From NCBI GenBank assembly GCA_026708265.1, contig JAPOVI010000021.1, forward strand, positions 21,363 to 85,362: DNA of 64,000 bases. Reading direction: 5' to 3'. Source of the stretch: Acidobacteriota bacterium. GTDB taxonomy: Bacteria; Acidobacteriota; Vicinamibacteria; Vicinamibacterales; UBA8438. Under the pieces are notes generated by a model. That model was not told where the DNA came from and did not search any database. It saw nothing but the letters and a program-made list of their open reading frames with translations. Both the position numbers and the translations under genes were made by a program. Shown here piece by piece: positions 1 through 64,000 of the stretch (its first letter is position 1; each line of letters starts with the position of its first letter).

Positions 1-829
1 GCGAGACCCGCTGGATGGCGACGCTGTCGCCGATGGTCTCGATGGCGCCGATCAGGGTCACGAACACGAACGCCGGCAGCAGCGCCCAGAAGGCGACCCC
101 GAAGTGCAGGTCCAGGCCCGGCCAGGCGCCCGCCGGCAGGCCGATCCAGCCCGCCTCGGCGACGAGTTGCGTGTCGTAGATGCCGAACCGGCCCGCGATC
201 GCGCAGCCGGCGGCGATGCCGATCACGGGAGCCCAGAGACGCACCACGCCCGTGGCGCGCAGAGTGACCCCGACCGTCACCACCAGCGTCACGGCCACGC
301 TGAGCGGTGCGGCCGATGGCGGCGCGTCCGCCGGCACGTCGGCGAGCATGCCGAACATGATCGGCATCAGCGTCACCGGGATCAGCATGATGACGGTGCC
401 GCACACAGTCGGGGTGAGTATCCGCCGCAGCAGCGACAGGCGCGTCGAGAGTGCGAACTGGAACAGGGCGGAGAGGGTGACGAGGGTCGCCAGCAGCCCC
501 GGCCCGCCCTCGACGAGGGCGGTGACGCATACCGCGATGAAGGCGGCCGAGGTGCCCATCAGCAGCACGTGCCCGGCGCCCACGCGCCCGACGCGGACCG
601 CCTGCAGTACCGTCGTGACGCCGCTGATCGCCAGCGCCGCGAAGGCCGCCCACGACAGGAAGCCCTCGCTGCCGCCCGCGGCCCGCACGACGATGGCCGG
701 CGTCAGCACGATGCCCGCCACCGTGAGCATGGCGAACTGGAAGCCGAGCCCGAGAGCGAGCGCGGGCGGAGGCCGCTCCTCGGGCTCGTACCGGACATCT
801 CGCACGCCGCCGGCGGATGTCGTGGTCAT
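1..829 (-). CDS. NCS2-type nucleobase:cation symporter (uracil/xanthine permease-like), truncated at window edge
   Basis: Minus-strand open frame with no stop from ATG at 829 (MTTTSAGGVRDVRYEPEE...) to the window edge; hydrophobic segments; ends ...FVFVTLIGAIETIGDSVAIQRVS, with the NCS2-like ETIGD motif. Not in the ORF track because it runs off the window. Confidence 0.75.
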   Translation of the reverse strand, partial: MTTTSAGGVRDVRYEPEERPPPALALGLGFQFAMLTVAGIVLTPAIVVRAAGGSEGFLSWAAFAALAISGVTTVLQAVRVGRVGAGHVLLMGTSAAFIAVCVTALVEGGPGLLATLVTLSALFQFALSTRLSLLRRILTPTVCGTVIMLIPVTLMPIMFGMLADVPADAPPSAAPLSVAVTLVVTVGVTLRATGVVRLWAPVIGIAAGCAIAGRFGIYDTQLVAEAGWIGLPAGAWPGLDLHFGVAFWALLPAFVFVTLIGAIETIGDSVAIQRVS

Positions 830-1007
830 GTCGTGGTCATGTCGGCAGTGTCGCGTCCCCTGCGGGGAAACGCGCGGATCCTACCGCACGCCGGTTCGGA
901 GGCGCCTACCCTCGCACGGGATCCCAGCCGGGCATGACTCGCCCCGGCCGGCACGCGGGCCGCGCCCCGGCCGGCGGCGCCGCGAATCGACCGGCGGCCG
1001 GCGGCCG

Positions 1008-1475
1008 CTACGCGAGGGATTCCAGGTACGCGGCGAACTGCTCGTTGTAGAGCGCGCCGGGGCGGCGGGCGCGGATCTGCGCCACGACCTGCCGCCCGGG
1101 CATGCCCAGCTTGTGAAGGATGAGGCCGGCGACGAGGGCCGAGCGGTTGAAGCCCATGCCGCAGTGCGAGAGCACGCGGTGGCCCTGTCCGACGAGCACG
1201 GCGCCGAGCGTGGCGACGGCGTCGGTCCGGGTCGGCTCGGGCAGCGCCTCGTCGAGGATCGGGTAGTAGACGTAGAGGATCTCGTGGGGCTCGGTGGGGA
1301 CGCCGACGTCGAGCCCGCCCTCGAGGTCGATCACGGTGTCGATGCCCCGGTCGGCGACCACCTTCCAGTCGTGGATGACGGGGGAGATGAAGAGCAGGCC
1401 GGCGTTGTCCACCTGTGCGATCTCCATCAGTCCCGCGGGGAGCTCGACCGCCGGCGCCTTCACCGTGTCCGCCAT
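1008..1475 (-). CDS. Dual-specificity / tyrosine phosphatase-like protein
   Basis: 155 aa ORF with CX5R P-loop HCGMGFNRS. Confidence 0.75.
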   Translation of the reverse strand: MADTVKAPAVELPAGLMEIAQVDNAGLLFISPVIHDWKVVADRGIDTVIDLEGGLDVGVPTEPHEILYVYYPILDEALPEPTRTDAVATLGAVLVGQGHRVLSHCGMGFNRSALVAGLILHKLGMPGRQVVAQIRARRPGALYNEQFAAYLESLA

Positions 1476-1479
1476 CCGC

Positions 1480-3176
1480 TCAGCCGCCGTACATCACGAA
1501 CGCGTAGAGCCGCTCGCCCACCGCCACCAGGACGTGCTGCCGCCCGTCCACCAGGTAGGTCTGCGGGGCGTTCGAGATGTCCCCGATGCGCGTGTGCCAC
1601 AGCAGGTCGCCGCCCGCCGCGTCGAACGCCACGAAGTTGCCGCTCCCGTCTCCGGTGAAGACCACGCCGCCGGCCGTGGTCAGGACGCCCGACCCGCCCC
1701 CGCCGCCCGGCGGCCACGGGTGGCGCCAGACGGTCTCGCCGGTCCGGTAGTCGATGGCGGAGAAGGCGTTGCCGCCGGACCCGACCACCACCCGGTCCTT
1801 GCCGCCGAGCCCCATCGAGCCGCGCGGGTCGGGATCGGTCAGGTAGAGCAGGTTGAAGCCGTTGTTCTCCTGCGTGTAGAAGAGCCCGGTGTCCGGGTTG
1901 AAGGCCGGCGGCTGCCAGTTGGTGACGCCCCCCTCGACGGGCGAGACGAGCGCCCCGGGAATGGTCGCCTCTTTCCGCGGATCGGGGTTCGGCGACCCGC
2001 TCTCGCGCACGTGGCTGGCCCAGTTGGCGGTGGCCCCGTAGCGGCTCGTCGCGACGTGCTCGCCGGTGACGCGGTCGACGGTGAAGAAGTAGCCGTTGCG
2101 CGCCGCCGTCGAAACCAGCTTCCGCGGCTCGCCGTCGATGACGCCGTCGATCAGGATCGGCGTCTGGGCCGAGTCCCAGTCGTGCGTGTCGTGCGGCGAG
2201 GTCTGGAAGTACCACGCCATCTCGCCGGTGTCGACGTCGACCGCGATGAGCGTGCAGGTGAACAGGTTGTCGCCGGGGCGGGCCACGCCGGTGTAGCCGG
2301 GCGTCGGGTTGCCGGTGCCGAAGATGTAGTAGTTCGTCTCCGGGTCGTAGACCCCCGGCACCCAGACCTGCCCGCCGCCGTGCGACGCGGCGTCGAGGCT
2401 CGGCCAGGTGTCGAGCCCGGGGTCGCCCGGCTTCATCGGGACCGTGTAGAAGATCCACTGCCGCTCGCCCGTCCGCGGATCGAACGACTGCAGGAAGCCG
2501 GGAGCGTCGAGGTCGTTGCCGGTCCCGGCCAGCACGTGGTCGCCGACCACGATCGGCGCCATGGTCGAGAAGTACTGGTCCTCGAAGGTGGCGATCTCGA
2601 CGTGCCAGCGCTCCTTCCCGGTCCGCGCGTCGAGCGAGACCAGGTAGTTGTCCGGGGTCTCGAAGAACAGCGCGTCCCGCCAGAGCGCCGCGCCGCGGTT
2701 GCCGATGTGGATGCTGCCGCGCGTCTTCCAGAAGTAGTGCCAGATCGTGCTCCCGTCGCGCGCGTCGAGGGCCCAGACGTGGTCCGGCGCGGTCACGTAG
2801 AGCACGTCGTCCACCTGCAGGATGGCGCCCTTGATGCGCTGGCGGCCGATGGCGAAGTCGCCCGTCCCTTCGCCCCCGGTGAACGTGGGGGCGCGGGGCC
2901 CGTCGAGGGGCGGCATGCCGGTCGCGAGCTCGCGCGTCCAGGCCAGCGTCAGGTGCTGCACGGTCTGGGTCGTCAACTGCCGCAGGAGGCTGTAGCGCCG
3001 GCCCGTGTAGTCGCCCGAGTGGTCGGCCACGCCGCTTCGAGCGGTTCGGCCAGCGTCGCGGGATCCAGGCCGCCCGTCGCCTGCGCGGCGAGTGGAGCGG
3101 GCGCGACGATTACCGCCGCGGCCAGCGCCGCCGTGAGCGTCGGCGCGAGCGCCGCAGGAAGGTCCGTGCTCGTCAT
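1480..3176 (-). CDS. PQQ-dependent dehydrogenase-like quinoprotein (beta-propeller), apparently frameshifted near the N-terminus
   Basis: ORF 1480..3030 carries GDYTGRRYS, GTGNPTPGY and repeated WHY/GETVWRHPW motifs of PQQ beta-propellers, but its first codon is GTG and it lacks a signal peptide. ORF 2973..3176 (MTSTDLPAALAPTLTAALAAAVIVAPAPLAAQATGGLDPATLAEPLEAAWPT) supplies the signal peptide in another frame. Confidence 0.8.
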
Positions 3177-4075
3177 TGCAGGGTGACCAGGTACGCGGTG
3201 ACGTTGTGGATGTCGGTATCGGAGTAGACGCCGAGCAGCTCGGTGTGGCGCGCCATCGGATCCGCGATCTCCACCCGCGGCGTCCCGCCCTTACGCCGGA
3301 ACGACCGGCGCCGACCGTCGTCCGTCGTCAGCGCCACGAGGAAATCGTCGAGGCGTTCAAGGCGGCCTTCCGTGAGCGCGCCCGACGCCTCCGTCACGGT
3401 GACGCGCACGGGCGGGCGGGGTGCGCCGCCCTGTCGTCCCCGCACCCAGGTGTTCTGGAGCGTCTTCGCATCGGGAATCCGCCTCGCAATCCCCGCCAGA
3501 TCCCCGTCGGCGGCGTGGCACGATGCACAGGTCGCCTCGAAGTACGCACGACCCTCATCCGCGTCGCCCACCACGATGTCGAGCTCGATCTCGGGCCCGG
3601 CGGGCGGCCCGCCCTGCCGCGTCGACGTGGCGAGGATGCTGTGGATGAATTCGGCGACGGCGGCCGCATCGGTCTCGGAGAGCGACTGTGCGGGCATCGA
3701 CGACACGCCGGGCGTCGACTGCCCGTCCCGCAGCACGGGCCAGATCAACTCGCCCTGCCGGTCCCGCAGCACGAGCTGCGAGCGCAGCAGGTTGGGTCCC
3801 CCGAGGTCTCCGCCCCGGAGATCGATGCCGTGGCAGCCGCGGCAATGGATGCCGTAGAGCGCCTGCCCGCGCGCGATCCGCGCGGGGTCGCCGGGAGGCC
3901 GCTGCTGCGCGTCGTACGGCGCCTGGCGCCGCTCGTCCTGCGCCGCCTGCCCGGCCTCGCCCCGCGCGCTGCCGGCCGGCCCCGCGGCCGTCGATGCCCT
4001 ACCGCCGCCGACGCCTGCCCCCGCCAGCAGGAGCGCGGCTCCGACCCACGCCCCCGTCCGAACCGCCCGTTGCAT
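3173..4075 (-). CDS. Exported di-heme c-type cytochrome
   Basis: Start MQRAVRTGAWVGAALLLAGAG (signal peptide); two CxxCH motifs (CRGCH, CASCH); stop overlaps the PQQ-protein ATG (ATGA). Confidence 0.85.
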   Translation of the reverse strand: MQRAVRTGAWVGAALLLAGAGVGGGRASTAAGPAGSARGEAGQAAQDERRQAPYDAQQRPPGDPARIARGQALYGIHCRGCHGIDLRGGDLGGPNLLRSQLVLRDRQGELIWPVLRDGQSTPGVSSMPAQSLSETDAAAVAEFIHSILATSTRQGGPPAGPEIELDIVVGDADEGRAYFEATCASCHAADGDLAGIARRIPDAKTLQNTWVRGRQGGAPRPPVRVTVTEASGALTEGRLERLDDFLVALTTDDGRRRSFRRKGGTPRVEIADPMARHTELLGVYSDTDIHNVTAYLVTLQ

Positions 4076-4373
4076 CCCCGCGATTATGGCCGCGCGAGCA
4101 CGCGTGTCAAGCGCGGGCAAACCTCTCTCCGCGCGGCTCGCGCCACCGACGGTTTCTCGTCTTGACGCCCCCTCCTCTCTACTCCGGGGCGGGAAGTGAC
4201 GCAGGCTCCGCCCGGTTGAAGCTGGTGCAACGGTCCGGCCGACGGTGGAGGGAAGGTTACGGCGGGCGGAGGATGCAACAAGGGGTAGAATCGAAGGTCG
4301 AGTTTCGCCGACGGCCGGCGTCGCCCGCCCACGGCGGCGCCCGCCCACGGCGGCGGCCAGGCAAGGAGGAGGC

Positions 4374-5225
4374 GTGGTCCAAGCGGTCGGTCTGGTCCGG
4401 CGGTCGTGCCGGTCCGTTCGCAGCCGCCGGTGGAAGGCGGTCGGCCCGGCCGCCGTGGTCACGCTCGGTCTGGTGGTAGCCACGGCGCTGGCGGGCGTCA
4501 CGGTCGTCTCCGCTCAGTCCCTGTTCCGCGGCCTCGGCAACTGGGGCAGCATCACGCTGCCGTATGACGCCGAGGTCACGTTCGTGCGGCTGCGCTGGAC
4601 GGAGGGGACGTTCGGGGCCCGCACCTACGGCCGCGGCTACAACATGTGGCTGCACGAGTTCCCGCGGGCCGAGCAGTACCTCATGGGGTTGCTGCGCGAC
4701 TTCACGACGGTCGACGCGAAGGTCGACGGCAGCCTGATCCTGACGCTCGACGATCCGGGCCTCTTCGAGCACCCCATCGCCCTGATGCAGGAGCCGGGCT
4801 TCTGGACGATGACGGACGAGGAGGCGGCGCGGCTGCGCGAGTACCTGCTGAAGGGCGGCTTCGTCATCTTCAACGACTTCGAGGGGCGGCAGTGGGAGAA
4901 CTTCGAGGCCCAGATGCGCCGCGTCCTGCCGGACGGGCGCTGGCTGCGGCTCGACCCCACGCACCCCATCTTCGATGCGTTCTTCCTCGTCGAGGAGATC
5001 GACCTCCCGAACCCCTACAACCACCACCTGGCCGGCCTGACGCCCGAGTTCTTCGGCCTCTTCGAGGACAACGACCCGTCCGGCCGGCTGATGTCGATCG
5101 CCAACTACAACACCAACCTGGCCGAGTACTGGCAGTCGGGCGGGACCGGGTTCTTCCCGATCGAGCCAATGAACAACGGGTTCGAGCTCGGCATCAACTA
5201 CTGGATGTACGGCCTGACCCACTGA
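4374..5225 (+). CDS. DUF4159-like exported protein
   Basis: GTG start after AAGGAGGA; signal peptide; body [60 protein letters not shown] typical of DUF4159. Confidence 0.7.
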
Positions 5226-5235
5226 CGCGGCCCCC

Positions 5236-6432
5236 ATGGAAGCGCGGGGACCGCTGGACGGCGTCCGGGTAGTCGAGCTCGCCGGCCTCGGGCCGTGCCC
5301 GATGTGCGGCATGCTGCTGGCCGAGCTGGGCGCCGACGTCCTGCGCATCGAGCGCCTCGGACCCTCCGGCCTCGGCTTCGACCTTCCTCCCGAGGCGGAC
5401 CTGTTGAACCGGAGTCGGCCGGCGGTGGCGATCGATCTCAAACAGGATGCCGGCATCGATCTGGTGCTGGCGCTGGTGGAGCGGGCCGACGCGCTCATCG
5501 AGGGCTTCCGCCCGGGAGTGACGGAGCGCCTGGGGCTGGGACCGGAGGCGTGCGCGCGCCGCAACCGGCGGCTCGTCTACGGCCGCGTCACCGGGTGGGG
5601 CCAGGGCGGCCCGCTCGCCGGGACGGCGGGGCACGACCTCGGCTACATCGCCCTGACCGGCGCCCTGCACGCGATCGGCCGCGCCGGGCAGCCGCCGGTG
5701 CCACCCCTGAACCTCGTGGGCGACTTCGGCGGCGGCGCGCTGTACTTGGCGGTGGGGGTCCTGGCGGCGCTCGTCGAGGCGCGGGGGTCGGGCCAGGGAC
5801 AGGTGGTCGACGCCGCGATGGTCGACGGCGCCGCGTCGCTGATGACCGCCGCCTACGCCCTGCGCGCGGCGGGGCTCGCGGACGACCGCCGCGGGACGAA
5901 CGTCCTCGACGGCGGCGCCCACTTCTACGACGTCTACGAGACACGCGACGGGCGCCACCTCGCGGTGGCCGCCATCGAGCCCAAGTTCTACGCGGAGCTC
6001 CTCCGGCGGCTCGGTCTCGATCCGAAGACGCTGCCGCAGGCGCCGCGGCAGGACTGGCCCGCGCGCAAGGCGGCGCTGGCCGCCGTCTTCCGGACCCGGA
6101 CGCGCGACGAGTGGATGGCCGCGTTCGAGGGGAGCGACGCGTGCGTGGCCCCCGTCCTCGACATGGACGAGGCGCCGCGCCACCCGCACAACCGCGCGCG
6201 CGAGACGTTCGTGCGGCGCGCCGGTCGCTGGCAACCCAACGCCGCCCCCCGCTTCAGCCGCACCCCGACCCGGATCCGCAGCGACCCCGCCCCGGCCGGC
6301 TCGGAGCCGCCCGAGACGCTTCGGGCCTGGGGCATCGGCGACGGCAGCGGCGACCGGCGCGTCGACGTCGAGGCGCTGATCGCCGCCGGGGTGGTCGGCG
6401 CGCGAGCGCCCGGCCAGGAGTCTGCGCCGTAG
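5236..6432 (+). CDS. CaiB/BaiF family (family III) CoA-transferase / alpha-methylacyl-CoA racemase-like
   Basis: [91 protein letters not shown]. Confidence 0.92.
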
Positions 6433-6447
6433 AACGGCGCGGGCTCC
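6417..6447. repeat. Palindromic repeat copy 1, overlapping the CoA-transferase stop codon
   Basis: GGAGTCTGCGCCGTAGAACGGCGCGGGCTCC: near-perfect inverted repeat (12/14 per arm) around AGA; TAG at 6430-6432 is the CDS stop. Confidence 0.7.
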
Positions 6448-6525
6448 CGAAGGATTGGGTTGGGCGCCGAGCGGAAGCCGCGGCGCGACCTTGCCGCCGG
6501 AGGCCGCGCCCCGCCGACGGCCCCG

Positions 6526-8829
6526 TCAGAAGCGGAAGAGACGGTTGAACTTGACGACGAAGGCCCGGTTCCGGAGGCCCGGGAAGCGGCGGGTCGTCGT
6601 GTCGCGGTCCTCGTTGTAGACGACGAAGAGCTCGCTGCCGGGCTGGTACTCCCAGCGGAAGCGGACGTTGGCCGACACGCCGTCGATGCTCGAGTTGTAC
6701 TGCACGAGGGCGCTCGTGAACATGAGCGGCGTCATCGTGTAGGTCACGCGGGTGCCGACGAGGTTGGTGGTGAACGCTCCCTCCGCGAGGTCGATCCAGT
6801 TGATCGACCACATCGGCTCCACCGAGAGCTGGTTGGTGACGCTCGCGCGCCCGCGCGTGACCGTCAGCCCGGTCTTGTGCCCGCTGTAGAAGGTCCCGTG
6901 CTCGGCGAGGACGTTCGCCGACCAGGGCCGCTGCTGCCCGAAGTCGTAGCTCGCGTTGACGGTGGCGAAGTCGTAGCCGCCCACCGGCAGCGTCACCTCC
7001 CGCGAGATGGGGAAGGGCCGGGGCAGGAACTCGTACGACCGCAGCCCCCCGACCGTGAGCACGTCGCTGTTGTCGAGCTCGATGGCGAACGACGCGAGCG
7101 TCTCGCGGGTCTCGACCTGCCCGGCGAGGTTCTCGACGTAGGCGAACGAGCCGGTCCCGACGAAGCGGCGCACCCAGTCGATGGACCGCGGGCGGGGGCT
7201 GAAGCGGAACTCGGCGAAGCTGCGGCGCATGTCCCGGCGCCGGACGAAGCCGACCTCGGGGTTGAAGGCGTCCCCCACCAGCAGGTGCTCGAGCTGCACG
7301 CCGTAGCGGTCGCCGGCGTAGTCGAGGTGCCCCCGGTAGGTGGTGTCGTTGCCCGTCCGGCCCTCGCTGCGCGTCCGCGCCCAGTGCGTGTTGATGGTCA
7401 GGTCGTCGAAGAACCCGAAGGCGCCGTCGACGCCGTACGCCGTGTTCTGGCCGCGGCCGTCGATGGCGACCGAGCGCCCCGTGAACATGGCGCCCACGCT
7501 GCTGCGCCGCAGGAGGTCGCGCCGCGCCCGCAGCACGGTGAAGCTGGTGGCGCGCGCGCCCGCGTCGGGGGCGTCCCCGGCCCGAATGTTGAGGGCGCCG
7601 AAAGTGAACGGGCCGGCCCGCCCCGTCACGCGTCCTCCGGCGTGCAACGGGACCTCGCGGAAGTCCTGCAGGCCGATGCGGCGGCTGTAGAAGAGGACCG
7701 GGGTGTCGCTGACGCCGGCGAAGCGCCCCGCGGTGGCGACGCCGCCGAAGCCGAAGATGCCCTGGTTCTCCAGGAAGAACTCGCGCTTCTCGGGGAAGAA
7801 CAGGTTGAAGCGCGTCAGGTTGATCTGCTGCTCGTCGACCTCCACCTGCGCGAAGTCCGGGTTGATGGTGAAGTCGGCCGTCACGCCCTGTGTCACCCCC
7901 AGCTTGACGTCGAGCCCGCCCGCGGCTCCCACCTCGTTCGCGAACGGCTCCGCCGTCACGGTGCTGGTCGTGAGATCGCCGATGACGTAGGGCTTGGCCT
8001 CGAAGAGCCGCGACGCGGGCGGCGCGTCGATGCCGACCAGCGTCGCCGCGAGCGACGCCCGGAAGTGGCCGCGCAGGCCCTGGGCCGCGGTCAGCGGCGT
8101 GAGGTAGGACGACTCGTTCCGCCAGCGGTTGACCCGCCGTGCCTGCACGCCCCACACCTGCGGGCCGGCGCCGCGGTAGCGCAAGGACTTGAAGGGGAGG
8201 GCCGCCTCGACCGTCCAGCCGCCGTCGAAGCGGCCGACCGAGACGTCCCACACCGGGTTCCAGTCGATGCTGATCTGCTGCTCGTTCGTCACCTGGGCGT
8301 CGATCCGACCGCCCACCGCCGACACCTCGAAGAGCACGGCGTTGCGCCGGTCGTAGAAGGTGTCGAACGACCAGGCGAAGTTGTCGTCGCGGACGATGCG
8401 GGTGTTGTCGCGCCGCATCTCGCTCGCCATGACGAGGTCGGGCCGGCTCTCCCAGCAGCGGGCGACGACGTAGACGTTCTCGTGGTCGAAGAGGATCCAG
8501 ATCTCCGTCGTCTCCGAGGCCGGCGCCCCCTCCACGGGGTCGTTCTGGACGAAGTCCGACATCGCCGGCACGCGCGCGAACACGGGCTCGTCGAGCCGGC
8601 CGTCGATGCCGAGCGGCTCGTCAATCCGCACGGCGCGGACGGTGACCCCGCCGTCCGGGCCGCGGTTGATGACGGCGGGCGGGACGGGCGGCGGTGGGCC
8701 GAACAGCCGCCCCGGCGGAAGCTGCAACCCGGCCTGGCCCCCCGCCGCGCCCGGCGCCGGCAGCCCCGCCAGTGCGGCCAGCAGCAGGAAGCCGCGGGCG
8801 GGGAGGCTCCCCGCGCGTCCACCCGTCAC
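6526..8829 (-). CDS. DUF5916 / CBM9-like outer-membrane beta-barrel protein
   Basis: GTG start at 8829; signal-like N-terminus; VRAVRIDEPLGIDGRLDEPVFARVPAMSDFVQNDPVEGAPASETTEIWILFDHENVYVVARCWE, then INPDFAQVEVDEQQINLTRFNLFFPEKREFFLENQGIFGFG typical of DUF5916; C-terminus ...FVVKFNRLFRF fits a beta-barrel. The 5' part of ORF 6526..9672 is a shadow frame. Confidence 0.85.
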   Translation of the reverse strand: MTGGRAGSLPARGFLLLAALAGLPAPGAAGGQAGLQLPPGRLFGPPPPVPPAVINRGPDGGVTVRAVRIDEPLGIDGRLDEPVFARVPAMSDFVQNDPVEGAPASETTEIWILFDHENVYVVARCWESRPDLVMASEMRRDNTRIVRDDNFAWSFDTFYDRRNAVLFEVSAVGGRIDAQVTNEQQISIDWNPVWDVSVGRFDGGWTVEAALPFKSLRYRGAGPQVWGVQARRVNRWRNESSYLTPLTAAQGLRGHFRASLAATLVGIDAPPASRLFEAKPYVIGDLTTSTVTAEPFANEVGAAGGLDVKLGVTQGVTADFTINPDFAQVEVDEQQINLTRFNLFFPEKREFFLENQGIFGFGGVATAGRFAGVSDTPVLFYSRRIGLQDFREVPLHAGGRVTGRAGPFTFGALNIRAGDAPDAGARATSFTVLRARRDLLRRSSVGAMFTGRSVAIDGRGQNTAYGVDGAFGFFDDLTINTHWARTRSEGRTGNDTTYRGHLDYAGDRYGVQLEHLLVGDAFNPEVGFVRRRDMRRSFAEFRFSPRPRSIDWVRRFVGTGSFAYVENLAGQVETRETLASFAIELDNSDVLTVGGLRSYEFLPRPFPISREVTLPVGGYDFATVNASYDFGQQRPWSANVLAEHGTFYSGHKTGLTVTRGRASVTNQLSVEPMWSINWIDLAEGAFTTNLVGTRVTYTMTPLMFTSALVQYNSSIDGVSANVRFRWEYQPGSELFVVYNEDRDTTTRRFPGLRNRAFVVKFNRLFRF

Positions 8830-10229
8830 GCGGAGGGCTCCCGGCGGCGCTGCAGGCCGGCCAGGCTCATGGCCGCGATCTCCCCGAACTCGTCGCCGAA
8901 GAAGCCCTCGGGCGCGTTCCGGACGTTCCCGAAGCGATCGAGCTCGAGTTGGGTCAGGCTGGAATGACTGTCGGTCGCCGTGCAGTGATACAGCGCCACG
9001 TCGTCGTCCGCGACCGTCTTGTCCGCCAGCCGGCGCTGGAGACGGCGCAGCAGGCGCTGGCTGTGGCTCTCGAGCAGGATCTGCAGGCGGCGCTTCTGAC
9101 AGGCGTCGACCAGCACGTCGGCCAGTCCGGACCTCGCCACCGGGTGCAGCCCCAGCTCCGGCTGCTCGAGGATGACGGTCGACCCCGCGGGCGCCCGGAA
9201 GCAGAGGACGAGCAAGGGGAGCACCTGGGCCAGACCGGCCCCGGCGTCCGCGGCGAGCACCTCGGGCGAGTCCGCGGACTTCGCCACGCGCAACTCGAAG
9301 ACCTGGCTGTCCTCGGGCAGCGAGGCGAGCCGGAAGTGGTAGGCCAGATCGAGGTCCCGCAGCCACTGGGCGACGTACTCCTCGAGCGTCAGGCGCCGGC
9401 CGGTCCGGCCGCGCCCTACCGTCTCGCCCCGTTCCCGCGACGCCAGCAGGGCGCCCACGGCCGACTCGCCGGCCCGCCCCACGTCGGCCGGCTGCTCGCC
9501 GGCCCAGCGGTAGCGCCGCCGGAGCGCCGCCCGCCAGGGGCCGAGATAGTGGAGATGCTGCAGGCGCTCCTCGAACGCCGACTCGAGCCCGGTCAGGAAC
9601 CCCGCGTTCTGGTAGTGGAGGCGGGCGTGCCCCGGGAATCCGTAGCACTTGTTCGGCGCCGGCAGCGGCCACATGCTCCGTCCCATGCGGCTGACGAACT
9701 GGAACTCGGTGCCCTCGACCAGCAGGTCGTACTCGCCGCGGGCGTTGCGGCGGCGCATGCCGAACGAGATTCGACCGACCCGGTGGCCCATCTCCTGCAG
9801 GATGGTCCGCCGCCGGGCCCTGCGGCCCGCAGCGTCGCTCCGGAAGCCGGACGCCGGGGATTGGCGGGCGACCACGGTGAAGCCCAGTTGCGTGTCCTCT
9901 GCCAGAGGCCGTCCCTCGTCGTCCGGGTTGGGGAGCCGGAGCGGCGTCGGCGCGTTCCAGTCGAGTGCGATCGACAGGCGCGAGTCCTCCCGGTGGCGGT
10001 GAACGGCGCTGCGGAAGTCGCCCAGGTCGGCCGGCGTCTCGCCGTCGCCGAAGTCGAACACGATCCCCCGGTTCGACGACTCCGCGGTCTGCTTCAGCAG
10101 CAGCGGCGCCTGGAGCAGGTTGGTCTTGCCGGCTCCGTGGGGACCGAAGAAGGCGGTCAGGGGTTTGAGGACGACGTCGCCGGTGTCGGCCCAGGACTTG
10201 AATGCCTTGAGTCGCAGACGGGTCAGCAT
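8826..10229 (-). CDS. AAA/SMC-like ATPase with DUF3696-like C-terminus
   Basis: Walker A GPHGAGKTN; ILEQPELGLHP; ESHSQRLLRRLQRR; C-terminal LDRFGNVRNAPEGFFGDEFGEIAAM resembles DUF3696. Confidence 0.8.
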   Translation of the reverse strand: MLTRLRLKAFKSWADTGDVVLKPLTAFFGPHGAGKTNLLQAPLLLKQTAESSNRGIVFDFGDGETPADLGDFRSAVHRHREDSRLSIALDWNAPTPLRLPNPDDEGRPLAEDTQLGFTVVARQSPASGFRSDAAGRRARRRTILQEMGHRVGRISFGMRRRNARGEYDLLVEGTEFQFVSRMGRSMWPLPAPNKCYGFPGHARLHYQNAGFLTGLESAFEERLQHLHYLGPWRAALRRRYRWAGEQPADVGRAGESAVGALLASRERGETVGRGRTGRRLTLEEYVAQWLRDLDLAYHFRLASLPEDSQVFELRVAKSADSPEVLAADAGAGLAQVLPLLVLCFRAPAGSTVILEQPELGLHPVARSGLADVLVDACQKRRLQILLESHSQRLLRRLQRRLADKTVADDDVALYHCTATDSHSSLTQLELDRFGNVRNAPEGFFGDEFGEIAAMSLAGLQRRREPSA

Positions 10230-10262
10230 CGGGGGCTCGGGTCGCGCGCGGCTGGGGTCAGC

Positions 10263-11831
10263 TTACTGCACGTGCTTCCGCCAGGCGCCGATCGCGTCCT
10301 CGAGCGCGGTGCGGAACACTGCTATGTCGCCTCCTCCGCCGTGGGCCTCCAGCTTGCCGACCGTGCGCGCCACCTGCTGCTCGGTGCGGTTGAGCTCGTC
10401 GGCGAGGGCGGCCAGCGCGGCCCTCGAGCCGGGCCGCTGCCGCGGCGCGCCGTCGAGCAGGTCCTCGAAGTTGCGCATCAGGGCCCGCAGGTCGTCCGCG
10501 CCGAGGCCGAACGCGCTGGCGTAGGAGGCGGCGTCTCGCGAGAGCATCTGCCACACCCAGGCCTCGGGCGGCCCGTCGCCCGGCAGGAACAGGGGGCGAA
10601 TGCGCCGCCCGAACTCCTCCGCGACCCCCGCCAGCCGTGCCTCCAGGTCCCGGGAGCTGCCGTCGAGCACGAACACGAACTCGCTCAGCTTGCCGCACTG
10701 GCCGAGCGTGCGAACCTGCGCGGGCAGGTCGCCGGGACCGGCGTTGCGCCCGATGTCGAAGTCGTCGGGGCGCAGCCCCAGCCTGGAGCCCAGCGCGTCG
10801 AGCACGCCCACGATCAGCCCCTCGGCGACGTCGTCCTGGCACAGGATGGACAGGCGGTCGAACGACTGCCCGTACAGCGAGCGCTGCACGACGTCCCGAT
10901 AGGCGGGCAGGCGGCGGACATCGCCCGGCCAACGCTCGCGGTCGAGCACGATGCGGGCGTCGGGCGGCACGCTGTTCAGCACCACGGCACTGTGCGACGC
11001 GACGACGACCTGCAGGCGCTGCCGGAGCGCGATGCGCTGCAGCTCCAGCATCACCTGCTGCTGGGTGTGCGGATGGAGACCCGTCTCGACCTCGTCGATT
11101 AGGACCAGGGCGTCCTCGAGCTCGGAGAGGTCCTTGGACATGCGCAGGATCGTGCGCTCGCCGGACGACATGTGGAACTCCGAGTAGCGCACGTCACCCG
11201 GCCCGTCGACGGCCGCGAACAGGACGTCGCGGGTGCGCATGCGAACGAGCGACAACCGCCGGTAGCGGAGGGGCAGGATGCGGTGGGCGAAGATGAGGAG
11301 CTCCGGGGGGAGGTCCGTCACCTCCGCCGCCCCGGTTCCGGTGCGTCTCGCGAGACGCTCGACCTGCGAGCAGGCGCGACCCGAGAAGTGCCGGACGTAG
11401 AGCGGCCGCTGCGGCTGCCGGCCGCCCCGGCGTCCCATGAAGCTGCGCGTCCACGACTTGTTGCGGCGCCACACCATGGACAGGCGTTCGGCGTCGTGCA
11501 GGTAGTAGAACTCGAGCTCGGTGGGGTCGACGGGGTCGGCGAGGCCCGTCGATTCCCCTCCGGCGAAGTGCGGGAAGAGGGTCGCCGGCGCGTACTCCCA
11601 AGCACCCCGTCCGGGCACCCGGTAGGCGCAGGCGCAAGCGAAGAGCACGGTCGACTTGCCGCACCCGTTCGGCCCGGCCAGCACCGAGACCGGATAGTCG
11701 AACGTGATCCGGAGGTCCCGAATCCCGCGCAGGTTGCGGATCCGAACGTCGTACAGACCGAAGCGGCGCTCGGTGCCGCTCGCCCGCAGCGATCGCCAGA
11801 CTTCCTGAAGCTCCCGGGTGACGAGCGACAT
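10263..11831 (-). CDS. AAA/SMC-like ATPase with C-terminal Toprim-like segment (OLD-family-like)
   Basis: MSLVTRELQEVW start; Walker A GPNGCGKST; signature SSGERTILRMSKDL; Walker B ALVLIDEVETGLHP; ASHSAVVLNSVP; then LSILCQDDVAEGLIVGVLDALG...FVFVLDGSSRDLE, Toprim-like. Confidence 0.75.
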   Translation of the reverse strand: MSLVTRELQEVWRSLRASGTERRFGLYDVRIRNLRGIRDLRITFDYPVSVLAGPNGCGKSTVLFACACAYRVPGRGAWEYAPATLFPHFAGGESTGLADPVDPTELEFYYLHDAERLSMVWRRNKSWTRSFMGRRGGRQPQRPLYVRHFSGRACSQVERLARRTGTGAAEVTDLPPELLIFAHRILPLRYRRLSLVRMRTRDVLFAAVDGPGDVRYSEFHMSSGERTILRMSKDLSELEDALVLIDEVETGLHPHTQQQVMLELQRIALRQRLQVVVASHSAVVLNSVPPDARIVLDRERWPGDVRRLPAYRDVVQRSLYGQSFDRLSILCQDDVAEGLIVGVLDALGSRLGLRPDDFDIGRNAGPGDLPAQVRTLGQCGKLSEFVFVLDGSSRDLEARLAGVAEEFGRRIRPLFLPGDGPPEAWVWQMLSRDAASYASAFGLGADDLRALMRNFEDLLDGAPRQRPGSRAALAALADELNRTEQQVARTVGKLEAHGGGGDIAVFRTALEDAIGAWRKHVQ

Positions 11832-11994
11832 GCTGTTGCGTCCTCGACGGGGCGACGGTGCAAACCGTATCACGCCGCCGCGCGCCCGGTGCTTGCATTA
11901 GCACGTCGCGTGCCATTCGCACGGACCCGGGGGGACCGCGGGCGGATGAGGCGCGGCCGGTGACCGGCTACCGGGGATCCGGGGAGGGGAAAGT

Positions 11995-12020
11995 CCCGGG
12001 GCGGAGGCTCCCGCCCCGGG
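11995..12020. terminator. GC-rich hairpin downstream of the MBL-fold gene, terminator-like without a U-tract
   Basis: CCCGGGGCGG-AGGCTC-CCGCCCCGGG, perfect 10-bp stem. Confidence 0.4.
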
Positions 12021-12070
12021 GAACACCGTGTCTTGGCCGTAGCCCGCCGTTCGTCGCCTGACGCCTCCGC

Positions 12071-12982
12071 CTAGCCGTCGCTCAGCTCGTCGTAGGCGAC
12101 GCCGAGCACGCCGGTGAGGCTGAGGAGCGGGAACGGCGAGACGTAGTCGTCGAACCCGTCGAGCGACTCGGTCCCCGTGATCTCGTCACGGGAGCGGCCG
12201 GCCTGCATCTCGCGGCGCGTGAGCCCGAGCGCGGCGCTGAAGTAGTCGCGGAGGTGGCTGAGGTCCGCGGCGGTCCCGGTCACGCCGGCGGTCGGGCTGC
12301 CGTGCCCGAAGACGTAGATGGTGTCGGCGTCGTGCGCGGCGACCACCTGTTCCAGCGTGGTGATCCAGCCCCCGATGCGCGCCCCCGAGGACCGGTCCAC
12401 GAAGGGATGCAGCCGGTTGAACATCAGGTCGCCCATGTGGACGACGTTGGCCTGCTCGAACGTCAGCACCGCGTCGCCGCTCGTGTGCCCGGCGCCATGG
12501 TGGCGGGCCACGATCGTCTCGTCGCCGACCGTCGTCTGCCACTCGTCGGTGAAGGTCACGTCGGGGAAGGGGTCGGCGCTCCCGGCCTGTTGCGTCGTCT
12601 GGCGCTGCCAGTCGGCGCTGTTCTGGTGGGCCACGATCGAGCCGACGACCGGCCGGAAGGTCGCGTTGCCGCCCGTGTGGTCGCCGTGGTGATGCGTGTT
12701 GATCAGCAGATCGATCGCGCGGTCGGACCGCTCCCCGATGCCGTCGATGCAGGCCTGCGCCGCCGCGGCGTTCTGGCTGTCGACGACGACGATGCCGTCG
12801 CCGTTGATCAGCCAGCCGATCGTCCCGCCCTGCCCGTTGAAGATGCCCACGCCGCGGCGCAGGTCCTCGAACGAGGTGACCAGCTCGCCGCCCTGCCCGG
12901 CCCACCCGGGCAGGGGCCGCAGCGCGGCCGCCAGGGCCGTCATGGCCGAGGTTCCGAGAAACGTTCGTCGGTCGATGATCAT
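12071..12982 (-). CDS. MBL-fold metallo-hydrolase (Tat-like signal)
   Basis: RRTFLGTSAMTALAAAL leader; LINTHHHGDHTGGN metal motif; HHGAGHTSGDAVL. Confidence 0.88.
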   Translation of the reverse strand: MIIDRRTFLGTSAMTALAAALRPLPGWAGQGGELVTSFEDLRRGVGIFNGQGGTIGWLINGDGIVVVDSQNAAAAQACIDGIGERSDRAIDLLINTHHHGDHTGGNATFRPVVGSIVAHQNSADWQRQTTQQAGSADPFPDVTFTDEWQTTVGDETIVARHHGAGHTSGDAVLTFEQANVVHMGDLMFNRLHPFVDRSSGARIGGWITTLEQVVAAHDADTIYVFGHGSPTAGVTGTAADLSHLRDYFSAALGLTRREMQAGRSRDEITGTESLDGFDDYVSPFPLLSLTGVLGVAYDELSDG

Positions 12983-13082
12983 GAACCCGTCCTCCTCAAC
13001 GTGCTTCCCTCAGGACGGGGGCCGGCTCGAGCGGCCGGGCCACCCGCAGTTCACGCCGTTCCGCACGCGGCCGCGCGCCGCG

Positions 13083-14387
13083 TCAATCGATGATGGCGTC
13101 GTAGACTAGCGCCCGCACCTGCGCCTGGTCGTCGATGTCGCCGGCCGGAATCAACTGCGTCAGGTGGACGACGACGAGCTCCTCCTCGGGGTCGACCCAG
13201 TAGGCCGAGTGGTAGGCGCCGTACCAGCCGTACTCGCCGACGGAGGTCGGGAGCCCGCTCGCGGCCGCATCCTGCACCACGAAGAAGCCGAGGCCGAAAC
13301 CCTGCCCCACGCCGAAGGGAAACGGGAGGCCCCCGAGATGGTCCGTCGTCATCAGCTCCACGGTCTCGGGGCTCAGGATGCGCGCATCGTCGAGCTCGCC
13401 GCCGTTCGCCATCATCTGCAGGAAACGCGAGTAGTCGGCGACGGTCGAGACGAAGCCGGCCCCGCCGGAGAAGCTCTTGCGCGGGCCCTCCACGTAGGCG
13501 CCCTGGCCGATGGCCGCCCCGAACGCGTCGCGCGCGGTCTCGTGCCCGGCGTCCGGCGCGCGCTCGATGCCGCCGCCGGTCGCCGAGTAGACGGTGGCGA
13601 GGCGGGCCGCCTTGGCGGGCGGGAGGTAGAAGTGCGTGTCGATCATGCCCAGCGGGGCCAGGATGCGCTCGCGCATGAAGACGTCGAGGGGCTGTCCGCT
13701 GACCTTCTCGATGAGGGCGCCCAGGATGTCGGTGTTGTAGCCGTAGACGAACGCCGTTCCCGGCTGGGCGTCGAACGGCAGGCCGGCCATGCGGCTCATC
13801 GTCTCGCCGATCGGCTCGTCGCGGTGGCCGAAGTACCAGCCGACGATGCCGGCGTCCTCCCACGCTTCGCTCGCCGGGCCGACACCGTAGCTGATGCCCG
13901 CGGTGTGCGTCAGGAGGTCGCGAATCGTGATGGGGCGCTCCGCCGGGACGACGCGGTAACCTCCGTTGCCGTCCGGCTCCGCGACCGTCGTCTCCAGGTA
14001 CTCCGGGAGGTACTTGCCCACCGGGTCGTCGATCAGCAGGCTGCCTTCTTCCTGCAGCATCAGGACGCCGACGCTGATCGGCGCCTTGGTCTGCGACGCG
14101 ATGCGGAAGATGACGTCATCCGTCATCGGAGCCCCGGACTCGCGGTCCCGATACCCGACGCCCTCGGAGTAGACCACCTTGCCGCGGCGCGCCACCAGGG
14201 TGACGGCTCCTGCCAGCCGGCCGTCGTCGACGTAGCCCTGGAGCGCCTCGGTGAGCCGTTCGAGGCGTTCGCCGGACATGCCGGCCGATTCCGGAGAGGC
14301 CTGCGGCAGCCCCTGCGCGAGGGCTGCCTGAACCGCCGCCGCCAGCAGGAGGCCGGCGAGAGCGAGTCTGCGGATCCAGAGGTCCAT
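13083..14387 (-). CDS. Serine hydrolase, beta-lactamase class C / EstB-like
   Basis: Signal peptide MDLWIRRLALAGLLLAAAVQAALAQ; SQTK (SxxK) motif; LLTHTAGISYG; FVYGYNTDILGALIEKVSG. Confidence 0.88.
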   Translation of the reverse strand: MDLWIRRLALAGLLLAAAVQAALAQGLPQASPESAGMSGERLERLTEALQGYVDDGRLAGAVTLVARRGKVVYSEGVGYRDRESGAPMTDDVIFRIASQTKAPISVGVLMLQEEGSLLIDDPVGKYLPEYLETTVAEPDGNGGYRVVPAERPITIRDLLTHTAGISYGVGPASEAWEDAGIVGWYFGHRDEPIGETMSRMAGLPFDAQPGTAFVYGYNTDILGALIEKVSGQPLDVFMRERILAPLGMIDTHFYLPPAKAARLATVYSATGGGIERAPDAGHETARDAFGAAIGQGAYVEGPRKSFSGGAGFVSTVADYSRFLQMMANGGELDDARILSPETVELMTTDHLGGLPFPFGVGQGFGLGFFVVQDAAASGLPTSVGEYGWYGAYHSAYWVDPEEELVVVHLTQLIPAGDIDDQAQVRALVYDAIID

Positions 14388-14507
14388 GGGGCTCACCTGT
14401 CCGTTCCAAGCGTTGAAAGCCGTGCCGGCCCGACCGGACCGGCTGCGTTCGCGGATACCGGCCGATTATAGCCGCGCGGTGCGGCCGGCCGCCCCCGACG
14501 CGGGCCT

Positions 14508-14570
14508 GGAGTCCGCGCCGTAGAACGAACGGCGGGCGAGGAGTCCGCGCCATGGAACGGTGCGGACTGG
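14508..14570. repeat. Palindromic repeat copies 2a and 2b in a divergent intergenic region
   Basis: GGAGTCCGCGCCGTAGAACG... (14508) and GGAGTCCGCGCCATGGAACGGTGCGGACTGG (14540-14570). Confidence 0.6.
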
Positions 14571-14811
14571 GGCCGACCCGGAGCCTGCGACGGGTTGGCG
14601 GCGCTCGGGCCGGCGGGGGCCGCCGGCAGGGAGGCGGGACGGGTGCAGTGGGATGTTTCGGGGAACGCCCGATGGTGTTAGTCTGAGGCGCGGAAGCATG
14701 GGCGCCCGCCCGGCCGCGGGCCCGCGGCGCCCGGTGTGGGCAGCACCGCTGCCCGTCGGCCGCCCGCCGAGCCGCACCGGCCGCGGGCGCAAGCAGGATG
14801 GAGAGGTCAGG

Positions 14812-15852
14812 ATGCAGCAACGATCCCTCGTCGCCGTGTCGGCGCTCGCGGCTGCGGTGGCGCTGGCCCCGGGTCTGGCGTACGCGCAGTCGCAGTCTGC
14901 GGACGTAGCGCCCGCGCCCGGCTTCGACACCGCGCTGACCGAGGCGGATGCCTCGGCCGCGGACTGGACGCTCGGTCGCACCGCGTGGGGCGACCCCGAT
15001 CTGCAGGGCATCTGGAACAACGTGACGGCGACGCGGCTCGAGCGGCCCGCGGACTTCGCCGACCGCGCGGAGCTGACGGCCGAGGAGTCGGCCCAGTTCT
15101 CGGCCGAGCTCGCCGAGCAGCGCGCGGAGCGCGAGGCCCAGCCGCACACCGGGTACGCGGCGAGCATCTGGTTCGAGTCGAGCGACCTGCTGGCCGGCAA
15201 CCGCACCTCCCTGCTCGTCGATCCGCCGGACGGCCGGTTGCCGCCGCTGACGTCGGTGGCGGCGCGGATGGCGGAGGTGGTGGCGGAGGCGCGCCGCGCC
15301 AGCCCCGCCGACACCTGGTGGGACCGCGGGCCCTACGAGAGGTGCGTGTCGCGCGGGCTGCCCGGGGCGATGATGCCCGGCTTCTACAACCACAACTACC
15401 AGATCCTGCAGACGCCGAACCACGTCGTCATCCTCGTCGAGATGATCCACGACGCGCGGATCATCCCGATGGACGGGCGCGCTCACGTGGACGAGGGCAT
15501 CCGGCAGTGGCTGGGCGACTCGCGCGGCCGCTGGGAGGGCGACACGCTCGTCGTCGAGACCACCAACCTGCCGCACCTCGACCAGCGCGGCGTGGCGGTC
15601 TTCGGGACCAGCGAGCAGGGCCGCGTGATCGAGCGCTTCACGCGGATCGACGAGAACACGATGGACTATCGGGTCACCGTCGACGACCCGGCGACCTTCA
15701 CCGCCGAGTGGACGGCATCGATCCCGATGCGGCGCATCGAGGGTCCCATCTACGAGTACGCCTGCCACGAGGGGAACTACGGCCTGACGAACATCCTCGC
15801 GGGGCATCGCAGGGAAGAAGCCGAGGCCGCCGCTCTGGCCGCCTCGAAGTAG
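14812..15852 (+). CDS. Conserved exported protein of uncharacterised 'GDPDLQGIW' family
   Basis: MQQRSLVAVSALAAAVALAPGLAYAQ signal; TAWGDPDLQGIWNN; WEGDTLVVETTNL; YEYACHEGNYGLTNIL. Shares these blocks with 49925..50935 and 57024..58055. Confidence 0.75.
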   Translation: MQQRSLVAVSALAAAVALAPGLAYAQSQSADVAPAPGFDTALTEADASAADWTLGRTAWGDPDLQGIWNNVTATRLERPADFADRAELTAEESAQFSAELAEQRAEREAQPHTGYAASIWFESSDLLAGNRTSLLVDPPDGRLPPLTSVAARMAEVVAEARRASPADTWWDRGPYERCVSRGLPGAMMPGFYNHNYQILQTPNHVVILVEMIHDARIIPMDGRAHVDEGIRQWLGDSRGRWEGDTLVVETTNLPHLDQRGVAVFGTSEQGRVIERFTRIDENTMDYRVTVDDPATFTAEWTASIPMRRIEGPIYEYACHEGNYGLTNILAGHRREEAEAAALAASK

Positions 15853-15906
15853 CTTCGCGGGGTGGGCGGCCCGAGCGGGCCGTCCGCCCGTCGGGCTGGC
15901 GCCACG

Positions 15907-17940
15907 CTAGCGGGCGGCGGGAGCGAGGGCGGAAGATCCGCTCGGCAGGATCTCGATGGCGCCCGTGTACGTCGACAGCGGGTACTGCGGGGTGGAGTCC
16001 GGCCAGAACGCGAACGCCTCCATCGTGTAGCCGCCCGGCTCGTCCGCGGGGAAGTCCACGTCGATCGAGAACCGGTCGACGTTCAGTTCGTCGCACGCGT
16101 AGACGCGCTCCCCGCTCGGGGCGCCGTAGCGGCGGAAGCGGAGGCAGACGGCGTAGTAGTCCTCGTCGGTGAGGTTCAGCACGCCGGACACCTCCACGCT
16201 GGTCCCCGCCGCGACGCAGCCCCCGAACGCCTCGTCCAGCTCGATGCCCACCAGTGCGTCGACCCCCACCTTCGCGCAGCGGACCGACTCCGCCGCCGCG
16301 GCGGCCGCGGTCCCCGGCGGCCTGCGCCGGATGTCGGTCGTCATGGCGGCGCCGCCGCCGGTGGCCTCCCGGAAGCTCGGGAAGCGGTCCCAACTCGTGA
16401 CGCCCGAAGACTCGCCGAGCCGGCGGGCGAGGTAGTTCACCACGTCCATCTCGGATTGCGGAGCCAGCCCGTCCCGCGACACGTAGACGACGGCGCGCCG
16501 AATCGTACCGACGGCGGGGCCGCTCCGGACGCCATCCGCCGCCAGCAGGTCGTTCACCGTGACCTGCACGGTCCCGCCGGAGACCTCGGTGCCCGACTCC
16601 GGCGCGCTGCTCGTGTGGTTCTCGAACTGCCCCTGGTCGACGAACACGTGCAGCGCAGGCAGATCCGCGGCGGCCAGGAGCCCCATCCGGTAGAGCGTCA
16701 GCGGGTGGTACTTGACCAGCGGGACCGTGCGCTCGATGCGGTACGTGTCGGATTGCCCGGCCTCGCCGGGCTCGAGCGCGACGCGCACCTTGCCCTGGAG
16801 CACCGCGCCGTAGGCGACCGCATCGGGCGTCAGCAGCGGGGTATGCACGTCCGGCGCGTGCCCCAGGCGGTCGATGACGGACGAGGCGCCCGGAATCACG
16901 GCCGACGCCGCGGGCCCCACCTGGCTCCAGGCGCGGGTGTACTCGCCGTACTGATGGCCCTGCTCGTGGAGGACCGTCTCCCAGGTGGCCCAGCGCGCCG
17001 GCGGATAGCCCTCGACCGCCTGCAGCACCCCCGCGCTGCCGTAGGTGGACGATTCGTCGTACAGGCTCAGGCCGATGCCGCCGATGTCGTTGCGCACCAG
17101 TTGGTGGAAGCCGGAGTAGCCCGCGAGCAGCGTCGCCTGGCTCACGACCGCGATGACCTCGTACTCGTCGGCGAAGTGCTGGTAGAAGAGCTTCGTGATC
17201 TCGGGGAGGTTGAGCGCCGTGTCGCCGCCGGGAATGCGCGAGTCGCCGAAGTCGGCGTCCCGGATGTTCACGACGTGGCTGGCGTACTGCACGTTGTCGT
17301 CGATGCGGACCACCGGCGAGCTGGGGACGTTCGACGGCGCGAGGGTCAGGTACACGTTCACGTGGTCGCTGCTTCCCGGCACGACGAGCCGCCCCCAGTA
17401 GAGCGACGGCACGTCGACGCCCCAGGAGTAGCGCCGCAGCGTCTCGCGGAGCACGCTGGCGTCCCATGTCGGGCTGAACACGCTGACCACGTGCCCGGCC
17501 ACCGCGTCGGTGCGCGTGCGCGTCCACGTCTCGGCCGTATGGTCGTCGTCGGCTTCCGCGTCTACGCGCTCGAACGTCACCGTGGAGTGGTCGCCCAGCA
17601 CCAGGAGGTTGGTGAAGCCGAACGAGCCCTGATGGGTCGGATGCAGGAAGCGGGGCGACTGATCGGCCCGGAGCGGCCAGCCGTCGGGGAGCGCCTCCAT
17701 GTCGCCCGCCACGTTGGCGCGCGCGGGATCGCCCGCGAACGGCGTCGCGGCCCAGGGCATGGGGATGGGCGGGGTGGCGCACCATCGCTCGGGCGCCGAG
17801 GTCACGACATCCTCCGGCTCGAGCGCCAGGGGGCCGAGGCGGTCGGCGAGGGACTGGGCTCCCGCGGCCGGAGCCAGCAGCAGGCACGCGCCGAGCGCGG
17901 CCCCGAGTGCGCGCCGTTGCCGCTCCCCTGGTGTGGTCAC
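15907..17940 (-). CDS. Exported protein with HEXXH zincin motif (putative metallopeptidase)
   Basis: GTG start after GAGGAG; signal RALGAALGACLLLAPAAGAQS; WETVLHEQGHQYGEYTRAW contains HEXXH. Confidence 0.6.
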   Translation of the reverse strand: MTTPGERQRRALGAALGACLLLAPAAGAQSLADRLGPLALEPEDVVTSAPERWCATPPIPMPWAATPFAGDPARANVAGDMEALPDGWPLRADQSPRFLHPTHQGSFGFTNLLVLGDHSTVTFERVDAEADDDHTAETWTRTRTDAVAGHVVSVFSPTWDASVLRETLRRYSWGVDVPSLYWGRLVVPGSSDHVNVYLTLAPSNVPSSPVVRIDDNVQYASHVVNIRDADFGDSRIPGGDTALNLPEITKLFYQHFADEYEVIAVVSQATLLAGYSGFHQLVRNDIGGIGLSLYDESSTYGSAGVLQAVEGYPPARWATWETVLHEQGHQYGEYTRAWSQVGPAASAVIPGASSVIDRLGHAPDVHTPLLTPDAVAYGAVLQGKVRVALEPGEAGQSDTYRIERTVPLVKYHPLTLYRMGLLAAADLPALHVFVDQGQFENHTSSAPESGTEVSGGTVQVTVNDLLAADGVRSGPAVGTIRRAVVYVSRDGLAPQSEMDVVNYLARRLGESSGVTSWDRFPSFREATGGGAAMTTDIRRRPPGTAAAAAAESVRCAKVGVDALVGIELDEAFGGCVAAGTSVEVSGVLNLTDEDYYAVCLRFRRYGAPSGERVYACDELNVDRFSIDVDFPADEPGGYTMEAFAFWPDSTPQYPLSTYTGAIEILPSGSSALAPAAR

Positions 17941-17971
17941 CTGCGCTCCTCGGCCCTTCGTACGCAGGGAA

Positions 17972-19159
17972 TCATGCACACGCCACCCTTGGCGCCGCAG
18001 CCTCGAACCGCCGCACGACTTCCAGGCCGTGGCGCGTCGCGCGCGACACGTACATAGGCATGGTAGCGTACCCGCCGGACCCCAGGGCCAGATCGCCCGT
18101 CGCGACCTCCAGGCGGAGGCCGTCGAGCGCCGCCCGCACCGGGCCCGCCGCGGTCGTGCCGGCCTCCTCCATGGCGCGGGCCAGCGCGCGGATGGCGGTG
18201 TGGTGCGAGAACGCGACGTGCGTGACCAGGTCGTCGCCCGCGTGACGGCGGGCGCGCGCGACGAACTCGCGGACGCCGGCGCGGTCCTCGCTCGCGACGA
18301 AAGGCACCGACGTCCAGGCCTCGACCCCGTCCGGGAGTTGCGAGGCCTGCCATTCGCTGAACTCGAGGAAGTGGTATGCGAACTCGGAGGCGAGCCCGAG
18401 CGCGTGGGCCTGTGTCACGACGTTCACGGCATAGGGCCGCGGGATGGAGATCCAGAAGTTCTCCGCCTCGAGATCCCGCGCCCAGCGCACGAGGCTGGTG
18501 TACTCGCCGGGATGGTTGCCGCGGATGGGCGTCGTGACCAGCGCCGCGCCGGTCGCGCCGCCCTGCACGCGCCGGTAGAACTGGTTGGAGACGGTCCGTT
18601 GGGAGGGGCTCCAGTCGGAGACCTGGAACGTCCGCCGCCGGGCGCCGGGGCCGCGGTGCTCGACCAGGGTCGCAATCGCCTGCAGCGTGGTCGACCCGAA
18701 GTGGGCCACCCGCCCGCAGTAGGTCCCCGGCGTCTGGGCGGCATGCACGACCGGCACGTCGAGCCCCTCGCGCTCGAGGGCCCGATCGAGGTAGGGCGGC
18801 ATCGCCATCACGACGCCGCCCACGACCGCCTCGACCCCTTCGTCGCGAATGAGGCGCAGCGCTTCCCGCGCGCCCGGCGCGGGGCTGCCCTCGTCGTCGG
18901 CGACGAGCAGCTCGACCGGCCGCCCGAGGATGCCCCCGGCCGCGTTGAGCTCGGCGACCGCCAGCTCGAGCCCCAGCCGCATCTGGCGGTCGTAGGGCTG
19001 GATCAGCTCGTCCTGCCCCTGCGCGTCCCGCTGCGAGATGAGCGCTCCGATGCGCACCGGGCGCGACTGCAGGATCGCGGGGAACGCCGGCGCGGCACCG
19101 GCCCCCAGCACGGTGCCGATCGCGGCCAGGGCTTCTCGACGGCTGATGGTCATCGTCAT
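17972..19159 (-). CDS. ABC transporter substrate-binding protein, branched-chain amino acid/urea-type (LivK-like)
   Basis: Tat-like MTMTISRREALAAIGTVLGAGAAPAF; VRIGALISQRDAQGQDELIQPYDRQMRLGLELAVAELNAAGGILGRPVELLVADDEG. Confidence 0.82.
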   Translation of the reverse strand: MTMTISRREALAAIGTVLGAGAAPAFPAILQSRPVRIGALISQRDAQGQDELIQPYDRQMRLGLELAVAELNAAGGILGRPVELLVADDEGSPAPGAREALRLIRDEGVEAVVGGVVMAMPPYLDRALEREGLDVPVVHAAQTPGTYCGRVAHFGSTTLQAIATLVEHRGPGARRRTFQVSDWSPSQRTVSNQFYRRVQGGATGAALVTTPIRGNHPGEYTSLVRWARDLEAENFWISIPRPYAVNVVTQAHALGLASEFAYHFLEFSEWQASQLPDGVEAWTSVPFVASEDRAGVREFVARARRHAGDDLVTHVAFSHHTAIRALARAMEEAGTTAAGPVRAALDGLRLEVATGDLALGSGGYATMPMYVSRATRHGLEVVRRFEAAAPRVACA

Positions 19160-19253
19160 CTCCCAGGCTGTCTTCCCATGGCCTCCGCCTATAGTCTCGG
19201 CCCTTCCGCGCCCACCATGCACCCGTGCGGGGCGCGCCGTCGCGGGGTCGCCG

Positions 19254-20525
19254 TCAGAGCTGGCGCAGCGCGCCGCTCGCCGCCGCGGCGCCCGCCACGA
19301 CGACGACCAGCGTCCCCGAGCCGACGAACATCGCGGTTACGTGGGCCTCGGCCACGAAGCCGGCCACGGCGTAGGAGAGCGGGGTCAGTCCCACCGCGGC
19401 GAACATCACGACGCTCATCACGCGGCCCAGCAGCGACGGCTCCGTGCGCGACTGCAGCCAGGTGACCAGCATGACGTTCACCACCGCGCCGCCCGCCCCC
19501 ATGACGCCGGCCAGCACCGCCGCCTGCGCCACGCTCTCCGCAAAGCCGAGACCCGCGATGACGAGGCCCGTGACGCTCCACACGACCACGAGCGCCAGGC
19601 GCCGGTTCAGCCGCGCGCCGATCGCGCCTCCGCCGAGCGATCCGGCGACCGCGCCGGCGCCGGCGGCGGAGATCATCGCCCCGAACGAGGTGGGCCCCGC
19701 GAACCGCTCGTCGGCGAGCGTCGTCAGGCCGACGACCAGCGGACCCTGCGAGGCGAAGCCGATGAGCGCCGCGGCCACGATCAGCGCGCGCAGGCCGCGG
19801 TCCCGCCAGACGTACGCGAGGCCCTCGCGAATCGCGGCCCCGACCCGGGTCCGCTCCGCTCCCGGCTCCGCCCCGGCCGCGCCGGCGCTCGGAACGAGCC
19901 GGATGAGCCAGAGCATCAGCGCGGAGAACGCGAACGTCGTCACGTCGAAGCCGAGCGCGGCGGCGGTTCCCAGGCTCGCGACCACCACGCCGCCCGCGGC
20001 GGGACCGATCAGCGTCGTCGCGTTCGCCGAGGTCTGCAGCAATCCGTTCGCCGGCGCCAGCTTCTCCGTGTCGCCGACCACCCGCGGCACGATGGCCGTG
20101 AACGCGGGGAAGAAGAACGCGTCCGCGGTTCCGAACGCAAGGGCGACGGCGTAGAGGTGCCAGACGGCCACCGCCTCCGTCACGACGAGCGTCGCGAGCA
20201 GCGCCACCAGCAGTCCGCGGCAGACGTTCGAGGCGAGCATCACGCCGCGGGGCGTGTAACGGTCCGTCACCGCGCCGCCGACCAGCATCAGGATCGCCCG
20301 GGGGAAGGCCGCCGTCATCAGCACCGTCCCCACCGCGAGGTCCGACCCGGTCAGCTCGAGGATGAGGAAGGGGAGCGCGACGAAGTAGAAGTGGTCGCCG
20401 GCCAGCGAAATCGTCTCGCCGAGCCAGAGCAGGCGGAAGTTCCGTTCGCGGAGCGGAGCGAAGAGGCTCACGGTGATCAGGGCAGGGGAGAGGCCGCAGG
20501 GTGTGCCTCCAACATCATAGCGCAT
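19254..20525 (-). CDS. MFS transporter (MFS_3 / enterobactin-exporter-like)
   Basis: FAPLRERNFRLLWLGETISLAGDHFYFVALPFLILELTGSDLAVG; multiple TM segments. The start may lie further downstream because the 20525 ATG falls inside a hairpin. Confidence 0.85.
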   Translation of the reverse strand: MRYDVGGTPCGLSPALITVSLFAPLRERNFRLLWLGETISLAGDHFYFVALPFLILELTGSDLAVGTVLMTAAFPRAILMLVGGAVTDRYTPRGVMLASNVCRGLLVALLATLVVTEAVAVWHLYAVALAFGTADAFFFPAFTAIVPRVVGDTEKLAPANGLLQTSANATTLIGPAAGGVVVASLGTAAALGFDVTTFAFSALMLWLIRLVPSAGAAGAEPGAERTRVGAAIREGLAYVWRDRGLRALIVAAALIGFASQGPLVVGLTTLADERFAGPTSFGAMISAAGAGAVAGSLGGGAIGARLNRRLALVVVWSVTGLVIAGLGFAESVAQAAVLAGVMGAGGAVVNVMLVTWLQSRTEPSLLGRVMSVVMFAAVGLTPLSYAVAGFVAEAHVTAMFVGSGTLVVVVAGAAAASGALRQL

Positions 20526-20600
20526 GCGTGACGCGGCCCGGGCTGCCGCCGCCGGTGGAGGCACCGGCGGCGGCGCGGCAGGGCTCGCGTCACGCATGCG
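20521..20600. repeat. Large inverted repeat / hairpin
   Basis: CGCATGCGTGACGCG (20521-20535) is the exact reverse complement of CGCGTCACGCATGCG (20586-20600); the GC-rich interior is also partly complementary. Confidence 0.75.
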
Positions 20601-20721
20601 CAGGACCCGGTCGGGATCGCTGCGGGTAGCGTGCCTCGCGGAGAGACGAAGCACGCGACGAGCGCAATCGCGACCAGGAGCGCCGAGCGGGCCGGGAACG
20701 TGAGCCGGTCGGTGGCGCTGG

Positions 20722-22071
20722 TCAGGCCAGCGTTCCGATGCGCCCCGTGCTGTCGCCGAAGCTGTCGACGTGGACGCCGAGCCGATCGAGCAGCGACACG
20801 TAGAGGTTCGCGATCGGCGTTCCCTGCGCGTGGCGGACATAGCGCCCGCCCCGGATGCCGGACTTCTGGCCGCCGACGACCGCCACGGGCAGATCGTCGT
20901 GGAAGTGCGTGTTGCTGTCGCTGATGCCGGTGCCGTACAGGAAGACGGTGTGGTCGAGCATCGTTCCGTCGCCCTCCGGCATCGCCTCCATGCGCTTGAC
21001 GAGGTGCGCGAACTGCTGGAAGTGGTACTCGTTGACCTTGTGCAGGCGCTCGAGCTTGCCGGCCTCGTCCTGGTGATGGGACAGGGGGTGGTGCGAGTCC
21101 GAGACCCCGATCTCGGGATAGGCCCGGCCGCTCACCTCCTTCGCCAGCATGAAGGTGCTGACGCGGGTCAGGTCCGTCTGGTAGGCGAGCGCCAGCAGGT
21201 CCATCTGCAGCTTGGCGTGGGTGGCGTAGTCGTCCGGGATGCCCACCGGCTCGTCCACCAGCGGCAGCTCGCGCGTGCTCTGCCGCTCGGCGGTCGTGAT
21301 GCGGCGCTCGACGTCCCGTACCGAGTCGAGGTACTCGGACATCTTGGTCCGGTCACCCGACCCGAGCATTCGCTCGAGGCGATTGAGCTCGGAGGCGACG
21401 GCGTCGATGATGGTCCGGTCGCGCTCCAGCCGGGCCAGCCGCGCGGCCGGGTCCGTGCTGCCGCTCGTGCCGAAGAGGCGCTCGAAGACGGCGCGCGGAT
21501 CGCGCTCGACGGGCAGCGGCGTGGTCGGCGTGCGCCAGGCGACGGTGTTCGTGTAGGCGCAGCTCGAGCCCCCGTCGCACGTCCCCACCATCGCGTTCGA
21601 CTCGATGCCGAGCTCGAGCGACGTGAGCTGCGTCTCCCTGCCCAGCTCCCGCGCCGCCACCTGGTCCATCGACGTCGCCGCGTACACGTCGGCGCCCGTG
21701 GTCAGCCGGAACGTCGACGCGGTCAGGAACGTCCCCGCCGACCGCGCGTGGTCGCCGCCCCCCTCCATGAGGTCGGCGGGCTTGTCGGCCAAGCCGCCCA
21801 GCAGCAGCACGCGGTCCTCGAGCCCCGCCAGGGACTGCAGCGTGGGCGGCATCGCCTCGAGCGCTCCCTCCGCCCGCGGCCACCAGTAGCCCATCGACAT
21901 GCCGTTGGGCACGTAGAACACGCCCATCCGCCTCAGTCGGTCCGGCGCCGCGGCCGTGCGGCTGAGGGCCGTCAGGGCCGGCACCATGCAGTCCAGCAGG
22001 GGCAGGGCGAGGGTGGCTCCGGCGCCGCGCAACACGGCCCGCCGCGACAGGTGCTTCTTGGTGACGAACAT
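20722..22071 (-). CDS. DUF1552 domain protein (Tat-exported)
   Basis: SRRAVLRGAGATLALPLLDCMVPALTAL; MGVFYVPNGMSMGYWWP; LLGGL; VSGRAYPEIGVSDSHHPLSHHQDE; FLYGTGISDSNTHFHDDLPVAVVGG. Confidence 0.9.
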   Translation of the reverse strand: MFVTKKHLSRRAVLRGAGATLALPLLDCMVPALTALSRTAAAPDRLRRMGVFYVPNGMSMGYWWPRAEGALEAMPPTLQSLAGLEDRVLLLGGLADKPADLMEGGGDHARSAGTFLTASTFRLTTGADVYAATSMDQVAARELGRETQLTSLELGIESNAMVGTCDGGSSCAYTNTVAWRTPTTPLPVERDPRAVFERLFGTSGSTDPAARLARLERDRTIIDAVASELNRLERMLGSGDRTKMSEYLDSVRDVERRITTAERQSTRELPLVDEPVGIPDDYATHAKLQMDLLALAYQTDLTRVSTFMLAKEVSGRAYPEIGVSDSHHPLSHHQDEAGKLERLHKVNEYHFQQFAHLVKRMEAMPEGDGTMLDHTVFLYGTGISDSNTHFHDDLPVAVVGGQKSGIRGGRYVRHAQGTPIANLYVSLLDRLGVHVDSFGDSTGRIGTLA

Positions 22072-22201
22072 CGGTTTCCCCCGTGTCGTGGCGGCGCGCC
22101 GCCGCCCTCGTAACGCATTCTACCGACTGCCGCAGGCCGCCTGCGGTCCGCCGCGACCTTTCGCGGCGACCCGCCGCCTGTCGGCTCCGCGCCGCTGGTC
22201 C

Positions 22202-24694
22202 CTACCGTTGGTGCCCGAAGTTCGCGGCGACGCGTTCCTGCGGCTCCGCGTCCCGCACGATCCGCTGCTGGAACGGGGCGCTCCGGACGATGCCGAGCAC
22301 GAGAGACGACCAGCGGTAGTCGTCGCGCGCCGCATCCCGCACGATCCCACGCACGGTCGGCGCATCCAGGTAGTTGACGCCGCGGCCGAGCGCGTAGGTC
22401 AGGAGCTTCTCCGCGATCGTGCGGGCCAGCTCGTCCTCGCCCTCCCGCAGCAGCGCCTCCCGGAAGGCCCTCGGGCTGTCGATGTCGATGCCTCGCCACG
22501 TGATCGCGGAGTCGATGGGCGCGCCCTCGTCGCTCTCGCGCCAGCGGCCGATCGCGTCGTAGTTCTCGAGCGCAAAGCCCAGCGGATCCATGGTGGCGTG
22601 GCAGGTCGCGCAGACCGGGCTCGCTCGGTGCTGCTCCATTCGCTCGCGGAGGGAGGCCGGCTCGCTCCGGCCGTCGTTCTCCGGGAGCGGAGGCACGTTC
22701 GCAGGCGGCGGAGGCGGGGGCGAGCCGAGCAGCGTCTCAAGCACCCACTTGCCCCGGAGAACGACCGAGGTCCGGTCTGCGTACGAGGTGACCGTCAGCA
22801 CGCTTCCGTGCCCGAGGAGCCCGCCCCGGGCCGGATCGGCCACCGGGACGCGACGGAAATGGCTGCCGTAGACATCCGGCACGCCGTAGTGATCGGCGAG
22901 GCGGGCGTTGAGGAACGTGTAGTCGGCGCGCAGCAGGTCGAGGACGCTGCGATCCTCGCGCACCTGGCTCTCGAAGAACAGCTCGCTCTCCCGGAGCAAC
23001 GCATCGCGCAACGTGCTGTCGTAGCGGGGGAAGCGCAGCGGGTCCGGCACGATGTTCTCGAGGTTGCGCACCTGCAGCCACTGCCCGAGGAAGTCGTTCA
23101 TCCAGCGCACCGCCCGCCGGTCCCCCAGCATCCGGCGCGTCTGCCGTTCGAGCTCGGCCGGGTCGCGCAGCCGGCCGCGCGCGGCCACCTCCAGCAGCTC
23201 GTCGTCCGGAACGCTCCGCCAGAGGAAGAACGACAGGCGCGACGCCAGCTCCAGGTCGCTGATCGGGTAGATGGTCCCGGCCGTGGCGTCGACGGGATCG
23301 ACCTCCGCGCGCATCAGGAACGCGGGCATGCTGAGCAGCGCCTCGAGGGCCCGCGCCACGCCGCCCTCGAAGCCGTCGGCGGCGCGACCGATCTCGAAGA
23401 TGCGCAGCAGCGGCTCGAGGTCGGCGTCCGTGACGGGCCGGCGGTACGCGCGGCGGGCGAGCGTCCCGAGAATCTCCGTTGCGCACGGCCTCTCGTCGTC
23501 GGGCCCGGCCGGCCGGCACACGAAGATGCGCCGGCGGCTCGGGGTCTCGGCGGGAATCTCCCCGCGGTACGGGCCGTGGATCTCGAGCGACGCGACGCCG
23601 GCCACCAGGTTGTCGCCCACCCCCGTGGAGGCGGACGGAGCGACGTCGGTGAAGGCGGCCGAGACGAGCCGCGTGCCGGCCCGGACCGGCAGGCGCACTT
23701 CCAGGTGCTGGTCGGCGGTCTGGTTGTAGAGCGCGATCCGCTGGTGCACGACGTCATCGTCGGGCGGCGCGATGCCGCCTCCCGACAGGGTGTAGCGGAC
23801 CTGCCCCTCGAACGCGCCGCCCACCGTGAGGCGCTCGACCAGCGCGTGGTCGATACGCAGCTCGATGTGGTACTCGCGCTCCGCGATGCTGCCCCGGATC
23901 GTCCCGCCGACGTCGCTCCGCTGCAGCCGGATCCGGAAGACGTAGTCGCCGTCCAGCGAGAAAGTGTGGCGGGCCGCCAGGCCGCCGTGCGTGGCGAACG
24001 GCAGGTCCTCGCCCATCCGGGCTTCCTGCCGGGCCGCGTTCGGCAGCGCGTACGTCTGGATGATCGGGCGGTTCTCGAGCGTGCCGACGGCCAGGCGGCT
24101 GACCTTGGTGGCCGCGGTGATGTAGCGGTCCATCAGCGCGGGGGTCATCGCCAGCACCTCGGCGTTGTTGTCGAAGCCGAAGCCGGCCATGTCGCTCGGG
24201 AGCAGGGCCTCGCCGTCGATCTCCAGATCGAGGAGGTCGCGCACGGCGTTGACGTACTCCGTCCGGTTCAGGCGGTGCGAGACCACGCGCCCCGGGTCGG
24301 GCGCCGCGGTGCCCACGCGGTCGAGCTCCGCCTCGAGCGCCGTCACGAACGCGTCGACCACCGCAGGCTCCGGCCGCGGGCGTCCCGGCGGCGGCATCAG
24401 CCCGCTGCGGAGCTTGCCGGCCACCTTCTCGAAGAGCTCGCGGTGCACGTCCGGCCGATCGATGTCGACCCGGTCGAACATCACCCCGGCCGTCTGCAGC
24501 CGCTCGTTGTGGCAGGCCACGCAGTACCGGTCGAGGAGCGCGCGCGACGGCCCCTCCGTCCGGCCCGCCGCCTGCCCCGGAGCGGCGGCCGCCTGCTCCG
24601 CCGCGGCCGGCTCCTCCGCCGCGGCCGCCGGCCCCACCGCCGCCGCGGCCACGCCCGCGAGGCACACCGCGCCGAGCACTCTCAACGTGGACAT
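22202..24694 (-). CDS. Heme-c DUF1587/DUF1592/DUF1588/DUF1585 protein (PSCyt-type)
   Basis: MSTLRVLGAVCLAGVAAAAVG signal; CVACH; HRLNRTEYVNAVRDLLDLEID; LASRLSFFLWRSVPDDELL; VCATCHATMDPLGFALENYDAIGRWRE; LLTYALGRG. Confidence 0.92.
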   Translation of the reverse strand: MSTLRVLGAVCLAGVAAAAVGPAAAAEEPAAAEQAAAAPGQAAGRTEGPSRALLDRYCVACHNERLQTAGVMFDRVDIDRPDVHRELFEKVAGKLRSGLMPPPGRPRPEPAVVDAFVTALEAELDRVGTAAPDPGRVVSHRLNRTEYVNAVRDLLDLEIDGEALLPSDMAGFGFDNNAEVLAMTPALMDRYITAATKVSRLAVGTLENRPIIQTYALPNAARQEARMGEDLPFATHGGLAARHTFSLDGDYVFRIRLQRSDVGGTIRGSIAEREYHIELRIDHALVERLTVGGAFEGQVRYTLSGGGIAPPDDDVVHQRIALYNQTADQHLEVRLPVRAGTRLVSAAFTDVAPSASTGVGDNLVAGVASLEIHGPYRGEIPAETPSRRRIFVCRPAGPDDERPCATEILGTLARRAYRRPVTDADLEPLLRIFEIGRAADGFEGGVARALEALLSMPAFLMRAEVDPVDATAGTIYPISDLELASRLSFFLWRSVPDDELLEVAARGRLRDPAELERQTRRMLGDRRAVRWMNDFLGQWLQVRNLENIVPDPLRFPRYDSTLRDALLRESELFFESQVREDRSVLDLLRADYTFLNARLADHYGVPDVYGSHFRRVPVADPARGGLLGHGSVLTVTSYADRTSVVLRGKWVLETLLGSPPPPPPANVPPLPENDGRSEPASLRERMEQHRASPVCATCHATMDPLGFALENYDAIGRWRESDEGAPIDSAITWRGIDIDSPRAFREALLREGEDELARTIAEKLLTYALGRGVNYLDAPTVRGIVRDAARDDYRWSSLVLGIVRSAPFQQRIVRDAEPQERVAANFGHQR

Positions 24695-24878
24695 GATTTT
24701 GGCGCTCTGGTTTCCTGCCGGGTCGTCTGGCTGTCTCGCCGTCGTACCGCAGGGCGCACGCCGCCCCGCACCCTGCCTACTTACCACCTTTGCCCCCGGC
24801 GCGCAAGGAAGTAGCATAGGGGCGTCCGAGTTGCGGAGGAACCGACCTGTCGTTCGGCATCGAACGCGGAGGCGCCCC

Positions 24879-26486
24879 ATGAGGGTCCTGACCCAGCTCC
24901 TCGCCGCCATTGGCATCGTTCTGTTCGTGGCAGCGGCCGGCGCCGCGCATGCCGTTGCAGCCAGCCCCCGAGCGGCCGGCGGCCCCGCGGACCTGGGCCT
25001 CGTGGAGGCGATGGCGGAGCGCGACACCGCCCGCCTGCGCGCGCTGCTTGCCGAAGAGGGGCTCGACGTGAACGCGGCGCGGGCCGACGGGGCGACGGCC
25101 CTGCTCTGGGCGGCGCACTGGGACGATGCGGAGGCGGTCGAGCTGCTCCTGCGGGCCGGCGCTGACGTGAACGCCGCGGACGATCACGGCGTGACGCCCC
25201 TCGCGCGGGCGAGCGAGAACGCGAGCGTGTCGATGGTCGAGCGGCTGCTTGCGGCGGGGGCGGACCCCAACGCGGCCCAGGCGAACGGGCTGACGCCGCT
25301 GATGACCGCCGCCCGCACCGGCAGCCTCGGGATCGTGCGGTCGCTGCTGGCGCGGGGCGCCGACGTCGACGCGGCCACGGCGTCCACGCGCGAGACGGCG
25401 CTGATGTGGGCGGTCGCCGAGCGCCACCGGGACGTCGTCCGCGCGCTCGTCGCGCGGGGCGCCGACGTCCATCCCCAACCGGGACAGGCGTTCTCGCCCC
25501 TGATCGCCGCCGCCCGCAACGGCGACATCGAGACGGCCAGGCTGTTGCTCGCCGCGGGAGCCGGCGTGGACGAGACCGGCTCGGACGGAGCGCATCCGCT
25601 GGCCTACGCGGTCGTCGTCGGCCAGAGCGCGTTCGCCCACTTCCTGCTCGAGCGGGGCGCCGACCCCAACGGGGCGGTCGACGGCGTGACGGCACTGCAC
25701 GCCGCCGCCGGCCCCGTCGGCACGTGGCTGAAGGCGTGGAACCGCAAGCACGGCGGCGCGGGCGCGCGGGGCGGCCGGCTCGCGCTCCGGGAGCGGCTGC
25801 CGCTCGTCGACGCCCTGCTCGTCCGCGGCGCCGACCCCAACGCGCGCATGACCGCCTCCGACGTGACGGAGCAGGGATTCGTGCGCAACGGGGCCTACGA
25901 CACGTTCGCGACGGGCACCGGCGACGTGGCCGGGGCGACGCCGCTGTGGGTCGCGGCGTTCGCGACCAACCCCGGCCCGGGCCGGATGCGGAACGGGTGG
26001 AGCACGCACCGCTCCACCGGCGACGTCCTGCGCCGCCTGCTCGCGGCGGGAGCCCGGCCCGGGATCACGTCGAACGACGGCACCACGCCGATGATGGCCG
26101 CGGCCGGCTGCGGGCGCTGGGGGCACTGGACGAACACGGCGCGGGCGGCGCGCCAGCCCATGGCGGAGGAGGCCATCGGGATCCTGATCGAGGCCGGCAT
26201 GGACGTGAACGCCGCCAACGAGGGGGACTTCACGGCGTTGCACTGCGCGGCCTTCAGCGGCCTCAACGAGGTGATCCGATTGCTCGTGGACCACGGCGCC
26301 GACATCGACGCGCGCGACTGGCGGGGCCGGACGGCGTTCCGCCTCGCCGAGGGGGCCAAGCAGTCGTTCCACTACCAGGCGTGGCCGGAGACGGCGGACC
26401 TGCTCGAAGAGCTCGGCGCCGACACCCGCCTCGGAATCCCGGGGACCATCCACGAGCGCCTGCGGGGGCTGGTGGCGACACCGTAG
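24879..26486 (+). CDS. Exported ankyrin-repeat protein
   Basis: Signal MRVLTQLLAAIGIVLFVAAAGAAHAVA; many ~33-aa repeats of GADVNAADDHGVTPLARA type. Confidence 0.92.
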   Translation: MRVLTQLLAAIGIVLFVAAAGAAHAVAASPRAAGGPADLGLVEAMAERDTARLRALLAEEGLDVNAARADGATALLWAAHWDDAEAVELLLRAGADVNAADDHGVTPLARASENASVSMVERLLAAGADPNAAQANGLTPLMTAARTGSLGIVRSLLARGADVDAATASTRETALMWAVAERHRDVVRALVARGADVHPQPGQAFSPLIAAARNGDIETARLLLAAGAGVDETGSDGAHPLAYAVVVGQSAFAHFLLERGADPNGAVDGVTALHAAAGPVGTWLKAWNRKHGGAGARGGRLALRERLPLVDALLVRGADPNARMTASDVTEQGFVRNGAYDTFATGTGDVAGATPLWVAAFATNPGPGRMRNGWSTHRSTGDVLRRLLAAGARPGITSNDGTTPMMAAAGCGRWGHWTNTARAARQPMAEEAIGILIEAGMDVNAANEGDFTALHCAAFSGLNEVIRLLVDHGADIDARDWRGRTAFRLAEGAKQSFHYQAWPETADLLEELGADTRLGIPGTIHERLRGLVATP

Positions 26487-26532
26487 ACCGATCCGGGAAG
26501 GCGGGAAGGGAATGAACGCGAGGAGACCATTC

Positions 26533-28167
26533 ATGCGCGTCCTGAACGAGCGTCTCGCCGTTCCGGGTCTCATCTTCTTGCTCCTCCTCCCGATGGCGGC
26601 CGAGAGCGCGGTGGGCCTCGGCGCGGGGGGCTCGGGCGCGACGGGGGGCCGCGGCGGGGTCGGCGCCCCGCCGGACCTGCGCCTCGTGGAGGCGATGGCG
26701 GCGCGCGACACGGCGCGCGTGCGGGCGCTGGTCGAAGCCGAGGAGGCGGAGGTCAACGCCGCGCGGGCCGACGGGGCGACGGCGCTGCTCTGGGCGGCAC
26801 ACTGGGACGACGCCGAGGCGGTGGAGCTGCTCCTGCGGGCCGGCGCGGACGTCAATGCCGCGGACGACCACGGCGTGACGCCCCTGGCGCGCGCGACCGA
26901 GAACGCGAGCGTGTCGATGGTCGCGCGGCTGCTCGCGGCGGGGGCGGACCCCAACGCGGCCCAGTCCAACGGACTGACGCCGCTGATGACGGCCGCGCGC
27001 ACCGGCAGCCTCGCCGTCGTGCAGGCGCTGCTGGCCCGCGACGCCGACGTCGACGCGGCCACGGCCTCGACGCACGAGACGGCGCTGATGTGGGCGGTCG
27101 CCGGACGCCACCGGGAGGTCGCCCGCGCGCTCGTCGAGCGCGGCGCCGCCGTGCATCCCCAACCGGGGCAGGCGTTCTCGCCGCTCGTCGCCGCGGCCCG
27201 GAACGGCGACGTCGAGACGGCCGGGATCCTGCTCGGCGCCGGCGCCGGCGTGGACGACGCCGGTTCGGACGGCGCCCATCCGCTGGCCTACGCGATCATC
27301 GCCGGCCAGAGCGCGTTCGCCCACTTCCTGCTGGAGCGGGGCGCCGACCCCGACGGGGCGGTCGGCGGCGTCACGGCCCTGCACGCGGCGGCGGGCTCGG
27401 TCGGCCCCTGGCTGAAGGCGTGGAACCGCACCCACGGCGCGCGGGCCGGCCGGCTCACGCTGGACGAGCGCCTGGCCCTCGTGGACGCCCTGCTGGCCCG
27501 CGGGGCCGATCCCAACGCACGCACGACCGCCTCCGACGTGACGGGGCAGGGCTTCGTCCGGAACGGCGCCTATGACACCTTCGCGACCGGAACCGGCGAC
27601 GTGGCCGGCGCGACGCCGCTGTGGGTGGCGGCGTACGCCGCGAACCCCGGCCCGGGCAGCTCGTCGTTCCGGGGACGCCGGCCCACGCCGAGCTCGAACG
27701 GCGCCATCCTGCGCCGCCTGCTCGCGGGGGGCGCGCGGCCCGACAGCACGCCGATCGACGGCACGACGGCGCTCATGGCCGCGGCCGGCTGCGGGCGCGC
27801 GGCGCACCTCACGAACGTGCCGCGGGCACCCCGCGTGCCGACCGCGGAAGAAGCCGTCGAGATCCTCATCGCGGCCGGGGTGGACGTGAACGCCATCAAC
27901 GAGGGCGACTTCACGGCCCTGCACTGCGCGGCCTTCAGCGGCCTGAACGAGGTGGTGCGGCAGCTCGTGGAGCACGGAGCCGACATCGACGCGCGCGACT
28001 GGCGGGGGCGCACGGCGTTCCGTCTCGCCGAGGGCGCCAAGCAGTCGTTCCACTACCAGGAGTGGCCGGGAGTGGCGGCGCTGCTCGCGGAGCTGGGCGC
28101 CGACACCAGCCTCGGCATCCCGGGCACCATCCACGAGCGCCTGCGCGGACTCCTGGCGGCCCGCTAG
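26533..28167 (+). CDS. Exported ankyrin-repeat protein, tandem paralog of the upstream gene
   Basis: Start MRVLNERLAVPGLIFLLLLPMAAES after GCGAGGAG; collinear and highly similar to 24879..26486. Confidence 0.92.
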   Translation: MRVLNERLAVPGLIFLLLLPMAAESAVGLGAGGSGATGGRGGVGAPPDLRLVEAMAARDTARVRALVEAEEAEVNAARADGATALLWAAHWDDAEAVELLLRAGADVNAADDHGVTPLARATENASVSMVARLLAAGADPNAAQSNGLTPLMTAARTGSLAVVQALLARDADVDAATASTHETALMWAVAGRHREVARALVERGAAVHPQPGQAFSPLVAAARNGDVETAGILLGAGAGVDDAGSDGAHPLAYAIIAGQSAFAHFLLERGADPDGAVGGVTALHAAAGSVGPWLKAWNRTHGARAGRLTLDERLALVDALLARGADPNARTTASDVTGQGFVRNGAYDTFATGTGDVAGATPLWVAAYAANPGPGSSSFRGRRPTPSSNGAILRRLLAGGARPDSTPIDGTTALMAAAGCGRAAHLTNVPRAPRVPTAEEAVEILIAAGVDVNAINEGDFTALHCAAFSGLNEVVRQLVEHGADIDARDWRGRTAFRLAEGAKQSFHYQEWPGVAALLAELGADTSLGIPGTIHERLRGLLAAR

Positions 28168-28253
28168 GGGGTAGGGTAGCCGCAGGCGAGGGTGCCCGGG
28201 CGGCGGGTGTCCGGGCGGGCTCGATTCCCGACGCGACTGCGCATGGAGGTCGA

Positions 28254-28691
28254 ATGACAGGTCGTCCGGCGGCGTGGGTGGCCGCGTTCGTGGTCGGGGC
28301 GGGGACCTTGGGGTCCGCGCAGAAGGTGATCGGCCCCGAGGAGTTCGATCGCGCGATGAAGACCGTCGGCGCCGCGCTCGAGGCCGCGGAGGAGGCGCTG
28401 GGCTCCGCCGCCTACGTGGACGCCAAGACGCCCCTGGCCCTCTCCCGGCAGGTGCTGGCCTCCACCCGGCCGGAATGGGAGGTCCTCGGGCAACCCGACG
28501 CCGTGCGGATGAACCGCGAGGCGGTCGCTGCGCTGGACGCGCTCGACAAGGCCCTGTCGGCGGCGGCGGTCGATGCCGCGGTCGTGACCGCGGCCTTCGA
28601 GGACGTCAACCGCGCCTGCGACGCGTGCCACGCCGTCCACCGCGAGGGTGACGCGCAGACCGGCTACCGCATCCGATCCGCGCGGCGCTGA
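28254..28691 (+). CDS. Small exported cytochrome c'-like protein
   Basis: Signal peptide, helical body, single C-terminal CDACH: ACDACHAVHREGDAQTGYRI. Confidence 0.6.
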   Translation: MTGRPAAWVAAFVVGAGTLGSAQKVIGPEEFDRAMKTVGAALEAAEEALGSAAYVDAKTPLALSRQVLASTRPEWEVLGQPDAVRMNREAVAALDALDKALSAAAVDAAVVTAAFEDVNRACDACHAVHREGDAQTGYRIRSARR

Positions 28692-28800
28692 GGCGCCGGC
28701 GGCCGCCGGAGTCGCCCGCTCCGCGGCGTCCGCCGCCGACCGTCCGCGAGGCAGGAGCGTGCCGTGCGGGAGCCCGCGTGCAGGCAGCCTGCAGTGCCCG

Positions 28801-30441
28801 TCAGGGTGCCGCGAGCGCGGTGAACGCCGCCTCCAACGCCGACTCGGCCTCCTGCAGCGCGCCGCGCGCCCCGTCCAGCCAGCGTCGGCCGGAGTCCAGC
28901 CGCTGCCGCCCTTCCCGCAGCATCCTGCGCGTCTCCGCCGGCTGCGGCCCGCCGAGGCCCCGTCGCGCCGCCACCATCCGCTCGGGATCGAGGGCCTCGC
29001 GGATCCGGTCGACGCTCACGGGCAGCGGCTCGCCGTAGGTCTCCTCGTAGACGTGCAGCAGCTCCTCGCCGGTGAGCTCCTTGGGGCGTTTGCCGTGCGC
29101 TCGGCCGTACTCGGTCAGCTCCGACGCATAGTGGTGGCCTTCGCGGAACGGCACCTCGGCGTGCCGGAGCAGGGTGTCGGCCACCTCCGTCATGGTGGCG
29201 TAGTCCGCGTCCACCTCGGCCAGGGACCGCGCGGGATCGACGACGAGGCCGGCCACGACGTCCGCGTAGAGGGCATACATGCGCCGCGCCTTCTCCGCGG
29301 TCTCCAGCACCTGGTCCGCGCCGCGGTAGTCGATCATCCCGGTCGACGTGTTGTGCGCGGTGAGGAAGACCGTCTGCGCGTCGCCGAGCACCGTGCTCGC
29401 CACCTGGCGCAGCCGCTCGAGGGCGATCGGGTTCCGCTTCTGCGGCATGATGCTGCTGATGCCGGTCAGCGAGCGGTCGAGCAGCAGCCACGGCGCGGGG
29501 TCGTGGTACTGCACCTGCACGTCCTCGCTGAACTGCCCGACGCCGATGGCGGAGATGGCGAGGGCCGAGGCGAGTTCCGTCTTGGAATCGACCGACGACA
29601 CGTGGTTGGCGTCGTAGGAGTTCTCGAGGACGCCGCCGAAGCCGAGCAGCGCGGCCAACCGCTCCCGGTCGATGGGAAAGCCCGACGTGCCGAGCGCCGC
29701 CGCTCCGAGCGGGCTCCGGTTCACCCGGGCGTAGGCCTGCTCGAGCCGCTGCGCGTCGCGCTCGAGGGCCGCCGCGAACGCCAGCAGGTAGTGAGCCAGC
29801 GAGGTCGGCTGCGCCTGCACGCCGTGCGTGTAGCCCGGGATGATCGTCCCCGTGTGCCGTTCCGCAAGCGCCAGGAGCGCGCCGCGCGGCGCGAGAAGCG
29901 ATTCGTACGTGTCGAGCAGGGCCGCCCGCAGCACCAGCCGCCGCGACGTCGAGCCGATGTCCTGCCGGCTGCGGCCGGTGTGCAGCCGCGACGCCCCGCG
30001 GCCGACCACCTCCACCAGGCGCTCCTCGAAGACGAGGTAGTCGGACGAGCGCCGGGAGCCCGGCTCGGTCTGCTCCCCGAGGACCTGCGCGATGCCCGCT
30101 GCGATCGTCGCCGCGAGCGGCGCCGGCACGAGGCCGGCCTCCGCGAGCATGACGATCGACGCCTTGTTAATCTGTCCCAGCCGGTCGAAGTCGTCGCGCT
30201 CACCCTGCGCCGCCGCGCCGGCCGGGAAGAGTGCGAGCGCCAGCATCAGCAGGATGCAGCCCGCGGCGGGAACGAAGGGTCCTGACGAACCTGCCCGCCG
30301 GGATGGAACGCGGGTTCCGCCGGCACCGGGAAGGAGCGCCGACACGAGTCGAACGAACGGCGGGCCAACACCGGTGTGCGTCCGCGTGGGGCGGTCGGTG
30401 CTCGCAGACGAAGTGGTCGCGCGCCTCTCGAGTGCTCTCAT
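28801..30441 (-). CDS. Argininosuccinate lyase-like member of the fumarase/aspartase superfamily with apparent signal peptide
   Basis: HTGRSRQD, GYTHGVQAQP and ISSIMPQKRNP signatures; N-terminal hydrophobic segment AAGCILLMLALALFPAGAAAQG. Confidence 0.85.
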   Translation of the reverse strand: MRALERRATTSSASTDRPTRTHTGVGPPFVRLVSALLPGAGGTRVPSRRAGSSGPFVPAAGCILLMLALALFPAGAAAQGERDDFDRLGQINKASIVMLAEAGLVPAPLAATIAAGIAQVLGEQTEPGSRRSSDYLVFEERLVEVVGRGASRLHTGRSRQDIGSTSRRLVLRAALLDTYESLLAPRGALLALAERHTGTIIPGYTHGVQAQPTSLAHYLLAFAAALERDAQRLEQAYARVNRSPLGAAALGTSGFPIDRERLAALLGFGGVLENSYDANHVSSVDSKTELASALAISAIGVGQFSEDVQVQYHDPAPWLLLDRSLTGISSIMPQKRNPIALERLRQVASTVLGDAQTVFLTAHNTSTGMIDYRGADQVLETAEKARRMYALYADVVAGLVVDPARSLAEVDADYATMTEVADTLLRHAEVPFREGHHYASELTEYGRAHGKRPKELTGEELLHVYEETYGEPLPVSVDRIREALDPERMVAARRGLGGPQPAETRRMLREGRQRLDSGRRWLDGARGALQEAESALEAAFTALAAP

Positions 30442-30607
30442 CGGGTCCCTTCCTCCTCCGGATCGTACGGCGCTCCCGAGAGCGTACCACCGCCGCCCGC
30501 GGGACGCCGGCCCCGACCGCCGCGGCGACCCCGGTTGCTCCCTCCCATGGACGAGCGACAGGGCGCGCCGCAAGTAGGATAGGCCGCGGAGTGGTCGATG
30601 GAGCCCG

Positions 30608-31888
30608 ATGGAGCCTGAACTCCTTGCATCGTTCGCAGTCGCGCTCCTCGCGTTCGGAGTCGTGTCGCGGAGACTGGAGCGCGGCTTCCTCACGCCCCCG
30701 ATGGTCTTCGTGTCGCTCGGAATCGCGATGGGGCAGCTCGGGTGGCTCGGCTCTGCAAGCGGCCTGCTGCACGCTCTGGCGGAGCTGACGCTGGCGCTGG
30801 TCCTCTTCACGGACGCGGCGCGCATCGACTTCGCGCACCTGCGTCACGAGGCGAGTCTGCCGGCCCGGTTGCTGGGCATCGGCCTCCCGCTGACGGTCGC
30901 GGCGGGCGCGGTCGCGGCGTGGGTCACCGCGCCGGAGCTGGGGCTCTGGGGCGCCGTCCTGCTGGGAGCGATCCTGGCTCCCACGGATGCGGCGCTGGGA
31001 CAGGCGGTGGTCAGCGAGACGCGCGTCCCGGTCCGGGTCCGGCAGAGCCTGAACGTCGAGAGCGGACTGAACGACGGGATCGTGCTGCCCATCGTGCTCG
31101 TGGCGGCCTCCTTCGCGGGCGCCGCGGTGGAGGGCGGCGGGGCGTTCGGTTGGCTGCCCTTCGCCGCCGCGCAACTGACGCTGGGCCCCCTGGCGGGTGT
31201 GGCGGTGGGCTACCTGGGAGGACGCGCCGTCACGAGGGCGGTGCGCGCGGACTGGATGAGCGAGCCGTTCCAGCGCCTGTCCGTGCTCGGTCTCGCGGGC
31301 CTGGCGTTCGCCTTCGCCGAACTCCTGGGGGGCAATGGCTTCCTCGGTGCGTTCGTCGCGGGTCTCACCGTCGGGCGCACGGCGCGTCCGGTATGCGCGC
31401 GTGCATGCGAGTTCGGCGAGGCGGAGGGGCAACTCCTCACCCTGGTCGTATTCGTCATCGTCGGGGGGATCATGGTGCCGGGGGCGGTCGCCCACTGGGA
31501 CTACCGCACGTGGTTGTACGCCGGCCTGAGCCTCACCCTGGTGCGCATGGCGCCGGTCGCGTTCAGTCTGGCCGGCATGGGACTCAGGCCCGCGACGCTG
31601 GCGTTCGTCGGCTGGTTCGGCCCGCGCGGCCTCGCCTCGATTCTGTACGTGCGGATCGTCGCCGGCGGCGGCCTGGCCGCCTCCGATCTCGTGGAATCGA
31701 CCGTGACCCTCACCGTGCTGCTCAGCGTCTTCCTGCACGGCGTCACCGCCTACCCGCTGTCGCGCCGCTACTGGGAGCTGCTCGCGGTGGCGCGCGACCG
31801 CTACGGGGAGGAGCACCGGCCGGTGCCCGAGCTCCCCGTGCGCATCCGTCACGCCGCCGGCGTCCGCGGCTCCCGCTCGTCGTCGTGA
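30608..31888 (+). CDS. CPA1-type cation:proton antiporter
   Basis: FTDAARIDFAHLR; LGAILAPTDAALGQAVV; SGLNDGIVLPIVL; FGPRGLASILYV; multiple TM segments. Confidence 0.9.
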   Translation: MEPELLASFAVALLAFGVVSRRLERGFLTPPMVFVSLGIAMGQLGWLGSASGLLHALAELTLALVLFTDAARIDFAHLRHEASLPARLLGIGLPLTVAAGAVAAWVTAPELGLWGAVLLGAILAPTDAALGQAVVSETRVPVRVRQSLNVESGLNDGIVLPIVLVAASFAGAAVEGGGAFGWLPFAAAQLTLGPLAGVAVGYLGGRAVTRAVRADWMSEPFQRLSVLGLAGLAFAFAELLGGNGFLGAFVAGLTVGRTARPVCARACEFGEAEGQLLTLVVFVIVGGIMVPGAVAHWDYRTWLYAGLSLTLVRMAPVAFSLAGMGLRPATLAFVGWFGPRGLASILYVRIVAGGGLAASDLVESTVTLTVLLSVFLHGVTAYPLSRRYWELLAVARDRYGEEHRPVPELPVRIRHAAGVRGSRSSS

Positions 31889-32379
31889 CGGCGGCGCGTG
31901 AGAAGGTAGAACGCGGTGCCGTCGTCCGTCGTCCGCTCGAGCCGGAAGCCGAGTCGTTCGAGCACCGCGCCGGACGCCGTGTTCGGAACGTCGATGGCGG
32001 CCCGGATCTCCGTCCAGCCCAGGGTCTCGAAGGCGAACCGGCAGGCGGCAGCCGCGGCCTCGGTGGCCAGGCCCCGGCCCCAGTGGTCGGGCAGCAGCCC
32101 GTACAGCAGTTGCAGCTCGGGCGGCTCGAAGAACTCGCGGAAGCCGACGAAGCCGACGACCGGCGGGTCGCCGAGTCGCCGGACGGCCCAGAGTCCGGCG
32201 CCGCCGCTCCCGAAGCGCTGCTCGCTCGCCCGGATCTCGGCCGTCACCCAGTCGGCGGACACCGACTGGCCGTCGAGCAGGTAGCGGCGGACGTCGGCAT
32301 CGCGGAAGACGTGCAGCAGGGCGGCGCGATCGGACAAGCCGATCGGGGCCAGGTCCAGTCGCGCCGTGCTGCATCTCAT
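31849..32379 (-). CDS. GNAT family N-acetyltransferase (RimJ-like)
   Basis: STARLDLAPIGLSDRAALLHVFRDADVRRYL; YGLLPDHWGRGLATEAAAAACRFAFETLGWTEIRAAIDVPNTASGAVLERLGFR. Confidence 0.88.
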   Translation of the reverse strand: MRCSTARLDLAPIGLSDRAALLHVFRDADVRRYLLDGQSVSADWVTAEIRASEQRFGSGGAGLWAVRRLGDPPVVGFVGFREFFEPPELQLLYGLLPDHWGRGLATEAAAAACRFAFETLGWTEIRAAIDVPNTASGAVLERLGFRLERTTDDGTAFYLLTRRRHDDEREPRTPAA

Positions 32380-32607
32380 GGGCGCCCCCCCGAGAGGAGG
32401 CGCATTGTAGTCCGCGTTGCCCGCGCCGGGTCGACGTGCGAGTGCGGGCCGCGGCCATGGCAGGGTCGACGGCCGGAGTGGCGGCCGGCTCCCGACGCAC
32501 GCGCCAGCGCCTCCAACGGTCGAAACCGGGTCGTCGATGGGGGCGCGGTACAATCGGCAGGAGGCGGGAGAGAAACGACAAAGACAGAGAAAGAGGAGAA
32601 GACCTGG

Positions 32608-33315
32608 ATGCTTGGAAGAACGATATGCGGAGTTGCCGCGCTGGCGATGGGGACCGCTCTCGCCGTGCCCGCCGGCGAGGCCGTTGCCCAGGACCGCGCG
32701 CCCGACAACGACTACTGGTGGCCCGACCGGCTGAACCTCGATCCGCTGCGCCAGACGTCCGCGGAATCGAATCCCCTCGGTGACGACTTCGACTACCGGG
32801 AGGCATTCGAGAGCCTGGACCTCGAGGCGCGGAAGGCCGAGCTCACCGAGCTGATAACGGATTCGCAGGACTGGTGGCTCGGCGCGGATCGACGCGACAA
32901 GGACGGAGCGCTCAGGAAGCCGTTCGGCGCCACGCAGATGGGCCTCATCTACGTGAACCCGCAGGGCCCCGGCGGCAACTCCGATCCGCAGGCCGCCGCG
33001 CACGCCATCCGCGAGGCCTTCGGCCGCATGGCGATGAACGACGAGGAGACGGCGGCGCTCATCGCCGGTGGCCATACCTTTGGCAAGGCGCACGGCGTAG
33101 CGGCCTCGTCGCAGTACGTCGGTGTCGAGCCCGAAGGCGGCGGCGCCAACGGCGCGCGCATTCGCCTCGCGCCGCAGCGGGAATGGCTCGCCAACGACCC
33201 CGGGGAGCTGGCCGGCGTGCTGGAGACCCTGGCCGGTATCCAGGACGACTTCGTGCACGACTTCGTCGCCGCCTGGACGAAGGTGATGACCCTGGACCGC
33301 TTCGATCTGGAGTAG
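32608..33315 (+). CDS. Contracted catalase-peroxidase (KatG)-like exported protein, 235 aa; possible degenerate gene
   Basis: Signal peptide; four collinear KatG-like blocks: DYWWPDRLNLDPLRQ...DDFDYREAFESLDLEARKAELTELITDSQDWW / QMGLIYVNPQGPGGNSDP...FGRMAMNDEETAALIAGGHTFGKAHG / GGANGARIRLAPQREWLANDP / [32 protein letters not shown]. Confidence 0.8.
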   Translation: MLGRTICGVAALAMGTALAVPAGEAVAQDRAPDNDYWWPDRLNLDPLRQTSAESNPLGDDFDYREAFESLDLEARKAELTELITDSQDWWLGADRRDKDGALRKPFGATQMGLIYVNPQGPGGNSDPQAAAHAIREAFGRMAMNDEETAALIAGGHTFGKAHGVAASSQYVGVEPEGGGANGARIRLAPQREWLANDPGELAGVLETLAGIQDDFVHDFVAAWTKVMTLDRFDLE

Positions 33316-33423
33316 CGGGAGCGGGCGCGAGAGGAGTGTCTCTTGAGGGCCGCGGCCCGGAGCTCAGCCCGAGCGCCGGGTCGCGGCCGTCGCCCTCGCC
33401 ACGCGAGTGCCTCACTAGTCGCC

Positions 33424-34125
33424 ATGACAGTCGCGGTCATCGACGAGCTCTTCGTTCGGGTCCGGTCCACTGCCTTCTTCCTGCGCTTCACCCTGTTCAC
33501 GAGGATCCTGCTGGCCGCCGGATTCATCCCTACGGGTTTGGTCAAGCTGCTCGGGCAACGGTTCACGACCCTGCCGGATACGACTCCGATCGGGGCGTTC
33601 TTCGAGTCGATGTACCAGACCGGACTGTTCTGGAACTTCATCGGAGCGGTGCAGGTGGTCGCCGGCGTGCTCCTGCTCACGCGGCGCCACGCGCACCTGG
33701 GGGCCCTGCTGTTCCTTCCCGTCATTGCGTCCATCAACGCCATCAACCTCGCGCTGGGCTTCGGCCTGAGTACCATCATCACTAGCCTCATGCTGCTGGC
33801 GGCGTCGTACCTGTGCTGCTGGGACTACGACCGCTTCCGGAGCCTCTTCACGACCGGGCCGTTCGAGCCGCGCCACAGAATCCCGACCCAGACGCTCGAC
33901 AGATGGGAGCGCTTGGGATTCATCCTCTTCGCCATCTCCCTCCTGGCGTTCTTCGGCTCGACCCGCGATCTCGTTCCCGGGCCCGTGTCGAGACTCGCGG
34001 TTCCCACCGGCGTGGCCGCGGGTGTGTTCACCCTGTTGCGCTTCAGCGTGGTCGGCCGGCGGCGTGGGCGGGAGCACCCGGCATCATCGCCCGGCACCAG
34101 GGCCGCCGGAAGGCCAGGGCGATGA
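33424..34125 (+). CDS. DoxX-like membrane protein
   Basis: FLRFTLFTRILLAAGFIPTGLVKLLGQRFT...FWNFIGAVQVVAGVLLL; four or more TM helices. Confidence 0.7.
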   Translation: MTVAVIDELFVRVRSTAFFLRFTLFTRILLAAGFIPTGLVKLLGQRFTTLPDTTPIGAFFESMYQTGLFWNFIGAVQVVAGVLLLTRRHAHLGALLFLPVIASINAINLALGFGLSTIITSLMLLAASYLCCWDYDRFRSLFTTGPFEPRHRIPTQTLDRWERLGFILFAISLLAFFGSTRDLVPGPVSRLAVPTGVAAGVFTLLRFSVVGRRRGREHPASSPGTRAAGRPGR

Positions 34126-34562
34126 CGGCTGAGACGCGGCCCCCTATGGCTGAGCCGCAGCACCGGGAGACACTGCGACAACCCGAAGCGTTTCCGGATA
34201 CGGAAGCGTCCCCGGACGAAACGCGACGGTTGAGCCGCGGGAGAGGCGCCGAGGAAACGGGCCGCAACAGCATCACGGTGAAGATGCGGCTCGCGGGTAG
34301 TTGCGCAGGCTGGCCGAGACGCCCGAAGAGCAGCGAGTTCTACGACGCGGTCCGCGCCGAGGCGCTCAACAGCCGACAGCGGGCCATCCTGTACGTCTTC
34401 GCCCAGGAAGCCGAGTGGTACGAGCTGATCGGCGCTTGGGCCGAGGGCGCCTACACGCTGCGCCAGTTGGTGGCGGCGCTTCACCGGGCGGGGCACTCGC
34501 ATTGCCGGGCGGCGCGCCGGCTGAACGGATGGGCGATGGTGCCGGCGGAAGAGGACGAATGA
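34122..34562 (+). CDS. Hypothetical protein
   Basis: ATG overlaps the DoxX-like stop (ATGA); 146 aa; no family recognised. Confidence 0.5.
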   Translation: MTAETRPPMAEPQHRETLRQPEAFPDTEASPDETRRLSRGRGAEETGRNSITVKMRLAGSCAGWPRRPKSSEFYDAVRAEALNSRQRAILYVFAQEAEWYELIGAWAEGAYTLRQLVAALHRAGHSHCRAARRLNGWAMVPAEEDE

Positions 34563-34993
34563 ACACGCCGACACTGTCACTGCCGCGGCCGGCTGGGGAG
34601 CTATGGCGAAGAATCGGGGCAACGGTGCGCGAGGAAGTCAGGAGCATCACCGGGTCGTTCGACGACGGGGAAGGGAAGCTCGACAACGCGCTGTATACGG
34701 CGTGCTGCATCCGGACGCGCGATGGCGCTATTGAGGTGACGACGGCCACCAGAGCGCAAAGCGAGAAGACGAGGCGCATCGAGACCGCGAATGCAGAGCA
34801 CGACTTCGAAGCGGCAGGGCTGAACGCCTACCTGCGCGCGAAGGGACCGGGGGCCGAGGCGTTGCTCGATTACGCCCGCGAAACGTGCGCGCGGTACCAG
34901 GACAGGCTCGTGTTCGAGGCGGATGCGGGCGGAGTGAAGGCGTGGCAGACCGCGAAGGCGTCGATGAACGTGGCAACGGCGAATCCGAGATGA
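34559..34993 (+). CDS. Hypothetical protein
   Basis: ATG overlaps the preceding stop (ATGA); 144 aa; no family recognised. Confidence 0.5.
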   Translation: MNTPTLSLPRPAGELWRRIGATVREEVRSITGSFDDGEGKLDNALYTACCIRTRDGAIEVTTATRAQSEKTRRIETANAEHDFEAAGLNAYLRAKGPGAEALLDYARETCARYQDRLVFEADAGGVKAWQTAKASMNVATANPR

Positions 34994-34995
34994 GC

Positions 34996-35487
34996 TCAGC
35001 TTGACCTCCGGGTCGCGGCCCGCGGCGCCGTGGCAGGGGCGGCCTTCGTGAACAGGGCCGTCTCGGCGCCCGTGTCAGCGTCCGTTGTCCGACCCGCGGC
35101 CCGCCAACCGCGCGCCTCGTAGAACCGGTTGGCAGCGGTGTTCGCGGCGAAGCTCTCCAGCCGGATGACCGTGTGCGCCCCGAAGAGGCGGTCCTCGGCG
35201 TCCGCCAGCAGCGCGCCCCCGATGCCGCGACCCTGCCGGGCGGGATGTACCATCAGCAGGTCGAGCAGGTCGCCGTCGGTGAAGCAGCAGGCAACCACCT
35301 CGCCGGCCTCCTCGGCCACGCGACACGACTCCCAGCGCGATGCGACGTACTTCCCGACGGCATCGTCCGCAAGCCAACGTTCGAGGGTGTCGGCGGGGAG
35401 GAACGCCGCGAAGCTCGCGCGGATCGCCGCGACCACGACCGCCGCGAGCGCCCCGCGGTCGCCGGCGCGCGCGGGCCTGATCGTCAT
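34996..35487 (-). CDS. GNAT family N-acetyltransferase
   Basis: MTIRPARAGDRGALAAVV; DLLMVHPARQGRGIGGALLADAEDRLFG; RLESFAANTAANRFYEARGWRAAG. Confidence 0.88.
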   Translation of the reverse strand: MTIRPARAGDRGALAAVVVAAIRASFAAFLPADTLERWLADDAVGKYVASRWESCRVAEEAGEVVACCFTDGDLLDLLMVHPARQGRGIGGALLADAEDRLFGAHTVIRLESFAANTAANRFYEARGWRAAGRTTDADTGAETALFTKAAPATAPRAATRRSS

Positions 35488-35528
35488 CGTCCCGGTGCAG
35501 CCGGATCGAGGTCCGGACGACCGGCCCG

Positions 35529-35939
35529 TCAGCCGGCGTCCGTTTGGTCCAACCGCACGATGTGGCGGGGCGGAAAGCCGGTCACGAGGAGGAACGCGAG
35601 GGGGCGCGAATGTTCGCCGTCGACCCGCGCGTACTCGTCGCCGGCCACGGGAACGGCCATGTAGTTCCGCGTCTCTCCGTCGCGCGTCACCCGCACGCGG
35701 GGATTCGCCAGGAGGCGACGGTGCCAGGCGCGAGGCCAGTGATTGACCGCCACGTAGAGCTCCCCGCCGCTGTTGAGCCCCTGCAGCACGCGGTCGACGG
35801 CGCCGCCGTCCTCGCCCACCGTGGTCAGCACCAGCGTGTCGGGCGTCTCGGGCTGGAAGATGCCGATCAGCGACTCGAAGGCCACGACGATCAGCACGTA
35901 GCTGACGAGCACGATGCCGGCGATCCGGATGGCTCTCAC
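35529..35939 (-). CDS. Deazaflavin (F420)-dependent nitroreductase/Ddn-like protein
   Basis: N-terminal TM anchor, then VLTTVGEDGGAVDRVLQGLNSGGELYVAVNHWPRAWHRRLLANPRVRVTRDGETRNYMAVPV, Ddn-like. Confidence 0.5.
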   Translation of the reverse strand: MRAIRIAGIVLVSYVLIVVAFESLIGIFQPETPDTLVLTTVGEDGGAVDRVLQGLNSGGELYVAVNHWPRAWHRRLLANPRVRVTRDGETRNYMAVPVAGDEYARVDGEHSRPLAFLLVTGFPPRHIVRLDQTDAG

Positions 35940-36031
35940 CGCAAACTCCCTTCGCGCGCTCCAGCCCTCGTTCCGGCCCCGGCTCCCCCGAGGCGGCCTG
36001 AAGCCGCATCCAGCATACGCGACGCTCCCCG

Positions 36032-36922
36032 CTACTGCACGTCGATCCGTATCCGGCAGTGGTCGCTGGTTCCGAATCCCAGGGCATCGTTCATGGCGTG
36101 CACGCGCACCCGGTCGTGGAACCCCCGGGAGGCGAATACGTAGTCGAGCTGGTAGCCGGTGACGACGTCGTGTTCGCGCATCCGGCGCAACTGCCCCTGG
36201 ACGACGTGCGTCGGCACGTTCCTGGTGTCCTTCGGCGTGCCCGGCAGAGGCGACTCCGTCCGTCTCTCGGCGTCCGGCCATTGCGGCCCCAGGAACTCGA
36301 GGCCCAAGACCTGCATCCGGTCGAAGACGGTCCGAGCGCGTACGGGATGCTCCCATCGGCTGTCGTCAGCCGCCCGATAGATCGTGTTGAGATCGCCCGC
36401 GGCGAGCAGGCGGTGCGACGATGGAGCCGAGTGGGAGATGAACGCCGAGATGTCGGAGATGATTCGGTGGGCGGAGCCATCCGTGTAGGCGTAGAGGTTG
36501 TGGCCTTCCGGCCGGGTCGGGGAGCGGTCGGCCTGCGGATGCGGGTACAGCCAGCGCGCGTACATCGAGAACACGAAGAACGGCTCGAGGGCCTGCTTCC
36601 CGCCCCCGAGCGGCGTGACGCGCGCGGCGGCGAGCGTGCGCGAATCGCTGACCGCGATCGTGTCCAGGGGCAGGACGTCACGCTCGGGAGCAACGGGGTG
36701 GAACACGTCGACCCGTACCCGGTCCGACAGCCGGACGATCGCGGGCCACATGCGCGACCGATTCCAGTTCCACGCCGTTTGTTCACCGAGAGTGCTCGCC
36801 ATGCACGCGGCCGCCCCCTTTCCCACTTCCTGCAGCAGGGCGACATCCACGTCGGGCATCTCGGCGAGCTCCAGGAACGCATCGCGGCTGCGGTTGATGT
36901 TCCAGCAGACGATCCTGACCAC
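36032..36922 (-). CDS. Endonuclease/exonuclease/phosphatase family protein
   Basis: VRIVCWNINRSRDAFLEL; VDVALLQEVG; LLAAGDLNTI; YQLDYVFASRGF; TSDHCRIRIDVQ. Confidence 0.88.
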   Translation of the reverse strand: MVRIVCWNINRSRDAFLELAEMPDVDVALLQEVGKGAAACMASTLGEQTAWNWNRSRMWPAIVRLSDRVRVDVFHPVAPERDVLPLDTIAVSDSRTLAAARVTPLGGGKQALEPFFVFSMYARWLYPHPQADRSPTRPEGHNLYAYTDGSAHRIISDISAFISHSAPSSHRLLAAGDLNTIYRAADDSRWEHPVRARTVFDRMQVLGLEFLGPQWPDAERRTESPLPGTPKDTRNVPTHVVQGQLRRMREHDVVTGYQLDYVFASRGFHDRVRVHAMNDALGFGTSDHCRIRIDVQ

Positions 36923-36960
36923 ATCCGGCCTCCCTCGCGGCGGGTCCCCGACGCAGCATC

Positions 36961-37001
36961 GCCCCGCCCGCCCCGCCCCGCCCCGCCCCGGCCCGGCCCG
37001 G
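36961..37001 (-). repeat. GCCCC/GCCC low-complexity tract, G-quadruplex-capable on the minus strand
   Basis: gccccgcccgccccgccccgccccgccccggcccggcccgg: eight G-runs of 3-4 on the minus strand, upstream of the GTG start at 36922. Confidence 0.7.
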
Positions 37002-37085
37002 CGCCTTGCGCCGAGTCGCGGCGAGCATCCGGCAGCGTTCGTGCCGGGAGGTGCGCTGCTGCTCTTCCGCGGCCCGGCGACGTTT

Positions 37086-38624
37086 CTACCGGCCCGCCGG
37101 GCGCACGCTGTAGTTCTCGTTGCGCCACATCCGCATGCTCCCGTCGGGCCGCGCCTCGAAGACGAACTCCTCGCCCAGGGCGCCGTTGTCGCGGACTCGC
37201 CGGAAGGTGGCTTCCTCGATGTGGCGGAGCCGGGTGAGGGCCTCCAGTGGGTCGTTGGTGGGGAGCGACAGCACGTGCAGCTCGCCGCCGCGGAGCAGCA
37301 CGGCGAACTCGCCCCCGAAGGACCGCTCGTAGGTGCCGGTGAAGCGGCGCAGCGCCTCCTGCTCGGCGGCGGCGCCGCTCCCGGCGCCCGCCGGGGTGCC
37401 GCCCGCGGGAGCCTCGCCGTCCCGCTGCCGGGCGGCCTGGCGCAGGGCGGGGGCGACGATGTCGTAGGCGGTCTGGGCGAAGCGGCGGGCGTCGACGCCC
37501 TGGCCGTTGGCCGCGAACGCCGTCGCCACGCGATCCTGCGGGCGAAGCAGGAGATGGCTGCGGTAGCCGGGGCAGGAGCCGCCGTGGCCGACGAAGGTGT
37601 CGCCGTCCGACTTCCACACGGAGAACCCCAGCCCGTAGGTGGTCTCGCCGTCGGGCTCCAGCCAGTGCACCCGGTGCATTTCGCGCAGCGTGTTGCGATC
37701 GAGCAGCGCATCGTCGCCGTCGAGCACGCGGAACTGCCACGAGGCGAAGCGCGCCAGATCCTCCACCGTCGAGATGAAGCCCGCCGCGGGGCTGACGCCG
37801 CGCACCTGGTAGTCCGGTACCAGGTGGCGCCGGCCGTCCCGTCCGCGCGCCGTGTAGGCGCTGGCCAGCCGACCGCCCCGGAAGCGGTCCTGGTGGTCGG
37901 TGAACGTGCTCGTCATCTCCAGGGGGTCCAGGATGTTCGCGCGGATGTAGTCGTCGTAGGTCTGCCTGGACGCCGCGGCCACGATCTCGCCGGCCAGCGT
38001 GAGGCCCAGGTTGGAGTACTGGTAGTAGGTGCGCGGCGGATACAGCATCGACTGCGTGGGGAGCCTGGCGACGATCTCGTCGTGGGTCGGGAACGGATAG
38101 TCGGGACCGGTCCAGTACGGCGCCTTCGCTTCGCGCGGAAGGCCCGAGGTATGGGTGAGCAGCCCCTCGACGGTCACCGGCCCCGCCTCCGCGAACTCGT
38201 CCTGGATCCGGAACCACTCCAGGTACTTCGCCACCGGGTCGTCGAGGTCGACCTGCCCCTGGTCGCGAAGCTGCAGCACGCCGACCGCGGTGAACAGCTT
38301 CGAGATGGAGCAGACGGAGTACATCGTCGACGGCGTCGCGGGTTCCTCCCGCTCCACGTGCGCGAACCCGAATCCCTTCGCCCAGACGAGCTCCTGGTCG
38401 TGCACCACGGCCAGCGAGGCACCGGGGATTCCCCCGTAGGCCTGCGCCGCGTCCATCCAGATGTCGAGCAGATGCAGGGCCTCGGCGACGCCGGGGTCGT
38501 CCGCGAGCGGCTGCTGCGCGCGCAGCGGAGGCGCGGTGAGCGCGAGCAGCAGGGAGAGCGCCAGCGCCGCGGCGCCGGGCTTGACGTGGGTCGGCCTCGG
38601 AAGCGGCGTGTGCGGTGTCGTCAT
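37086..38624 (-). CDS. Serine hydrolase, beta-lactamase class C-like
   Basis: Signal peptide; SISK (SxxK); GLLTHTSGLPRE; YYQYSNLGLTLAGEIV; GHGGSCPGYRSHL. Confidence 0.9.
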   Translation of the reverse strand: MTTPHTPLPRPTHVKPGAAALALSLLLALTAPPLRAQQPLADDPGVAEALHLLDIWMDAAQAYGGIPGASLAVVHDQELVWAKGFGFAHVEREEPATPSTMYSVCSISKLFTAVGVLQLRDQGQVDLDDPVAKYLEWFRIQDEFAEAGPVTVEGLLTHTSGLPREAKAPYWTGPDYPFPTHDEIVARLPTQSMLYPPRTYYQYSNLGLTLAGEIVAAASRQTYDDYIRANILDPLEMTSTFTDHQDRFRGGRLASAYTARGRDGRRHLVPDYQVRGVSPAAGFISTVEDLARFASWQFRVLDGDDALLDRNTLREMHRVHWLEPDGETTYGLGFSVWKSDGDTFVGHGGSCPGYRSHLLLRPQDRVATAFAANGQGVDARRFAQTAYDIVAPALRQAARQRDGEAPAGGTPAGAGSGAAAEQEALRRFTGTYERSFGGEFAVLLRGGELHVLSLPTNDPLEALTRLRHIEEATFRRVRDNGALGEEFVFEARPDGSMRMWRNENYSVRPAGR

Positions 38625-38763
38625 GCGAATCCTCCTGAGTCAGGATGGAGGCTGTCGGTAGGCGCCGAGGCGCGCGTCCCTCGCGGATCGTCACTCCCAC
38701 CGAAGCGTCACACGATACCGATCATTGTCCAGCGTAGCCGGAGTGCGCCCGGCGCGGCGCGGC

Positions 38764-41700
38764 TCAGAACGCCGCCGCCCGCCGCGGCAACCGCTGCAGG
38801 TCGTCGAGGACGGCATAGGCGACCGGCACCAGAAACAGGGTGATGACGGTGGCGAACAGCACGCCGAAGGCGAGCGAGACCGCCATCGGGATCAGGAACG
38901 CCGCCTCCATGCTGCGGTCGGCCATCATCGGCACCAATCCGGCGAAGGTGGTCAGGGAGGTGACGACGATGGGTCGGAACCGCTGGCCGCCGGCTCGACG
39001 GATCGCGAGCTCGAGCCCGGCGGCGGCGCGCGGCGGAGCGGCCGCCGAGCGGCTCTCCGGGCCGCCGGTTCCTGCGCGGACCCTCCGCTCCCGGTTGATG
39101 AAGTCGACCATGATCAGACTGTCGTTGACCACGACGCCGGTCAGGGCGACGAATCCGAGCAGCGACGTGAACGAGACGTCGAGCCCCATCACCAGGTGGC
39201 CCCAGAGCGCGCCGACGAACCCGAACGGGATGGCGCCCATGATGATCAGCGGCTGCGCATACGAGCGCAATGGAATCGCGAGCAGCGCGAAGATCAGGAT
39301 CAGGGCCAGGACGAACCCCGACAGCAGGCCGCTCACCGCCTCCTCCTGTGCTTCCTGCGTGCCCCGGAACGTGTAGGACACGTCGGGGAACTCGGCGAGG
39401 ACGTCAGGGAGGACACGCGCGCGAAGATCGGCAATGAGGTCCGACGCCGACGCGACCTGCGGGTCGACCGACGCGGTGACGTTCACGGCGCGGCGCCCGT
39501 CGATGCGCCGGATGGAGGAGAAGCCACGCCCCGGTTCCGCGAGCGCCACGTAGCGGAAGGGAACCTCGTCCCCGTCCGGGGTGCGAACGCGCATGTTCTC
39601 CAGGTCGGCGAGTGAGCGCCGCTGGTCGCGGGGGTAGCGCACCATGACCCGGACGTCGTCCCGTCCGCGCTGAATGCGTTGGGCTTCCTCGCCGTAGAAC
39701 GCCTGCCGTACCTGGCGCGCGAGATCCCGCAGCCGCAGCCCGAGCGTCTCGGCCTCGGGGCGGATGTGCAGCCGCATCTCCGCCTTGCCCGCACGAAGGG
39801 AATCGGCGACGCCATGGACGCCCGCGTACTCGGCCAGGCGACCCTTGAGCACGTCGGCGGCGGCCCGCAGGCGGTCGAGGTCCCCCCCGGAGAGCTCGAC
39901 GTCCACGTCTTCCCCGGTACTCAGCAGCGACGTGTGGAGATCGATCGCGACCGCCTCCGGGATCGGTCCGGTCTCCTCGCTCCACAGGATGCCGAGCTGC
40001 TCGCTGGTATGCGAGCGGGATTCCGGGGACGCGAGCTCGATGGTGATCTCCCCGATGTGGGAGGCGGCCACGACGCCGGAGGTTACCCGTCCGAGGCCAC
40101 CGCCGCCGCGCGCCAGTATCGGCTGGTTGCCGATGGTGGTCGCCACGTGCCGGAAGTGGTCGACGCCGGTTTCCTCCCGCAGCCTCGCGCGCAACCGCGC
40201 GGCTCCCGCCTCGAATCCGGCGACCGCGGCCGAGGTGGCCTCGGCCGGCGTGCCCAGCGGCATCGTGATCGAGGCGGTGATGAACGGGTCCTCGATCGAC
40301 GGCGCGAACTGGAAGTTGGTCCGGCCGCCGAGCACGAAGCCGCCCGCAAGCACCAGGGTGGACACGCCGATTGCCGCCGCGACGTAACGCCAGCGGAGAG
40401 AGGCCTCGAGGGCCGGTTCGTAACCCTTGCGGACCACCCACTTGAGTCCGCCCGCCATGCCCTGCTGGAGCCGGCGCCATCGGCCCGCCCGGTCCCGCCG
40501 CCGGGCATGAGCCAGGTGCGCCGGCAGAATGCCGAGCGATTCCAGCAAGGAGAAGACCAGGCAGGGAAGGACGACGAGCGGAACGACCCGGAATACCTGC
40601 CCGTAGACGCCCGATACGAACAGCAGCGGCAGGAACGCCGCCGCCGTCGTCAGGACGGCGTAGACCACCGGCCTGGCGATCTCCCGTGCCCCCTCGATCG
40701 CGCCGCGCAGACCGTCCGCATGCCGCTCCTGGTGGCGGTAGATGTTCTCGCCCACGATGATGGCGTCGTCGACGACGATCCCGAGCACCAGGACGAAGGC
40801 GAAGCAGGAGAGCATGTTGATGCTCAGGTCCAGGCTCGGCATCACCGCGAACGCGCCCAGGAACGCGATCGGGATCCCGAGGCTGACCCAGACGGCGAGG
40901 CGCATCTCGAGAAACAGCGCCAGCACGCCGAAGACGAGCACGAACCCGGCGGCGCCGCTGTTCAGCAGGAGCGCCAGCCGGCCGTTCAGGATCTCCGACT
41001 GGTCCTGCCAGAGCGTCAGCGTGATCCCCTCGGGCAGCCAGGCTTCGGCGCGGTGGACGTAATCGCGCACGGCGGCCGCGACATCGAGCGCGCTCTGCTC
41101 TCCCGAGCGGTAGACGGATACCGTCACCGCCGGAAGGTCGTCGAAGCGGGCACGCTGATCGGTCTCCGCGAAGCCGTCGACGACCGTGGCCACGTCGCCG
41201 AGCAGCAGGCGGCTGCCGTCGGAGCGGGTCCAGAGCGGCAGCTTCTCGTAGTCGTCGCCGCGGTAGGCCTGCCCGACCGTGCGCAGCAGGATCTCGCCGC
41301 GGCCGGTGCGCACCGAACCGCCGGGAAGATCGAGCGAGGACCGGCGAATGACGTTCGCCACCTGGTCGAACGTGAGCCCGTGGCGGCGCAGCGCCACCTC
41401 CGACACCTCGACGGCAATCTCGTACGGCGGAACGCCCACGAACTCGACCTGACCGACGTCGGGCAGGGCGAACAACCCGTCGCGCACGCGCTCGGCGACC
41501 CGCTTGAGCGTCGCGACGTCGGTGGTGCCGGAGATGGCGACGTCCGTCACCTGGTTGCGGGAGATCAGCTCGCGGATGATCGGCTCCTCCGTTTCGAGAG
41601 GAAACGTCGTGATTGCCTTGACGTTGCTCGTCACCTCGTCGAGCACGCGCTGGGCGTCGGCGCCGGTCTCGAGCTCCACGATTACCGAGGCACTGCCCTC

Positions 41701-41958
41701 GGTTGCCCGCGACACGATTTGCCGGACGCCGTCGATGTTGTGGATGGCCTCCTCGATGCGGACGACGACCCCGGATTCGACTTCCTCCGGCGCCGCTCCG
41801 AGATAGGGCATCTCGATTCCGATGCGGTGGAGATCGAGTTCCGGGAACACCATCTCGGGGACGGCCGCTGCACCCGTGAGGCCGCTCACGACGATCGCGA
41901 TCATCAGCAGGTTCGCCGCGACGGGATTGCGGGCCAGCCAGTCGATCGCGCGATTCAC
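38764..41958 (-). CDS. RND-family efflux permease
   Basis: 1064 aa; MNRAIDWLARNPVAANLLMIAIVVSGL; VLGIVVDDAIIVGENIYRH; FVALTGVVVNDSLIMVDFINRER. Confidence 0.95.
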   Translation of the reverse strand: MNRAIDWLARNPVAANLLMIAIVVSGLTGAAAVPEMVFPELDLHRIGIEMPYLGAAPEEVESGVVVRIEEAIHNIDGVRQIVSRATEGSASVIVELETGADAQRVLDEVTSNVKAITTFPLETEEPIIRELISRNQVTDVAISGTTDVATLKRVAERVRDGLFALPDVGQVEFVGVPPYEIAVEVSEVALRRHGLTFDQVANVIRRSSLDLPGGSVRTGRGEILLRTVGQAYRGDDYEKLPLWTRSDGSRLLLGDVATVVDGFAETDQRARFDDLPAVTVSVYRSGEQSALDVAAAVRDYVHRAEAWLPEGITLTLWQDQSEILNGRLALLLNSGAAGFVLVFGVLALFLEMRLAVWVSLGIPIAFLGAFAVMPSLDLSINMLSCFAFVLVLGIVVDDAIIVGENIYRHQERHADGLRGAIEGAREIARPVVYAVLTTAAAFLPLLFVSGVYGQVFRVVPLVVLPCLVFSLLESLGILPAHLAHARRRDRAGRWRRLQQGMAGGLKWVVRKGYEPALEASLRWRYVAAAIGVSTLVLAGGFVLGGRTNFQFAPSIEDPFITASITMPLGTPAEATSAAVAGFEAGAARLRARLREETGVDHFRHVATTIGNQPILARGGGGLGRVTSGVVAASHIGEITIELASPESRSHTSEQLGILWSEETGPIPEAVAIDLHTSLLSTGEDVDVELSGGDLDRLRAAADVLKGRLAEYAGVHGVADSLRAGKAEMRLHIRPEAETLGLRLRDLARQVRQAFYGEEAQRIQRGRDDVRVMVRYPRDQRRSLADLENMRVRTPDGDEVPFRYVALAEPGRGFSSIRRIDGRRAVNVTASVDPQVASASDLIADLRARVLPDVLAEFPDVSYTFRGTQEAQEEAVSGLLSGFVLALILIFALLAIPLRSYAQPLIIMGAIPFGFVGALWGHLVMGLDVSFTSLLGFVALTGVVVNDSLIMVDFINRERRVRAGTGGPESRSAAAPPRAAAGLELAIRRAGGQRFRPIVVTSLTTFAGLVPMMADRSMEAAFLIPMAVSLAFGVLFATVITLFLVPVAYAVLDDLQRLPRRAAAF

Positions 41959-42071
41959 GGCAACCTCCCTCGTCGACCGCGGCTGCTCTGCCGCCCTTGC
42001 CGGCCATTCCGATCACGTCCCGGCGCGCTCCGGAGTCGATACTCGGCCGGTATGGGAGGGAGCCCGCTCGG

Positions 42072-42099
42072 TTGACGCTCTCGCGCATGCCATGATACT
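42072..42099 (+). promoter_or_regulatory. Candidate sigma70-like promoter upstream of the RND adaptor gene
   Basis: TTGACG-N16-GATACT in the intergenic region between divergent RND genes. Confidence 0.3.
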
Positions 42100-42266
42100 T
42101 GCTTGGATCCGACGAAGGACCAATGAAGCCGACGGGTGCGGCACCCCCGAATCGCGGGCCTGACCGGCGTCAGGGGCGGTGATCTTACGCGTCTGTCGGG
42201 CACCTCGTTCATAGTCGCCGGAACTCGCTACGGGGGCGGCGCCATTCCTACTCGCGGAGGGTTGAG

Positions 42267-43475
42267 ATGCCAGGACTATCCGGCGACTCCGGAAGCCGGA
42301 CCGCGTTGTTCGAGTGGCGCGGCTACGCGCAGTTGCTGCTGATCCTCCTTGCCGTGGCAATCGCCGTGTACTTCGCGCGGGCACCGGGTCGCGTGGAGCG
42401 CGGCTCCGCTTCCGGCCCGGCGCGGGAGGGTGCCCCTCCCACCGCACGGGTGATTCACCCGTCTCCGACCGAGCAGACGTTGACCGTCGAATTGACCGGC
42501 ACGGTGAACCTGGAAGAGAGAGTGCGGGTGGCGTCCGAGGTCGTGGGTCGCGTCGCCTGGGTATCGCCCGACTTCAGCAACGGCGGATCGGTCAGGGCCA
42601 ACGAGACGTTCGTCAGGATAGACCCGGCCGAGTTCGAGTTGCAGGTGGAGGCGGCGGCGATGGCCGTCCGGCAGGCCGACGCCCGCGTATGGGTGGAGAA
42701 GGTCAGGGCGGACGAGGACGTCCGGGCATTCGAGCGCGCGAACCCGGGCGTCGAGGCGTCCGAGGGGGTCCGCCGCCTGCCATCGATAGCGGAGGCGGAA
42801 GCGGGGCTCAGGAAGGCGCAGGCCGAGTTGAAGCTGGCCGAGTTGCGCCTGGAGCGCACGGCAATAGCCCTGCCCTACGACGGGCGGGTGTTGATCTCGG
42901 ACGTCGACGTGGGGGAGCTGGTGGGTCCGGCGGACCTTGTCGGAGGGCCGGCGTCCCGCCTGGGCATCGTGTATAGGACCCCCGCCCTGCAGGTGGACGC
43001 ACCGATAGAACCACGCGACCTGGGGTACCTGCATCCCGTGATCGGACGCGCGGCCCGAGTCGTCGGACAGACGGGAACGTGGGAAGCGGAAGCGGTGCGT
43101 GTCTCTTCCGTCGTCTCTCCCACGACCCGCCTGGCGTCGGTGTTCCTGAAGTTCGATGAAGACGCGGATCCGGACTCGTTGCCGGCGCCGGGCTCCTTCG
43201 TGGAGGTCGACATCGAAGGACCGGCCTACCAGGACGTGTACGTGCTGCCGGAGTCCGTCCTCCAGGAGCGCGACCGCGTCTGGGTGGTGAAGGACGGGCG
43301 GCTGAGCGCGTTCGCCCCGATGACACTCGGACGAACCGCGGCCGGGCTGGTGGTGCAGGCCTTCGATGCGGGCGACGGCATCGTCGTCGGTCCGCTGCGG
43401 GGAGCCCGTGAAGGGCTGGAGGTCACGGCAGCGGACGCTCCGCCCTCGTCGAACCGAGGGGAGCAGGAACCATGA
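42267..43475 (+). CDS. RND efflux periplasmic adaptor (MFP/HlyD family)
   Basis: N-terminal TM; VELTGTVNLEERVRVASEVVGRVAWVSPDFSNGG; RLERTAIALPYDGRVL; long helical hairpin. Confidence 0.92.
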   Translation: MPGLSGDSGSRTALFEWRGYAQLLLILLAVAIAVYFARAPGRVERGSASGPAREGAPPTARVIHPSPTEQTLTVELTGTVNLEERVRVASEVVGRVAWVSPDFSNGGSVRANETFVRIDPAEFELQVEAAAMAVRQADARVWVEKVRADEDVRAFERANPGVEASEGVRRLPSIAEAEAGLRKAQAELKLAELRLERTAIALPYDGRVLISDVDVGELVGPADLVGGPASRLGIVYRTPALQVDAPIEPRDLGYLHPVIGRAARVVGQTGTWEAEAVRVSSVVSPTTRLASVFLKFDEDADPDSLPAPGSFVEVDIEGPAYQDVYVLPESVLQERDRVWVVKDGRLSAFAPMTLGRTAAGLVVQAFDAGDGIVVGPLRGAREGLEVTAADAPPSSNRGEQEP

Positions 43476-46400
43476 GCGCCCCCGGCCCCGAATCGACCCC
43501 GCCGGCTGCCGCGAACACCGGTCTGATCGACTACTTCGCCGCCAATCCCGTTGCCGCCAATCTGCTCATGGCGGTCTTCGTCGCCGGCGGGATCGGGTCC
43601 GCCATTCTGCTCCCGGTTCAGAACTTCCCCACGATAGACCTGCGGACCGTCACCGTGACCGTACCCTCGCCGGGCTCGTCGCCGCAGGAGGTGGAGCAGG
43701 ACATCAATCGCCGCGTGGAAGAGAGCGTGATCGGTCTCGAGGGCGTGGAGCGGGTCGTGGCCACCGCCACGGAGGGCGTGGGCTTCGTCAGCATCGAGAT
43801 GGCGACCTTCGCCGATTCTGACAGCGTGCTGAACGCCGTCCGGAATGCCGTGGACGCCATCGAGAACTTCCCGCCGCCGGATGCGGAGCGGCCGGAAATA
43901 GAGCTGGCGCGGGTGTCCGTCGAGGCGATGACCCTGGCCGTCTCCTCGTCGGTCGCGAGTGAAAACGAGTTGCGGCTGGCGGCCGAGGACGTGCGCAGCG
44001 CGCTGCTGGGGCTGCCGTCCGTCTCGCTGGTGGAGCTCCAGGGCACGCGCGACCGGGAGATAGCGATCGAGATCAGCGAGGAGGAGCTTCGCCGCAATGA
44101 CCTGACCGTCGCCCAGGTGTCCGCCGCCGTGCAACGCGCCTCCCTCAACCTCACGTTCGGGGAGTTGCGCACACAGTCCGGCGGCGTGGTGCTGCACACC
44201 GTCGCCAAGCGCAGCATCGGCGAGGAGTTCGAGGACATTCCGCTGATCACGCGGCTGAACGGGGCCATCGTGATGCTGGGCGACGTCGCCGAGGTCCGGG
44301 ACGGGTTCGTCGACGACGAGCTCGTCTCGGAGGTGAACGGCGCTCCCGCCGTGTTCGTTCGAATCGACGCCGCCGATGAGCAGTCGATCGTCGACCTGAC
44401 CGACGACATCCGGAGCTGGCTCGCGGGCTACGAGCCTCCGCGGGACATCGCGGTCAGCATCTGGAACGACCCGGCGCGGCCGGCCCTCGACCGCTTGTCG
44501 GCGGTGGCGAGAAACGGGCTCGCCGGCGTGATCCTGGTCTTCGTGCTGCTCCTGTTCGTGTTCGACCTGCGCGCCGCGACGTGGATTACGGCCGGCATTC
44601 CGTTCTCCTTCATCGGCGCCCTGATCTTCTTCAGTCCCGCGAACCTGACCCTCAACCTGGGAACGTTGTTCGGGTTCTTCCTGATGGTCGGCCTCGTCGT
44701 GGACGACGCCCTGGTGGTCGGCGAGAGCATCGCCGCGGAACGGGACAACGGCAAGAGAGGCGTGCAGGCGGCTACCGCGGGAGCCAGGGCGGTGGTCGCT
44801 CCGATCACCATCGGCGCATGCACCACGCTGCTCGCGTTCGTGCCGTTCCTCTTCGTGACCGCATCCGTAATCCAGTTGGTGTACGTGTTCACCTACGTCG
44901 CGTTCTTCGTGCTCGCCGTGTCGCTCATCGAGGCGTTCTTCATTCTGCCCGCCCACCTCTCCCATGACGGAAGCTGGAGTCGGGAGCCGCTGCGTACGTT
45001 GCAGAAACGTGTATGCCGCCGGTTGGACGCGGTCCGCGACCGCGTCGTGGCGCCGGCGGTGTCGTGGTCCGTGCGCCACGTCTGGCCGACGCTCGCCGGA
45101 GGGGCGGCGCTGGTCCTGTTCGCCCTGCTGCTGCTCGGCACCGAGGCGGTTCGGGTGATCATCTTCGATGCAGAGACGAATCCCACCGACAACGTGCAGG
45201 TGGAGCTGCGTCTGCCGGTCGGCACGCCGTTCGAGACCACGCTCGCGGCGGCCGAGCAGATCGTGGACGCTGCGTACGCGATGAACGAGGAGCTTCCGGG
45301 AGCGTCGTTCCATGCGCTCAGCCTTCTCGTGGGCAACGTCATGTCATCGGGTGTGTCGACGGTAATGCGTCCGGAGCAGTCCAACGGCAGCCACCTTGCG
45401 ACCGTGCGGGTGCGTCTCAACGAACGGCCGGCCCGACAGGTGTCGCCCGCGGAGATCGAAGAGTCGTGGCGCAGGAACCTGGGTGCGCTCCCGCCCCTGG
45501 AGAGGATGGTCTTCCAGACCACGAGCGTTCGTCCCAGGCCGACCGTGGCCTATGTGCTGAAGCACGAAGACGCGGATGCGCTCGAGGGGGCCGCAGCCGA
45601 ATTGCGGTCCTTCCTGGCGACGATTCCGGGCGTCTACGAGATTGCGGACAGCCTGCGGCTCGGCAAGCGGCATCTGGAGATCGAGCTCACCCCGGCCGGC
45701 CAGGCGGCGGGATTGAGTCCGGCCGCGATCGGCGCGCAGTTGCGGGCCAACTTCCATGGTATGGAAGTCCAGCGGATTCAGCGCGGGCATGAAGAACTGC
45801 AGGTCGTAGTGCGGTATCCGCACGAGCGGCGGCGCAGCCTTGGGGAGCTGGCCGGCGAACGCGTCCGCCGGGCCGGAGGGGGCGACATGCCCCTGTCCGT
45901 GGCGGCGAATCTGACCGAGAAGCGCGAGCTCGCGGCGCTGATGCGCATCGACGGCAACCGGGCGGCGACGGTGGAAGGGCGCGCGGACGCCGCCGTAATC
46001 ACCCCCATTCAGGCGCGTCGCAGGGTAGAGCAGGAGGTTCTCCCCGAGTTGCTGGCGAAGTACCCGGGCCTGAGCTTCGAGCCGGAAGGCGGAGAGCGGG
46101 CCGAGCGGTCCATGCTGGAGACGCTGGGACTGCTGGTCCCCGTCGTGCTGCTCGCGATGTATGCGCTGATGGCCGCCCTCCTCCGGAGCTACTGGAAGCC
46201 GCTGGTCGCCGTCGCCGGGTTCCCGATGTCGTTCGCCGGCGCCGTCCTGGCGCACTGGGTGCTCGGGTGGGATCTGAGCGCCATGTCGATGCTCGGCCTG
46301 ATCGCGGTCTTCGGAGTCGTCGTCAACGACGTGCTGGTGCTGCTCGACCGCTACAACACGATTCGGCGGGAGAACGCGGCGCTTCCCGCCATCGCGGCCG

Positions 46401-46615
46401 CGGCCGCGGCCGCCCGCCACCGCTTCCGGGCGGTGGTCCTGACGAGCGCGACCACCATCCTGGGGCTGTCTCCCCTGCTCTACGAACGCAGCGACGACCT
46501 GGTCTTCCTGGTGCCGTTCGTCGTGAGCATGATGGGCGGCCTGATCCTGTCGGGCAGCTTCATTCTGCTGATCCTGCCGGCGCTCGTGATGATCGCGGAA
46601 GGTGCCCGGGAGTAG
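43472..46615 (+). CDS. RND-family efflux permease
   Basis: 1047 aa; LIDYFAANPVAANLLMAVFVAGG; MVGLVVDDALVVGESIAAE; IAVFGVVVNDVLVLLDRYN; ATG overlaps the adaptor stop (ATGA). Confidence 0.95.
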   Translation: MSAPGPESTPPAAANTGLIDYFAANPVAANLLMAVFVAGGIGSAILLPVQNFPTIDLRTVTVTVPSPGSSPQEVEQDINRRVEESVIGLEGVERVVATATEGVGFVSIEMATFADSDSVLNAVRNAVDAIENFPPPDAERPEIELARVSVEAMTLAVSSSVASENELRLAAEDVRSALLGLPSVSLVELQGTRDREIAIEISEEELRRNDLTVAQVSAAVQRASLNLTFGELRTQSGGVVLHTVAKRSIGEEFEDIPLITRLNGAIVMLGDVAEVRDGFVDDELVSEVNGAPAVFVRIDAADEQSIVDLTDDIRSWLAGYEPPRDIAVSIWNDPARPALDRLSAVARNGLAGVILVFVLLLFVFDLRAATWITAGIPFSFIGALIFFSPANLTLNLGTLFGFFLMVGLVVDDALVVGESIAAERDNGKRGVQAATAGARAVVAPITIGACTTLLAFVPFLFVTASVIQLVYVFTYVAFFVLAVSLIEAFFILPAHLSHDGSWSREPLRTLQKRVCRRLDAVRDRVVAPAVSWSVRHVWPTLAGGAALVLFALLLLGTEAVRVIIFDAETNPTDNVQVELRLPVGTPFETTLAAAEQIVDAAYAMNEELPGASFHALSLLVGNVMSSGVSTVMRPEQSNGSHLATVRVRLNERPARQVSPAEIEESWRRNLGALPPLERMVFQTTSVRPRPTVAYVLKHEDADALEGAAAELRSFLATIPGVYEIADSLRLGKRHLEIELTPAGQAAGLSPAAIGAQLRANFHGMEVQRIQRGHEELQVVVRYPHERRRSLGELAGERVRRAGGGDMPLSVAANLTEKRELAALMRIDGNRAATVEGRADAAVITPIQARRRVEQEVLPELLAKYPGLSFEPEGGERAERSMLETLGLLVPVVLLAMYALMAALLRSYWKPLVAVAGFPMSFAGAVLAHWVLGWDLSAMSMLGLIAVFGVVVNDVLVLLDRYNTIRRENAALPAIAAAAAAARHRFRAVVLTSATTILGLSPLLYERSDDLVFLVPFVVSMMGGLILSGSFILLILPALVMIAEGARE

Positions 46616-46617
46616 AC

Positions 46618-48696
46618 ATGCAAACGAGAGCCCGTCAACTCGCGCGCATCGGCGTGCTGGGTGTGTGTCTGGTCGCCACGCCACTCGATGGTCGCGACGC
46701 GATCGCGCTGGCGCAGCCGGCGAACGGCCGGAACGGGGTCGTGACGGGCGAGCTCGTGATCGAGCCGCCGACCCTGATCAACCTCGGCTTCGAGTGGCTC
46801 ATCCAGGGAGACGACAACCGGAACGCCGCGGTGCAGGTCTCCTACCGCAGGCCGGGCGAGGCGACGTGGTCGCCCGCGCTTCCGCTCCTGCGCCTGCAGC
46901 GGGAGCGCGTCTACGTAGGGCCGCAGTTCGACGTCATCACTCCGAACATGTTCGCGGGGAGCATCCTCGACCTCGAGCCGGACACCGACTACGAGGCGCG
47001 GTTCGTGATGACCGATCCGGACGGCGTGACCGGCGAGGCTACCCGCATCGTGACCGTGCGGACGCGGGCGGAACCGGTTCCCTACGAGGATGGGAGAGTA
47101 TTTCACGTCTACCCGCACGGCTTCGAGGGCACGAAGCTCGAACCGTCCTTCGAGGGCCTGATCTGCGCCTACAACTCCTCGTGCGGTGGCGGGGACTTCG
47201 CCACGGCGGGGCGGCCGCGGGTGCGGGCGGGCGACACCATCCTCGTGCACGCCGGCGTCTACCGCTACAACCACCTGGAGTACGGCGGAGCCAACCGGGC
47301 GTTCCCGTTCGAGGGCACCTACTACCTGACGGCCGACGGCACGCCCGAGCGGCCGATCGCCATCAAGGCCGCCGGCGACGGCGAGGTCGTCTTCGACGGC
47401 AACGGCAACTTCGCCCTCTTCAACGTCATGGCGGCCGACCATACCTACTTCGAGGGCATCACGTTCCGCAACACGGAGTTCGCCATCTGGGCCGGCGAGC
47501 AGTCCATCGCGGGCTCGAAGGGGCTCACCGTCAAGCACAGCCGCTTCGAGAACGTCGGGGTCGGGGTCTTCACCAGCTACTCGGGGTCGAGCAACTTCTA
47601 CATCGCCGACAACCGGTTCTACGGCCGGAACGACCCGGACCGCCTCATCGGCTGGAGCGACGCGCCCCTGTGGGGACGCTTCGACGGCGTCGACGGTCAG
47701 GTCCATCCCCCGGTCATGGCTTCCTACGTGGCGGTGAAGGTCTACGGACCCGGGCACGTCGTGGCCCACAACTACATTGCCGACTTCCACGACGGGATCA
47801 ACGTCGAGACCTACGGCAACCCCGACGGCAGCGTGGCGTCCGCGCCGGGAGCGCCCGACGGTCCCCGCTACCCGCCCCGCGAGTACCGGGACCGGCGTCC
47901 GGTGGCGATCGACTTCTACAACAACTACATCACCAACTCCCACGACAACCCGATCGAGACCGACGGGAGCCTGCACAACGTGCGGGTGCTCCGCAACCTG
48001 TTCATCAACCACCCGTCCGCGGCTTTCTGCAGCCAGCCCGTGCTCGGCGGGCCCGTCTACTGGATCCGGAACATCGCCTACAACCTGCCGGGCGGCTCGA
48101 GCCGCTTCTTCGGCGCCGCCGGGGTCGTCTTCTACAACAACACCATCCTGTCGGAGACGACCGGGACGCTGTCGAACACGCACTGGCGGAACAACCTGAT
48201 CCTGGGGCAGAACGCGCCGCCCGACTTTCGCGGGCTGCGACCGAACCTGTTCGGGATCGCGACGTTCACCAACTACACCTCGTCCGACTACAACGGCTTC
48301 GGCCCCGCGCCGGACACGCCGCTGCCGTTCCGGTGGGAGAGCCCGCCTTTCGACGTGGCGGTCGACTTCCGGGCCCCGGGTCACACGCCGGCGCTCGAGC
48401 TGCGCGAGTTCGCGACCCTCGAGGCCTACAGCCAGGCGACCGGACAGGACCGGAACAGCGTGCAGGTGGGCTACGACGTGTTCGTCGACGTGCCCGCCCT
48501 CGATGCGCGGGACGTGAGCGCGCTGCAGAACGTGTACGACGCCGGCGATCTCGACTTCCGGCTGCGGCCCGGCTCGGCGGCCGTCGACCGCGGGATGGTG
48601 CTGCCGACGGTGACCGACGGCTTCACGGGCAGCGCGCCGGATCTCGGGGCGCTGGAGGTCGGCGTCGCGGCGCCCCTGTACGGGCCCCGCCGCTGA
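46618..48696 (+). CDS. Exported right-handed parallel beta-helix protein with N-terminal Fn3-like segment
   Basis: YEARFVMTDPDGVTGEATRIVTVRTR (Fn3-like); GDTILVHAGVYRYNHLEYGG; periodic N/G/F rungs; starts 3 nt after the RND stop. Confidence 0.75.
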   Translation: MQTRARQLARIGVLGVCLVATPLDGRDAIALAQPANGRNGVVTGELVIEPPTLINLGFEWLIQGDDNRNAAVQVSYRRPGEATWSPALPLLRLQRERVYVGPQFDVITPNMFAGSILDLEPDTDYEARFVMTDPDGVTGEATRIVTVRTRAEPVPYEDGRVFHVYPHGFEGTKLEPSFEGLICAYNSSCGGGDFATAGRPRVRAGDTILVHAGVYRYNHLEYGGANRAFPFEGTYYLTADGTPERPIAIKAAGDGEVVFDGNGNFALFNVMAADHTYFEGITFRNTEFAIWAGEQSIAGSKGLTVKHSRFENVGVGVFTSYSGSSNFYIADNRFYGRNDPDRLIGWSDAPLWGRFDGVDGQVHPPVMASYVAVKVYGPGHVVAHNYIADFHDGINVETYGNPDGSVASAPGAPDGPRYPPREYRDRRPVAIDFYNNYITNSHDNPIETDGSLHNVRVLRNLFINHPSAAFCSQPVLGGPVYWIRNIAYNLPGGSSRFFGAAGVVFYNNTILSETTGTLSNTHWRNNLILGQNAPPDFRGLRPNLFGIATFTNYTSSDYNGFGPAPDTPLPFRWESPPFDVAVDFRAPGHTPALELREFATLEAYSQATGQDRNSVQVGYDVFVDVPALDARDVSALQNVYDAGDLDFRLRPGSAAVDRGMVLPTVTDGFTGSAPDLGALEVGVAAPLYGPRR

Positions 48697-48947
48697 CGTC
48701 GGACCCGGGCCTCGGGCCTTTCCGGCAGCCCCGAAGCGCCATCGCCCGCGTGCTGGCGCCCCGTCCTGGGCGAGAGCCGACTCCGCGAGGCCCCAGAGCA
48801 GTCCCGCCACGAGCGAAACGGTGGGCCTGCGGTGATGACCAGCCTGCGAGCGGCGAGGACGAGCGGGCCGGGGTGGCTCGCGAGGCAGTCTCCTTGGGGG
48901 GTGGTAGAGTCTCACTGCTGCAATTGACGTGGCATGTGGAGGGAATC

Positions 48948-49856
48948 ATGCGCAGAGCTTGCGTGCTGCTGGCGGTGATGGTGAGCGGCGCGGTGTCGAT
49001 CCTGATCGCGGCGCCCGTCGCCCAGGACTCGGGGCCTCCCATGGACCTCGAGAGGCTCGAGGACAACCTCTACGTCCTCCACGGCGGGTGCGCGTGCGGC
49101 AACTCGACGTTCTACGTCACGGACGCCGGCGTGGTCATGGTCGACACGAAGGTGGCCGGGCAGGGCCAGGCCATCCTCGACCAGCTCCGGTCGGTCACGG
49201 ACCAGCCGCTCGCGATGATCATCAACACCCATACGCACTTCGACCACACCGGAAGCAACGCCGAGTTCGGCTCCGTCGACCGGATCGTGACGCACGCGAA
49301 CGCCCGGGAGAGCCTCATGCAGGCCACCTGCGCACCGGTAACCAACTGCGACGCCTTCAAGGGCGACAACGCGCAGTACCTCCCCAACGTCACCTTCGAC
49401 GACCGGCGTACGCTCACGGTCGGCAGCGACCGGATCGACCTCTACCACTTCGGACCCGGCCATACCGATGGCGATGCCTGGATCGTGCTGCCCGCCCTCC
49501 GCGTCGCGTTGACGGGCGACCTGTTCTCCCACAAGGGCGTGCCGTTCGTCGACACCGCGAACGGGGGCAGCGCGCTGGCGTTCGGCGACACGCTCGCCAG
49601 CGCCACGGCCGAGCTCGACGTCGACACCGTGATCTCGGGACACTTCGACGCCTATCCCTTCGGCGATCTCGTCCGCTATACCGAGTTCCACCGGCATCTG
49701 AAGGAGTACGCGCTCGCCGGCATGGCGGCCGGGCGGCCCGCCGAGGAAGTCGCCGACGCCTACGAGCCTCCGGCGAACATGAGCGACTTCTCGCTCGGCG
49801 GGCCCCTGCTGGGAGCCTTCGTCCAGTTGATCTACGACGAATCAGAGACCCAGTAA
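48948..49856 (+). CDS. MBL-fold metallo-hydrolase, exported
   Basis: Signal peptide; MIINTHTHFDHTGSNAEFG; HFGPGHTDGDAWIVLP; ALTGDLFSHKGVPFVD. Confidence 0.9.
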   Translation: MRRACVLLAVMVSGAVSILIAAPVAQDSGPPMDLERLEDNLYVLHGGCACGNSTFYVTDAGVVMVDTKVAGQGQAILDQLRSVTDQPLAMIINTHTHFDHTGSNAEFGSVDRIVTHANARESLMQATCAPVTNCDAFKGDNAQYLPNVTFDDRRTLTVGSDRIDLYHFGPGHTDGDAWIVLPALRVALTGDLFSHKGVPFVDTANGGSALAFGDTLASATAELDVDTVISGHFDAYPFGDLVRYTEFHRHLKEYALAGMAAGRPAEEVADAYEPPANMSDFSLGGPLLGAFVQLIYDESETQ

Positions 49857-49924
49857 CGGCGGCTCGCCGTTCACCCCGGTGACGGGCCACGAACGGGTAC
49901 GGGCAGCGTCACACGCGAGTCGAC

Positions 49925-50935
49925 CTATCGGGCTCCTGGATCCGCGGCTTCCGCGGCGGCCCGCTCTTCCGCCCGCGCGACGACGAGGATGTTCAGGAGG
50001 CCGAGATTGCCCTCGTGGCATGCGTACTCGAAGATCGGATCCTCAATCTTCCGCATCGAAACCTGCGCCGTCCACGGGCTCGTCCACGTGGTCGGGTCCG
50101 CAACCGTGAACTCGTACAGCAGCGTGTCGGCGTCGACGCGGCGGAAGCGCTCGACCAGGTGCATGTTCGGGCTCGATCCCCGCATCCACGTCTCGAGGTA
50201 GAAGTTCGCGGTCTCGACGACCAGCGTGTCGCCCTCCCAGCGGGCGCGCGAGTCGCCCCTCCACTGCCGGATGTCGTCCGCGATGTGCGGACGCCCATCC
50301 AGCGGGACGATCCGCGCGTCGTGGACCATCTCGGTCAGGATGACCACGTGGTCGGGAGTCTGGAAGAGCTGGACGTTCTGGTTGTAGCCAATGGGCACGA
50401 TGGGCGGTCCGGAGTTGAACCCGAGGATGCACCGCTCGGCGATGGTGCGGTCCTCGGGGCCGTGGGCGAGGCGTTCGTTCCTGGCCGCACGAGCGTGGCT
50501 TCTTTCAATCCCCTCCGGCGTCCAGGGGATCTTGCCGTCCGGCGGGTCGATGACCATTGACGTTCGCCGGCTCTCGACGACCTCCGAGTTCGGGCCGAAC
50601 CAGAAGAGGTTGTAGGCCCCCACGCTTCCCGTGACCGGCAGGGGCTCCGTTCTCACGACGCTCGGCTGCGCGTCGCGCTCGATGCGGTCGAGGGCCTGCT
50701 GCTCGAGGTCGGCCGCCTCCTCCTCCGTCCAGAACTCCTTGTCGCCCAGGTCGTCCGGCCGTTCGAGCGGTGTGATGGTGCTGAAGTCCCAGACACCCTG
50801 CAGGTCGGGGTGCCCCCACGGCGTTCGGAGCGGCGCTGCCGTGTTGGTCGACTGTGCAGCGGCGAACGGGGGCGCCAGCCCCACGAGCGCGATCACCGTC
50901 ACAGTCGCGAACGCCGCGAGACATCGATCCCTCAT
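49925..50935 (-). CDS. Conserved exported protein of 'GDPDLQGIW' family (second paralog)
   Basis: TPWGHPDLQGVWDFSTITPLERPDDLGDKEFWTEEEAADLEQQA; WRGDSRARWEGDTLVVETANF; FEYACHEGNLGLLNIL. Confidence 0.75.
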   Translation of the reverse strand: MRDRCLAAFATVTVIALVGLAPPFAAAQSTNTAAPLRTPWGHPDLQGVWDFSTITPLERPDDLGDKEFWTEEEAADLEQQALDRIERDAQPSVVRTEPLPVTGSVGAYNLFWFGPNSEVVESRRTSMVIDPPDGKIPWTPEGIERSHARAARNERLAHGPEDRTIAERCILGFNSGPPIVPIGYNQNVQLFQTPDHVVILTEMVHDARIVPLDGRPHIADDIRQWRGDSRARWEGDTLVVETANFYLETWMRGSSPNMHLVERFRRVDADTLLYEFTVADPTTWTSPWTAQVSMRKIEDPIFEYACHEGNLGLLNILVVARAEERAAAEAADPGAR

Positions 50936-50996
50936 CGGACCTCCTCCGGCGGTAGCGCGACCCCCCGGTCGCGTTTCGAGTCTGGCGCTCGCGCGA

Positions 50997-51033
50997 GACT
51001 CCTGTGCGGCGCCCGTTCTACGGGACAGACTCC
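50997..51033. repeat. Palindromic repeat copy 3, overlapping the ankyrin-gene stop codon
   Basis: Minus strand GGAGTCTGTCCCGTAGAACGGGCGCC...; TAG at 51020-51018 is the CDS stop. Confidence 0.6.
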
Positions 51034-52532
51034 GGGACGGAGGCGCGCGACGGGTTCGGCACCGCTACCTCGGGTCCCTTCTTGCCACAGCCCGGCTGGC
51101 CTTCGCTTGACGTCGCCGTTAGACCGTCCTTCGCCGCGACCGCCGGGGCGGCGAGCAACCGGCGGAGGAGAGCCGCGGTCTCGACCTGCTGCCGGAACAC
51201 CAACTGCGGGATGCCCTCGGCGATCGCCAACGGCGTGTGCCCGGCGTCGTTGGTCGCATCCAGGCAGGCGCCCCGGTCGGCGAGCATCCGCACGATCGGG
51301 TTGGCGCCCAGGGTTGCGGCACCGTGGGCCGCGGTGTCCCCCCTGGCGTTCACGGTGTGGACGTCGCCGCCGAGCTCGAGCACGAACGTGAAGGCCTCGA
51401 GCGCCTCCTCGTTGGTGCCGTGGTCCGCCCCGAGATACACGCCGACGCCCGCCGCGGCCATCAGCGGCGTCGTGTTGTCGTCGGTCGGCAGGAACGGATC
51501 GGCGCCGTACTCGACGAGGACGCGCATCAGCGCGGCGTCGCCGCCCCGGGCCGCGAGGAAGAACGGCGTCGCGCCCGTCCCGCCCGTGCTGCGCTGCCGC
51601 GGCTGGTCCCGCAGCTCCTTCGCGATGCGGGCGTTCGGGTCCGCTCCCAGCGCCATCAGCTCTCGCGCGAGGTCGAGGGCGTGCACGTCGTCGCGGTGCA
51701 CCGGTTCGGGGTTGTCGTACCCGACCGGGGGCTGCCGGCTCCAGGCGAGCTGGTGCAGGGCCGACCACCCGACGGCGTCCTGGTTCGGGTCCGCGCCCGC
51801 GCGCAGCAGGACCGCCGCGAGCTCGAAGCTCTTGTTCGCGAGCGCCAGCAGCAGCGGCGTCACGCCGTTCGAGAGGGCCTCGTCCACCTCCGCGCCGGCG
51901 GCCAGGAGCGCCTGCGCCGCCTCGATGCGCCCCGCGCGCGCCGCGAACAGCAGGGCGGTGAAGCCGTGCCGGGTGCGTGCCCCCACGTCCGCGCCCGCCC
52001 GGACCAGCGTCTCCACCACCGCCGCGTTGTCCTCGGCCGCCGCCCACATCAGCGCCGACTGGCCGTGCGTGTCGTCCGTCGCGCGAACGTCCGCGCCGTG
52101 GGCCAGGAGCGCCTCGACCGCGGGGACATCCCCGGTCCGCGCGGCCGTCATCAGCGGCGTCCGGCCGCCCGCCGCCGCCGCGTTCGCGTCGGCGCCCGCC
52201 TCGAGCAACTGCGCGACGATGCCGGCGTTGCCGGCGACGCAGGCGAGCGAGAGCGGCGTGACGCCGTAGCGGTTGGCGGCCCCGACGTCGGCCCCGGCGT
52301 CGATCAGCAGTCCGACGAGCGCCGCCGCTTCCCCTCGAACCGCCCAGTGCAGGGCGGTCGTGCCGTCGGGCCCTGCGACGTTCACGTCCGCCCGCTGGTC
52401 CAGCAGCGCGCGGACCGACTCCGCGGATCCCGCCTTGACGGCCTCCACGAGCGGCACGTCGCGCGCCGCGGCGTCGATCGAGAAGACCGCCAGCAGCAGC
52501 ACCGTCCACCGGCTGACCGCCTGTGTCCGCAT
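51018..52532 (-). CDS. Exported ankyrin-repeat protein
   Basis: MRTQAVSRWTVLLLAVFSIDAAARDVPLVEAVKAGSAESVRALLDQRADVNVAGPDGTTALHWAV; many ankyrin repeats. Confidence 0.92.
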   Translation of the reverse strand: MRTQAVSRWTVLLLAVFSIDAAARDVPLVEAVKAGSAESVRALLDQRADVNVAGPDGTTALHWAVRGEAAALVGLLIDAGADVGAANRYGVTPLSLACVAGNAGIVAQLLEAGADANAAAAGGRTPLMTAARTGDVPAVEALLAHGADVRATDDTHGQSALMWAAAEDNAAVVETLVRAGADVGARTRHGFTALLFAARAGRIEAAQALLAAGAEVDEALSNGVTPLLLALANKSFELAAVLLRAGADPNQDAVGWSALHQLAWSRQPPVGYDNPEPVHRDDVHALDLARELMALGADPNARIAKELRDQPRQRSTGGTGATPFFLAARGGDAALMRVLVEYGADPFLPTDDNTTPLMAAAGVGVYLGADHGTNEEALEAFTFVLELGGDVHTVNARGDTAAHGAATLGANPIVRMLADRGACLDATNDAGHTPLAIAEGIPQLVFRQQVETAALLRRLLAAPAVAAKDGLTATSSEGQPGCGKKGPEVAVPNPSRASVPESVP

Positions 52533-52582
52533 GTTCGCCTCTCCTCCGTCAACCGGCCGCCAGCGCCGCGCGACCTCGGTCC

Positions 52583-53941
52583 TCAGACGCCGGTCAGCGG
52601 TTCGAGCTCGAGCCGCCCCGTGCCGTCGCCGTGCCGGTCCGCCGGGACGCCCACCTTGTCCAGCATCGCCAGCAGCAGGTTCGTCAACGGGGTGTCCGTG
52701 TACTGCAGGTGCCGGCCTCGCTTCTGCAGCGTGCTGCCCACCAGCGCGAGCGGCAGGTTCCGGTGCGAGTGCTGGTTCGGGTCGCCGAGCCCGCCGCCGT
52801 AGAGCAGGACCACGTGGTCCAGCAGGCTCCCGTCCCCCTCGGGGGTCGACCGGAGCTTCTCCAGAAAGTAGGCGAACAGGTCGACGTGATACGTGTTGAT
52901 CTTCGCCAGGTCGGCGATCTTCTCCGGGTCGTCCTGGTGGTGCGAGAGGCCGTGGTGGTTCACGGGCACGCCCAGCTCGGGGTACGCCCGCCCGCCCAGC
53001 TCCCGGCCGAGCATGAACGTGGTGACCCGCGTGACGTCCGCCTGATAGGCCAGCCACTGCAGGTCGAACATCAGCTTCGTGTGCTCGGCGAAGTCGAGCG
53101 GAATGCGGGTGGGCCGCTCGAACGGCGGCAACTCCTGCTCGGCGGCGCGCTCCGACACCTGCAGCCGGCGCTCGATCTCGCGCACCGAATCGAGGTACTC
53201 GTCCACCCGGGCGCGGTCGCTGCCCCCCACCGTCCGCTGCAGGGCCGCGATGTTCCCGGTCACGACGTCGAGGATGCTCCGATCCGTCCGGACCTCCGCC
53301 TGCCGCTGGGCCGCGGTGCCCCCTTCGCCGAAGAGGCGCTCGAAGACCACGGCCGGGTGCCGCTCCATGGGCAGGGGGGTGGTCGGCGTCCGCCACGCCA
53401 GCGTGTTGAGGTAGACGCAGTCGTAGCCGTTGTCGCAATTGCCGACCTGGCTGCTGCTGAAGCTGTCGATCGCCAGCTCGAGCGAGGGCAGCCGCGTGTC
53501 GCGCCCCAGCACGTCCGCCGCGACCTGATCGACCGTCGTCCCGCCCCGCACGTTCTCGCCCTGCGCCTGCCTGGCGCCGATGCCGCTCAACCAGCCGGCC
53601 GCCGCGCGGGAGTGCGCGCCGTCGTTGGCTCCCTCCGCCGCGGAAGGCTGCGAGAGGCCGCTCACGATCGTCAGGTGGTCCCGGAAGGGCGCGAGCGGCG
53701 TCAGGATGGACGAGAGCTCGAAGTCCGTGCCCTCGCCGGCCGGCTTCCAGTGGTTCACCTCCGCGTTCATCGCCACCCCGTTCGGGATGTAGACGAACCC
53801 GAGCCGGCGCGCCGGCGTCGCGGGCGTCCGCGCCAACGCCGTCAGCGGCGGCACCATCGCGTCCAGCAGGGGTAGCGCCACCGCGGCCCCGAGGCCGCGC
53901 AGGACCGTCCTCCGCGGCAACGTTCTCTTCGTAAGGAACAT
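52583..53941 (-). CDS. DUF1552 domain protein (Tat-exported)
   Basis: LPRRTVLRGLGAAVALPLLDAMVPPLTALA; GFVYIPNGVAMNAEVNHWKP; YPELGVPVNHHGLSHHQDD; VLLYGGGLGDPNQHSHRNLPLALVG. Confidence 0.92.
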   Translation of the reverse strand: MFLTKRTLPRRTVLRGLGAAVALPLLDAMVPPLTALARTPATPARRLGFVYIPNGVAMNAEVNHWKPAGEGTDFELSSILTPLAPFRDHLTIVSGLSQPSAAEGANDGAHSRAAAGWLSGIGARQAQGENVRGGTTVDQVAADVLGRDTRLPSLELAIDSFSSSQVGNCDNGYDCVYLNTLAWRTPTTPLPMERHPAVVFERLFGEGGTAAQRQAEVRTDRSILDVVTGNIAALQRTVGGSDRARVDEYLDSVREIERRLQVSERAAEQELPPFERPTRIPLDFAEHTKLMFDLQWLAYQADVTRVTTFMLGRELGGRAYPELGVPVNHHGLSHHQDDPEKIADLAKINTYHVDLFAYFLEKLRSTPEGDGSLLDHVVLLYGGGLGDPNQHSHRNLPLALVGSTLQKRGRHLQYTDTPLTNLLLAMLDKVGVPADRHGDGTGRLELEPLTGV

Positions 53942-54020
53942 GACTGCCAGCTCCCTCCGAACGGGTCGACCCCGCCGGGTGCGCGGCTACGGGCTCGTCG
54001 ACTCCGAGCCGGTCGCCGCG

Positions 54021-54083
54021 CACTACTGCGCCGCCGCCGCTCGTTACTGCGCCGCCGCCGCTCGTTACTGCGCCGCCGCCGCG
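54021..54083. repeat. Three tandem 21-bp units spanning the 3' end of the DUF1592 gene
   Basis: cactactgcgccgccgccgct / cgttactgcgccgccgccgct / cgttactgcgccgccgccgcg. Confidence 0.85.
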
Positions 54084-56650
54084 TCCGGCCCGCTCGCGCG
54101 CCGCATCTGGAACGGCAGGCTCTTCACGATGCCCATCAGCAGCGCCTGGAAGCGGTAGTCCTCGGCCGCCGCCGCCCGCACGATCCCGCGGACCAGCGGC
54201 GCATCGCCGGCGTCCAGCCCCCGGCCGAGGGCATAGGTCAACAGCTTCTCGGTCAACGTCGTGACGAACAGCTCGGAGCGGCCCAGCAAGACCTCCCGCA
54301 GGCCGTCCACGCCGTCGAAGGTGGTGCCGTCGAGCATCGCACCCGAGGCGTCGATCGGCGTGAACGCTTCGCTCCGTGTCCGCCACTGTCCGATGGCGTC
54401 GAAGTTCTCGAGCGCCAGGCCGAGCGGATCCATCATCGCGTGGCAGCTCGCGCACACCGGATTGGCGCGGTGCTGCACCATCCGGTCCCGCATCGACAGC
54501 ACCTCGCCCTCGTCGTTGTCCTCCTTGAGGTCCGGCACGTCCGGCGGCGGGGGCGGCGGCGGCGTGCCGAGCAGATTCTCCAGAATCCACTTGCCCCGGA
54601 GCACCGGGGAGGTGCGGTGGGCATAGGACGTCGCCGCGAGGATGCTCCCCTTGCCGAGCAGCCCGCGCCGGCTCGTGTCGCCGAGCGTGACCCGTCGGAA
54701 GTGGCTCCCCTGGACGGCCGGGATCCCATAGTGCGCCGCCAGCCGCTCGTTCACGAACGTGTGCTGGGCCGTCAGCAGTTCCAGCACGCTCCGGTCTTCC
54801 CGCAGGATGCTCTCGAAGAAGAGCTCCGTCTCGCGCCGCAGGGCGTGCCGCAGGGTCCCGTCGAAATCGGGGAAGCGCTTGAGATCGGGCGCCACGTCGG
54901 GCAGCCGGCGCAGGTTCAGCCACTGGCCCGTGAAGTTCGCGACGAAGGCCTCCGACCGGCGGTCCGCCAGCATCCGCCGCACCTGCCGGTCCAGCACCGC
55001 CGGGTCGCGCAGCCGGCCGCGCTCCGCGACGTCGAGGAGCTCGTCGTCCGGAATGCTGCTCCAGAGGAAGAACGACAGGCGGGAGGCCAGATCGAGATCG
55101 GCGACGGGGTAGTTCGTATCCGGCGCGATGTCCCGCGGCCGCTCCTCGATGCGGTAGAGGAAGCCCGGCGCGACCAGCAACTGCCGCAGGGCCCGCTCGA
55201 TCCCCGCGTCGAACCCCGCATCGAAGCCCGCCGCGTGCCGGCCGTCGCGGTACGCGGCCAGCAGGAGGTCCAGCTCCGCCTCGCTCGGCGGCCGCCGATA
55301 GGCGCGCCGCGCGAGCGTCGAGAGGATCTGCTCCGCGCAGGGCCCCTCGTCCTCCGGCGCCGTCGGCCGGCAGGTGAAGATGCGCCGGCGGCTCTGGGTG
55401 TCGCCGGGCCCGCCGGGCAGGAACGGCCCCGTCACGGTGAGGTGCGCCAGGTAGGGACCCGAGCGCGTCTCGTCGTTGAAGTAGCCGCCTGCATAGGCGC
55501 GCACCGACGGCTCCACGAGCGTCAGACGGAGCCGGGCGAAGGTGTTGGTCCGCGTCGCCTCGGTCAGCAGTTGCCCGGTCTCGACGAACGCCGCGGCCAC
55601 CTCGTGCACACCCGCCGTCACGGGGAGGCGCACGCGCCAGTGCTCGTCGAGGTTCCGCCGGTAGCCGGACTGCTCGGCGGTGTTCGTTCCGGCCCTGAGC
55701 GCTGCGCCTTCTTCGGGTTCCTCATCAGGATCCGGCTCGCCGGCGAACGTGAAGCGCGCGACCGGCTCGCCGTCGAGCAGGATCTCCAGCTCGTGCGTCT
55801 CGTCGTAGCGCGGAATGTTGTCCGCGATGTCGAGGGCCAGCTTGGCCTGAATGACGTACTCGCCGTCCTTCGGGAAGCGGTGCCGGACCAGCGTGCCGCC
55901 GCGCGTTCCCAGCGGCAGCCCCTCGAGGTGCCGCTCCTGCGGAAGGTCCGGCGGCAGGTGATAGACCTGCACCGCGGGCGGCGCCGCCGAGCTCCCGACC
56001 GCCGCGCGGCTGATCTTGCGCGCCGCGGCCAGGTAGCGGTCGACGAGCGTCGGCGACATCCGGAGGGAGGCGGCGATGTTGTCGAACCCGTAGCTCGCGT
56101 CGTCGGCCGGAAGCAGCTCCGTCGCATCGATCTCCACGGCCAGCAGGTCGCGAATCGCGTTCGCGTACTCCGCGCGGTTCAGGCGATGGAACACCGGCGC
56201 CCGGCCGGGGTCGGGGTCGAGCGAGGCGGCGTGGTCGAGCCGGCCCTCGAGCCAGCCCGCGAAGCCGTCGTACGCTTCGCGATCCGGACGCGGCCGCCCC
56301 ATCGGGGGCATGAGGCCGGCCCGGAGCTTGCGCACCACCTTCTCCCACACCTCGGGACGCGCCGCCACGTCGTCCACGTCCAGGAGGTCCAGCGTCAGAC
56401 TGGCGGTCTTGAGGCTCTCGTTGTGGCAGGTGACGCAGTAGCGGTCGAGCAATGCCCGCTGCGGGGATCGGACCGAGGCCGCCCCGCCGGAGGCAGGCTG
56501 CTGCGCGCCGGCGCCGGAGGCAGACTGCTGCGCGCCGGCGCCGGAGGCAGACTGCTGCGCGCCCGCTCCGTGCAGCTCCGCCGGCAGCAGCAGAGCCAGC
56601 GCGCCGGCCAGCGACAGCGCCGCCGATCGCCCTACCGCGGATATCGTCAT
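54065..56650 (-). CDS. Heme-c DUF1587/DUF1592/DUF1588/DUF1585 protein (PSCyt-type)
   Basis: Signal peptide; YCVTCHNESLKTASL; HRLNRAEYANAIRDLLAVEIDATELLPADD; LASRLSFFLWSSIPDDELLDVAERGRLRDP; VCASCHAMMDPLGLALENFDAIGQW. Confidence 0.93.
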   Translation of the reverse strand: MTISAVGRSAALSLAGALALLLPAELHGAGAQQSASGAGAQQSASGAGAQQPASGGAASVRSPQRALLDRYCVTCHNESLKTASLTLDLLDVDDVAARPEVWEKVVRKLRAGLMPPMGRPRPDREAYDGFAGWLEGRLDHAASLDPDPGRAPVFHRLNRAEYANAIRDLLAVEIDATELLPADDASYGFDNIAASLRMSPTLVDRYLAAARKISRAAVGSSAAPPAVQVYHLPPDLPQERHLEGLPLGTRGGTLVRHRFPKDGEYVIQAKLALDIADNIPRYDETHELEILLDGEPVARFTFAGEPDPDEEPEEGAALRAGTNTAEQSGYRRNLDEHWRVRLPVTAGVHEVAAAFVETGQLLTEATRTNTFARLRLTLVEPSVRAYAGGYFNDETRSGPYLAHLTVTGPFLPGGPGDTQSRRRIFTCRPTAPEDEGPCAEQILSTLARRAYRRPPSEAELDLLLAAYRDGRHAAGFDAGFDAGIERALRQLLVAPGFLYRIEERPRDIAPDTNYPVADLDLASRLSFFLWSSIPDDELLDVAERGRLRDPAVLDRQVRRMLADRRSEAFVANFTGQWLNLRRLPDVAPDLKRFPDFDGTLRHALRRETELFFESILREDRSVLELLTAQHTFVNERLAAHYGIPAVQGSHFRRVTLGDTSRRGLLGKGSILAATSYAHRTSPVLRGKWILENLLGTPPPPPPPDVPDLKEDNDEGEVLSMRDRMVQHRANPVCASCHAMMDPLGLALENFDAIGQWRTRSEAFTPIDASGAMLDGTTFDGVDGLREVLLGRSELFVTTLTEKLLTYALGRGLDAGDAPLVRGIVRAAAAEDYRFQALLMGIVKSLPFQMRRASGPDAAAAQ
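56489..56569. repeat. Three tandem 27-bp units encoding SASGAGAQQ
   Basis: ggaggcagRctgctgcgcgccggcgcc x3, within the PSCyt gene between signal peptide and heme domain. Confidence 0.85.
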
Positions 56651-57023
56651 CGAAGCCTCCAACCACGCGGGAACCGTGACGGCCGGGTACCGTCCCCGTG
56701 GATGGCCCGCTCCGGAGGCACGGCGCTCATCATCACTCGCCAATCACTCGGGCCCGGTCGCGACCAGAGGGCGTACGTGGATTAGACTTCGGTGTACCCA
56801 TCGAGTCAATCGCGGCAACGATCTCGATGGTCATGGCGGCCAGCGGCGGTCGCGGCGAGATCGTGGCCACCGACGACGACCTCGGCTTCGCGGACGATGA
56901 CGCTGGCGGGCCGGCGGTCCGTCAAGCCGACGTTCGAGATCGGGATCCGGCAGGACGGCGGCAAGGGGCGACCGGGACACGAGCACGTGAGCGGCGCCGC
57001 AAGGGTATGGGGAGGGTGAGATC

Positions 57024-58055
57024 ATGCATCGGTACTCTGCTGCCGTGTGCACGCTGGCCGCGGTCGTCGCGCTGGCGGCCGCCCCCGCGGCGGCCCAGAC
57101 GCTGCGGACGGCGTGGGGTGACCCCGACCTGCAGGGGATCTGGGACTTCCGCACGATCACGCCGCTCGAGCGGCTCGAGGACTTGGGCGATCGGGCCTTC
57201 CTGACCGTCGAGGAGGCCGCGGCGGCCGAGCAGGCGGCGATCGAGCGCGGCATCGAGCTGTGGGAGGCGGCGGCTCAACGCACCGAGGCGGGCGGCAACG
57301 TCGGAGCCTACAACAACTTCTGGATGGATGAGGGGACGAAGCCGATCGAGACGCGGCGAACCTCCCTGATCGTCGATCCGCCCAACGGCCGCTTCCCCGA
57401 GCTCTCCGAGGTCGGCGCGGAGCGGGCCGCCGCCCTCCGCGCCCACATGGAGGCGCACCCGGCCGACTCCTATACCGACCGCAACACGTCGGACCGCTGC
57501 ATCGTCGGGTTCAACGCGGGGCCGCCGATCACGTCGCTCGCCTACAACCAGAACATGCAGCTCTTCCAGACCCCGGACCACGCGGTCATCTACACCGAGA
57601 TGGTCCACACGCCGCGCATCGTGCCGCTCGACGGCCGGGCGCCGCTGGACCCGAGCATCCGCCTCTGGTCGGGAGACTCGCGCGGGCGCTGGGAAGGCAA
57701 CACACTGGTCATCGAGACGGCCAACTTCCACGCCGAGCGCGCCTGGGTCCCGCAGGGCGGTGTCGACCGCGGAGCAAGCGGCGCTCTCGAGCGAGTCACG
57801 TACGCCGGTTCCGGCGTCTTCTCGTCAGAGAACATGACGCTGGTGGAGCGGCTCACCCGCGTCGACGAGGACACGCTGGAGTACACCTTCACGGTGACCG
57901 ACCCCGACACCTGGGCCAGCGACTGGACGGCGTCGATGCTGATGGCGCGCACCGAGATGCCGCTGTTCGAGTACGCCTGCCACGAGGGCAACTACTCGAT
58001 GGAGGGCATCCTGTCCGGCCATCGGGCGGATGAGCGCAGGGCGGCCGGGGAATAG
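57024..58055 (+). CDS. Conserved exported protein of 'GDPDLQGIW' family (third paralog)
   Basis: TAWGDPDLQGIWDFRTITPLERLEDLGDRAFLTVEEAAAAEQAA; WSGDSRGRWEGNTLVIETANF; FEYACHEGNYSMEGIL. Confidence 0.75.
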   Translation: MHRYSAAVCTLAAVVALAAAPAAAQTLRTAWGDPDLQGIWDFRTITPLERLEDLGDRAFLTVEEAAAAEQAAIERGIELWEAAAQRTEAGGNVGAYNNFWMDEGTKPIETRRTSLIVDPPNGRFPELSEVGAERAAALRAHMEAHPADSYTDRNTSDRCIVGFNAGPPITSLAYNQNMQLFQTPDHAVIYTEMVHTPRIVPLDGRAPLDPSIRLWSGDSRGRWEGNTLVIETANFHAERAWVPQGGVDRGASGALERVTYAGSGVFSSENMTLVERLTRVDEDTLEYTFTVTDPDTWASDWTASMLMARTEMPLFEYACHEGNYSMEGILSGHRADERRAAGE

Positions 58056-58083
58056 AACGCAGCCACGAATGGGAGCTGGTCTT

Positions 58084-60651
58084 ATGAAGAGCCTTGGGTC
58101 ACGCGTGTCACTCCCTGTATGGCGCATGCGGATTACAGGTCTCGCGATCATTGGCTACGTGGGGTGTCTTGCGCCGATCACGGGAATCGCCCACCTCCAG
58201 GCCGCAGGGCGGCAGCCGCAATCGTCCACAGCGCCCGCCGCCGTTCCCGCTCAGCAGGCCTTCATCACGCAGTATTGCGTGACCTGCCACAGTCAAGGGT
58301 TGCAGACGGGCGGGCTCGTTCTCGAGACCGCGGATCTCGGCGACGTCAGCGCGGATGCCGAGACGTGGGAGAAGGTCGTGCGAAAGCTCCACGGCGGTCT
58401 CATGCCTCCCCCGGGAGCGCCCCGCCCGGACCGAACGACGTCCGAGGCCTTTGTGTCTTGGCTCGAGACGCAGCTCGACCGCGCGGCCGCCGCTCGACCC
58501 AATCCGGGCAGAACGGAGACGTTCCACCGGCTGAACCGGGCCGAGTACCGAAACGCGGTTCGCGACCTTCTCGGCCTCGACATCGACGTGTCCTCGCTGC
58601 TTCCGGCTGATGGCTCGAGCTATGGCTTCGACAACATGGCCGGCGTCCTCCAGGTCCCGCCGACGTTGATGGAGCGATACCTCACCGCGGCGAAGAACAT
58701 CAGCCGCGCCGCCGTCGGGACTCCTCCGTCAACTCCGAACTACGATGTCTTCCGGGTGCCGGCCGACTTGCCTCAGGACGACCGGGTCGACGGTCTGCCG
58801 TTCGGCACCCGCGGTGGGACGCTGATCCGTTACAACTTTCCCGGCGACGGAGAGTACGCCATCCGGGTGCGTCTGGCGCGCGAAGCCGTGGGGGCGGGCG
58901 GAGTCGACGTCCCTCGATACGATGTGCCGCAGCACCTGGAGGTGGCGCTGGATGGCGAGCGGCTTCAGGTGTTCACGTTGCCTGCGTCGGATCGGGCAGT
59001 TCTGGCGCCTGGGCGCTACCGACGAGAGGATCGAAGCCTGGTAGACGCGGATTGGCAGGTCCGCTTCTTTGCGGGGGCCGGCCCGCGCGACGTGTCGGTG
59101 ACCTTCATCAACCGATTGCCCGCGTTGCTCGAGTCCCTGAACGAACCGTACTTGCACCCCTATCCGGCTGGGGGAGAGGTGCTTTGGGGTTCCCGGAAGG
59201 GCGCGTACCTCGGCCGGGTCGACATCAGCGGTCCCTTCGAGGTCCGAGGACGGGGCGACACGCCGAGCCGTCAGCGGATCTTTCAATGCTACCCGGTGGA
59301 TCCATCTGAAAAAGCGGCGTGCGCAAGGACCATCCTCTCGACACTGACCCGGCGCGCCTACCGGAGGCCCGTGACGGCTGCGGATCTGGAGGGACCGCTC
59401 CGGTTCTACGAGCAAGGCGACGCGACCGGGGGGTTCGAGGCAGGTATCGAACTGGCGATCCGACGACTGCTGGTAAGCCCGGAGTTCCTCTTCCGTACGG
59501 AAGCCGAGCCGCCCGACGCCGCGTCCGGCACACGCTCCCCGGCGGTCGTCGCGGACGCCCCGGCGAGTCGCCCGGAGAACGCCGACCTGGAGGGCTATGC
59601 CGTCAGCGATGTGGAGCTTGCGTCTCGTCTGTCGTTCTTCCTGTGGAGCAGCATTCCCGACGACGAGCTGCTCGACCTCGCGACGCAGGGCAGGCTCAGG
59701 GACCCGGTCGTGCTCGAGACGCAGGTTCGGCGGATGCTGGCCGACGGCCGCTCGCAGGCGCTGGTCGACAACTTCGCCGGCCAGTGGTTGTACTTGCGCA
59801 ACGTGCCTTCCTTGACGCCGGACCTGTACACGTATCCCGATTTCAACGAGGGCTTGCGCAGAGCCATGAAGCGGGAGACGGAGCTCTTCTTCGAGCACAT
59901 CGTGCGGGAGGATCGGAGCGTTCTGGATCTGCTGGCCGCAGACTACACCTTCTTGAACGAAAGCCTGGCCAGACACTACGGCCTTCCGAACGTGTACGGG
60001 GAGAAGTTCAGGCGCGTCACCCTCCCGGAGGGCAGCGTGCGCGGCGGGCTCCTGGGGCAGGCGAGCATCCTCGCGGTGACGTCGCTGCCGAATCGGACGT
60101 CTCCCGTCGTTCGTGGCAAGTGGATTCTCGAGAACATCCTTGGCTCGCCCCCCCCAGAGCCTCCCGCGGACGTACCGCCGCTCCCGGAGGAGACCGGCGA
60201 TGGTTCGGCGGCGATGACGATGCGCCAGCGGATCGCCGCACACCGCGACAATCCCGTGTGCGCGAGTTGTCACTCCCTGATGGATCCGCTGGGCCTGGGG
60301 CTCGAGAACTTCGATTCCACCGGACGCTGGCGGGAGGTCGAGGCCACGGGCGACGCGCGGGCGGCGTCCTTCGTCCCGATCGACAGTTCGGGGGCGTTTC
60401 CGGATGGCACGGAGTTCAGCACCGTTGCCGAATTGAGGCATTCCTTGATGGCACGGTCGGATCGCTTCGTTGCCACCATGACGGAGAAGCTGCTCACCTA
60501 CGCCCTGGGCCGCGGCCTCGAGCATTACGACGCGCCCGCCGTACGGGCGATTGCGCGCGACGCTGCGGGCGCCGAGTACCGTCTGTCCGCACTGGTTCTC
60601 GGTGTCACGAAGAGCGTGCCGTTTCAGATGAGAAGGAGATCAGGGTCATGA
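58084..60651 (+). CDS. Heme-c DUF1587/DUF1592/DUF1588/DUF1585 protein (PSCyt-type)
   Basis: ITQYCVTCHSQGLQTGGL; HRLNRAEYRNAVRDLLGLDIDVSSLLPADGSSYGFDNMA; LASRLSFFLWSSIPDDELLDLATQGRLRDP; VCASCHSLMDPLGLGLENFDSTGRW. Confidence 0.93.
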   Translation: MKSLGSRVSLPVWRMRITGLAIIGYVGCLAPITGIAHLQAAGRQPQSSTAPAAVPAQQAFITQYCVTCHSQGLQTGGLVLETADLGDVSADAETWEKVVRKLHGGLMPPPGAPRPDRTTSEAFVSWLETQLDRAAAARPNPGRTETFHRLNRAEYRNAVRDLLGLDIDVSSLLPADGSSYGFDNMAGVLQVPPTLMERYLTAAKNISRAAVGTPPSTPNYDVFRVPADLPQDDRVDGLPFGTRGGTLIRYNFPGDGEYAIRVRLAREAVGAGGVDVPRYDVPQHLEVALDGERLQVFTLPASDRAVLAPGRYRREDRSLVDADWQVRFFAGAGPRDVSVTFINRLPALLESLNEPYLHPYPAGGEVLWGSRKGAYLGRVDISGPFEVRGRGDTPSRQRIFQCYPVDPSEKAACARTILSTLTRRAYRRPVTAADLEGPLRFYEQGDATGGFEAGIELAIRRLLVSPEFLFRTEAEPPDAASGTRSPAVVADAPASRPENADLEGYAVSDVELASRLSFFLWSSIPDDELLDLATQGRLRDPVVLETQVRRMLADGRSQALVDNFAGQWLYLRNVPSLTPDLYTYPDFNEGLRRAMKRETELFFEHIVREDRSVLDLLAADYTFLNESLARHYGLPNVYGEKFRRVTLPEGSVRGGLLGQASILAVTSLPNRTSPVVRGKWILENILGSPPPEPPADVPPLPEETGDGSAAMTMRQRIAAHRDNPVCASCHSLMDPLGLGLENFDSTGRWREVEATGDARAASFVPIDSSGAFPDGTEFSTVAELRHSLMARSDRFVATMTEKLLTYALGRGLEHYDAPAVRAIARDAAGAEYRLSALVLGVTKSVPFQMRRRSGS

Positions 60652-62033
60652 CGTTCGTTACCAGGAAGGCGTTGCCGCGACGGACGTTCCTCCGTGGCAT
60701 GGGTGCCGCGATCGGGCTGCCCCTGCTGGATGCGATGATCCCGGGGGTCACTGCCCAGACGCTGACCGCCTCCATTCGGCGGCTCGGGTTCCTGTACGTG
60801 CCGAACGGCGTGTCGATGAACCATATCGGCGTCAACTACTGGAAACCGACGACTGCCGGCAACGACTTCGAGCTGTCGCCGATTCTGGCTCCGCTGGCGC
60901 CGTTTCGCGACCAGTTGACGGTGGTGAGCGGGATGAGCCTGCCGATGGCGGAATCCCTGGGGGACGGCTCCGGCGATCACACGCGCGCCTGCGCCGCGTG
61001 GCTGAACGGTACGCATCCGTTGAAGACGGAAGGGGCGGATGTGCGCGCCGGCACCACGGCCGACCAGATGGCCGCGGCGGTGCTCGGCAAGGAGACGGCC
61101 CTGCCCTCGCTGGAGCTCGGCATCGACCTGGAGTACCTCGTCGGCATCGGCGAGAACGGCTACAGCCAGCTCTACCAGAACACCATCTCGTGGCGAACTC
61201 CCACGACCCCTGCACCCATCGAGAACATTCCCCGCATCGTATTCGAGCGGTTGTTCGGCGACGGCAGCACGGCGGCGGAGCGGCTGAGCGGGATACAGAC
61301 GGACCGCAGCATCCTCGATGACGTGGGCGAGGAGATGAGCCGGCTTCTGAGCAGGCTCGGAGTGCGCGACCAGGCGCGGTCGAACGAGTACTTCGAGGCG
61401 ATTCGGGAAGTCGAGAAGCGCATCCGGAAGCTGGAGAGCAACTTCGAGCTCACGCAACCACCACCGGAACTGGCGCAGCCGCCGGGCGGCGTGCCGGAAG
61501 ACTATGCCGAGCACGTCAAGCTGATGTTCGACCTGCAGTGGATCGCGTATCAGGCCGATCTGACGCGAGTCTTCACGTTCATGTTCGGCCGGGAGCTGGG
61601 CGGTCGACCGTACCCGGAGATCGGCATTCCCGAAGGCCACCACGCGGCATCGCACCACGGCAATCGCCCCGAGGACATGGAGCGGCTCGCGAGGCTGAAC
61701 GCGTACCACATGGAGTTGTTCGGCCACTTCCTGAACCGGCTGCAGTCGACGCCCGAGGGCGACGGCACGTTGCTGGACCACACGCTGATGCTCTACGGCG
61801 GGGGCCTGAGCGATTCGCAGCTCCATTCGCACGTCGACGTCCCGCTGGCCGTCGTGGGTGGCGGTTCCGGCAAGGTCAAGGGAGGCCGCCACATGGCGGT
61901 CACCGGGAACCCGCCGATGTCGAACCTTCTCGTGAGCATGCTCGACAAGGTCGGTGTTCATCCGGAGCGGGTCGGCGACAGCACCGGCAAGGTCGACTTC
62001 AGCGACCCCGACTTCAGCGACCCGTTGGGCTGA
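60648..62033 (+). CDS. DUF1552 domain protein (Tat-exported)
   Basis: LPRRTFLRGMGAAIGLPLLDAMIPGVTA; GFLYVPNGVSMNHIGVNYWKP; YPEIGIPEGHHAASHHGN; LMLYGGGLSDSQLHSHVDVPLAVVGGG; ATGA overlap with the PSCyt stop. Confidence 0.93.
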   Translation: MTFVTRKALPRRTFLRGMGAAIGLPLLDAMIPGVTAQTLTASIRRLGFLYVPNGVSMNHIGVNYWKPTTAGNDFELSPILAPLAPFRDQLTVVSGMSLPMAESLGDGSGDHTRACAAWLNGTHPLKTEGADVRAGTTADQMAAAVLGKETALPSLELGIDLEYLVGIGENGYSQLYQNTISWRTPTTPAPIENIPRIVFERLFGDGSTAAERLSGIQTDRSILDDVGEEMSRLLSRLGVRDQARSNEYFEAIREVEKRIRKLESNFELTQPPPELAQPPGGVPEDYAEHVKLMFDLQWIAYQADLTRVFTFMFGRELGGRPYPEIGIPEGHHAASHHGNRPEDMERLARLNAYHMELFGHFLNRLQSTPEGDGTLLDHTLMLYGGGLSDSQLHSHVDVPLAVVGGGSGKVKGGRHMAVTGNPPMSNLLVSMLDKVGVHPERVGDSTGKVDFSDPDFSDPLG

Positions 62034-62050
62034 GCAGGAGATGGGTTGAT

Positions 62051-63562
62051 ATGGCAAGAATATGCGTGAGGGGCTGCCTGGTCGTGGTCCTGCTCGCCAT
62101 GTCGGGCGCGGGTGCGGCCGGGCAGGACATTCCGTTGATGGAAGCCGTCAAGGACGGCGACGCTGCGGCCGTGCGCGCGTTGCTCGACAATGGCGCCGAC
62201 GTGAATGCTCCGGAGGTCGACGGAACGACGGCGCTGCACTGGGCCGTGCACCGCGATGACGTGGACGTGACGGACCTCCTGATTGGCGCAGGCGCCGACG
62301 TGCGCGCCGTGAACCGGTACGGCGTCGCTCCGCTTTCGCTCGCGTGTCTCAACGGAAGCGAGGCAATGGTTGCGAAGCTGCTGCAAGCCGGCGCGGATCC
62401 CGAGACTGTGCAGCCGGGTGGAGAGACCGCCCTCATGACGGCCGCGCGCACCGGGAACGCGGATGTCGTGCGGCAGTTGCTTGCCCGCGGAGCCGATGTG
62501 AACGCGAGGGAAGACTGGAAGGGGCAGACGGCGCTGATGTGGGCCGCGGCGGAAGACAATGCGGCTGCCGTGAAGGCGCTCATCGCAGGCGGCGCAGACG
62601 TTGCGGCTCGCTCCGAGGTGAGTCCCGGCGTCGCGGAGTTGGGCAACCGGGGGTTCACGGCGTTCACGTTCGCCGCCCGCACGGGGGCGATTGACGCCGC
62701 GGAAGTGCTCCTCGAGGCGGGAGCAGGTGTGAACGAGACGCTGGCGGATGGCACGAGCGCCCTGGTGCTCGCGGTCATGAGTGCCCGCTACGAGATGGCG
62801 GCGTTCCTGCTCGACCACGGCGCCGACCCGAACGCTGCCGCGCAGGGGTGGACCGCCCTGCACCAGATCGTGTGGACGCGCAGACCGAATCGAGGATTCA
62901 ACACCGTCTTCCAGGCACCGAAGGGCCGCGTCGACAGTCTCAGCCTCGTCGAGGAGCTCCTGGCACGTGGCGCGGACATCGACGCGCGGGCCACGACACG
63001 ACGGGCACCGCGCACCGTTACCGGTCGGAACCTCTTGAGAGTTACCGGTACGACCCCCTTGTTCCTGGCCGCGCATCGGGTGGATGTCGACCTGATCCGC
63101 CTCCTCCTGGAGCGCGGTGCCGATCCCCGGTTGCCGAACGAGGACGGCACGACGCCGCTGATGGCTGCGGCTGGAGTCGGCTTGTACAACCCGGGTGAGA
63201 ATCCGGGAACGGCGGAGGAGTCCGCCGAAGCGGTACGGCTCGTCCTGGAGGCCGGCGGGGATCCAGCGACCATCGACGCGAACGGCGACACCGCACTACA
63301 CGGTGCGGCGTACTGGGATTCGCCCCGCGCGGTGGAGCTGCTGCTCGCCGCGAACCCGCAACTGGAGCTGGATGTCGTGAACAACTACGGCTGGACCCCC
63401 CTGCGGGTCGCGGACGGCGTGATGGTGGAGGCTGGCACTGCCCTGCACTTCGGTCCGGCCGTAGCGGCCCAGCTCCGTGCGCTGCTGAAGGAACGTGGTT
63501 TGCCGGTTCCCGACCCGGTTCCCTTCGATGCCGCGCAGATACCGCCCTATTCCGACCGATGA
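62051..63562 (+). CDS. Exported ankyrin-repeat protein
   Basis: MARICVRGCLVVVLLAMSGAGAAGQDIPLMEAVKDGDAAAVRALLDNGADVNAPEVDGTTALHWAV; many ankyrin repeats. Confidence 0.92.
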   Translation: MARICVRGCLVVVLLAMSGAGAAGQDIPLMEAVKDGDAAAVRALLDNGADVNAPEVDGTTALHWAVHRDDVDVTDLLIGAGADVRAVNRYGVAPLSLACLNGSEAMVAKLLQAGADPETVQPGGETALMTAARTGNADVVRQLLARGADVNAREDWKGQTALMWAAAEDNAAAVKALIAGGADVAARSEVSPGVAELGNRGFTAFTFAARTGAIDAAEVLLEAGAGVNETLADGTSALVLAVMSARYEMAAFLLDHGADPNAAAQGWTALHQIVWTRRPNRGFNTVFQAPKGRVDSLSLVEELLARGADIDARATTRRAPRTVTGRNLLRVTGTTPLFLAAHRVDVDLIRLLLERGADPRLPNEDGTTPLMAAAGVGLYNPGENPGTAEESAEAVRLVLEAGGDPATIDANGDTALHGAAYWDSPRAVELLLAANPQLELDVVNNYGWTPLRVADGVMVEAGTALHFGPAVAAQLRALLKERGLPVPDPVPFDAAQIPPYSDR

Positions 63563-63589
63563 GAGTCGGGCGAGCGAGCCGCGGAGTTC

Positions 63590-63817
63590 CTACGAGGCCG
63601 CGCGTCGTGCTTCTCGCTGCAGGTCCCAGTCGGCCTGAAGCCGCATCCAGAACCGGGGCGAGGTCTTCAGGAATCGCGACAACCGCATCGCGGTGTCCGC
63701 GGTGACGCGACGCTCGCCGAGCACGACCTCGTTGAGGCGATTCGCGGAGATGCCGAGGCGTTGGGCGGCCTCCGCCTGCCGAAGGCCGAGGGGCTCGAGA
63801 AACTCGTGGAGGAGCAT
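63590..63817 (-). CDS. HigA-like XRE-family antitoxin
   Basis: MLLHEFLEPLGLRQAEAAQRLGISANRLNEVVLGERRVTADTAMRLSRFLKTSPRFWMRLQADWDL matches HigA/VapI-type HTH antitoxins. The N-terminus may extend upstream (in-frame PGE precedes the M). Confidence 0.85.
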   Translation of the reverse strand: MLLHEFLEPLGLRQAEAAQRLGISANRLNEVVLGERRVTADTAMRLSRFLKTSPRFWMRLQADWDLQREARRAAS

Positions 63818-64000
63818 CTCGCCGGGGGATATGGCAGGTCCCGTCCAGTTCGCGTCTCTAGCCTCCTTGTCCGGCCGATCTGTTGATTCTGTGCAAACTG
63901 CAGCTGCTCACGGTGCGGGCGGGCCGCCAGGCCGGCGTCGTCGTTGAGGCGTCAGGCGGCAGCGGCCGTAAGCCCGAGGGTGGCGCAGAGGGAGTCGAGG

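Follow-up and report, generated by a model that had tools for sequence, protein, structure and literature searches.

HEC-03 and HEC-04, the candidate systems closest to the two genes described here, belong to the HECs, or 'Hma embedded candidates' (PMC10855318), some of which have shown antiviral activity (PMC12988326). Our literature search found no functional data on HEC-03 or HEC-04, and nothing useful on HEC-03 together with HEC-04, DUF3696 or pseudonucleases. In PADLOC, HEC-03 is a candidate made up of a PIN-like protein (HEC-03A) and an ATPase (HEC-03B). Gabija GajA and the class 1-2 OLD nucleases join an ATPase to a Toprim domain, GajA being accompanied by the UvrD-like helicase GajB. 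PARIS is a two-gene unit in which an AAA_15/AAA_21 ATPase (AriA) is paired with a separate Toprim nuclease (AriB). An OLD-family ATPase may also work outside defence: Cran1, a class 5 OLD protein of the Sulfolobales, has a cell-cycle role in which its ATPase activity, not its nuclease activity, is critical (PMC12796447).

Here we analyse two genes, A and B, lying in a window of 64,000 nucleotides (the whole stretch of DNA that was studied) from a bacterial MAG of 446 contigs. A first-pass annotation had proposed that they form a defence-like pair of an ATPase with a Toprim effector and a second ATPase, and had not recognised the combination as any named system. We agree with the latter point; the proposed effector fared less well.

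Two adjacent genes encode defence-type ATPases of different families

Two consecutive minus-strand ORFs, 33 bp apart, were present as first annotated, and they encode two different ABC-type ATPases, each with ABC motifs. Their main features are as follows.

10263..11831, minus strand: gene A, a HEC-04 / ATPase-Toprim I-B relative with a C-terminal Toprim-like domain (ORF, Pfam, PADLOC)
11649..11675, minus strand: Walker A of A, GPNGCGKST, residues 53-61, conserved in the A family
11154..11171, minus strand: ABC signature of A, MSSGER, residues 221-226, conserved in the A family
11091..11108, minus strand: Walker B of A, LVLIDE, residues 242-247, conserved in the A family
10230..10262, minus strand: gap between A and B, 33 bp (35 bp in the congener G001)
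8826..10229, minus strand: gene B, a 467-aa HEC-03B-type ATPase with a DUF3696 tail (PADLOC HEC-03B, 1.9e-115)
10122..10145, minus strand: Walker A of B, GPHGAGKT, residues 29-36 (sequence motif)
9141..9176, minus strand: Walker B region of B, VILEQPELGLHP, residues 352-363 (sequence motif)
8877..9008, minus strand: DUF3696 of B, residues 408-451 (Pfam, 34.0 bits against a cut-off of 22)

The product of gene A is a 522-aa ABC/OLD-type ATPase, counted from the ATG at 11831. The 536-aa ORF reported in the first-pass annotation exists and begins with GTG, but we preferred the ATG because the relatives of gene A start there. The protein also shows LVLIDEVETGLHP from residue 242 and VASHSA from residue 277, and it has the ABC ATPase motifs expected of ATPase-Toprim proteins of the OLD/retron I-B type. 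Pfam assigned it to AAA_21/AAA_15. The best PADLOC match was HEC-04 (1.9e-33), with further matches to Septu and retron ATPases, including the retron type I-B ATPase-Toprim effector. The HEC-04 match is partial, covering the first 346 residues of A and profile positions 27-333 of 494, whereas relatives of A with intact motifs matched HEC-04 at 1e-37 to 2e-41 and their HEC-04 and ATPase-Toprim I-B matches extend into the Toprim part. Close relatives share 40-55% identity with A. As a lone gene, the ATPase-Toprim family is expanded in these acidobacteria: several genomes of the bacterial family carry 2-3 copies (e.g. G014, G007 and G013; loci L035, L036, L037, L038, L039, L042 and L043), in clades that are about 40% identical, and the Toprim acids were present in all of those checked.

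Gene B resembles HEC-03B over its full length, the PADLOC match spanning residues 1-462 of 467. A match to NsnB of Menshen was far more distant (1.3e-42), and neither NsnA nor NsnC was found among the neighbours. The DUF3696-like tail that had been recognised from the sequence was confirmed by Pfam, which also assigned AAA_21, and a structure search matched SMC/Rad50/OLD heads, giving B an SMC/Rad50-like head fold. In addition to its Walker motifs, B shows DAGAGLAQ from residue 328 and LESHSQ from residue 386. The signature serine, otherwise invariant, is an alanine in B (S334A); for this reason ATP hydrolysis by B is uncertain. The earlier view that both ATPases come from defence-type families thus stands.

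The Toprim-like domain of A has lost two catalytic acids

The first-pass annotation had read a Toprim-like stretch at the C-terminus of A. The features that bear on this claim are the following.

10542..10871, minus strand: Toprim-like region of A, residues 321-430, catalytic residues replaced (model secondary structure, hhalign of relatives, motif loss)
10836..10838, minus strand: Q332 (CAG), the Toprim Glu in 23/23 other family members (alignment)
10656..10658, minus strand: S392 (AGC), the second Asp of DxD in 23/23 other family members (alignment)

In an AlphaFold2 model of A, strands 327-331, 358-362 and 385-389 alternate with helices 334-351, 368-378 and 394-406, which is a Toprim-like order; the model is of moderate quality (pLDDT 68.6, pTM 0.50, 11 sequences), and the alignments used for folding were shallow (11 and 8 rows). 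A profile of the C-termini of intact A relatives was compared by hhalign with OLD-like Toprims, represented by PF20469 matches from relatives. This one profile comparison gave P = 6e-4, with hhalign's own probability at only 28%, and a register in which the glutamates coincide and DGD falls opposite DxD. Pfam Toprim matched neither A, nor its C-terminus, nor the intact relatives; since the intact relatives are also unmatched, its absence from A says little. When the C-terminal alignment was searched as a profile against the PDB, nothing emerged beyond coiled-coil proteins and a weak hit to DNA primase (E 0.21). Whole-chain Foldseek placed retron/Septu PtuA and TsOLD (6p74) at the top, with TM-scores of about 0.3-0.4 and a large rmsd, and therefore supports the ATPase type only. 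Taken together, the model and the profile alignment make it likely, short of proof, that residues 321-430 adopt a Toprim fold.

The stretches quoted for this domain are present, but QDDVAEG and LDGSS are precisely the sites at which the catalytic glutamate and the second aspartate of DxD are replaced. In 12 close relatives (40-55% identity) the glutamate of LCED never varies, nor does the second aspartate of VLDGD; both are also kept in the other 11 family members, two of them acidobacterial (L119 and L120) and nine from viral contigs (18-27%). E332Q and D392S occur in A of all three genomes of the genus, with the same codons, CAG and AGC; since three independent MAGs agree, a sequencing error is unlikely. 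Further invariant Toprim positions have also changed (E368D, F369L, H372Q, K378Q and F379C). N363 and A364 were considered as additional losses and rejected, as intact relatives have them too. In Cran1, E338 and D393 are among the presumed metal ligands, and nuclease activity is absent from the metal-site triple mutants, including one in which both residues are changed (PMC12796447). Judging from the motifs, these two residues probably correspond to E332 and D392 of the A family, and we infer that A has lost nuclease activity. D333, E337, D390 and E423 are still acidic in A, and some metal binding could survive.

The PIN-like partner of B is missing

An HEC-03A-like PIN ORF follows B in all 27 other copies checked, with an IS3-type transposase in between in one of them; these copies come from Syntrophales, Entotheonella, viral contigs and acidobacteria, the window's own MAG contributing a second copy. 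No HEC-03A was found beside B in the window or in the congener G001. In the window, one feature leaves no room for HEC-03A after B.

8826..8829, minus strand: stop of B, overlapping the putative GTGA start of the DUF5916 outer-membrane gene (sequence)

Genome-wide, HEC-03A was found neither in G001, which is estimated to be 100% complete, nor in G003. The window's own MAG has one HEC-03A elsewhere (C262), but its contamination is estimated at 9.4%. HEC-03A acting in trans was rejected as a general answer because G001 has none.

In canonical HEC-03 loci an RNA ligase (PF09414, 4e-19 in L054) is often the third gene, directly after the PIN-like gene (L054:15-2045; L071:1501-4021; L156:5001-7619; L157:5001-7629); these ligases had no PADLOC match. 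On plasmids of Azotobacter and Aeromonas, the gene for the DUF3696 ATPase is followed by one for a small protein of fitting size and then by an RNA ligase gene. The combination of ATPase, PIN protein and RNA ligase suggests a system that cuts RNA and brings its own enzyme for repair. A natural break of the canonical system was seen in G180, where an IS3-type transposase lies between HEC-03B and a HEC-03A remnant (L075:2856-4305).

The make-up first proposed, an ATPase with a Toprim effector, is therefore not supported: the Toprim-like domain is without two acids present in 23/23 relatives, and B is without its PIN partner. Nor is a Gabija- or PARIS-like system supported. A resembles GajA in its domain order, but catalytic residues are missing and no GajB is found among the neighbours; the locus resembles PARIS in comprising two genes, one of them for an AAA_15/AAA_21 ATPase, but the second gene encodes a HEC-03B-type ATPase and not an AriB nuclease. 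Could the pair still cut as an anti-phage system, with an altered Toprim using D333, D334, E337, D390 and E423, or with a nuclease recruited from elsewhere? Both families are of defence type, several acidic residues remain in A, and the window's own genome has, at other places, an intact A paralogue as well as a HEC-03B/HEC-03A/RNA-ligase operon. Against this, every other family member examined keeps the glutamate and aspartate, even at about 18% identity, the triple mutants of Cran1 are inactive (PMC12796447), no defence genes occur among the neighbours examined, and G001 retains the pair without HEC-03A and, like G003, yielded no intact A paralogue. We consider cutting unlikely.

The pair is confined to one genus and is under purifying selection

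The order caiB-DUF5916-B-A-MBL-serine hydrolase is identical in G000 and G001, and G003 shows A-MBL-serine hydrolase on a contig that ends inside A. The A-B order was found in this genus only, at one fixed site; among named records that carry both genes together, Acidobacteria bacterium COS4_bin_27 (JAPOYG010000636.1) is the nearest. The defence-pair proposal had been made to depend beforehand on the genes being neighbours elsewhere, and outside this genus they are not: no A-B pairing was found among 193 genomes of the class, 347 of the phylum, plasmids and viral contigs. Relatives of both genes co-occur in genomes, but at separate places, and the DUF5916 orthologues of other genera (about 72-77%) are flanked by neither A nor B. 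The DUF5916/CBM9-like outer-membrane-type gene itself (window 6526-8829) is one of roughly 8-16 such matches in each genome of this bacterial family. Next to the pair lie the DUF5916 gene and genes for a serine hydrolase and a protein of metallo-beta-lactamase fold, and PADLOC matched none of the ten flanking proteins examined; the setting is therefore not a defence island.

Phylogeny and selection point to a fast change followed by constraint. The A proteins without the motif form a single clade (100/100) that is nested among intact clades, with a stem of 0.62 versus 0.30 for its sister clade; the stem of B, 1.21, is among the longest in the B tree. Pairwise dN/dS (Nei-Gojobori) was 0.12 and 0.11 for A, 0.13 for its Toprim part and 0.10 for B, on small samples of 19 non-synonymous changes for each gene; four neighbouring genes gave higher values, 0.14-0.23. 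From the long stems and the low dN/dS it follows that A and B changed greatly on one stem and then stayed fixed, and such strong conservation after the long stems argues against decay.

These data bear on the remaining explanations. The pair might serve in defence without cutting, e.g. by blocking phage DNA in the manner of an ATP-dependent sensor, clamp, decoy or regulator. The defence ancestry of both genes, their long stem branches and the SMC/Rad50-like head of B would suit such a role, but a fixed chromosomal place in three species with low dN/dS is unlike the patchy pattern typical of defence genes, and there is no defence island; we judge this as improbable as continued cutting. Slightly less probable again is that A and B are chance neighbours, each with its own unrelated role. 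So far just three MAGs, all closely related, are known to carry the pair, so that simple inheritance may account for the linkage, and the relatives were never found adjacent outside the genus; on the other hand, the two genes share a strand, are separated by 33 bp, keep their order in G001 and were both altered on the same stem. That they are a relic, two inactivated and decaying defence genes side by side, is very unlikely: both nuclease functions appear lost and A family members do decay elsewhere (a broken copy, L047, in G024:C91 and a fragment, L048, in G019:C74), but A and B are open in every genome holding them, their dN/dS of about 0.1 is not above that of the flanking genes, and all the ATPase motifs are kept.

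Discussion

We tentatively favour the view that A and B are a defence-derived ATPase pair, stripped of its nuclease output, that now works as an ATP-dependent, non-cutting unit. In this scheme, A would have been drawn from the ATPase-Toprim HEC-04/OLD-like family and B from HEC-03, an ATPase with a PIN-like partner, the two having been brought together in the genus's ancestor. On the genus stem both diverged fast; A acquired E332Q and D392S and B lost the HEC-03A gene, and each would thereby have been deprived of its nuclease output. Purifying selection has since acted on both, with the ATPase motifs retained. The two ATPases would bind and turn over ATP, and the dead Toprim of A and the DUF3696 tail of B may offer surfaces to which nucleic acid or protein binds. 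An interaction between A and B, with an output of binding, clamping or regulation rather than cleavage, is what we infer from the locus. The role of the pair may lie outside defence, as with Cran1, or in non-nucleolytic defence. Somewhat more tentatively still, we propose that one acidobacterial genus assembled a two-ATPase machine from the ATPase halves of two separate nuclease-based defence systems, discarded the nucleases and conserved the machine for a non-cutting chromosomal or regulatory job.

If so, the pair would stand as a counterpart in bacteria to Cran1, which is archaeal and has kept an active Toprim nuclease (PMC12796447), and another case of defence genes turned to other uses. 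Defence ATPases have mostly been studied with their nucleases attached, and a conserved nuclease-free pair would reveal what the ATPase half does alone. The locus also calls for caution, as a family name by itself is insufficient to call such loci defence systems.
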